36,794 nucleotides of DNA from Campylobacteraceae bacterium (GTDB lineage Bacteria; Campylobacterota; Campylobacteria; Campylobacterales; Sulfurovaceae), in the NCBI GenBank assembly GCA_027065385.1, contig JAMOOP010000110.1:1-36794 (forward strand). The letters run 5' to 3'. Position 1 is the first letter of the stretch; the number at the start of each line of letters is the position of its first letter. The translations under genes and the position numbers were made by a program. The notes under the pieces were generated by a model. The model saw only the letters and a list, made by a program, of their open reading frames with translations. It ran no database searches and was not told the DNA's origin. Positions 1 to 36,794 of the stretch are shown here, in pieces.

Positions 1-105
1 CTTTGGGTCTTTATGAAGATGATGAATGTCTTAAAGATTTATGATGTTGATTCTCTTTTTGCCTTTAAAGAGCAGATTGGGGATATGATGGGATTGGATA
101 TTTAA
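1..105 (+). CDS. possible 3' end of an unidentified gene (partial)
   Basis: A reading frame is open from base 1 to a TAA at 103-105. It would give the last 34 residues of a protein ending FKEQIGDMMGLDI. The 5' part lies outside the window. I do not recognise the family, and the tail is too short to prove coding; a second frame is also open up to about base 44. Its stop codon shares a TTAA palindrome with the stop of cmr6 on the other strand, so the two genes would converge with a 3-base overlap. Confidence 0.3.
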   Translation, partial: LWVFMKMMNVLKIYDVDSLFAFKEQIGDMMGLDI

Positions 106-1538
106 GTTGTGTAGAAAGGTATGAATAAATCTCTATTTTTTAATGGAATAATGGTCTTAATATATGTACTTTCTATTTGAAAATAGAGAGGTTCTTTAAA
201 ACTCTTCCAACTATCAACATAAACCCTTTTCTCATTTTTAGAATTAATTTTACACTCTCCAAAATATTTAATATAAGACTTATCAGCTAAAAGAAGAATA
301 TCTCCTTTTTTTATCTCTTTTATACGCCTTATATCTTTCTTACTACTAGAAGTGTATTCCCAATAATTATTTTCCAAAAAAGATTTTATTTTATTATCAT
401 ATTCCTCTTCTATTGTATTAACTATCCAATACTTTTGTCTTTTTAATATTAAATCTTTTTGGAACTTTTCCAACTCTTTTTTAGCTTCTTCAATTTTTGG
501 AGAATTTGGATAATTTTTAATATAATCTTCAAAAGCCCTTTTCTTATATTTTTTATCAACTTTTAAAACAGCTTCCCATTTTTTAATTGCTTCTTTTTGT
601 TTCTTTTGCTCTTTTATTTCTTTGATTTTCTCTTCTATTTTTTCTTTTTTCTTTTTTGCCTCTTCTATATATCTTGATTTAGGATATTTTTCTATAAATG
701 CCTCTACAGTAGCTATTTTTTCTGTATCTCTCATTATCTCTAAAGCTTTTTCTTCTTCTGATTTTTGAATATTAAAATACCCATAACCAACAGAAGTTTT
801 TGCCCCAATACCAAAGACCTCTAATGATTGATAAATCTCATCTTTTACGCAATCAAGTATATCTCCTTTAAACTTTTTACCCTCTAATACTACGGATTCT
901 TTGGTAGCTATAACAATTTCAAATTTAGAACCTTTAAGTGTCAAAAAATTAATAGGATTTGGGTTTTGAGTATCAGTTGGAAACTCTAAATTATTATAAT
1001 ATTCTTGATAATGATTATTCATAATATCTAATTGAATTTTTGACTCTTTTGTAAAAGCATCAAAAAAGATAACTTTAGCTTGTTGGTCATTTGAACCAAA
1101 TATCTTAACAAAACCATCATCTTCAAAAGCTTTGTCTTCATCACCACCAAAATATTTTACAATAATAAAACTTCTCAAAGAGCCTCTAATAGATTGGGCA
1201 GGGATATAAGGAACTCCATAAATATGATGTAGTGTAATAGAAGTTTCATAAACGGAAGTACTACCTATTCCTAAAGCCAATCTCCAATTATTTGTAGCCA
1301 AAATTGATAAACTATTTGAATAGATACTCTTTATACTATTATAATATTTTTCAAATTTATTTGGCTTTATATTTGTAGCACCACTATTTTTAATACTAAA
1401 ATTATACTTGTTTTTGTTATAATTGTAATCTACTTTTATAAATTTATTAAGCTTTAAAGAAAAATTATCAATATCTTTGACCTCTAAATTATTTCTCTTC
1501 AACAGCTCACTTGTATCTTTTGGTATAAAATATCCCAT
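102..1538 (-). CDS. cmr6: Cmr6 RAMP protein with C-terminal coiled coil and PUA/EVE-like domain
   Basis: This is the Cmr6 (Cas7-like) subunit of the type III-B complex, which caps the backbone at the 3' end of the crRNA. Residues 1-256 are the RAMP core: YIPAQSIRGSLR (111-122) is the family's SxKG-like motif, and GIGAKTSVGYGYF (243-255) is the glycine-rich loop near the usual C-terminus. The protein then continues for about 220 residues, whereas Cmr6 is normally about 250-340 aa in total. Residues 260-365 are a Lys/Glu-rich helical linker with two copies of a YPxS..IEEAKK motif (280-297 and 338-355), resembling BamD/TPR-type helical repeats. Residues 368-478 contain YWIVNT, then KKGDILLLADKS, KYFGECK and a Val-Asp-Ser-Trp segment, a layout like PUA/EVE-superfamily domains. 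It is the last gene of the operon, one base after cmr5. The Cmr6 call is firm; the PUA/EVE call is a motif-based inference. Confidence 0.9.
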   Translation of the reverse strand: MGYFIPKDTSELLKRNNLEVKDIDNFSLKLNKFIKVDYNYNKNKYNFSIKNSGATNIKPNKFEKYYNSIKSIYSNSLSILATNNWRLALGIGSTSVYETSITLHHIYGVPYIPAQSIRGSLRSFIIVKYFGGDEDKAFEDDGFVKIFGSNDQQAKVIFFDAFTKESKIQLDIMNNHYQEYYNNLEFPTDTQNPNPINFLTLKGSKFEIVIATKESVVLEGKKFKGDILDCVKDEIYQSLEVFGIGAKTSVGYGYFNIQKSEEEKALEIMRDTEKIATVEAFIEKYPKSRYIEEAKKKKEKIEEKIKEIKEQKKQKEAIKKWEAVLKVDKKYKKRAFEDYIKNYPNSPKIEEAKKELEKFQKDLILKRQKYWIVNTIEEEYDNKIKSFLENNYWEYTSSSKKDIRRIKEIKKGDILLLADKSYIKYFGECKINSKNEKRVYVDSWKSFKEPLYFQIESTYIKTIIPLKNRDLFIPFYTT

Positions 1539-1539
1539 T

Positions 1540-1926
1540 TTAATTATCCTTTACGATTCGACCCTCTGCGAAGCGTCTAAGCCAAGAAAAAAAAGCTAAA
1601 ACTTCAATTGTTACCTTTTTATATTTTGTAGAATCAAGCCTAATAAGTCTCTTCATTAACTCTCTATCACTATTGATTGCCGTTTCATCATTATATCGTT
1701 CTCTTAACCACTCATCTACTTGGTTATAGATAAGTGTATAGGTAGCATTATCTTTTGAAAAAATAAATGCAAAAGTAGCACTAAGCCCATTGGTTTGAAT
1801 ATATGATGGAATTTTTTTACAGTATGATTTATACTCTGATTGTTTAATTCCTTGATTTTGTACGGCTTCATCTACTTTCTCATAAGCAAAAATAGCTCTC
1901 TCTTTTTCAATATCTCTAATCGGCAT
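1540..1926 (-). CDS. cmr5: Cmr5, small subunit of the type III-B complex
   Basis: The product is a 128-residue, largely alpha-helical protein of normal Cmr5 length. It opens with a helix rich in Glu/Arg (ERAIFAYEKVDEA) and ends with a Trp-containing helix, EVLAFFSWLRRFAEGR, which is typical of the family. Cmr5 copies form the minor filament beside the Cmr4 backbone and help hold crRNA and target RNA; it has no catalytic role. The start overlaps the end of cmr4 by 11 bases and the stop lies one base before cmr6, so translation is probably coupled. Identification rests on these sequence features plus position between cmr4 and cmr6. Confidence 0.9.
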   Translation of the reverse strand: MPIRDIEKERAIFAYEKVDEAVQNQGIKQSEYKSYCKKIPSYIQTNGLSATFAFIFSKDNATYTLIYNQVDEWLRERYNDETAINSDRELMKRLIRLDSTKYKKVTIEVLAFFSWLRRFAEGRIVKDN

Positions 1927-2842
1927 GACTTCCTCCTATGGTTATAGATACTATCCCCTTACCAATAGTTGCATTACCACCTATTTGAATGGTTGATGGT
2001 ATAGTAGAGGTAAAAAAATTCATTACCTTATCTGCTGTAGCTAACTCTTTTGCTTCATTAAACTCAACCCGTGCCATTAAATCAGAAGCCAAAGCCAAAG
2101 AGTACATAATAGTCTCACTTGGTAAATACTCTTCTGTAAACAATGCACCTATTTTTTTATCCACTGTTCCTGTTGTATTATCTATTTTAGTTCTTGTAAT
2201 AACCTCTGTAGAGAGTGTTATAAAGTCCTTAAAATCATCATCAGACACAATAATAAGTTTTTCTTTTATATCTTCATTATCTAACTCTTTTGACAAAAAC
2301 TCTGCTATGATTTGAGTATTGTTATCTTTTGAAATAGAGATTTGATACTCTTCTAATATTACTGCTCCACTATCAATATTGATTTTGGAATCATTGGTAA
2401 TAGTATTCTCTTTAATCGTAAAATTTTGTTCGTTGTTTGAGATTTTTAAATCTTTGGAAAATCTATTTAAAACAGATGGACAAGTGACCCATGCAAAAAT
2501 ATCTTTTGCTGATTTGATAGGAAAAAGCAAAATTCGTGCATCACTAAAACCCAAAGCACCTGAAAACTCTTGTGCTTTTTTCTCAATAAATTTTTCTTTG
2601 ACAAGTCTTGGAGCATTGCTATCATCATATCCAAATGTTAGATGTGTCTTTATGCTTGTTGTCATATCTCGTCTCTCAAAAGTCTCTCTAATAGAGCCTT
2701 TTAGACTCGAACCCTCAATTTTTGGAAAACTTGTATGCCCTTCTCTTTGAATTGGCATATCTACTATTCCCAAGTCTGAACCACTTCCAACATGAGTTGG
2801 GCTTATTGTGTGAATGTAAAATATTTTTGCTTGTTTAAACAT
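1916..2842 (-). CDS. cmr4: Cmr4, backbone RAMP and target-RNA nuclease subunit
   Basis: Cmr4 forms the repeated backbone of the type III-B complex and cuts target RNA at 6-nt intervals. The N-terminus matches the family closely: THVGSG (16-21) followed by LGIVDMPIQRE. By alignment from memory with the Pyrococcus protein, Asp28 corresponds to the catalytic Asp26, so target-RNA cleavage should be retained. IEGSSLKGSIRETF is the RAMP motif that contacts crRNA, and the C-terminal GGNATIGKGIVSI is the glycine-rich loop. At 308 aa the length is normal. The start overlaps the CARF-nuclease gene by 8 bases and the end overlaps cmr5 by 11 bases. Confidence 0.95.
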   Translation of the reverse strand: MFKQAKIFYIHTISPTHVGSGSDLGIVDMPIQREGHTSFPKIEGSSLKGSIRETFERRDMTTSIKTHLTFGYDDSNAPRLVKEKFIEKKAQEFSGALGFSDARILLFPIKSAKDIFAWVTCPSVLNRFSKDLKISNNEQNFTIKENTITNDSKINIDSGAVILEEYQISISKDNNTQIIAEFLSKELDNEDIKEKLIIVSDDDFKDFITLSTEVITRTKIDNTTGTVDKKIGALFTEEYLPSETIMYSLALASDLMARVEFNEAKELATADKVMNFFTSTIPSTIQIGGNATIGKGIVSITIGGSHAD

Positions 2843-4151
2843 TGGTTATCCTTTTTAGTGTTTTTATTTGTAAATCTTTCATTAGAGTTTGATATGTACT
2901 ACTTGTAATTGTCTGTTCTCTTTTATCTGATTTTGTCAACTTTATTTCAAAATAACATAAATCAAAATCCAATTCCCCAAATAATTCTTGAAATTTATTT
3001 CTAATCTCTTCTGTTACTAAAGACAATACATCTTTGTTATATAAATAGACAACAAGCATATATTTTTTAAGAGATTTATCTTTGAATTTAGACTCATTCC
3101 ATTTAGCTAACTGCTTATCTCTTATTTGAGTAATAAGCTTTTCTCTATTGAATTTGTCTATTAAATAACTTATAGGTTTTACTTCTACCCAAACTATATC
3201 TTGATTATTTTCAAGCATAATATCTATATCGGTCAAAGATTTACCCAATGGAACACCATGCCCCACTTTTTGGTATTCAAAATCTAAACATTCATCAATA
3301 AAATTTTGCTTAAAATACTTTTCAATAAAATATTCATAAACCTTGTACTCTATAAAGTGACCAAAAACATCTTTTGCTAAAGGAGTTTTTTTGACTGTTT
3401 TTAAGACTATTTTCCCAAGAGGGGTTATTTTGTTATCATTATATAGCCCTAACTTTTTTAACTCCTTTTCTCTTTCATCTTTGATTAATTCTAAGTTATC
3501 AAGATATGGATAATAGAGTTCTAAAAGTCCCCTATCTATCTCTATAGGTAATGGCTTTATAAAAATCAACTCACTCTCTTTATCTTCAAATGTATAGACT
3601 ATTTCATAGTTAAAAATCTGTGCAATAGCTGAAAAATATGGAATAATCCCTTTATATCCCCCTGTAATATTAAAAATTACACTATCTTTAGTATATACAC
3701 CATCTTTTTTTTCTATTATATTAAATAGTTTATCAATTAAATTATCTATACCCTTTTCAAAATTGGCTTTTAAATCAACTCTTAATTTTTCAATAATATA
3801 ATTATTATCAAAAAATATAGTTATCTTTTTCTCTTTTAAAATCTTCTTTAAATCTCCATTTAAAATTTCACAAACTATCACCGATTCAATCGTATCTGTA
3901 GCAATAAGATAAACCTCAATCTCTCCATATTTTTCTTGAAGTTTAGTTATACTTGTTAGTTCAGCACAAGAGTTCTCTTGTTCTACAAATTTAATTAATT
4001 TATCTTTTATTCTTTTTACTCTTTTAATTTCTTCATTATATTTACTATAAGATTTATCTTTAATAGCATTATAATAACTTTTAATATCACTATTTTTTTC
4101 CAAATAATTGGTAAGTAAAGATGTTCCAACGGTAGTAATTATTTTTTTCAC
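2835..4151 (-). CDS. CARF-domain protein with C-terminal PD-(D/E)XK nuclease
   Basis: This is the likely ancillary effector of the type III system. Residues 1-205 look like a CARF domain of the APE2256/Csx1-like class: a first strand ending in TVGTSLL (7-13), and NITGGYKGIIPYFSAIAQI (161-179), the typical ligand-loop helix. A short winged-helix-like segment follows (KITPLGKIVLKTV, 241-253). The C-terminus has the layout of a PD-(D/E)XK nuclease: Glu268 in a helix, LTDIDIML (306-313, Asp308/Asp310), VWVEVKP (320-326, Glu323/Lys325) and Gln342. The inference is that cyclic oligoadenylate made by Cas10 binds the CARF domain and switches on cleavage of DNA or RNA, as in Can1/Can2/Card1. There is no HEPN RxxxxH motif, so it is not a Csm6/Csx1 RNase. 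The gene overlaps cmr3 by 4 bases and cmr4 by 8. Confidence 0.85.
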   Translation of the reverse strand: MKKIITTVGTSLLTNYLEKNSDIKSYYNAIKDKSYSKYNEEIKRVKRIKDKLIKFVEQENSCAELTSITKLQEKYGEIEVYLIATDTIESVIVCEILNGDLKKILKEKKITIFFDNNYIIEKLRVDLKANFEKGIDNLIDKLFNIIEKKDGVYTKDSVIFNITGGYKGIIPYFSAIAQIFNYEIVYTFEDKESELIFIKPLPIEIDRGLLELYYPYLDNLELIKDEREKELKKLGLYNDNKITPLGKIVLKTVKKTPLAKDVFGHFIEYKVYEYFIEKYFKQNFIDECLDFEYQKVGHGVPLGKSLTDIDIMLENNQDIVWVEVKPISYLIDKFNREKLITQIRDKQLAKWNESKFKDKSLKKYMLVVYLYNKDVLSLVTEEIRNKFQELFGELDFDLCYFEIKLTKSDKREQTITSSTYQTLMKDLQIKTLKRITNV

Positions 4152-5176
4152 TTTTTCACCTCCGATAAAATAACTATTCCATATCCCTCTTTAGCTCTTT
4201 GGTCTGAAATTGATTTTTGATGAAATATATCAATTAATTGATTTTTATCTCCCTCTAAAATCTCAAAATAATAGACACTTCCACTAGGAACTGTTTTAAA
4301 CATCTCTTTTGGTCTATTTGTCTTCATATCAAATCCACCAATAGATTGAGATTTTCCTATGGCACAGGTAAGAAGTTTTAGTTTTATCCCTTTATACTCT
4401 CCTATTAAACTCTTATCATCTATCCAACTAGGAAGCCACCCTTTATCAAAAATAGCTGGAGTCAATAGATATAGTTTAAACATAGAACTCTTGATAGTTA
4501 TTGGGATAAAAGGTAAATCCAATAATTTCAACTCTTTATAATTTGCTCCTTTTGCCTCTCCTCCTAAGCTCATTAATCCTGAACTATTTAACTTCAACTC
4601 TTCAAATTCAACCACTATTTTAAACGCATATCTTAACATCTGAACCCTATACAAAAGTCCCTCTTTTGTTATTCTAGTTTTTGTATCTCTACCTATGCCT
4701 ATTTTATTCTCTAAACTTATAAACTTCTCTAACTTTTGACCATATAAAGTATCATCTCCTTTCAAATAATCATCAAATGTAATATCATCAAAAAGTTTAT
4801 CATCAATCCCTTCTATCTCCTCATTCAAAGATAGATTGTAATCCAAAGGGCTATTTGTTAAAAAATTTTGACTCAATTTTAATGTAGTTATCTCTTCACT
4901 GTTTAATCTATGCACACAATCTTTTGGAACTCTATATAGAAGTTCATTATTCATAGATAGATAAATCCCCTTTATAACTAAACTCTCTGTTACATCATCT
5001 TTATAGATATTTTTGAAATCATTAGGATTTTGAGAAAAATATGTTCCTCTCAATGCTCCATAGATAGTAGTTGGAGTAGGTAAATTCAGACTATCCGTCC
5101 AACTATCATCACCTTTACCAAAAGGTTTACCATCTCTAAATATTACTGTATCAAGTGGCTCAATCTCTATTATCAT
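4148..5176 (-). CDS. cmr3: Cmr3, crRNA 5'-handle-binding subunit
   Basis: Cmr3 is the Cas5-like RAMP that binds the 5' tag of the crRNA and docks onto Cas10. The N-terminus IEPLDTVIFRDGKPFGKG is the family signature (PLD.x.FRDGRPF), followed by LPTPTTIYGALRG, the RAMP motif. A late SIGGFDMKTNRPKEM and SVYYFEI segment and the C-terminal KEGYGIVIL glycine motif complete the pattern. The 342-residue length is normal. The gene overlaps cas10 and the CARF-nuclease gene by 4 bases at each end (ATGA-type junctions), so it is translated within the same polycistron. Confidence 0.93.
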   Translation of the reverse strand: MIIEIEPLDTVIFRDGKPFGKGDDSWTDSLNLPTPTTIYGALRGTYFSQNPNDFKNIYKDDVTESLVIKGIYLSMNNELLYRVPKDCVHRLNSEEITTLKLSQNFLTNSPLDYNLSLNEEIEGIDDKLFDDITFDDYLKGDDTLYGQKLEKFISLENKIGIGRDTKTRITKEGLLYRVQMLRYAFKIVVEFEELKLNSSGLMSLGGEAKGANYKELKLLDLPFIPITIKSSMFKLYLLTPAIFDKGWLPSWIDDKSLIGEYKGIKLKLLTCAIGKSQSIGGFDMKTNRPKEMFKTVPSGSVYYFEILEGDKNQLIDIFHQKSISDQRAKEGYGIVILSEVKK

Positions 5177-6804
5177 CCTATCTCCTTATCTATAAATCTA
5201 CAGATATATAACCCATCTATGAAGTTTCTGAAATTTACAGTATGTATTTTTCGTATAGACTCTATCATTGGGTCAATATTCTCTTTTGCATTATCGACTT
5301 TCAAAGACCTCTTTAGTGTTCTCTTTAATTCCAAATAGAGCATAGAGTTCAAACTATTATCAAGCTCTCCATTCTCATCACACATCAACAGAAACTCTTT
5401 GTCCAATACAGAGATAAACTTATCTGAAAAATTCTCATTCAATTGCTTCGTAATAAAGTCCAATTCAAAAAAAGATTCAAACTTTAAAATAGTCTCTCTT
5501 ATCTCTCCAGAGCGTTTCAAGACAGTTAAACATACAGCATCTTTTCCACTACTCTTTTTGGCTTTCTTCTCTGATTTTCTAACCTCACCAAGAACCACTC
5601 CTAATGATGTTTTATAATGAGCAATAACCACTCCTGATGAAAAAGTAAAGCTATCTCTTAGTCCATACTTCTCTTTCAAAGGTTCACTAATCAACTCACT
5701 AAATCGACTATTTAACTCTTTTAATACTTCAAACAGCTTATTAATATTAACAAACCCTAAAAAATCCTCTCCACCTGCATAAACAGTCATACCTTTTGGC
5801 TCTTTTAGTATCTCCTTTGCTTTTTTCGCAAAAATTGCTAGATTTGAACTAATATCTTTATGAAAATCTCTTAATCTACTTTGGTCATTGAGTTTTTGAC
5901 CTGAAAGCCATTTTCCCATATCATCGCCATCAAACATAATAACAGCATAATATGAAGTCTGTTTATATTTTCCTTTTATAGCTTTTTTAAATTCTTGAAA
6001 CTCTTGTTTAGCATCTTCTAATGAATTGCTAACATCATTCTTTTTAAAGAAATCTTTTGTTAAATTTTCTTCATAAAAAAGTTGACTATCTCTCTGCTTT
6101 TTTCTAATCTCTAAAGGAATATTCATAATAGCAATATCAGCAGTAGAATCAAAACTTTCTACATCCATTATTCTCTTAGTATAACAGATTCCACAAAGTC
6201 CCTCTTTATCTTGCAGAAGATTATCATATACTAATTCTAAATCTTCTCTTTGTAAATCAATATAGAACTTCATTCTTTTTTTGTGATTTTTAGAATCTTT
6301 ATCTTTATAAACAGCAATATTTCTCTCTCCACATATAGAACATTTTCTACCAACTTCTCCTAATTGAGTAAAGAAACGGCTATTTTTCGCTCCTGCCAAT
6401 CGTTTTTCAACCTCATCAAAAGCCTCTTTATAATCTCCACCATATTCACTAGCACTCCAATAGATTTGAAAAAAGTTTTCTATATGTTGCTCTATTATAG
6501 GACTTTGGTTCTTATTAAGAGTTTTAAAATAGTTTAATATTTCATCACTCACATTAGAAGCAAAACTCTTTAACTCATCTTCACTCTCAAAAGAGACTTC
6601 AACTAAAAATCTATTAGGATAAGAGTTTTTACCCTCTGTCTGTTGAGGAAATATTATGGTAGCACCTCTATTTTTTGCATACTCAATTCCCACTTCTGAC
6701 ATCTTTGATAAAATAGTACTTCCACCATAAAGCTCTTTTAGCTTTCTTGCTTGTGAGATAAAATCTTGAACAGGGGTTATGGTTAAAAGGAAAAGGTATC
6801 TCAT
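5173..6804 (-). CDS. cmr2: Cas10/Cmr2 without HD domain; probable cyclic oligoadenylate synthase
   Basis: Cas10 is the large signalling subunit of the Cmr complex. The 543-residue protein begins directly at the Palm-1 region (FLLTITPVQDFISQARK), where many Cmr2 proteins have an HD nuclease of about 150-250 residues first; that domain is absent. A C4 zinc finger is formed by C155xxC158 and C204xxC207. FDGDDMGKWLSG (291-302) is the Palm-1 acidic site, and AGGEDFLGF (343-351) is the Palm-2 loop, GGED in place of the usual GGDD, a conservative change. FSSGVVIAHYKTSLG (388-402) is also characteristic. Cyclic oligoadenylate synthesis therefore looks intact, while single-strand DNA cleavage is probably lost. 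The start overlaps cmr1 and the end overlaps cmr3, each by 4 bases. Confidence 0.95.
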   Translation of the reverse strand: MRYLFLLTITPVQDFISQARKLKELYGGSTILSKMSEVGIEYAKNRGATIIFPQQTEGKNSYPNRFLVEVSFESEDELKSFASNVSDEILNYFKTLNKNQSPIIEQHIENFFQIYWSASEYGGDYKEAFDEVEKRLAGAKNSRFFTQLGEVGRKCSICGERNIAVYKDKDSKNHKKRMKFYIDLQREDLELVYDNLLQDKEGLCGICYTKRIMDVESFDSTADIAIMNIPLEIRKKQRDSQLFYEENLTKDFFKKNDVSNSLEDAKQEFQEFKKAIKGKYKQTSYYAVIMFDGDDMGKWLSGQKLNDQSRLRDFHKDISSNLAIFAKKAKEILKEPKGMTVYAGGEDFLGFVNINKLFEVLKELNSRFSELISEPLKEKYGLRDSFTFSSGVVIAHYKTSLGVVLGEVRKSEKKAKKSSGKDAVCLTVLKRSGEIRETILKFESFFELDFITKQLNENFSDKFISVLDKEFLLMCDENGELDNSLNSMLYLELKRTLKRSLKVDNAKENIDPMIESIRKIHTVNFRNFIDGLYICRFIDKEIG

Positions 6805-7583
6805 AGTATTGCCTTTTTAAATTCTGATAATCGTCCATTATCTATTGGTTTTGTTGCCTTTAAAGTGGTAATAATCGGTCTATATCTCGTTCCATCCTTA
6901 ATTACAGATATATAGATAGGAGAAGCATATCTTCCATTTTTTACCGAACCAAACATACCATCTTTATTATGATGATGTGTTGCAGAACTAATTGTTTTTA
7001 TCAAACTATTTATATCGTTATACTCTTTTCCAATTTCAATATTTTTGATACTTTCAATATAAGGATACTTGTTATCAGACTCTTCATCAAAATTAGAATT
7101 TATTTTTTGAATAAGATTTCTAATGTACTCAATATTGATATTATCTTGAACTTGAATACTCCCAAATCCTCTACGACTTCTTTGACCAAATCCACCTAAA
7201 ATAGAAGTAAGTTCAAAAATATCATTGACAATATCTAATTCTCTTCCAATAAACTCTATTTTAAAATTTTGATTTTCCTTATAACCATTAATTCTAAAAC
7301 GACTATTTTTATGAGGTAAAGGGTCTATCTGTTCTGTCTGTAAATATCCCATCAATAATTTTATTCGAAAACTACTCTTTACAGCACTATTTTCATTTGC
7401 ACCACCAAACAACAATGACTCTTGTTTTTTTAACTCATCTAAACTCAAATTCCCATGAATAGCCCTCCACCAAAACCTCATAGCACCTTTTATAGCTGGT
7501 GGTCTTAATTCTGCTACTGTTGTATCTTCTCCGTGCATCAGCATTGGTGTTATTAATTTACACTCTACGGCTTCTATTTCCAT
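6801..7583 (-). CDS. cmr1: Cmr1 RAMP protein, first gene of the Cmr operon
   Basis: Cmr1 sits at the tip of the type III-B complex and helps capture target RNA. The signature LRPPAIKGAMRFWWRAIHG lies near residues 26-44, and LGGFGQRSRRGFGSI is the glycine/arginine-rich loop of the family. At 260 residues it is at the short end for Cmr1. The start is supported by a Shine-Dalgarno sequence (AAAGGG) about 8 bases upstream. It is the first gene of the seven-gene run and lies 79 bases downstream of the sensor kinase gene on the same strand. I see no clear terminator in that gap, so read-through is possible. Confidence 0.93.
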   Translation of the reverse strand: MEIEAVECKLITPMLMHGEDTTVAELRPPAIKGAMRFWWRAIHGNLSLDELKKQESLLFGGANENSAVKSSFRIKLLMGYLQTEQIDPLPHKNSRFRINGYKENQNFKIEFIGRELDIVNDIFELTSILGGFGQRSRRGFGSIQVQDNINIEYIRNLIQKINSNFDEESDNKYPYIESIKNIEIGKEYNDINSLIKTISSATHHHNKDGMFGSVKNGRYASPIYISVIKDGTRYRPIITTLKATKPIDNGRLSEFKKAIL

Positions 7584-7662
7584 TTTGTTTTTCCCTTTCT
7601 TTTAATTCTACTCTATAAAACTTAATCTATAACTCCCCCAACCAAGCCCCATAGAGGTCTCT

Positions 7663-8883
7663 TTAACTTCTTAATATAATCTCAAATATATTATTGCCAT
7701 CTTTATAACAATAGTTGAGTTTATAGTCAAGTCTTTTGACTATATTGTTAACTATATATAACCCCAAACCAAACCCTTTTTGTCTCTTTTCTTCTTGTGT
7801 AAATGGTTCAAGATAGTATTCAAGTGGGTGTTCTAAACTTCTACCTTTTGAAAAAACTTTAATGGATTTTCCATCACTTATAATTGTTGTACTAAAATCT
7901 TCAGAGTACTTTATAGCATTGTCTATTAGATTTTTAAGAGCTAAAGATAGTAATTTTGCATCTGTTATTAATGTCTCATTTTCAGTTTTTATAGTAATTT
8001 GTTCTCTATTACATAAAAGAAGAGTTAAACTATCTTCTATAATATCATTAATATTTACCTCTTTTAATTTAGGTTTAAAACTTTGGGTTGTAATTCGTTC
8101 AATATATGCCAACTCTCCTATAAGCTCATTCATTCTCTCAAAAGCACGAATTAGGGTCTTTTTACTGTTTCCATCTTCTATCATCTCTACAGCTATTCTT
8201 CCTTTTGTTATGGGGGTTTTTAGCTCATGCATCATATTACGCATAAATAGATTTTTAGACTCTAGTAGAGTCTTTATGTGATGTATTGCATTATCAAAAC
8301 TTTGAGCAATTTGACCTATCTCATCATTACTTTTATAGGTTATCTTTATATTCATATCACCTTTGGCAAATTTTAAAATCTGCTTATTAAGTTTTTTAAG
8401 AGGGGAGAGTTTTCTTGTAATTGCTATATATAAAAATATAAATAAAAAGGCTACTAGAATAGCTATTAAGATAGTAACTTTAATACGAATATTATTTGAT
8501 TTTATATCTTTTAACATAAGATTATAACCGTATCGCTGTAGATAGATATAGTGGTTATCCCCTATAGCAAAAATTTGCATTCTTCCATAAACAGACTCAC
8601 CCTCAAAAATAACCTTGCCTCTACTTAAAATAAGTAGTCTATTGGCATTAATTGCTACAGGTTTTACTTTTGAATTTTTATAGAATTTTTCTATCTCATC
8701 TTTAGATGGATTTAGTTGTGCAGTGGAAAGAAGAGCATTTGAGATAAGTTGATAACGAGATATTTCATCTCTTCTCTGTCTCTCTTTATCCCAAGAGATA
8801 AAAAAAAAGAGAGCAGTTATAAGAAGAGATAAGACTAGAGCAAAAAGTATATTTATAAATGTATTAACAGATATATTTCTCAT
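7663..8883 (-). CDS. membrane sensor histidine kinase (ArsS-like)
   Basis: The 406-residue protein is a canonical two-transmembrane sensor kinase. One membrane segment spans about residues 8-30 and another about 135-155, enclosing a roughly 100-residue periplasmic sensor. A HAMP linker follows (about 155-210), then the H-box MMHELKTPI with phospho-acceptor His219, an N-box (NLIDNAIKYS) and a G-box (KGFGLGLYIVNNI). The HELKTP form of the H-box and the pairing with an OmpR-type regulator resemble the ArsRS acid-response system of Helicobacter; the true signal here is unknown. It starts 3 bases after the regulator's stop codon, so the two are co-transcribed. Confidence 0.9.
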   Translation of the reverse strand: MRNISVNTFINILFALVLSLLITALFFFISWDKERQRRDEISRYQLISNALLSTAQLNPSKDEIEKFYKNSKVKPVAINANRLLILSRGKVIFEGESVYGRMQIFAIGDNHYIYLQRYGYNLMLKDIKSNNIRIKVTILIAILVAFLFIFLYIAITRKLSPLKKLNKQILKFAKGDMNIKITYKSNDEIGQIAQSFDNAIHHIKTLLESKNLFMRNMMHELKTPITKGRIAVEMIEDGNSKKTLIRAFERMNELIGELAYIERITTQSFKPKLKEVNINDIIEDSLTLLLCNREQITIKTENETLITDAKLLSLALKNLIDNAIKYSEDFSTTIISDGKSIKVFSKGRSLEHPLEYYLEPFTQEEKRQKGFGLGLYIVNNIVKRLDYKLNYCYKDGNNIFEIILRS

Positions 8884-8886
8884 AAA

Positions 8887-9564
8887 CTATACTTTTTCTG
8901 TTAAAAGATACCCTATACCCCTAACAGGCTTTATATATGAGTTCTCCTTATCAATATTTGATAACTTATGCCTTATTCTTGAAATCATAACATCAATATT
9001 TTTAATAGAGCTATTATCATCAATATGTTCACTATCATAAAGAAGTTGCTCTCTTGATACTGCTGAATTTTTATTTTTAATTAAAATAGATAATATATCA
9101 AACTCAGCAGCTGTAAGTTCAAGCAGTTTATTATGAAATACAATATTTCTAGCACCAAAATTTAGCTCAAAAAGAGATTTTTTAACAGCTGTATCGTTAC
9201 TTTTTTGTACTCTTCTTAATATTGTCTTTATTCTAGTTACAAGCTCCCTTGGGTCATAGGGTTTTGGCATATAATCATCAGCTCCTCTTTCAAGTGCTAT
9301 TACCTTATCGGTTATATCATCTCTAGCAGATGAGACAATAATTGGAATAGATGAATTTTTTCTAATCTTTGGAATAACCTCTAATCCATCAATACCAGGT
9401 AAGGTTAAATCTAAAATAATTAGGTCAAACTTATGTTGAGTCAGTAGCGAAAGTCCAATATATGGCTCTTCAGCATCAATAACTTCAATATCAAATTTAT
9501 TTAAATATTCAGTTAAAATTTGTGAAAGCTCATAATCGTCTTCTATCATTAAAATCTTTATAAT
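8887..9564 (-). CDS. OmpR-family response regulator, probable ATT start
   Basis: An N-terminal receiver domain with the acidic pair in MIEDD, phospho-acceptor Asp in LIILDLTLPGIDG, Ser in IIVSSAR and Lys in YMPKPYDP is followed by a winged-helix DNA-binding domain (LTAAEFDILSIL and a final VRGIGYLL hairpin). The first ATG (9547-9549) would cut off the first beta strand and lies 21 bases from the nearest Shine-Dalgarno sequence. AAGGA at 9571-9575 is instead 6 bases from an in-frame ATT at 9562-9564, giving an N-terminus M-I-K-I-L-M-I-E-D-D, the usual form of the family. An in-frame TAA overlaps the Shine-Dalgarno sequence, and no ATG, GTG or TTG lies between. I therefore extend the gene to ATT; the ATG start remains possible. 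Confidence 0.85.
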   Translation of the reverse strand: MIKILMIEDDYELSQILTEYLNKFDIEVIDAEEPYIGLSLLTQHKFDLIILDLTLPGIDGLEVIPKIRKNSSIPIIVSSARDDITDKVIALERGADDYMPKPYDPRELVTRIKTILRRVQKSNDTAVKKSLFELNFGARNIVFHNKLLELTAAEFDILSILIKNKNSAVSREQLLYDSEHIDDNSSIKNIDVMISRIRHKLSNIDKENSYIKPVRGIGYLLTEKV

Positions 9565-9634
9565 AATAAATCCTTATATTTTTATTTTTGGTGGTATGTT
9601 AACACGGGAGAGATTAATTTTTAATAAAGATATA

Positions 9635-9756
9635 TACCATCAGCATTGTTCACAAAGGTTTATTACAAAGGAGGTCTAAAAATGTTCTATCAAGGGAGTA
9701 TATTTTTCAGAAAGGAGTTTATTCTATACTAAATCTTGTGAACAATGGTGATGATA
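9635..9756. repeat. 122-base element bounded by 21-base inverted repeats
   Basis: The arms at 9635-9655 and 9736-9756 match at 19 of 21 positions when one is reverse-complemented; the inner 12 bases (CATTGTTCACAA and TTGTGAACAATG) are exact. The 80-base interior contains a 16-codon ORF with a perfect Shine-Dalgarno sequence. It lies in the divergent region between the regulator and lgt. It could be a small structured RNA with a long closing stem, a miniature inverted-repeat element, or a paired operator. I see no obvious target-site duplication flanking it. Confidence 0.6.
9682..9732 (+). CDS. candidate 16-residue peptide inside the inverted repeat
   Basis: ATG at 9682 opens a 16-codon frame ending TAA at 9730-9732; the predicted peptide is MFYQGSIFFRKEFILY, aromatic and hydrophobic with a short basic core. 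The support is the upstream AAAGGAGG at 9667-9674 with 7-base spacing, an essentially perfect Shine-Dalgarno sequence that is stronger than most in this window. Its placement in the loop of a 21-base inverted repeat suggests a leader peptide, a small toxin or an element-borne peptide. No family is recognised and length alone cannot prove coding. Confidence 0.3.
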   Translation: MFYQGSIFFRKEFILY

Positions 9757-9792
9757 CTTACTTGTTTTTCTTATATGAATTATATAAGATTA

Positions 9793-9833
9793 TGATTAAT
9801 AATCAACAAATGAAAAGTTAATCATTAGTTAAT
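9793..9833. promoter_or_regulatory. possible regulator-binding repeats upstream of lgt
   Basis: A 13-base perfect palindrome TGATTAATAATCA (9793-9805) is followed by two direct copies of AGTTAAT at 9816-9822 and 9827-9833, spaced 11 bases start to start. Direct repeats one helical turn apart are the usual site type for OmpR/PhoB-family regulators, and one is encoded next door. In such AT-rich DNA these patterns can arise by chance, so this is only a candidate. Confidence 0.25.
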
Positions 9834-9884
9834 GTATATATGATATACTTATCTTTTAATTTAATAATAGATAAAGGGACACGG

Positions 9885-10703
9885 TTGGAATATTGGAACC
9901 ATATTTATGAACATTTTAACCCTATAGCTTTTGATTTAGGCATTATATCAGTACATTGGTATGGTATTATGTATATATCTGCACTTCTTACAGCTCTTTG
10001 GTTTGCTAAATGGATTATAAAAAAAGATACAATAGATATAAAAACAGATGAGATAGATAACTATTTTATATGGATAGAGGTAGGTATTATATTAGGTGCA
10101 AGAGTTTGGTATATTCTTTTTTATGACAACAATACAATATACTATTTAACCCAACCTTGGCAGATTTTTAATCCATTTCATAATGGAGAATTTGTAGGTA
10201 TTAGAGGAATGAGTTATCACGGTGCAGTAGTTGGTGCAATTATAAGCTCATATCTATTTTCAAGAAAACACCCAAATACTCTTTTTAAAATAATAGATGT
10301 AGTAGCACTTGCCATTCCTGTAGGATATATCTTTGGACGAATAGGAAACTTTTTAAACCAAGAGTTGGTAGGAAGAGCTACTGATGTATCGTGGGGAATA
10401 TTCGTTGACGGTGTTTTAAGACACCCCTCTCAACTATATGAAGCATTTTTAGAGGGTTTTATTGTAGCTGTTATTCTCTATCTTTATAGAAAAAGAAAAT
10501 CCTTTGATGGACAGTTAATGGGGCTATATGGCATACTATATAGTATTACACGATTTATATCAGAGTTTTGGAGACAACCTGATATTCAATTAGGTTATCT
10601 ATATGATAACTGGTTAACTATGGGACAGTTACAGAGCTTAGTTATGCTTTTTATCTCTATTGGTATCTATTTCATATTAAAGAAGAATTCAAAATCTTAT
10701 TAA
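9885..10703 (+). CDS. lgt: prolipoprotein diacylglyceryl transferase (TTG start)
   Basis: Lgt transfers diacylglycerol from phosphatidylglycerol to the lipobox cysteine of prolipoproteins in the inner membrane. Evidence includes HWYGIMYISALL in the first membrane region, RGMSYHGAVVGA, and the family signature GRIGNFLNQELVGR followed by HPSQLYEAFLEG. The protein has several hydrophobic segments. I place the start at TTG 9885, giving an N-terminus M-E-Y-W-N-H-I-Y (272 aa): AAAGGG at 9873-9878 lies 6 bases upstream. The in-frame ATG at 9840 adds 15 residues not expected in the family and has no Shine-Dalgarno sequence. The upstream 320-base gap holds the inverted-repeat element and repeats described separately. 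Confidence 0.93.
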   Translation: MEYWNHIYEHFNPIAFDLGIISVHWYGIMYISALLTALWFAKWIIKKDTIDIKTDEIDNYFIWIEVGIILGARVWYILFYDNNTIYYLTQPWQIFNPFHNGEFVGIRGMSYHGAVVGAIISSYLFSRKHPNTLFKIIDVVALAIPVGYIFGRIGNFLNQELVGRATDVSWGIFVDGVLRHPSQLYEAFLEGFIVAVILYLYRKRKSFDGQLMGLYGILYSITRFISEFWRQPDIQLGYLYDNWLTMGQLQSLVMLFISIGIYFILKKNSKSY

Positions 10704-10734
10704 TTTTTTAATTTAAAGAAAATTTAATTTTAGA

Positions 10735-10740
10735 TATAAT
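10735..10740 (+). promoter_or_regulatory. -10 box upstream of the outer-membrane protein gene
   Basis: A perfect TATAAT lies 47 bases before the ATG at 10788, in a very AT-rich gap with no good -35 element, which is common for Campylobacterota sigma-70 promoters. The ribosome site AAAGGA is at 10775-10780. Confidence 0.5.
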
Positions 10741-10787
10741 TAATCTATATTTATAATATTTTTTTAAATTAATCAAAGGAATGAGAA

Positions 10788-11537
10788 ATGAAAAATATAC
10801 AATTATCAATTATTACTCTAATATCAACAGGATTTTTATGTTATGGGGGTGGAGATATAGCTGAAGTTACACCTTATGAGAGTAATGACATTAATATGGC
10901 AATAGAAGAAGCAACTCCTTATATTGAGCCAACTCCTACATCAATACCAACTCCTATTATAAAAAAAATACCCCAAAAGGTAGTTAAACTTAAAAAAGGG
11001 ATAAATCCTAGTGGATTTTATGTTGGTCTAGGAATAACAGGAAGTAGATATAAAGATAGTTGTAAATGTACAACACCTACAAACTCAATCCCTACAAAAA
11101 TTACAAATAAAGAGCGAAATCTAGCAATATTAACAAGAGTTGGTTATGATTTTAATCCATATATTGGTATTGAAGCTAGAGGAATAAGAAGTGTGGCCGA
11201 AGATGATGATTTTAAACTATCCCACATTGGACTCTTTTTAAAACCAATGATACCTATTGGAGATATAACAAATCTATATGGAATATTAGGTGTAGCAAAA
11301 ACAAAAGTTACAGGAAATATCCCAAAAGTTGATGCAGAGAGTGCTGCTTTTGGAGGTGGATTAGAGTTTGATTTATCTAAAGATATACCAAAAGAGGGGC
11401 GATATTCAAGAAAATTTGATGGAAAAGGAGACCAAGAAAAAGGTGTTGGCTTTTTCTTAGATTATGAGAGACTTGTTGTTAAAAAAAATACACCAGACTT
11501 AGATACTCTTAGTGCAGGAGTATCTTACGACTTTTAA
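10788..11537 (+). CDS. outer-membrane beta-barrel protein
   Basis: A 249-residue exported protein. The first 20 or so residues form a signal peptide (Lys-containing start and a hydrophobic core ending near Cys-Tyr-Gly-Gly-Gly). Residues about 45-70 are a Pro/Thr-rich linker (EPTPTSIPTPI), then an eight-strand-like barrel domain begins at GFYVGLGITGSRY, with alternating hydrophobic strands such as AILTRVGYDF, GIEARGI and TNLYGILGVAK. The chain ends in SAGVSYDF with a terminal Phe, the recognition signal for BAM-dependent insertion. It resembles OmpA-like/OmpW-sized barrels; a specific function cannot be assigned. The stop codon shares a TTAA with the stop of the convergent U32 gene. Confidence 0.8.
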   Translation: MKNIQLSIITLISTGFLCYGGGDIAEVTPYESNDINMAIEEATPYIEPTPTSIPTPIIKKIPQKVVKLKKGINPSGFYVGLGITGSRYKDSCKCTTPTNSIPTKITNKERNLAILTRVGYDFNPYIGIEARGIRSVAEDDDFKLSHIGLFLKPMIPIGDITNLYGILGVAKTKVTGNIPKVDAESAAFGGGLEFDLSKDIPKEGRYSRKFDGKGDQEKGVGFFLDYERLVVKKNTPDLDTLSAGVSYDF

Positions 11538-12826
11538 ACTAAACCTTTCTTCTCCTTAGCCTCTGCTATACCTCTTCTTAAAATAGTGTAGCTAGGGAGT
11601 TTAATAGGTAGAACAATATCACTAAGGTTTCCACTATGAATACACTCAAACTCTTTACCCTTAGTTGATACTATCTTTTTAAATATAATATAAAAAGAGT
11701 CTTCTCTTTTTTCTATTTTACACTCCTCATTCTCCATCTCTTCTATAGTTACACCAACAGGTAAAACTATCTCTACACTATCACCTATACAAGTTTTATC
11801 TTTACACCTCCAAGTTAAACCATCTTCACTAACTAGCCCTGCTACTTGATGTGTTCCATCTTGAATTGTAAATTTATGAGATTGGGTATTATTTCGTTCA
11901 AATGGTTTAGAGATTAAATAAGCATCAGAAAAACCTCTATTTTGTGTTGTGTGTAGCTCTTTTTGGTATCTCTCTTCTTTAAAATCACCTGCATAAAAGT
12001 CATCAATAGCGTGTCTATATGCTTTGGTAACAACTCCTGCGTAGTATGGTGATTTTGTTCTTCCCTCTATTTTTAAAGAGTCAATTACTCCTGAAGATAA
12101 AATTTCATCTACATGAGATGCCATATTCATATCTTTAGCATTCATAATATATGTTCCAACTCCCTCTACCTCATCTAATCTAAAGGTTGTGTTAGACTCT
12201 GGTGAGTGAGCATATATCTCATAAGGAAATCTACAATCATTTGCACAACTTCCTCTATTCGGTACTCTTCCTGTCTGTAAGGCTGAAACTAAACATCTAC
12301 CACTATAAGCAAAACACATAGAACCATGCACAAAAATTTCTAACTCTAAATCTGGAATTACTCTCTTTATAGCTTCGCAATCTTTTAAGGAAATCTCTCT
12401 TGCTACTATTATTCTCTCTACTCCCATATCATAATATACTTGGGCATCAAGTACATTCATAACATTAGCTTGTGTTGATAGGTGAATTGGAATTTGTGGT
12501 GCTATCTCTCTTGCCATTTTAACAACTCCTGCACTAGATACAATAAGTGCATCAGGTTTAAGCTCTGCCATTTTTGCTATATGATTTCTATATAGTTTAA
12601 TTTGAGAGTTAAATGGAAAACTATTAATAGTTGTATATACTTTTTTGCCCAAATTATGAGCATACTCTATTCCACTAGCATAAGAGTCCATATCAAACTC
12701 TTTTCCTGAACGAATACGGAGTGAAAAGGTACTTGTTCCTCCATATACTGCATCTGCTCCATAAGCTAGTGCAATTTTAAGTTTTTCTAAATTTCCTGCT
12801 GGTGCTAACAGTTCTGCTTTTTTCAT
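11534..12826 (-). CDS. U32 peptidase-family protein (TrhP/YegQ-like)
   Basis: The product is a 430-residue member of the peptidase U32 family. The start KAELLAPAGNLEKLKIAL and the signature EIFVHGSMCFAYSGRCLVS are diagnostic, with conserved cysteines in NRGSCANDCRFPY that probably bind an iron-sulfur cluster. In Escherichia coli and Bacillus, members of this family (TrhP) act in 5-hydroxyuridine formation at tRNA position 34; others are annotated as proteases without strong proof. Which role applies here is inferred. The gene lies 8 bases after nadD-rsfS on the same strand, so the two are probably co-transcribed. Confidence 0.88.
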   Translation of the reverse strand: MKKAELLAPAGNLEKLKIALAYGADAVYGGTSTFSLRIRSGKEFDMDSYASGIEYAHNLGKKVYTTINSFPFNSQIKLYRNHIAKMAELKPDALIVSSAGVVKMAREIAPQIPIHLSTQANVMNVLDAQVYYDMGVERIIVAREISLKDCEAIKRVIPDLELEIFVHGSMCFAYSGRCLVSALQTGRVPNRGSCANDCRFPYEIYAHSPESNTTFRLDEVEGVGTYIMNAKDMNMASHVDEILSSGVIDSLKIEGRTKSPYYAGVVTKAYRHAIDDFYAGDFKEERYQKELHTTQNRGFSDAYLISKPFERNNTQSHKFTIQDGTHQVAGLVSEDGLTWRCKDKTCIGDSVEIVLPVGVTIEEMENEECKIEKREDSFYIIFKKIVSTKGKEFECIHSGNLSDIVLPIKLPSYTILRRGIAEAKEKKGLV

Positions 12827-12834
12827 TAAAATTC

Positions 12835-13683
12835 CTAAGCCTCATTAAACTTACGACTACTAAGCTCTGTTAAAAACTCCTCTAAAGAGTATTTTTGTCT
12901 ATAATCTGAAGACATAATATGAACTAAAATATCACCCATATCTATAACTACCCAATCTTCACTCTCATCAATATGTAAAAACTCTTCACCTAGAGGTTTT
13001 AATTTATCTTTTAGATGTTCTGATAGTGATAATGAGTGTTTACCACCAAGAGATGTAGCTAAAACCACTCTTTCTGAAATATAATCAATATCTTTAAGGT
13101 CAAAAACCTCTATCTCTTCAGCTTTTTTTTCATCTAATATAGTAACTATTCTATCTATTCTTTTATTTAAATTCATATATATTTTGTTTCCTTTTCTAAT
13201 TTCTGTTGAGCTTATATCTGCTTCAACTTTTAAGATTTTAAAATCTCTTAATTTTGAGGTATCTAACCCATACCCACCTCTTGTTGCTATAACCCAAGTT
13301 ATTTGAGAATTTAGCCATTTGAAATTATACCATTTATCAATAGTACCTAGATTATCTGCTCCAATTATAATATATTTAACACTGTGTATTTGTTGAAAAT
13401 ATTTTAGTGTGTTAGCTGTTTGGGTTGCCTCTTTTCTATCTACCTCATAACTATCTATTGTTACTTTTTGAAACTCTTTAAATATCTCTTTTGACATAGA
13501 TAACCGTTTTACAGGTGAAGCGTGAGAGCCTAATTTAAATGGATTTAAAAAAGTAGGTATTATAATTAATCTCTCTATATCTAATACTCTTAAAGCCTCT
13601 TTTACTATGGCTTTATGCCCAAAGTGTGGAGGGTCGAAACTACCACCAAAAAGTGCAACACTCTCTTTTCTATCTTTAAACAA
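12835..13683 (-). CDS. nadD: NadD-RsfS fusion: nicotinate-nucleotide adenylyltransferase plus ribosome silencing factor
   Basis: Residues 8-170 are NadD, which makes deamido-NAD from nicotinate mononucleotide: GGSFDPPHFGHKAI (13-26) holds the (H/T)xGH nucleotidyltransferase motif, IIGADNLGTIDKWYN binds substrate, and ISSTEIRKG is the C-terminal motif. Residues 174-276 are RsfS (DUF143), which binds ribosomal protein uL14 and blocks subunit joining in starvation: IVTILDEKKAEEIEVFDL, then DWVVIDMGDILVHIM and YRQKYSLEEFL. The two are usually separate neighbouring genes; here one 282-residue frame covers both with almost no linker, and the usual last NadD helix is short. The frame is continuous. 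It is divergent from gap. Confidence 0.9.
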   Translation of the reverse strand: MFKDRKESVALFGGSFDPPHFGHKAIVKEALRVLDIERLIIIPTFLNPFKLGSHASPVKRLSMSKEIFKEFQKVTIDSYEVDRKEATQTANTLKYFQQIHSVKYIIIGADNLGTIDKWYNFKWLNSQITWVIATRGGYGLDTSKLRDFKILKVEADISSTEIRKGNKIYMNLNKRIDRIVTILDEKKAEEIEVFDLKDIDYISERVVLATSLGGKHSLSLSEHLKDKLKPLGEEFLHIDESEDWVVIDMGDILVHIMSSDYRQKYSLEEFLTELSSRKFNEA

Positions 13684-13746
13684 AAAATAACCCCAAATTA
13701 TGTAATATATAAAGAATTTTATCGTAAAAAACTAAGGAATGAATAA

Positions 13747-14739
13747 ATGGCTGTTAAAGTAGCAATAAATGGATTAGGAAGAATAGGTAGATGTGTAGCA
13801 AGAATTATTGCTGATAGAGATGATGTTGAACTAGTAGCAGTCAATGCAAGTGGAGCTGAAAATATTATTGAATATGGTTTAAAATATGACTCTGTGCATG
13901 GAAAAAGATTAGATGTTAGTGTAAAAGATGGATTTGTAAATATTGGTTCAACTAAAGCTAAACTATTCTCTGAAAGAGACCCTGCAAAAATTGCTTTTGC
14001 AGAGACTGGTGCTGAACTTGTATTAGAGTGTACGGGTGCATTTTTAACACAAGAGTCTGCTCAAGCTTACATTGATAATGGAATTAAAAAGGTACTATTC
14101 TCAGCACCTGCAAAAGATGCTACACCAACATTTGTTATTGGTGCAAATGAAGAGAGTTATGCAGGTGAAGCAATAGTTTCAAATGCAAGTTGCACAACAA
14201 ATGGGTTAGCACCTGTAGCTAAGGTGTTAGATGATAATTTTGGAGTGGAAGCTGGACTAATGACAACCATTCATAGCTATACAGGTTCTCAACCTATTTT
14301 AGATGGAAAACATAAAAAAGACCCAAGAAAAGGTAGAAGTGGAGCTGTAAATATTGTACCAACTACAACAGGGGCTGCAAAAGCTATATCTAAAGTGTTA
14401 CCAAACTTAGCAGGAAAACTGAATGGTCAAGCATTAAGAGTTCCAACTCCTGATGTATCAATGGTTGATTTAACTGTAACTCTATCTAAACGCGTAACAC
14501 TAGATGAGGTAAAAGAGGCATTTAAAGTAGCAAGTGAGACTACACACAAAGGAATTTTAGGAGTTGATGAGGAGTATCTTGTATCACAAGATTTTGTAGG
14601 TGAGAGTAGAAGCACAGTTGTTGCTATGGATACTATCCAAGTAATTGGTGATAATATGGTAAAAGTTCTATCATGGTATGATAATGAGTGGGGTTACTCG
14701 TGTAGGTTAGTTGATATGGCAGTTCACATTAGCAATTAA
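13747..14739 (+). CDS. gap: glyceraldehyde-3-phosphate dehydrogenase
   Basis: A 330-residue phosphorylating GAPDH. The Rossmann start is [10 protein letters not shown], the active site is SNASCTTN with Cys149, and His175 lies in [22 protein letters not shown] is the conserved C-terminus. The residue that normally confers NAD preference (Asp in the AIND segment, position 34) is Ala here, in [10 protein letters not shown], so NADP use is plausible, suiting a gluconeogenic or autotrophic role. The start has AAGGA about 8 bases upstream. It heads a gap-pgk-tpiA run: the next gene starts 10 bases after its stop. Confidence 0.95.
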
Positions 14740-14749
14740 GGAGGCTTTT

Positions 14750-15949
14750 TTGAGAACAATTAAAGATTTAGAGAATATCGAGGGTAGAAGAGTATTTATA
14801 AGGTGTGACTTTAATGTCCCAAAAGATGAAGATGGTAATATTACTGATGATAGAAGAATTAGAGGTGCATTGCAGACCATTAGATACTGTTTAGATAGAG
14901 ATTGTAAAGTAATCTTAGCTTCACATGCAGGGCGACCTAAAAAAGGAGTTTATAATGAAAACCTCTCAATGAAAGCTGTTGTTGTAAGACTCAGAACTCT
15001 TCTTAAAATTGCTGAAAAGATTACTTTAGCAAAAGATGTAATAGGCGAAGATGCTCTTTCTAAAGCTAAAGAGCTTAAAGCTAAAGAGGTTTTAGTTCTT
15101 GAAAATCTAAGATTTGAAGAGGGTGAAGAGAAAAACGATATAGAGTTTGCTAAAAAGTTAGCTACTATGGCAGATATTTATATTAATGATGCTTTTGGTG
15201 TATGTCATAGAGCTCACGCATCTGTTGAAGCTATGGCTAGATTATATGATAAAGAGCATAGAGTAGCAGGTTTTTTACTCTCTAAAGAGGTAACATTCTT
15301 TGAGAAAAAACTTGATAATCCTATGAGACCATTTGTTGCTATTGTTGGAGGGTCTAAAGTTTCAGGAAAACTTGAAGCACTTAGAAATCTAGTAGAAAAA
15401 GTTGATAAGATTATCATCGGTGGAGGAATGGCATTTACATTCCTAAAAGCACAAGGGTATGAGATAGGAAATTCTTTAGTTGAAGATAATCTATTAGATG
15501 AAGCTAGAACTATTATAATTAAAGCTCGTAAAAAAGGTGTTAAGTTCTATCTTCCAATAGATGTAGTAGTAGCTCCAGAGTTTTCTGAAAATTGTGCAAT
15601 AAAATATCTACCTGCACAAGAGATACCAAAAGGTTGGATGGGACTTGATATTGGTCCAGCATCTTCAAGACTCTTTAGAGAGGTTTTAAATGATGCTCAA
15701 ACTATTATTTGGAATGGACCTATGGGTGTTTATGAGATGGATAGATATGCAAAAGGTAGCCTAAAAATGTCTCATAATATAGCAGATAGTTACGCTACAA
15801 CTATTGTTGGTGGTGGAGATACAGCAGATTTAGCACAAAAAGCAGGAGATGTTGAAGAGATGACATTTGTTAGCACTGGTGGGGGAGCTAGTTTAAACCT
15901 AATTGAAGGTAAAGAGTTACCAGGTATTACAGCACTTCAAGCTGAATAA
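14750..15949 (+). CDS. pgk: phosphoglycerate kinase, glycolytic-operon copy (TTG start)
   Basis: Phosphoglycerate kinase interconverts 1,3-bisphosphoglycerate and 3-phosphoglycerate with ATP. Motifs: [12 protein letters not shown] with substrate-binding residues, [46 protein letters not shown] and the late GGGDTADLA and [14 protein letters not shown]. At 399 aa it is of normal length. The start is TTG at 14750, because a perfect AAGGAGG (14738-14744) lies 5 bases upstream and overlaps the gap stop codon; the in-frame ATG inside gap has no ribosome site. Compared with the usual LGRPKG, this copy has HAGRPKKG. A second full-length pgk lies at 23321. Confidence 0.95.
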
Positions 15950-15960
15950 GAAAGGGATAT

Positions 15961-16650
15961 ATGATATACGCAGGAAATTTTAAGACAAACCATACAAGAC
16001 AATCAACAAGAGAGTATCTTATGAAGATGCAACTCCATCACCATAAAATAAAAGAGGGAGATAGAGTTTTAATCTTCCCTCCTATTACAGCTATTGATAA
16101 TTATGATGTTAACTTTACAATAGGTGTGCAAAATGCTTATCCTATTCAAAATGGAGCTTTTACAGGTGAAGTTGGAGTTGAACAGTTAGAAGAGTTTAAT
16201 ATTAAAACTATTCTTATAGGACATAGTGAAAGAAGGGAAGTTTTAGGTGAAAGCCAAGAGTTTATAGCTAAAAAGTTTAATTTCTTTAAAGATATGGGAT
16301 TTGAAATTATTTACTGTATTGGTGAGCCTTTAGAGGTTAGAGAAGAGGGAGAAGAGGCTGTTATAAAATATCTTTTAACTCAATTTAAAGGGATTGATAC
16401 AGAGTATGATAACTTTTTAGTAGCTTATGAACCTATTTGGGCTATTGGAACAGGAAGAAGTGCAACAGTAGAAGAGATAGCTTCAACTCATAATGAATTA
16501 AAGAGATATATAAATAAACCTCTTCTTTATGGTGGTAGTGTAAAGGGGAGTAATATAGCTGAAATTTCGGCTATAGATAATGTAGATGGTGTACTAGTTG
16601 GTGGAGCTTCACTTAAAACAGAAAGCTTTTTAGAACTAGTTTTGCATTAA
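15961..16650 (+). CDS. tpiA: triosephosphate isomerase, short epsilon-type
   Basis: The enzyme interconverts dihydroxyacetone phosphate and glyceraldehyde-3-phosphate. Catalytic residues are in place: Asn6 and Lys8 in AGNFKTN, His88 in IGHSERR and Glu157 in VAYEPIWAIGTG; the phosphate loop is LYGGSVKGSN and then VLVGGASL. The 229-residue length is shorter than the typical 250 and matches the short form known in Campylobacterota. An AAAGGG sits just upstream and the gene starts 11 bases after pgk, so it completes the gap-pgk-tpiA operon. Confidence 0.95.
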   Translation: MIYAGNFKTNHTRQSTREYLMKMQLHHHKIKEGDRVLIFPPITAIDNYDVNFTIGVQNAYPIQNGAFTGEVGVEQLEEFNIKTILIGHSERREVLGESQEFIAKKFNFFKDMGFEIIYCIGEPLEVREEGEEAVIKYLLTQFKGIDTEYDNFLVAYEPIWAIGTGRSATVEEIASTHNELKRYINKPLLYGGSVKGSNIAEISAIDNVDGVLVGGASLKTESFLELVLH

Positions 16651-16697
16651 TTAATTTAGTTGTAAAGAATTAAATATAGTTATAAGTTTAGCAATTG

Positions 16698-16708
16698 TAT
16701 AATATAAT
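16698..16708 (+). promoter_or_regulatory. -10 region of the LysM gene
   Basis: Two overlapping TATAAT hexamers (16698-16703 and 16703-16708) lie 30-40 bases before the ATG at 16738, preceded by a T-rich stretch. The ribosome site AGGGGA is at 16725-16730 with 7-base spacing. Confidence 0.5.
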
Positions 16709-16737
16709 TTCACAAAATTAAAACAGGGGATTATACA

Positions 16738-17055
16738 ATGCTAAAGAAAATTTTAACATTTAGTCTAAGTATAGGTGCAACTTCTGTACTGTTCTTAGGA
16801 ACAGCACTAGTTGCAAAGGATAAGGTTGTTTTACCACCATCGTGGACAACAACTAGAATAACTTACAATATTACTGTAGAGGAATTAGCTAAAAGATATT
16901 ATGGTGACTCTAAAGATTATAAATATATTTTAGAGGCAAATAAAAATATTTTAAGAGGAAATCATATTGTTCCTAAAAATACAGAAATTAAAATTCCAAT
17001 AACTCCAAAGTTTAGAGACCAACCTGAACAGTTAGGGTGGAACTCTCCATCATAG
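16738..17055 (+). CDS. small exported LysM-domain protein
   Basis: A 105-residue protein. The first 26 residues are a signal peptide (KK start, hydrophobic core, cleavage probably near ALVAKD). Residues about 41-88 form a single LysM-type motif: ITYNITVEELAKRYYG, then YILEANKNIL and VPKNTEIKIPI. LysM domains bind N-acetylglucosamine in peptidoglycan, so a periplasmic wall-binding role is likely. The C-terminal PKFRDQPEQLGWNSPS is not recognised. It has its own -10 boxes and a following hairpin, so it is probably transcribed alone. Confidence 0.8.
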   Translation: MLKKILTFSLSIGATSVLFLGTALVAKDKVVLPPSWTTTRITYNITVEELAKRYYGDSKDYKYILEANKNILRGNHIVPKNTEIKIPITPKFRDQPEQLGWNSPS

Positions 17056-17067
17056 TCAAATTGACTC

Positions 17068-17093
17068 TATCTATCTCTTTTTTGAGATAGATA
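17068..17093 (+). terminator. hairpin after the LysM gene
   Basis: A 10-base perfect stem (TATCTATCTC / GAGATAGATA) encloses a TTTTTT loop, 13 bases after the LysM stop. The T run is in the loop, not after the stem, so it is not a textbook intrinsic terminator in either direction. It may act as a 3'-end stabilising structure or a weak terminator before nifJ. Confidence 0.4.
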
Positions 17094-17139
17094 ACAATCG
17101 CTATTTTATATTCAAATTAAATACAAAAAAGATAATATT

Positions 17140-20100
17140 ATGCAAAAATTACAAATTACAATAGATGGAAATGAAGCTGTAGCACGAGTTGCCTATAAAA
17201 TTAATGAAGTTATTGCTATTTACCCTATTACCCCATCTTCTCCCATGGCAGAACTTAGCGATATATATGCAACTCATAAAGAGAAAAATATTTTTGGAAC
17301 TATTCCTGAAATTATGGAGATGCAAAGTGAAGGTGGAGCTAGTGGAGCAGTACATGGTTCACTTCAAAATGGAGCATTAACTACTACTTTTACAGCCTCG
17401 CAAGGTCTTTTGCTTATGATACCAAATATGTATAAAATCGCAGGAGAACTTACACCTACTGTTTTTCATGTAGCCTCTCGTTCTATTGCATCTCAAGCTT
17501 TATCTATATTTGGTGACCATAGTGATGTAATGTCAGTTAAACAGACAGGTTTTGCTCTTCTATCTTCAAACTCTGTTCAAGAGGCACACGATTTTGCTCT
17601 AATTGCTCAAAGTGCATCTTTAAAATCTCGTATTCCATTTTTACACTTTTTTGATGGATTTAGAACATCTCATGAAGTTAGTAAAATAGAACTACTTAAT
17701 AAAGAAGTTTTAAAAGATATGATAGATGAGGAGTTAGTTTTTAAGCACCGTTCTCGTGCATTATCATCTGATAATCCATTTATTAGAGGAACTTCACAAA
17801 ATCCTGATGTCTATTTTCAAGGAAGAGAGAGTGTAAATAACTACTATATTAATCTTCCTAAAATAGTTCAAGATAGTATGGATAGATTTAAGGAGTTAAC
17901 AAAAAGAGAGTATAAACTTTTTGATTTTATAGGAGATAAAGAGGCTGAAAGGATTATTATACTTATGGGTTCAGGAGCGGAAACTGCTCATGAGACCGTA
18001 GAATATTTGGTAAATCAAGGTGAAAAGGTAGGAGTTATTAAAGTTAGACTCTATAGACCATTTTCTATTGAGTATTTTATAAAATCTCTACCAAAAAGTG
18101 TAAAATCAATAGCTGTTTTAGATAGAACTAAAGAGTCAGGCTCTTTAGGTGAACCACTCTATTTAGATATAGTTAGTGCATTAAATGAACTTAGAGAAGA
18201 TGGAAAATTGGACTTTGATATGCCACATATTATAGGTGGTAGATATGGCTTATCCTCTAAAGAGTTTACCCCTGCTATGGTTAAGGCTATTTTTGATGAA
18301 TTATTAAAATCTAAACCTAAAAATCATTTTACTATAGGAATATATGATGATATAACCAATAGTTCATTAGAGTGGGATAAATCTTTTTCTATAGAGGATA
18401 AAGATAGATTTAAAGGGATATTCTTTGGTTTAGGAAGTGATGGAACAGTTGGAGCAAATAAAAATTCTATTAAGATAATTGGGGAAGAGACAGATAATTA
18501 TGCACAAGGATATTTTGTATATGACTCTAATAAATCAGGTTCAATGACTATTTCTCATTTAAGATTTGGCTCTAAACCTATAAAATCCACCTATCTTATA
18601 GATAAAGCAAACTTTGTAGCATGTCACAGAGCAGTTTTTCTTGAAAAATTTGATATATTAAAACGAGCAGATAACGGTGCTATATTTTTACTGAACTCTC
18701 CATTTCATAAAGATATAGTCTTTTCAAAACTTCCTAAAAAAATACAACAAGAGATAATAGATAAAGAGCTTAGATTTTTTGTAATAGATGCAGGTAGTGT
18801 TGCATTAAAAAGTGGTATGGGAAAAAGAATAAATAGTATTATGCAGACATGCTTTTTTGCAATATCCAATATTTTACCAAAAGATGAGGCTATAGAAAAA
18901 ATAAAAAATAGTATCTATAAAAGCTATATTAAAAAGGGTCAACAAGTAGTTGATATGAATAATCATGCTGTTGATAACACTTTACATAATCTATTTGAGG
19001 TTAAAGTTCCATCTAAAACAGAGGGAGATAAAAAGATGTCTCCTGTAGTTAAGGGTAATTTTAATAAATTTGTAGAGGAGATAACAGCTCAATTAATTGC
19101 AGGTGATGGAGATGAAATTCCTGTATCTAAAATACCAGCTGATGGAACTTGGCAAAGTGGTACAACACAATATCAGAAACGAAATATGGCTTTAGAAGTT
19201 CCTGTTTGGGACGCTAATAGCTGTATTCAGTGTAATAGATGTGTATTAGTTTGCCCTCATGCTGTTATTCGTTCAAAAGTTGTAGATAATGCTCTTTTAG
19301 AAGATGCACCTTTAATATTTTCTACCATTAAAGCTAAAGGAAAAACCTTTAACCCTAGTGATAGATTTACCATAAAAGTATCAGTTGAAGATTGTACTGG
19401 ATGTGGTATATGCGTAGAGGCTTGTCCTGCTAAAAATAGAGAAGATAGTAGTTTAAAAGCTATTAATATGAGACCTATCGAAGAGGCTCATAATGAAGGA
19501 GTTATTAATTGGGAATATTTTACAAAACTTCCATATTATAATAGAGATAGATTAAACCATACAAAAATGAAAGAGTCTCAATTTCTTGAACCTCTATTTG
19601 AGTTCTCTGGTGCATGTGCTGGGTGTGGAGAGACACCTTATATTAAATTAGCTACTCAACTATTTGGAGATAGAATGATAGTTGCTAATGCAACAGGGTG
19701 TTCTTCTATATATGGTGGAAATCTACCAACAACTCCTTGGAAAAAAAATAATAAAGGAAAAGGTCCTGCTTGGTCAAACTCTCTATTTGAAGATAATGCA
19801 GAGTTTGGTTTAGGATTTAGATTAGCTATTGATAAACATACTACTAATGCTAGAGAGATTTTAGAAGAGTTAAAAGATAAGGTGGGAGTTAAACTTAGTG
19901 AAGATATTTTAAACTCAACTCAAAAAGATGAAAGAGAGATATTTAATCAAAGGGATAGAGTAGAAAAACTTAAAGAGATTTTAAAAAATATAAAAGGAGT
20001 AAAAGCTAGAAGATTAGAGAGTATTATTGACTATTTAGTAAAAAAATCAGTTTGGATGATTGGTGGTGATGGTTGGGCTTATGATATTGGTTATGGGGGG

Positions 20101-20673
20101 TTAGACCATGTCTTAGCAAGTGGTAAAAATGTAAATATTTTAGTACTAGATACACAAGTTTATTCAAACACAGGTGGACAAGAGTCCAAGGCTACAATGA
20201 CAGGAGCTGTAGCAAAATTTGCATCAGGGGGAAAACCACAAAATCCTAAAGATTTAGCTATGATGGCTATTGCTTATGGAAATGTATATGTAGCAAGAGT
20301 TGCTATGGGTGCTGATAATGCACAAACAGTTAAAGCATTTATTGAAGCAGAAGCTTATAATGGACCATCTATTATTATTGCTTATTCTCACTGTATAGCT
20401 CATGGGTATGATTTGCGTTATGGAATGGAACATCAAAAGTTAGCAGTTGATAGTGGATTATGGGCAACTTTCCGTTATAACCCTACTTTAGAAAATCCTA
20501 TGCAGTTAGATTATAAAGAGCCTAAAATAGATGTAAAAGAGTTTATGTATAAAGAGACTAGATTTAATATGGTTGAAAAAATGGATGCTAATAGTGCTAA
20601 AGAGTACCTAAATACAGCACGAAAACACGCAAAAGAGATGTATAAAAGATATAAAAATATAGAAGAGATGTAA
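17140..20673 (+). CDS. nifJ: pyruvate:ferredoxin (flavodoxin) oxidoreductase, single chain
   Basis: The 1177-residue single-chain PFOR reversibly converts pyruvate and CoA to acetyl-CoA and CO2 with low-potential electron transfer. Domains in order: N-terminal pyrimidine-binding region (VIAIYPITPSSPMAEL), transketolase-like and gamma domains, two 4Fe-4S clusters (CIQCNRCVLVCPH and CTGCGICVEACPAK), then the TPP domain with a third cluster (CAGCGETPYIKL) and the GGDGWAYDIGYGGLDH and DTQVYSNTGGQ motifs. Length matches NifJ-type enzymes. In an autotroph using the reductive TCA cycle it would run toward pyruvate; that direction is inferred. The upstream ribosome site is weak. No neighbouring ferredoxin gene is seen. 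Confidence 0.96.
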   Translation: MQKLQITIDGNEAVARVAYKINEVIAIYPITPSSPMAELSDIYATHKEKNIFGTIPEIMEMQSEGGASGAVHGSLQNGALTTTFTASQGLLLMIPNMYKIAGELTPTVFHVASRSIASQALSIFGDHSDVMSVKQTGFALLSSNSVQEAHDFALIAQSASLKSRIPFLHFFDGFRTSHEVSKIELLNKEVLKDMIDEELVFKHRSRALSSDNPFIRGTSQNPDVYFQGRESVNNYYINLPKIVQDSMDRFKELTKREYKLFDFIGDKEAERIIILMGSGAETAHETVEYLVNQGEKVGVIKVRLYRPFSIEYFIKSLPKSVKSIAVLDRTKESGSLGEPLYLDIVSALNELREDGKLDFDMPHIIGGRYGLSSKEFTPAMVKAIFDELLKSKPKNHFTIGIYDDITNSSLEWDKSFSIEDKDRFKGIFFGLGSDGTVGANKNSIKIIGEETDNYAQGYFVYDSNKSGSMTISHLRFGSKPIKSTYLIDKANFVACHRAVFLEKFDILKRADNGAIFLLNSPFHKDIVFSKLPKKIQQEIIDKELRFFVIDAGSVALKSGMGKRINSIMQTCFFAISNILPKDEAIEKIKNSIYKSYIKKGQQVVDMNNHAVDNTLHNLFEVKVPSKTEGDKKMSPVVKGNFNKFVEEITAQLIAGDGDEIPVSKIPADGTWQSGTTQYQKRNMALEVPVWDANSCIQCNRCVLVCPHAVIRSKVVDNALLEDAPLIFSTIKAKGKTFNPSDRFTIKVSVEDCTGCGICVEACPAKNREDSSLKAINMRPIEEAHNEGVINWEYFTKLPYYNRDRLNHTKMKESQFLEPLFEFSGACAGCGETPYIKLATQLFGDRMIVANATGCSSIYGGNLPTTPWKKNNKGKGPAWSNSLFEDNAEFGLGFRLAIDKHTTNAREILEELKDKVGVKLSEDILNSTQKDEREIFNQRDRVEKLKEILKNIKGVKARRLESIIDYLVKKSVWMIGGDGWAYDIGYGGLDHVLASGKNVNILVLDTQVYSNTGGQESKATMTGAVAKFASGGKPQNPKDLAMMAIAYGNVYVARVAMGADNAQTVKAFIEAEAYNGPSIIIAYSHCIAHGYDLRYGMEHQKLAVDSGLWATFRYNPTLENPMQLDYKEPKIDVKEFMYKETRFNMVEKMDANSAKEYLNTARKHAKEMYKRYKNIEEM

Positions 20674-20810
20674 CAAAAAGAGTTTGAAAAATATAATAAT
20701 ATTATTTTTATAAACTAGCATATAGTTTAAAGCTTAATATAAGTATTACTCATTATTATAGGAATTGATAATAATCAATATAATAAATTATAACATATAG
20801 GAGATAAAAA

Positions 20811-23318
20811 ATGAAAGCAGTCGTTATGGCAGGTGGCTTTGGAACAAGAATTCAACCACTTACAAACTCTAGACCTAAACCGATGTTGCCAATTATAAAT
20901 AGACCAATGATGGAAAAAACTATGATGACCCTAAAAGATTTAGGAATTAAAGAATTTATAGTTTTATTATATTTTAAACCAGAAATTATACAAGATTACT
21001 TTGGAGATGGAAGTGATTTTGGAATAAAGATTACCTATGTTGTGCCTGATGATGATTATGGTACAGCAGGAGCTGTTAAATTAGCACAAGAGCATATTGG
21101 AGATGAAAATTTTATTATTATTAGTGGTGATTTAGTAACGGATTTTAATTTTCAGAAAATTTTTGACTACCATGCAGAGAAAAAATCTAAATTAACCATA
21201 ACTTTAACTTCTGTTGATAACCCTTTAGAGTTTGGTGTAGTAATAGCAAATGAAGATGGAAAAATAGAAAAATTTTTAGAAAAGCCTAGTTGGGGAGAGG
21301 TATTTAGCGATACAATCAATACTGGAATATATATAATAGAGCCTGAAATTCTAAACTATATACCACAGAATGAAAATTATGATTTTGCTAAAGACCTATT
21401 TCCAAGACTTATGCGAGAAGGTATAGACCTAATGGCAGGGTATGCTAAAGGATACTGGAGAGATGTGGGAAATCCTGAAAGCTATAGAGAAGTTTATGAA
21501 GATATTTTATCTGGTAAAGTTAATTTTAAAATTAATGGCAAAAAACAGATATTCCCTGATGGAGTACTATATAGTAAAAATGGATATAAATTAGATAAAA
21601 GCATAGAGATTATAGGAACAGTTGTTTTAGGAGAAGGTGTTACACTTAAGAAAAATATTAAATTAAATAATATTGTAATTGGAGATAGTGTTACTATTGG
21701 AAAAGATAGTAATATTAGAAATAGTGTTATTTGGGAAAATGTAACTATTGGAAGAGGTGCAAAATTAGATGGTTGTGTAATATGTAATAACAATAAAATA
21801 GGTAAAAACTTTACAGCAAAAGCTGGTCTAATTTTAGCAGAAAATTGTGAAATTGGAGAACTTGTTAATATAGAAAAAGATGTTACTATTTGGGCAGATA
21901 AGGTAATTGAAGATGCCTCTATTATTAGTAATAACTTGATTTTAGGAAGCAAATATAAAAACTCTATTTTTGAATATGGTAAGGTTGTAGGACAATCTAA
22001 TGTTGAACTTTCATGTGAAATGGCAACTAAACTAGCAGAGGCATTTGGTGCAACTCTTCCTGTAGGTTCTACTATTTTAATGTCAAGAGATTATCATAAA
22101 AATTCAAGAATGTTAAAACGGGCATTTGTAGGAGGAATATTATCTTCTGGTGTAAATGTAGTTGATTATAATGCAATTCCATCATCTATTATGCGTTGTA
22201 ATATTGCAACACACGATAAATTTATAGCAGGTGTATATTTTAATCAAAAGATAAATGACCCAACAAGTACTGTTATTACATTCTTTAATAATGAAGCATT
22301 AAGAATAAATAGTGATTTATCTAAAAAAATAGAGAAATCATTTTTTAAAGAGTCATTTAGAAGAGTTGATTACTCAAAAATTGGTGAGATTTATCAATCA
22401 GAACATGAAAAAGAGTATAAATTCTATAAAAAAGAGATAGAAAGACTTTTACAATTACATAAATTTAAATGTATAGATTGTAGAATAGCTGTTGATATGA
22501 TGCACGGAATTGCATCAGAAGTTTTTCCTGATATACTTAATGATTTAGGCATAGATAATATTATGTTTAATGCTCATGAAGATGTATCTCGACTTGCAAA
22601 TATTAATTCACTTGTAAAACAGTCTAATAGTGATATGAGTTCAATTATAAAAGCTCTTAAATTAGATGCTGGATTTATACTATATCCTTATGGTCAAAGA
22701 TTAGATATAGTGTGTGATAATGGAATAGTTCTTAATAAGCAAACCTCTCTGTTTGTTGTATTAATGCTTTTAAATATGGAAGCTAAAAATTTAGGTATTA
22801 AAAGAAGAGTATTTCTTCCAACATGGGCTTCTGATATTGTGGAGTTTGAAAATATTGATATAGAAAGAGGTCAATACTCTAATTTTAAAGATGAAGAGCT
22901 TAGAAAGTATGACCTTGTAGCTACAGGTGAAGGAAACTTTAGCTTTACAGAGTTTGCAACTCATAGAGACTCTATGTATGCAACACTTAAAATACTAGAG
23001 ATGATATTAACACAAGGAGTTAAACTATCTGAACTTATATCTTCACTTCCAAAATTTTATTATAAAACTACCCAAGTACCTTGCACACAAGCACTTAAAG
23101 GCAAAATGATGCGTATGTTCTTACAAGATGCAAAAGGTAAAAAATCATCAACACTAGATGGTGTAAAAATTTGGATAGATAAACATGATTGGATTTTAAT
23201 GATACCTGATTTATATACTGATAATCTCAATCTATATATACAAGCTGAAAATACAGAAAAAGGAGAGGCTATTTTAGAAAAATATAGTAAAAAAATTGAA
23301 AAATGGTCTAAGGAGTAG
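20811..23318 (+). CDS. sugar-1-phosphate nucleotidyltransferase fused to a degenerate phosphohexomutase
   Basis: Residues 1-235 are an NTP-transferase domain (MAGGFGTRIQPLT, RPKPMLPI, FIIISGDLVTDF, EKPSWGE, NTGIYI), probably using GTP/mannose-1-phosphate or UTP/glucose-1-phosphate. Residues about 255-385 are left-handed beta-helix hexapeptide repeats. Residues about 390-835 match the phosphomannomutase/phosphoglucomutase fold, but its active site is lost: the serine loop (TASHNP) reads FNQKINDP (477-484), the metal loop (DGDADR) reads YPYGQR (625-630), and the sugar loop (GExSGH) reads GEGNFSF (706-712). The third domain is probably regulatory or structural. Fusions of this layout exist in other bacteria. 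It lies 2 bases upstream of a second pgk; ribosome site TAGGAG. Confidence 0.88.
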   Translation: MKAVVMAGGFGTRIQPLTNSRPKPMLPIINRPMMEKTMMTLKDLGIKEFIVLLYFKPEIIQDYFGDGSDFGIKITYVVPDDDYGTAGAVKLAQEHIGDENFIIISGDLVTDFNFQKIFDYHAEKKSKLTITLTSVDNPLEFGVVIANEDGKIEKFLEKPSWGEVFSDTINTGIYIIEPEILNYIPQNENYDFAKDLFPRLMREGIDLMAGYAKGYWRDVGNPESYREVYEDILSGKVNFKINGKKQIFPDGVLYSKNGYKLDKSIEIIGTVVLGEGVTLKKNIKLNNIVIGDSVTIGKDSNIRNSVIWENVTIGRGAKLDGCVICNNNKIGKNFTAKAGLILAENCEIGELVNIEKDVTIWADKVIEDASIISNNLILGSKYKNSIFEYGKVVGQSNVELSCEMATKLAEAFGATLPVGSTILMSRDYHKNSRMLKRAFVGGILSSGVNVVDYNAIPSSIMRCNIATHDKFIAGVYFNQKINDPTSTVITFFNNEALRINSDLSKKIEKSFFKESFRRVDYSKIGEIYQSEHEKEYKFYKKEIERLLQLHKFKCIDCRIAVDMMHGIASEVFPDILNDLGIDNIMFNAHEDVSRLANINSLVKQSNSDMSSIIKALKLDAGFILYPYGQRLDIVCDNGIVLNKQTSLFVVLMLLNMEAKNLGIKRRVFLPTWASDIVEFENIDIERGQYSNFKDEELRKYDLVATGEGNFSFTEFATHRDSMYATLKILEMILTQGVKLSELISSLPKFYYKTTQVPCTQALKGKMMRMFLQDAKGKKSSTLDGVKIWIDKHDWILMIPDLYTDNLNLYIQAENTEKGEAILEKYSKKIEKWSKE

Positions 23319-23320
23319 GA

Positions 23321-24532
23321 GTGATAAGTAATATTAAATATATGGCAGGAGTAAAGAGTTTAAAAGATATTGATATTACAGGAAAAAGAGTATTAATCCG
23401 TGTGGACTTTAATGTTCCAATGGATAATGAATTAAATATCTCTGATGATAGAAGAATTAGAGAAGCAATTCCTACTATTAACTACTGTATTGACCATAAT
23501 CCATGCTCTATTACTCTAGTTACCCATTTAGGGCGACCAAAAGGGGAGTATGAAGAGAGATTTAGTTTAAAACATATTCAAAAGAGACTAGAGAGACTTT
23601 TACATAAAAAAGTAGAGTTTGTAGAAGATTTTGAAGCATCAAAAGATGAAATAGCAAGTTGTTCTTTAGAGAGAGTATTTCTTTTAGAAAATATCCGTTT
23701 TAATAAAGGTGAGAAGAGTAATGATTTAGAGTTTGCTAAAAAACTCGGTTCAATTTGTGATGTTTATGTAAATGATGCTTTTGGTACAGCTCATAGAAAA
23801 CACGCTTCAACTTATGGAATTACTGACTTTGTTGAGACTAAAGTAGCAGGTTTTTTAATGAAAAAGGAGATAGAAGCATTTAGTAAAGCTTTAGAGAGAC
23901 CAACAAAACCTATAGCATTAGTTATTGGTGGTTCTAAAATATCTTCAAAAATTACACTTCTAAGTGCTATTATGCCAAAGATTGATAAACTTATTATTGG
24001 TGGAGCTATGAGTAATACTTTTCTATACTCATTAGGGTTTGATATGCAATCTTCTCTATATGAAAAAGAGTTTACAGATATAGCAAAAAAGGTTTTAGAA
24101 GATGCAAAAGAGCATAGTGTCAAAATATATATGCCTGTTGATGTTGTAATTACAGACTCTATAGAAAATCCTATTGATGTCCAAGTAGTCCCAGTTCAAG
24201 ATATATTAGAGGGATTTAAAGCAGTAGATATAGGACCTGCTACTGTTAAGCTATTCTCTGAAGCTGTGCATTTATCAAATACTATTATTTGGAATGGACC
24301 TATGGGAATTTATGAAAAGAGTAGATTTTCAAGAGGAACAAATAGATTAGCAAGTGCTATAGTAGATAGTTATGCCTATACAGTAGTAGGTGGAGGAGAT
24401 ACAGCAGATGCTGTTGAGAAAGCAGGAGAAAATGAAAACTTTAGCTTTATTTCAACAGGAGGTGGAGCTAGTTTAGAACTTTTAGAGGGTAAAATATTAG
24501 CAGGATTTGAGAAACTTGATAGAAAAGATTAA
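23321..24532 (+). CDS. pgk: second phosphoglycerate kinase (GTG start)
   Basis: A complete second phosphoglycerate kinase of 403 residues. Motifs: RVLIRVDFNVPMDN, THLGRPKGEY, VFLLENIRFNKGEKSND, NDAFGTAHRKHAST, VIGGSKISSK, IWNGPMGIYEKS, GGGDTADAVEKAG and [14 protein letters not shown]. All look catalytically competent. It clearly differs from the gap-linked copy along its length, so it is an old paralogue or a transferred gene and not a recent duplication. The GTG start has AAGGAG 5 bases upstream; the internal ATG at 23342 lacks one. It is coupled to the nucleotidyltransferase gene, suggesting a role in a sugar or storage-carbohydrate branch. Confidence 0.93.
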   Translation: MISNIKYMAGVKSLKDIDITGKRVLIRVDFNVPMDNELNISDDRRIREAIPTINYCIDHNPCSITLVTHLGRPKGEYEERFSLKHIQKRLERLLHKKVEFVEDFEASKDEIASCSLERVFLLENIRFNKGEKSNDLEFAKKLGSICDVYVNDAFGTAHRKHASTYGITDFVETKVAGFLMKKEIEAFSKALERPTKPIALVIGGSKISSKITLLSAIMPKIDKLIIGGAMSNTFLYSLGFDMQSSLYEKEFTDIAKKVLEDAKEHSVKIYMPVDVVITDSIENPIDVQVVPVQDILEGFKAVDIGPATVKLFSEAVHLSNTIIWNGPMGIYEKSRFSRGTNRLASAIVDSYAYTVVGGGDTADAVEKAGENENFSFISTGGGASLELLEGKILAGFEKLDRKD

Positions 24533-24587
24533 GATTATAATAACTAATAGGGTAAAATAACACTTTTAAAAAAGGATAGGTAAAAAA

Positions 24588-25139
24588 GTGTTATTAAATA
24601 AAAACAATCGGTTTAATCTTGCTAATTTAATTACTTTTGGTAATATCTCTTGTGGGATTATTGCCATTCATTTTATAGTTCATGGTGAATTTTTTATAGC
24701 TATTATTTTAGCATGGATTGCAGGGGCTTTAGATATAGCCGATGGAAAAGTAGCAAGAAAATATAATCTATCTACTGAATTTGGAATACAAGTTGATAGT
24801 TATGCTGATTTTATCTCGTTTGTAGTTATGCCATCATTTCTACTATATTATGCTATAAGTGCAAATAGTTCAAATATTGAGCAGTTTATTTTAGGAATTG
24901 TCTTTATAGCTTATATTATATCAGGTCTTAGAAGACTTATTGAGTTTAATCTAAAAGTAGAGGTAGGAGAGGCTGAAAAATATTTTACAGGAGTTCCCAC
25001 ACCACTTGGTGCAATTTTACTTTGGGTTTTATATCTTATATTTGCCTATAGCGTAATATCCAATCCCTATATTATAGCTCTATTTGTAGCAGTTATTGCT
25101 TGGTCATTAAATAGTAAAATCAAAATAAGACACCCATAA
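24588..25139 (+). CDS. pssA: CDP-diacylglycerol-serine O-phosphatidyltransferase
   Basis: A 183-residue integral membrane enzyme of the CDP-alcohol phosphatidyltransferase family. The catalytic motif is present in full: DIADGKVARKYN, then STEFGIQVDSYADFIS, giving the DGxxAR...GxxxDxxxD pattern. Family and context (PssA in Campylobacterota has this size) suggest phosphatidylserine synthesis, the first step to phosphatidylethanolamine; PgsA is a less likely alternative. The GTG start at 24588 has AAAGGA upstream. The stop TAA overlaps the ATG of the next gene (TAATG), so the two are translationally coupled. Confidence 0.85.
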   Translation: MLLNKNNRFNLANLITFGNISCGIIAIHFIVHGEFFIAIILAWIAGALDIADGKVARKYNLSTEFGIQVDSYADFISFVVMPSFLLYYAISANSSNIEQFILGIVFIAYIISGLRRLIEFNLKVEVGEAEKYFTGVPTPLGAILLWVLYLIFAYSVISNPYIIALFVAVIAWSLNSKIKIRHP

Positions 25140-25993
25140 TGAGTAGTATTAAAACAAAAATAGCAAACCTATCTGAATTGGTTATGTTTCAACATAGTAT
25201 ATTTTCACTACCTTTTATATTTATTGCTATGGTTGTAGCAAGTCACGGTTGGTTTGGGTGGGAGTTACTTTTTTTTGGAATAATAGAAGCAATTAGTGCT
25301 AGAAATTTTGCAATGGGAGTTAACCGTTATCTTGATAGAGATATAGATGCACTAAATCCTAGAACAAAAGATAGACCATCAGTTGATGGAAGAGTATCTA
25401 ATAGTATGATGATAGGATTTATTACTGTAAATGCTCTTCTTTTTATTATAGTTGCATATTTTATTAATAATTTAGCGTTTAAACTCTCTATTCCAATACT
25501 CTTTATTTTAGGAGCTTATACATTTTTTAAAAGATTTTCATCTCTAGCTCATATTATTTTAGGTATCTCACTAGGATTAGCACCAATTGCTGGAGTTGTA
25601 GCAGTAAGTGGAGATATAACTTTATGGTCTATCTATTTAGCAATAGGTGTAATGTTTTGGGTAGCAGGATTTGATTTACTCTACTCTTTACAAGATATAG
25701 AGTTTGATAAAGCCCACAATCTCCACTCTATCCCATCTAAATTTGGTGCTAAAAAAACTATGCTTTTAGCTAAAGTGTTTCATATATTGACTATTGTTTT
25801 TTGGACACTCTTTGTTTATAGTGCAGGGTTAACATTTTTTGCACAATTAGCTATACTTCTTAGTGCCATTATGTTAGCCTATGAACACTACTTAGTAAAT
25901 AAAGATTTTACAAAAATAGATAGAGCCTTTTTTACGGTAAATGGCTATTTAGGCATACTATTTTTAATATTAATTATTTGGGAGGTCATTTAA
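25139..25993 (+). CDS. mqnP: UbiA-family prenyltransferase, probable MqnP of the futalosine menaquinone pathway
   Basis: A 284-residue polytopic membrane enzyme. The first aspartate-rich motif is NRYLDRDIDALNPRTKDRP and the second is DLLYSLQDIEFDKAHN, both binding prenyl diphosphate and Mg. The beginning, VMFQHSIFSLPFIFIAM, is common in MqnP. Campylobacterota use the futalosine route and this subfamily prenylates 1,4-dihydroxy-6-naphthoate; UbiA for ubiquinone is unlikely in this group. The subfamily assignment is from sequence pattern and lineage. It overlaps pssA by one base, and its end contains the GGAGGT ribosome site of the next gene. Confidence 0.85.
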   Translation: MSSIKTKIANLSELVMFQHSIFSLPFIFIAMVVASHGWFGWELLFFGIIEAISARNFAMGVNRYLDRDIDALNPRTKDRPSVDGRVSNSMMIGFITVNALLFIIVAYFINNLAFKLSIPILFILGAYTFFKRFSSLAHIILGISLGLAPIAGVVAVSGDITLWSIYLAIGVMFWVAGFDLLYSLQDIEFDKAHNLHSIPSKFGAKKTMLLAKVFHILTIVFWTLFVYSAGLTFFAQLAILLSAIMLAYEHYLVNKDFTKIDRAFFTVNGYLGILFLILIIWEVI

Positions 25994-25994
25994 A

Positions 25995-26309
25995 ATGGAA
26001 ATATTTTATATATTAACTATATTTTCGCTTATAGGTTTTATGAGTGTAATTGTCTATCTATTTTTAGAAAAAACAAAAGAGGGTCAAAAGAGCGAATATT
26101 GTGAACTTTTAGAAGAGAGGCTCACTAGACTAGAGAGTTATGTATATGAATTAGAAGCAAAAGTATTAACTCCTGATAGTAAACTAAAAGAGAAGATAAT
26201 ACAGATGTATAATGATGGAAAAGATATTCCATTAATAGAAAATATACTAGATATTCCTCGTCTAAAGATAGAGATGATACTAAAACAGTATAAAAGAGAA
26301 AACTCATAA
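25995..26309 (+). CDS. small membrane-anchored protein with coiled coil and helix-turn-helix-like tail
   Basis: A 104-residue protein: one N-terminal membrane helix (about residues 3-24, FYILTIFSLIGFMSVIVYLF), a charged coiled-coil segment (about 35-60), and a C-terminal helical part, KIIQMYNDGKDIPLIENILDIPRLKIEMILKQY, that reads like a helix-turn-helix (G near position 75 and regularly spaced Ile/Leu). This layout resembles the DUF6115/DUF2802 type of uncharacterised membrane proteins of Campylobacterota. Function unknown. GGAGGT at 25980-25985 supports the ATG, and it is the last gene of the pssA-mqnP run. Confidence 0.7.
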   Translation: MEIFYILTIFSLIGFMSVIVYLFLEKTKEGQKSEYCELLEERLTRLESYVYELEAKVLTPDSKLKEKIIQMYNDGKDIPLIENILDIPRLKIEMILKQYKRENS

Positions 26310-26340
26310 ATATTCTCTTGAAATTATAGAAAAAATCAGC

Positions 26341-26346
26341 TATAAT
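26341..26346 (+). promoter_or_regulatory. -10 box of the tRNA-Arg promoter
   Basis: A perfect TATAAT ends 23 bases before the mature tRNA 5' end, right for a short 5' leader. The DNA between is AT-rich. Confidence 0.45.
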
Positions 26347-26369
26347 TTCGTCCTCATATAATAATATAT

Positions 26370-26446
26370 GCACTCATAGCTCAGCTGGATAGAGCAACGG
26401 TTTGCGGTACCGTAGGTCAGGGGTTCGAATCCCTTTGGGTGTACCA
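26370..26446 (+). tRNA. tRNA-Arg, anticodon GCG
   Basis: A full 77-base cloverleaf can be folded: acceptor GCACTCA with TGGGTGT, D stem GCTC/GAGC, anticodon stem ACGGT/ACCGT with loop TTGCGGT, T stem AGGGG/CCCTT with TTCGAAT loop, discriminator A and an encoded CCA at 26444-26446. The anticodon is GCG, for Arg codons CGC and CGU. In most bacteria this tRNA has ACG (changed to ICG by TadA); the rest of the loop is as expected for that tRNA. It is transcribed alone upstream of pyrF. Confidence 0.95.
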
Positions 26447-26515
26447 CTTTTTAATCTAACTGAATTTAAGAATATCTACAAAGAACAAATCAAACAAAAA
26501 ATAAAAGGAAAATAT

Positions 26516-27205
26516 ATGAATTTATGTGTAGCATTAGATTTACCAACAGCTAAAGAGAATTTAAAACTAGCTAGAGAGTTAAAAGAGTATAATATTTGGT
26601 TAAAAGTTGGATTTAGAACATATATTAGAGATGGAAGAGAGTTTATAAATGAATTAAAAAGTATTAATCCCAATTTTAAAATATTTTTAGATTTAAAGCT
26701 ATATGATATTCCAAATACAATGGTAGATGCTAGTGAGGAGATAGCAAAATTGGGTGTTGATATGTTTAATATTCACGCTTCAGCAGGAGAAGAGGCTATG
26801 AGAATGGTAATGAATAGATTGTCTAAATATAAAAATAGACCTTTAGTTTTAGCTGTTACAGCTCTAACATCATTTAATAATAGTGCTTTTAAAAAGATAT
26901 ATGGAGAAGATATAGATACAAGAGCTAAAGAGTTTGCTAAAATGAGCTATAGCAATGGATTAGATGGTGTTGTATGTAGTGCCTTTGAGAGTAAAGCCAT
27001 AAAAGAGGAGACAGATAATAGTTTCTTAACTCTATGCCCTGCTATTAGACCATTTGGAGAAGATGCAGGAGACCAAAAAAGAGTAGCAACTATAGAGTTT
27101 GCTAAAGAGGCAAAAGTTGATTTTCCTGTAATTGGAAGACCTATATATAAAGATAGTAATCCTGCTAAAAAGGTTGAAGAGATTTTAGAGAGAATGGAGA
27201 AATGA
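26516..27205 (+). CDS. pyrF: orotidine 5'-phosphate decarboxylase
   Basis: The enzyme makes UMP from OMP in pyrimidine synthesis. Substrate and catalytic residues: VALDLPTAKENL near the start, FLDLKLYDIPNTM carrying the Asp-x-Lys...Asp core, and CPAIRPFGEDAGDQKRVAT and VIGRPIYKDSNP at the phosphate site. The usual DLKFHDIPNT has LY in place of FH, a conservative change. At 229 residues it is of normal size. The ATG at 26516 is chosen over frames open further upstream, which would run into the tRNA; AAAGGA lies just upstream. Its stop overlaps the start of the next gene (ATGA). Confidence 0.95.
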   Translation: MNLCVALDLPTAKENLKLARELKEYNIWLKVGFRTYIRDGREFINELKSINPNFKIFLDLKLYDIPNTMVDASEEIAKLGVDMFNIHASAGEEAMRMVMNRLSKYKNRPLVLAVTALTSFNNSAFKKIYGEDIDTRAKEFAKMSYSNGLDGVVCSAFESKAIKEETDNSFLTLCPAIRPFGEDAGDQKRVATIEFAKEAKVDFPVIGRPIYKDSNPAKKVEEILERMEK

Positions 27206-27780
27206 AAAATTCTAATTTTTATTCTGAAAATTATAGTTCTCTAATAAAACAATACGACTCTATCTCATCACCTCTAAAATCTCTATTTGACAGATATATC
27301 CAAGCAAACTACAACACCTTGGATATAGGTTTTGGAAGTGGTAGAGATTTAAAATACATAAAAACTCTTGGTGCTAATTGTTATGGAATAGATAACTGTA
27401 AAAAGTTTGTAGATGTTCTTAGAGAGGATAATTATTTCAAAGATAGAGTTTTTTTAGCTAATTTACCTCATCTAAAATTGGATATTGGTATCAAATTTGA
27501 TGTAATTATATTAGTAGCTATGTTAATGCACCTAACAAAAAAAGAGATAGCTCTATCCATTCAAAATCTTAAAAAATATCTAGTAGATAATGGCTTAATT
27601 ATAGTTAGTTACTCTACTACTCCTAGAGTTAATGATGAGAGATTTTTTGAGGATTTAAGGGGTGAGGTTGTGGAAGAGCTGTTTTTAGAGAATGGGTTTG
27701 AGTTAATTGAAGAAAATAAGAGCTTTGACTCTTTGGGAAGAGGAATTGAGTGGAGGAGTGAAATTTATAAATTAATTTAA
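27202..27780 (+). CDS. class I SAM-dependent methyltransferase of unknown substrate
   Basis: A 192-residue protein with the class I fold: LDIGFGSGRDLKYI is motif I (E/DxGxGxG type), YGIDNC is the acidic residue after strand 2, and FDVIILVAMLMHL is motif IV before the helix. The C-terminus has RGIEWRSEIY. The substrate cannot be told. The ATG overlaps the pyrF stop by 4 bases, so it is probably a housekeeping co-transcribed gene. A -10 box for the next pair follows its end. Confidence 0.8.
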   Translation: MKNSNFYSENYSSLIKQYDSISSPLKSLFDRYIQANYNTLDIGFGSGRDLKYIKTLGANCYGIDNCKKFVDVLREDNYFKDRVFLANLPHLKLDIGIKFDVIILVAMLMHLTKKEIALSIQNLKKYLVDNGLIIVSYSTTPRVNDERFFEDLRGEVVEELFLENGFELIEENKSFDSLGRGIEWRSEIYKLI

Positions 27781-27791
27781 TTATAATTTTT

Positions 27792-27800
27792 TGATATAAT
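27792..27800 (+). promoter_or_regulatory. extended -10 promoter of the PIN toxin-antitoxin pair
   Basis: TGATATAAT (TG at 27792-27793, TATAAT at 27795-27800) is an extended -10 element, 23 bases before the antitoxin ATG. AAAGGAG at 27811-27817 is the ribosome site. A long 5' leader is excluded. Confidence 0.5.
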
Positions 27801-27823
27801 CACAAATATAAAAGGAGCTAAAG

Positions 27824-28162
27824 ATGATAACAATACAACTAAATAACCCCTCTATCAATGAATATATACAAGCAGTTGGTAAGGAAAAAATTGAAGAGAT
27901 GATTTCTACCTATTTAGAGATAAAAGCCAAATTTTATAACTCTTCTAAAAAAGAAGAAAATAGTGAACCACTCTATAAACAATTTGGAATTAGTGAAAAG
28001 TTACATAATAGATTATTGGCACTAAAACCTATATCTTTAAAGAAAACAACTAAAATGGGTCTTTTGAGAAATGAAATTAGTAATAAATTTAAAGATGAAT
28101 ATTCAAATAAATCTATAAAAGAGATACGAGATGAGTATTTTCATGCTAAAGAGTATCTATGA
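27824..28162 (+). CDS. probable antitoxin of a PIN-domain toxin pair
   Basis: A 112-residue, charged, mostly helical protein of no recognised family. It begins MITIQLNNPSINEYIQ and has a basic middle (KTTKMGLLRNEISNKFK). Its ATGA junction with the downstream PIN-domain gene, the strong ribosome site and the dedicated promoter make an antitoxin role likely; these are context inferences. An N-terminal beta strand followed by helices would suit a DNA-binding antitoxin that autoregulates the pair. Confidence 0.65.
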   Translation: MITIQLNNPSINEYIQAVGKEKIEEMISTYLEIKAKFYNSSKKEENSEPLYKQFGISEKLHNRLLALKPISLKKTTKMGLLRNEISNKFKDEYSNKSIKEIRDEYFHAKEYL

Positions 28163-28572
28163 GTTTAAAAATCTTTATTGATACTAATATATTTTTAGAT
28201 AGTTATTTACAAAGAGATAGTGGTGTTGCAAAATCTATTTTTGATTTTTTAGAAAATAATAATATAGATATTTTTCTTAATGATATTTCTATTATAAATA
28301 TTGCTTATATTATAAGAAAAAGATTTACAAAAAATGATATAAAAGAGAAAATAAATCTTATTACGAATCAATACCATATTGTTTGTGCTAGTGAAGAAAT
28401 TATATCAGATGCAAATAATTCAAACTTTAAAGATTTTGAAGATGGAGTACAATATTTTTGTGCAAAAAAGATTAATGCTGATTTAATTATTACAAATAAT
28501 AAAAAAGATTTTAACTATTCTAAAATTGAAGTTTTAACTCCTGTAGAGTTTACTTTATTGTATATAGATTAA
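28159..28572 (+). CDS. PIN-domain toxin (VapC-like RNase)
   Basis: A 137-residue PIN nuclease. Asp8 lies in FIDTNIFLD, and the C-terminal half gives the pattern FEDGVQYFCAKK with Asp95 and IITNNKKDF with Asp117, the usual metal-binding acids. The second conserved acid (Glu near residue 42 in VapC) is not obvious. Such toxins cleave tRNA or rRNA and are held inactive by the upstream gene. The start overlaps the antitoxin stop by 4 bases. Complete length suggests it is intact. Confidence 0.85.
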   Translation: MSLKIFIDTNIFLDSYLQRDSGVAKSIFDFLENNNIDIFLNDISIINIAYIIRKRFTKNDIKEKINLITNQYHIVCASEEIISDANNSNFKDFEDGVQYFCAKKINADLIITNNKKDFNYSKIEVLTPVEFTLLYID

Positions 28573-28590
28573 ATATGAGATAAGAATAGA

Positions 28591-29109
28591 ATGAATAGTA
28601 AAAAAATAAAAGAGTTTAAAAAAATCATCACAAAAAGTAAAAAGAACAATACTTACAAATTTACATTAGCAAAATTTTTACTTGATTATTCAAAAGAGTG
28701 TGAGATTATTGAGGATAAAAAAATAGATTATATGGAAATAGCTAAATATTTTTTGGATTATTATTGGGTTCAAGTTTGTAAATATAATATAAAGCAAGTT
28801 AGTAAAAATCAAAACACACCTGTGGTCGTAACTATTATAAAAGATTATTGTGATAGAGACAAAATAGATAAAAATGAGATTCTCAAAGAGATAGCTCAAA
28901 AGTGTTTTAAAGATGTAATCCCACGATTTCAGTATAAAAACAATACTTTCTATACACATTATCATGAAGTTCAAAACAAGAGTTATAAAATGCCACCTGA
29001 TAATAAAAGATATATTTATCTGTTTAAAGAGTCTGTTGAGATTTTTAAGGATAATTATGAGGTACTTAGTGATGAGGTTTTGGGGGAATTGGAGAGGTTT
29101 TTAAAATAA
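28591..29109 (+). CDS. hypothetical protein; possible remnant of a larger nuclease-type protein
   Basis: A 172-residue protein of no firmly recognised family. It has a Lys-rich helical start, then a segment IDYMEIAKYFLDYYWVQVCKYNIKQ and TPVVVTIIKDYC. Residues of this kind (a helical domain with xxIAxxFLxxYW) resemble the N-terminal domain of some HNH-endonuclease proteins, whose nuclease part would follow, but no HNH motif is present here. It may therefore be a stand-alone or truncated copy. The ribosome site is weak. It lies 18 bases after the PIN toxin on the same strand. Confidence 0.5.
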   Translation: MNSKKIKEFKKIITKSKKNNTYKFTLAKFLLDYSKECEIIEDKKIDYMEIAKYFLDYYWVQVCKYNIKQVSKNQNTPVVVTIIKDYCDRDKIDKNEILKEIAQKCFKDVIPRFQYKNNTFYTHYHEVQNKSYKMPPDNKRYIYLFKESVEIFKDNYEVLSDEVLGELERFLK

Positions 29110-29181
29110 AAGAAAACTTTGAAGATATTTAGAGTAAATAATTTCTAAATTAAATATTAATAAAATTTAAAGGGAAAAAAT

Positions 29182-29763
29182 ATGGAAAATAGAAAAGCAG
29201 ATATTTTTTTAAAATTGGCAGACTCATTAAGTAAATATAGAAGAGCTGAGTTAAAAAATAATGAAAAAAATCTTATTGAGGAATTATATGTTGACCCATT
29301 AGATAATGATTTGATTTTAAAAAGTATGTTACAGGAGAATACAACTCTATTAATAGGTAGAAAAGGAACAGGAAAATCAACTATAATAAATAGATTTCAA
29401 CACGAAATTAGAAAAACAGATGATAAAATATCTTTATATATTGATGTTAAGGCTTTATTTGAACAAGCAAAAAAATCTTCTTTTTCTTTTCAATATGAGA
29501 TGGAAAATATCCTTTCATCTAGTGATAGAAAATTTAGAATAGAAAGAGTATTTGACTTTAATAAACTTCTTACTAATTGGATAAATAATTCTAAAGAATT
29601 AATTTGTTCTAATTGCAATAAAAAATATCCATTAGAGCAAAAAGATATTTTTTTTAAACATAAATATCCTTGTTTAAAATGCAATAAAGGAAAAGTAATT
29701 TTAAAACCAATTATAGATGATATTCAAAAAGAAAAAATAAATAAAAAGAAATCAAAAACATGA
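29182..29763 (+). CDS. truncated P-loop ATPase with zinc-ribbon-like tail
   Basis: A 193-residue protein: GRKGTGKS (59-66) is a clear Walker A motif after a helical region (YRRAELKNNEKN, VDPLDNDLILKSML). That resembles the start of large ATPases of 500-plus residues. No Walker B or sensor motifs follow. Instead residues 142-167 carry four cysteines in two CxxC pairs (C142/C145 and C164/C167), a zinc-ribbon pattern, and then a Lys-rich end. It looks like the beginning of an ATPase joined to a tail after a deletion or rearrangement. Its stop overlaps the ATG of the ABC transporter (ATGA). The call is inferred; a complete small protein is possible. Confidence 0.6.
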   Translation: MENRKADIFLKLADSLSKYRRAELKNNEKNLIEELYVDPLDNDLILKSMLQENTTLLIGRKGTGKSTIINRFQHEIRKTDDKISLYIDVKALFEQAKKSSFSFQYEMENILSSSDRKFRIERVFDFNKLLTNWINNSKELICSNCNKKYPLEQKDIFFKHKYPCLKCNKGKVILKPIIDDIQKEKINKKKSKT

Positions 29764-31445
29764 TAACAATAAAATATATTTTAAACGAAATAAACCACCA
29801 TAAAAAGATACTAATATTAGCTAACTTTATAGCTATAGTATCTATACTACTAAGTATTCCTGTTCCTCTTCTAATTCCTAAACTTATTGATGAGGTGGTT
29901 TTAGGTAAAGAGGGGTATATTACTAATATAATTGACCAATATATATCTATTGGTTCACCTGAATACTATATTTTAGTGGTTTTAATTGTAACTATATTTC
30001 TTAGGGCTATAAGTTTATTGCTTAATATTATCCATATAAGACTATTTACTAAAATTGCAAAGGATGTAAGTTATAAGATTAGAAAAAGGCTACTTGAACA
30101 CTTAAGAGTTGTATCTATGAGTGAGTATGATATGTTGGGGTCTGGTTCGGTATCATCTAAAGTTATAACCGATGTTGATACTATAGATAAGTTTATAGCT
30201 AGTGGTGTGGGTGAGATTATTGTTGAGGCTTTAACTATTATAGGGGTGGCTTCTATTATATTTTATCTAAATTGGCAGTTAGCTTTAGTAATTTTAACTC
30301 TAAACCCTTTAGCTTTAGGATTTTTTTTAAGGGTGTTTAAAAATATTGCTAAAATTAAAAAGCAAGAGAATAAATCTATAGAGATTTTCCAAAACTCTCT
30401 AATTGAAAGTTTAGAGCTATATAACTTAATAAGAGTTCAAAATAGAGAAGAGTACTTTTTAAAAGAGATAGATAAAAAGGCACAAGAGATTAGAGATAGA
30501 GCCTATCTATATGGATTAAAGAGTGAAATCTCTCTTAAATTTGCACAGATGTTAATTATGTACTCTCATGATACCTTTAGAGCTGTTGGGATTTTAATGG
30601 TATTTTTTGGAAACATTACTATTGGTGAGATGTTGGCTATATTTGCTTATGCTTGGGTTATTATGAAGCCTATGGATAAACTGATGAACTTTACCCATCT
30701 ATATTTTAATGCAAAATCATCTATTTCAAGACTTAATGAGATACTAAAACTTAATATTGAGCCAAAATATGAACTTAAAATAAATCCATTTAAAAATAGA
30801 GTTAGTGCATCAATTAGATTAAAAGATGTCTCTTTCTCTTATGATAAATCTGTAAAAGTTCTATCTAATATAAGTTTAGAGATAAAAGAGGGTGAGAAGG
30901 TAGCAATAGTTGGTGAGACTGGAAGTGGAAAAAGTACCTTAGCACAAATCTTAATAGGTCTGTATCCTATAAGTTCAGGAGAAATTTTTTATAATGAGGT
31001 AGAGATAAAAGATATTGGATATAAAACCATTAGAGAAAATGTCGGTTTTGTAATTCAATCTCCTCTAATGTTTAATAATACACTTAGATTTAATCTAACT
31101 TTGGGAAAAAACTATAGTGATGAGCAGATATATAAAGCCCTAGATGTAGCACAACTTAATGATTTTGTAAAAGGGCTAGAGAAAGGATTAGATACAGTAG
31201 TGGGTAAAAATGGAACAAAACTTTCAGGTGGGCAGAAGCAGAGACTATCTATCGCTAGAGTGTTACTTGATAATCCTAAAGTTATAATATTTGATGAGTC
31301 AACCTCATCTCTTGATAATAAGACAGAAGATAGACTACTTAAGGCTTTAGATAGTTATATTAAAGATAAGACTATTATAACTATTGCCCATAGAAAAAAT
31401 AGTATAGAAAAAGCCGATAGAGTTATTAATTTAAGTGAGTTATAG
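29760..31445 (+). CDS. ABC exporter, fused membrane and ATPase domains
   Basis: A 561-residue half-transporter of the MsbA/LapB-like export class. The membrane domain (about 1-310) has six predicted helices, including ILVVLIVTIFLRAISLLLNI and IIVEALTIIGVASIIFYL; the ATPase domain (about 345-561) has Walker A GETGSGKST, signature LSGGQKQR, Walker B VIIFDEST and the switch His in IAHR. It would work as a homodimer. Substrate unknown; lipids or peptides are both possible. No adjacent peptidase or accessory protein suggests a bacteriocin system. Translation is coupled to the truncated ATPase upstream. Confidence 0.93.
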   Translation: MITIKYILNEINHHKKILILANFIAIVSILLSIPVPLLIPKLIDEVVLGKEGYITNIIDQYISIGSPEYYILVVLIVTIFLRAISLLLNIIHIRLFTKIAKDVSYKIRKRLLEHLRVVSMSEYDMLGSGSVSSKVITDVDTIDKFIASGVGEIIVEALTIIGVASIIFYLNWQLALVILTLNPLALGFFLRVFKNIAKIKKQENKSIEIFQNSLIESLELYNLIRVQNREEYFLKEIDKKAQEIRDRAYLYGLKSEISLKFAQMLIMYSHDTFRAVGILMVFFGNITIGEMLAIFAYAWVIMKPMDKLMNFTHLYFNAKSSISRLNEILKLNIEPKYELKINPFKNRVSASIRLKDVSFSYDKSVKVLSNISLEIKEGEKVAIVGETGSGKSTLAQILIGLYPISSGEIFYNEVEIKDIGYKTIRENVGFVIQSPLMFNNTLRFNLTLGKNYSDEQIYKALDVAQLNDFVKGLEKGLDTVVGKNGTKLSGGQKQRLSIARVLLDNPKVIIFDESTSSLDNKTEDRLLKALDSYIKDKTIITIAHRKNSIEKADRVINLSEL

Positions 31446-31460
31446 ATAACCTACTAACTT

Positions 31461-31700
31461 TTAAGATTTATTATATGATTTTTCATATAGAAATTCAGGG
31501 TCTAAATCAAGTTGATTAGCCCACTCTATAGTATCAAAAGATATTTTTACACTTTTAAATAAATTTTTATCTTTTAACTCTTGAAATTTACCAATATCAA
31601 GATATGGCTTTACATCAAATATTCTCTCTTCATTATTTTCAAATTTTAAAAGAAGATAATAATCTTCTAAAGGTTTTACATCTTTTATAGCTAAATACAT
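31461..31700 (-). CDS. DUF2442-type small protein
   Basis: A 79-residue protein matching the DUF2442 pattern: VKPLEDYYLLLKFENNEERIFDVKPYL, then FKSVKISFDTIEWANQLDLDPEFLYE. DUF2442 proteins are frequent partners of DUF4160, here the gene 14 bases upstream, and the pair is regarded as a putative toxin-antitoxin module. Function is otherwise uncertain. It ends 16 bases from the convergent ABC exporter gene. Confidence 0.85.
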   Translation of the reverse strand: MYLAIKDVKPLEDYYLLLKFENNEERIFDVKPYLDIGKFQELKDKNLFKSVKISFDTIEWANQLDLDPEFLYEKSYNKS

Positions 31701-31714
31701 ATCAATCCTCCTAT

Positions 31715-31981
31715 TTATCTTAAAGGGTCAATTTTAAATGGTAATTCACCATTTTGAGCTAAACTCCAATTGGCTAACAGTTCCTCTTTTCTCAGTTCCA
31801 CCCATGCTAAAACAATTCTAAGTTTATTTTTAGGAAGTTTTCCTTCTATTAATTCAACTCTATTTATATCTATAACAGCTCTATAATCTTGATAGTAAAT
31901 ATGAATATGTGGTGGATTATGCTCTCTTGGAGCACAGTACATTCTAATAATTATTCCATAAAACATTGATATTGTTGGCAT
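31715..31981 (-). CDS. DUF4160-type small protein
   Basis: An 88-residue protein with the DUF4160 signature: MFYGIIIRMYCAPREHNPPHIH near the start, and YRAVIDINRVELIEGKLP, followed by LAWVELRKEELLANW. It stands between DUF2442 and the abortive-infection-like gene, all on the minus strand with short gaps, so it is probably one transcript. A toxin-antitoxin role with DUF2442 is inferred from the common pairing of these families, without known mechanism. Confidence 0.87.
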   Translation of the reverse strand: MPTISMFYGIIIRMYCAPREHNPPHIHIYYQDYRAVIDINRVELIEGKLPKNKLRIVLAWVELRKEELLANWSLAQNGELPFKIDPLR

Positions 31982-31989
31982 TTTCTCTC

Positions 31990-32898
31990 CTAATTTTCTA
32001 ATTCACTTAAAAATAAATGTATTAAACTAATCATTCTATAATATAAATAATCAATATGCTTATTATCTTTAATTTCTATTCTATTAGTTTCAAAATGTCT
32101 AATTTGATAATTATTTCCAATATCTGTTAAACTTTTACACTCATCATTTAATAAGTTAGCAAAATCAACACTATCTTTTGAAACTAACTGAATTAACTCT
32201 TCAATAGATTGTTTTTTATTTTTATGCATATAGTATGTTTTCATTCTCTCAAAAGCATCCCATATTTTTTCAAGTGCATAAATTCTATCTTCAATTTTAG
32301 GTAAAATAAATTTATCTTGGCTCAATTTTACTAATTTATTTAATCTATTATCATTAGTTTTATAAATTTTATTTATTAAAGGTTCTATAGCTTTTGCAAT
32401 AGTTCTATTAATTTCTCCGCTACTATTTAAATAAAAAACTATTCCATTTCGTTCAAAAATTTTATTTATTTCTTCAATAAATATATTTTTTATTTTTTTA
32501 CTATCTTTAAATTTAAAATGATAATGTCCATAATATTGATAATGACGCTGATTATATTTATTATTATCTTTTTCAGCTTCAGTAATATTTTTATAACAAA
32601 ACTCTATAAAATCTAAAATAGTATATTTATCAAAATTCCAAGAAATACTTTCTTCTTGTTTGATTTGTATAGGTATATCAATATTTGGTATTTCAGATTT
32701 TACTCTACTTTTAAATAATTCTTCATCAAATCCACATACCATTTCTTGATACTCATCACATTTAATAGGAAAATTTTCTGAAAAATGATTTTTATTTTTA
32801 AAATCTTCAAATACTGATACTATACCATTCCAAATATCAATAGTTATATCTTCTAATATTCTATCTTTTTGTCCTTGCTCTTTATCACTAAAATACAC
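31990..32898 (-). CDS. hypothetical protein, AbiJ/abortive-infection-like
   Basis: A 302-residue soluble protein. It opens YFSDKEQGQKDRILEDITIDIWNGI, reminiscent of the N-terminal segment of AbiJ-type abortive-infection proteins; the C-terminal half has DRIYALEKIWDAFERMKTYY and later DIGNNYQIRHFETNRIEI, like the C-terminal domains of those proteins, including a conserved Arg-His pair. The assignment comes from remembered motifs and may be wrong. It is the first gene of the three-gene minus-strand run with DUF4160 (8 bases downstream) and DUF2442, inside the accessory segment between pyrF and ackA. Confidence 0.55.
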   Translation of the reverse strand: MYFSDKEQGQKDRILEDITIDIWNGIVSVFEDFKNKNHFSENFPIKCDEYQEMVCGFDEELFKSRVKSEIPNIDIPIQIKQEESISWNFDKYTILDFIEFCYKNITEAEKDNNKYNQRHYQYYGHYHFKFKDSKKIKNIFIEEINKIFERNGIVFYLNSSGEINRTIAKAIEPLINKIYKTNDNRLNKLVKLSQDKFILPKIEDRIYALEKIWDAFERMKTYYMHKNKKQSIEELIQLVSKDSVDFANLLNDECKSLTDIGNNYQIRHFETNRIEIKDNKHIDYLYYRMISLIHLFLSELEN

Positions 32899-32981
32899 TT
32901 TTTAATCCTTTCTTAACTAATATTGCTTCTCTATTTTGATTATATCTTGATAACAATCATTATACACTATATATCAAATAT

Positions 32982-34052
32982 CTAAAAAGAGTTTAACATT
33001 AAAATAGCCTCTCTAGCCATCTCCAACTCCTCATTAGTTTTTATAACAAATGTGTTATTTGAACTAATGCCTAGATGTTCCATATCTCTACACACCTCAT
33101 CTCTTACCTCTTTACTATTTTCACCAATTCCACCTGAAAATATAATAGCATCAACTTTTCCAATAAGTGCTATATATGAACCTATATATTTTTTAATTTT
33201 TAAACAAAAAATCTCAAAAGCTAATTTAGCCTCTTTATCTCCTTTTTTCATATTTTCTATAATATCTCTCATATTATTAGTGCCACAAATACCCTTTAAT
33301 CCACTTTTATGGTTTAAAAGATAATCTATCTCTTTAGAGCTAAACCCTCTCTCTCTTTCTAAATATAGTAAAATACCTGCATCAATATCTCCAACTCGTG
33401 TACCCATAACTAAACCCTCTAATGGAGTAAATCCCATAGAGGTATCTACGCTTTTACCATTTTTAATAGCTGTAATACTTGCACCATTTCCTAGATGAAG
33501 AGTTATTATATTACACTCTTCTATCGGTTTATTTAGTAGTTTTATAGATTCTTTAAGTAAGTATTGATGAGAGATACCATGAAAACCGTATCTTCTAATA
33601 TTAAAATCTCGATAATACTCTAAAGGTAAGGCATATCTATACGAAGATTGTGGCATACTCTGGTGAAAGGCTGTATCAAAAAATGCTATTTGGGGAACGC
33701 TTGGGGCTATTTTAGAAAAGGCTATAATTCCATTAAGATTTGCAGGGTTATGTAGAGGAGCTAGAGAAGAGGTATCTTTTATCTGTTTAATTACATCTTG
33801 ATTAATGATTGTAGGTTTAGTTAAATTACTGCCTCCATGAACTACTCTATGGGCAATAGCATCTAGGGAGTTAAAATCATCTACTATACTTTTAGATATT
33901 AACTCCTCCTCTATCTCTTTTAAAGCTTTTGCATGTTCCCCATCTCCAAGATTTTCAACCACCCCTTGGGCTATTAGTTTAATAGTCTCTTTTTTACTAA
34001 AAAGTTTATATTTTATAGATGAACTTCCAGAGTTTAATACAAATATTTTCAT
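32982..34052 (-). CDS. ackA: acetate kinase, short form
   Basis: The enzyme interconverts acetyl phosphate + ADP and acetate + ATP. Motifs: LNSGSSSIKYKLF with Asn, AHRVVHGG with Arg, PLHNPAN, FFDTAFHQSMP with Asp, RRYGFHGISHQYL with His, HLGNGAS, MGTRVGDID and SGGIGENSKEVRDE. It has 356 residues against about 400 for typical enzymes; the shortfall is in the N-terminal variable segment and near the C-terminus (about 20 residues before KTNEELEMA), not in active-site motifs. The ATG overlaps the pta stop codon (ATGA), so the two are co-translated. Confidence 0.95.
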   Translation of the reverse strand: MKIFVLNSGSSSIKYKLFSKKETIKLIAQGVVENLGDGEHAKALKEIEEELISKSIVDDFNSLDAIAHRVVHGGSNLTKPTIINQDVIKQIKDTSSLAPLHNPANLNGIIAFSKIAPSVPQIAFFDTAFHQSMPQSSYRYALPLEYYRDFNIRRYGFHGISHQYLLKESIKLLNKPIEECNIITLHLGNGASITAIKNGKSVDTSMGFTPLEGLVMGTRVGDIDAGILLYLERERGFSSKEIDYLLNHKSGLKGICGTNNMRDIIENMKKGDKEAKLAFEIFCLKIKKYIGSYIALIGKVDAIIFSGGIGENSKEVRDEVCRDMEHLGISSNNTFVIKTNEELEMAREAILMLNSF

Positions 34053-36136
34053 ATATTAACCTTTTTATTTTTAGCTTGAATTGCTGTAATAGCAATAGTA
34101 TATACTATATCATCAACTAAACAACCTCTACTTAAATCATTAAATGGACTATTTAAACCTTGTAAAATAGGGCCAATAGCAATCCCATTAGCACTTCTTT
34201 GAACTGCTTTATAGGTATTATTACCTGTATTTAAATCGGGGAATATAAATATTGTAGCTTTTCCTGCCACTTTACTATTTGGCATTTTTTGAGAAGCTAC
34301 ACCTTTATCTATGGCTGTATCATACTGCATAGGTCCTTCAATTAAAAGATTTGGAGAAAGCTCTTTTGCTATTTTTGTAGCCTCTCTTACCCTCTCTACA
34401 TCTTCACCTACTCCAGAGTTACCACTTGAATATGATAGCATTGCAACAATAGGTTTAATTCCAAATATTTTCGCAGTTTCAGCCGAACTAATAGCAATTT
34501 GAGCTAACTCTTTAGCATTTGGATTTGGATTAATTGCACAATCACCATATACCAAGACTCTATTGTTTACCAACATAAAAAAGATACTTGATACAATATC
34601 AACACCTTTTTTAGTCTTAATAATCTGAAATGCAGGTTTTATAGTCTCTCTTGTTGTATGTGTTGCTCCACTAACTAAACCATCAACCATTCCACTATAG
34701 ACCATCATAGTAGCAAAATAACTACTACGAGTCATTATATCACGAGCCATAGACCTTATAATACCTTTTTTCTTTCTTATATGATAGAATTTTTCAGCAA
34801 AATCATCTATATAAGGGTTTGAAGATGGGTCGATAATATTGGCTTTAGATAAATCAATTCCTAAAACACTAGCTTTTTGATAAATTGTCTCTTTTTTTCC
34901 TAAAAGAGTAATTTTGCATAAACCTCTACGAAGAACAATATCAACAGCTCTTAAAACTCTCTCATCATCACTCTCTGTTAATAAAATATTACTATTAGAG
35001 GCTTTTGCTTTTTCATATAGATTATATTTAAATCGAACAGGAGTCATATATTTAGGTTGATTAAATAATAGGTGTTTTTTTATAGGATTTAAATCTATAT
35101 ATTTACTAAAAAGTCCCTCTACTAAAGCTATTTTTCTTTTACTATCAATATTTAATTCTGCTGATATATTTCTAATTTTATTTACAGTCTCTTGTGTGCT
35201 ACAATTTACTGATAATATTGGTAAAGTTGGCATATCTGTACCCTTAATTAACTTATCAACACTAAGAGGTGGTATCATTCCACCAGTTAAAAGTATTCCT
35301 GCAATTGATGGGTAGTTTTTAGAATAGTTTGCTAAAAAAGTACCTGTAACAATATCACAACGGTCACCAGAAACTATAATTAAATCACCCTCCTCTAAAT
35401 AGTTTAAAAAGTTATGTAACATCATAGTAGCAATTTTAGTTTGATGAATTGTTCTATCTAACATATAACTATGCTCTGTAATACTTTTAGCTTCTGTTTT
35501 TAATACTATATCCAACATAGTTAAACGGTTAAGCTCTTTAATATTTGGTATAGTAAATATTGGAATATCTCTTTTAATCTCTTTTACACTATTTAAGAGT
35601 TTTTTAGGTAATCTATTTATAAATAGTCCAAGTAGTCTTACTTCCGATTTTTGAGATTGATGAATTATATAGTCTATATGTTCTCTTAACTCCTCTATAC
35701 TATCCATATCTTCACCATTTACTATTTCAATGGTTGGAATTTGAAGATTTTTAGCAATTTCAAAATTTATATCAAAATCAACTAACTCTTCTAATTCCCA
35801 ATTTACCATACCTTCACAAATAACAAAGTCATGATTTTTTATTAAACTCTCATACTTTTCTAATATCTGTTCATAAATAAGCTCACCTTTATCTTGAGAT
35901 AACATCTTTTTTACACTATCAAAGGTTAAAGCATAAGCACTACTTTGATTCTGTCCTAGTTTAAAATACTCCTTAAAAAATTCCATATCACCATCGTGTT
36001 CTAAACTATCAACAAGTGGTTTAAAAAATGCAATCTTTTGAACATCTCTTTTTAACATTCCCATAATTCCCATCATAATAATACGCATACCACTTTTGGG
36101 AACTCGGCTAATAATCATTAGCGATTTTGTTTTCAT
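34049..36136 (-). CDS. pta: phosphate acetyltransferase, long form
   Basis: A 695-residue Pta of the long class, exchanging CoA for phosphate on acetyl-CoA. Residues about 1-200 are the BioD-like P-loop-type domain; the loop VPKSGMRIIMMG lacks a canonical GKS/T, as often in this class. A DRTGG-type region follows (EGDLIIVSGDRCDIVTGTF). The catalytic domain starts near residue 370: LLTESDDERVLRAVD, VSGATHTTRETIKPAF, VYGDCAINPNPNAKELA, SYSSGNSG and FIFPDLNTGNNTYKAVQR. The start has AGAGGAAA about 10 bases upstream. It is upstream of ackA and the two form a pair for acetate overflow or assimilation. Confidence 0.95.
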   Translation of the reverse strand: MKTKSLMIISRVPKSGMRIIMMGIMGMLKRDVQKIAFFKPLVDSLEHDGDMEFFKEYFKLGQNQSSAYALTFDSVKKMLSQDKGELIYEQILEKYESLIKNHDFVICEGMVNWELEELVDFDINFEIAKNLQIPTIEIVNGEDMDSIEELREHIDYIIHQSQKSEVRLLGLFINRLPKKLLNSVKEIKRDIPIFTIPNIKELNRLTMLDIVLKTEAKSITEHSYMLDRTIHQTKIATMMLHNFLNYLEEGDLIIVSGDRCDIVTGTFLANYSKNYPSIAGILLTGGMIPPLSVDKLIKGTDMPTLPILSVNCSTQETVNKIRNISAELNIDSKRKIALVEGLFSKYIDLNPIKKHLLFNQPKYMTPVRFKYNLYEKAKASNSNILLTESDDERVLRAVDIVLRRGLCKITLLGKKETIYQKASVLGIDLSKANIIDPSSNPYIDDFAEKFYHIRKKKGIIRSMARDIMTRSSYFATMMVYSGMVDGLVSGATHTTRETIKPAFQIIKTKKGVDIVSSIFFMLVNNRVLVYGDCAINPNPNAKELAQIAISSAETAKIFGIKPIVAMLSYSSGNSGVGEDVERVREATKIAKELSPNLLIEGPMQYDTAIDKGVASQKMPNSKVAGKATIFIFPDLNTGNNTYKAVQRSANGIAIGPILQGLNSPFNDLSRGCLVDDIVYTIAITAIQAKNKKVNI

Positions 36137-36155
36137 ATTTTATAGTTTTCCTCTA

Positions 36156-36674
36156 TTATAATTTTGAAAAATAATCCCAAAAAGCAATAGTTTTTATTCC
36201 TTCGCTAATGGTCTCATTCTGATTATAGGTTAAAAGTATCTTTTCATTAATATTTATTTTTAATTTCTTTAAACCATTTCGTTCTCTATCTCTATTTTCA
36301 GATGTTAACTCATAACATACCTGTATTGCAATTAACTCTTTATCTTTTTTAACAATAAAATCACATTCAAAATCTTTATTATGAAAATATATATCATATC
36401 CATTTTTAAATCACTCTGTATAAACTAAATTTTCAAAATTTTTACCATAATTTTTAGAAAAACGAAATGAAGTTTGAACTAAAATACCATTATCATTGAT
36501 GTAGAGTTTTTTCTTCCCTTTTATCTGCTCTTTTAGTGAATAAGAGTACTGTTTTATCTCCTTTGCCATATAAGCATCTTCAACAACTCTAATATACTCC
36601 TTAATACTATTATCATTAATACCTATAGCTTTTGATATAGAATTATAAGAATATAAATTCCCACTATTAGAGAG
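36156..36674 (-). pseudogene. remnant of a DUF4143-type AAA ATPase, interrupted by a nonsense codon
   Basis: Translated right to left, one frame gives the C-terminal DUF4143 domain: NSGNLYSYNSISKAIG, KEYIRVVEDAYMAKEI, KKLYINDNGI, GKNFENLVYTE, a stop, then FKNGYDIYFHNKDFECDFIV, ELIAIQVCYEL and EGIKTIAFWDYFSKL. A TGA at 36411-36413 splits the frame where a Trp codon (TGG) is expected, and the N-terminal ATPase part is missing: similarity ends near 36674. The gene is therefore dead. It lies 19 bases upstream of pta on the same strand, so pta's promoter may be within the remnant. Confidence 0.8.
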
Positions 36675-36714
36675 TCACCAAAACTAGCACAAAATAAACA
36701 ATGTTCTAGCTGTA

Positions 36715-36745
36715 ACTATAACTAATTATAAAAAAAAGTTATAGT
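36715..36745. repeat. hairpin between the DUF4143 remnant and the window edge
   Basis: A 9-base perfect inverted repeat (ACTATAACT at 36715-36723 and AGTTATAGT at 36737-36745) encloses a 13-base A/T loop. On the minus strand it directly follows a short open frame ending TGA at 36745-36747, so it could be the terminator of a gene beyond the window. It also marks the point where DUF4143 similarity has already stopped. Confidence 0.4.
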
Positions 36746-36794
36746 CAGGCAACCCTGTAATAGTCTTCAAGAATAAATTTTATAGATTCTTTTT
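36745..36794 (-). CDS. possible 3' end of an unidentified gene (partial)
   Basis: On the minus strand the frame is open from the edge to TGA at 36745-36747 and would give KESIKFILEDYYRVA as the C-terminus. The following hairpin would suit a transcript end. It is not an obvious part of the DUF4143 gene. Too short to be sure it is coding. Confidence 0.2.
   Translation of the reverse strand, partial: KESIKFILEDYYRVA

Follow-up and report, generated by a model that had tools for sequence, protein, structure and literature searches.

A type III-B CRISPR (Cmr) operon at the edge of a Sulfurovaceae contig reads as one whose last gene, cmr6, runs in frame into a complete two-gene candidate defense cassette, and an insertion sequence (IS) now splits the joined gene. 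We regard this fusion architecture and its splitting as very probable. The interpretation we favor, at a probability of roughly 0.5, is that the cassette became wired onto the type III-B complex, with RNA guidance replacing its own sensor, before the IS severed the gene. The window—the whole 36,794-nucleotide stretch analyzed here, from contig C110—holds the first part of the gene, and the rest lies on contig C163 (Table 1).

The 478-residue ORF described in an earlier note exists, as do its Cmr6 core, the two YPxS..IEEAKK repeats of its in-frame tail, and the KKGDILLLADKS and KYFGEC motifs of its C-terminal domain. It lies, however, on the minus strand—forward translation of positions 102–1538 meets many stops—and represents an incomplete gene. 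The TIGR01898 match, above the curated cut-off, spans residues 84–255, and residues 2–256 align with the solved Cmr6 structure PDB 9arw (E = 1.5e-42). The gene closes a complete same-strand operon, Cmr1–Cas10–Cmr3–CARF–Cmr4–Cmr5–Cmr6, the order of which is identical in the relative G091; the two Cmr6 cores share 71.5% identity, a conservation on par with that of Cmr1, Cas10, and the rest of the operon. No HD domain was matched in Cmr2/Cas10. The CARF protein, the C-terminal half of which carries a D..EVK motif, is likely a cyclic-oligoadenylate effector. In G091, a cas6-like gene (L075:7514-8377) stands immediately upstream of cmr1; it is absent from the same place in the window. Farther along the window, about 8 kb separate two phosphoglycerate kinase genes (14711-15949 and 23321-24532), the second adjoining a fused sugar-nucleotide transferase/phosphomannomutase-like gene.

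Table 1. Features of the fused locus, in window coordinates or, for the severed part, in coordinates of L058 on contig C163
Feature	Position	Strand	Evidence or remark
Right end of unclassified multicopy IS	1..123	plus	Terminal inverted repeat CATACCTTTCTACACAAC (minus-strand reading)
Present-day ORF, 478 aa	102..1538	minus	Cmr6 core, linker, and EVE-like domain; IS-truncated
8-bp target-site duplication AATAAATC	124..131		Pairs with C163 left flank ending at 73112
PUA/EVE/YTH-like domain, about residues 368-472	124..437	minus	AlphaFold2, Foldseek, homologs
K/E-rich linker, residues 257-367	438..770	minus	Two YPxS motifs (residues 285, 343)
Cmr6 core, residues 1-256	771..1538	minus	TIGR01898, 125.2 bits (cut-off 51.1)
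Cmr5	1540..1926	minus	TIGR01881
Cmr4	1916..2842	minus	TIGR02580
CARF protein, APE2256/CARF7 type	2835..4151	minus	PF09651 6.5e-18; PADLOC CARF7 9e-60
Cmr3	4148..5176	minus	TIGR01888
Cmr2/Cas10	5173..6804	minus	TIGR02577; GGED motif
Cmr1	6801..7583	minus	TIGR01894
ATPase remainder, 376 codons	L058:13974-15113 (C163)	minus	AAA_21/HEC-02A-like
Partner gene, 166 aa	L058:13477-13977 (C163)	minus	Overlaps ATPase stop

The present end of the ORF is set by the IS. Nine further contig ends in the genome carry positions 1–123 in near-identical form up to ...GTTGTGTAGAAAGGTATG (GGTATG at 123), where the sequences diverge; the 123 positions include the apparent end of a transposase frame, with a stop at 103-105, and supply residues 473–478 of the ORF (IPFYTT) and its stop codon. 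The contig breaks within the IS, and each of the genome's 17 IS ends (10 right, 7 left) lies at a contig end. ISAs1 was considered as the IS family and rejected: the single clear ISAs1 match belongs to a different element.

Target-site duplications identify the other half of the gene. Among IS left flanks, the AATAAATC pairing is unique to C163; other IS flanks pair through duplications of 8–9 bp (C67/C75, C53/C41, C7/C140, and C122/C83). Joining the C110 and C163 flanks with one copy of the duplication yields an uninterrupted frame of 848 codons; control joins with six other IS left ends show no duplication match and give frames of 472–500 codons. The 478-residue ORF is thus the remnant of a gene cut by the IS, with 376 further codons on C163, and a window-limited reading of a contig-end gene in a metagenome-assembled genome (MAG) can conceal half a fusion protein. 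The insertion looks recent, because several IS copies are identical over the compared end and both half-frames are still open. An IS-supplied start for the ATPase (an ATG at the IS edge, opening a frame MDLLEK...) was rejected, since the purine stretch lies too near the ATG for a ribosome site.

The 848-residue pre-insertion frame reads Cmr6–linker–EVE-like domain–AAA_21 ATPase, the ATPase being HEC-02A/OLD/AriA-like. Membership in HEC-02A follows from two PADLOC models (1.3e-73 and 2.6e-66); Pfam AAA_21 matches at 3.8e-22, and Walker A (GENASGKS, 517) and Walker B (ILFWDEP, 725) motifs are present. The partner has a single PADLOC match, PDC-M29B (2e-7), and falls outside HEC-02B and the HEC-02 partner models. 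It carries a D..ELK motif, typical of PD-(D/E)XK nucleases, and this motif is the one feature that suggests a nuclease-like protein; a single-sequence structure model was too poor (pLDDT 61) for its Foldseek result to have meaning.

Two other loci of the genome bear on neighboring subjects. A second HEC-02A-like ATPase, intact, is encoded on contig C53 (L081:3947-5893); its N-terminal domain is a different one (IEKDDILYFGFESNILVVAQYTG) that may also have a PUA-like fold, and its partner has a D..EVKDY motif. C163 also carries, at a distance of about 39 kb from the severed ATPase, a CRISPR-Cas locus of type I, I-B-like by appearance, with cas genes at L114:10710-18167 (Cas1, Cas4-like, Cas3, Cas5, Cas7, and Cas8b-like frames) and an array of 22 repeats (GTTTCAAATCCCATAGGGACAAAGTTCAAAT) at L114:9120-10576. 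The Cmr operon of the window is without cas6, and its complex may draw crRNAs from this type I locus.

The linker behind the Cmr6 core is shared with relatives. Its YPxS motifs read YPKS and YPNS, and it faintly resembles BamD/YbgF through the YPxS motif (TIGR03302, 25.3 bits, under the curated cut-off of 81.4). In G091 the same linker follows Cmr6 and leads into a small helical domain; linker and helical domain also end TIGR03986-family RAMP proteins of several other Sulfurovum relatives, which suggests that the tail may be an exchangeable module of type III end subunits in this group. TIGR03986-like type III RAMP proteins with the Cmr6 linker occur at L006 (tested), L011, L012, L013, and L017, and their small helical C-terminal domain follows the pattern ..DEDKxxLEEAIKxVYPxLNAKKKKQF... 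Short helical tails are common among true Cmr6 of the family and order, where Cmr6 open frames measure 261–465 aa, barring the window and one 213-aa contig-edge fragment. Whether such tails are ordinary in related Cmr6, a point raised in the earlier note, thus has a divided answer: linker tails are ordinary, whereas the EVE-like domain and the ATPase are unusual.

The PUA/EVE-like call made in the earlier note holds at the level of the predicted fold. A moderate AlphaFold2 model from a ten-row alignment (pLDDT 78.1, pTM 0.73) has as its top Foldseek matches the VcaM4I EVE domain (E = 7.6e-4, probability 1.00, TMq 0.56), MJECL36, YTH domains, and DrmA(B), with a TMq of 0.66 to 2p5d. Sequence scores fall below Pfam cut-offs: Dev_Cell_Death (DCD, PF10539) reaches 15.5 bits on the domain, under its gathering score of 27.8, Pfam EVE (PF01878) has no match in the 478-residue protein or in its own genome, and a PDB sequence-profile search with the domain returned no meaningful match. 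EVE, DCD, and YTH domains of the PUA superfamily bind modified bases (PMC7641849, PMC7897488).

Homologs argue that the region at about residues 368–472 is a genuine module. One GTDB scan, queried with a four-row alignment, recovered homologous domains at 9 independent loci, far beyond chance (3 in Campylobacterota and 6 in Methylococcales). The domain starts at the start methionine in all nine, and an AAA_21-type ATPase follows it in eight; in the three loci tested, the best PADLOC match of these ATPases is HEC-02A/B. At the ninth locus, L026, the sequence after the domain appears unlike the ATPase.

Comparison with free homologs separates the histories of the two parts. The nearest free relative, L024, is a 483-aa EVE-ATPase with a partner gene overlapping its stop, flanked by housekeeping genes (an aminopeptidase gene and a lyase-type gene) on a 5-kb contig in which no CRISPR genes were found. 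Its ATPase is 64% and its partner 55% identical to those of the fused locus. Whenever two free homologs are compared, identity is higher in the EVE-like domain than in the ATPase; whenever one of the pair is the fused copy, it is lower. Maximum-likelihood branch lengths for the fused copy and the free homolog are 1.08 vs. 0.29 for the EVE-like domain and 0.37 vs. 0.35 for the ATPase. Seven free homologs share 32 invariant columns in the EVE-like domain and 77 in the ATPase; of these the fused copy retains 20/32 and 70/77, respectively (Fisher P = 0.0014), the losses in the EVE-like domain including RAK of YWLVRAKW and NGY. Relative-rate tests for the EVE-like domain gave P = 0.003–0.04 with five of six outgroups and 0.17 with the sixth; for the ATPase, none of the six was significant. 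Judged by these sequence comparisons, the loss of conservation is domain-specific: the EVE-like domain is eroded and the ATPase constrained. The EVE-like domain may have diverged in part before the fusion arose, and the lost residues could instead reflect a new ligand.

The fusion is known from one genome, a MAG with a contamination estimate of 5.8%, and is now interrupted, so lasting selection is not demonstrable by recurrence. Within the family (175 genomes), no second Cmr6 with an EVE-like domain or ATPase was found, nor was a second Cmr6–EVE-like fusion in all 34 genomes of the genus. The EVE profile gave no other Cmr6 fusion in 397 genomes of the phylum, and Cmr6 frame lengths in 399 genomes of the order indicated none. 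The GTDB-wide scan placed the EVE-like domain only at protein N termini. Searched with the 478-residue protein, plasmids returned only ordinary Cmr6 lacking the tail and phages returned no match; viral contigs searched with the EVE alignment, the L024 partner, and the L024 EVE-ATPase held no relatives. A literature search for Cmr6–ATPase fusions and HEC-02 found no described case.

The chief rival to our interpretation is a neutral accident in which a deletion joined cmr6 to a downstream EVE-ATPase without functional coupling: Cmr6 would have kept working with a passive tail, and the ATPase would have been tolerated or have lost its role until the IS ended it. A single occurrence, decay of the EVE-like domain at conserved sites, and a gene now split by an IS are what such an accident would leave, and we consider it possible, if rather doubtful. 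Against it, the ATPase keeps its invariant residues (70/77) at a branch length like that of the free homolog, and the partner gene is intact and still 55% identical to its L024 counterpart; constraint therefore appears to have persisted on the ATPase but not on its own sensor. The same asymmetry bears on the proposal, made in the earlier note, that through the EVE-like domain the Cmr complex recognizes modified nucleic acid or is anchored to RNA or ribosomes. The fold and the modified-base binding of such domains (PMC7641849, PMC7897488) speak for it. The proposal is weakened, to the point that we find it improbable, because the domain is the usual N-terminal sensor of a defense ATPase, arrived with that ATPase rather than alone, and is the very domain that lost family-conserved residues (12/32, VRAK and NGY included).

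Least probable, and in our judgment very unlikely, is an assembly or binning chimera, with Cmr6 and the EVE-ATPase encoded separately all along. The source is a MAG with some estimated contamination, and about 440 bp separate the junction from a contig end. The IS, however, accounts for that contig end; an open frame runs through the linker, the EVE-like domain, and an independently identified target-site duplication into the ATPase; a chance join would seldom preserve the reading frame precisely at domain boundaries; and base composition is uniform across all fusion parts (24–27% G+C).

Under the interpretation we favor, the ATPase gene of a stand-alone cassette would have been joined in frame to cmr6, probably replacing the small helical C-terminal domain found in the closest Cmr6. 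Cmr6 and Cmr1 cap the 3′ end of the crRNA (the seed), where pairing with target RNA starts (PMC8376896). The guide would bring the Cmr6-borne ATPase to the target transcript, and the ATPase would add a second output beside Cas10/CARF signaling. The EVE-like old sensor, to judge from its lost conserved residues, would have been freed from recognition duty. The IS then split the gene, so that the window keeps a truncated Cmr6–EVE-like protein and C163 an ATPase frame without its head. A constrained ATPase beside an eroded sensor-like domain would fit RNA guidance replacing EVE-type sensing. That the ATPase and the Cmr complex were functionally coupled through RNA guidance is a proposal we hold at somewhat less than even confidence; more tentative still is the specific mechanism, in which crRNA-guided target binding would recruit or activate the OLD/HEC-02-like ATPase and its partner at the Cmr6 end without a second messenger, the EVE-type sensor being retired.

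The fused locus shares parts with several known systems and departs from each. It resembles type III-B Cmr6 (TIGR01898; PDB 9arw, 3x1l) in the core, residues 1–256, and in operon order, but known Cmr6 stop near the core or bear a short helical tail, whereas this one adds the EVE-like domain and the ATPase. With the candidate HEC-02 cassette (PADLOC; an ATPase and a small nuclease-like partner) it has in common the two-gene order, the ATPase match, and an EVE-like N-terminal domain as in L024-L032; here, however, the ATPase stands behind Cmr6, the partner is of PDC-M29B type, and the EVE-like domain is eroded. EVE, DCD, and YTH domains share its predicted fold, although it lies below Pfam cut-offs and lacks several subfamily-invariant residues; a survey describes these domains alongside modules for restriction, toxin–antitoxin, and other functions, and none of the terms Cmr, RAMP, or type III turned up in a search of its text (PMC7641849, PMC7897488). 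OLD, Gabija GajA, PtuA, and AriA (PARIS), which appear as secondary PADLOC matches, have in common with it an AAA_21/AAA_15 ABC-type ATPase in an anti-phage context; unlike them, the fusion ATPase has no TOPRIM match, has a distinct partner, and is joined to a Cas subunit.

The fusion raises a testable question, namely whether OLD/AriA/HEC-type ATPases can be triggered by any sensor placed at their N terminus, and it provides a blueprint for effectors of this kind that are switched on by programmable RNA guides. If the coupling was functional, the locus is a natural instance in which simple gene fusion put an innate anti-phage ATPase under the guidance of CRISPR RNA, with a domain-specific loss of conservation in the displaced sensor.
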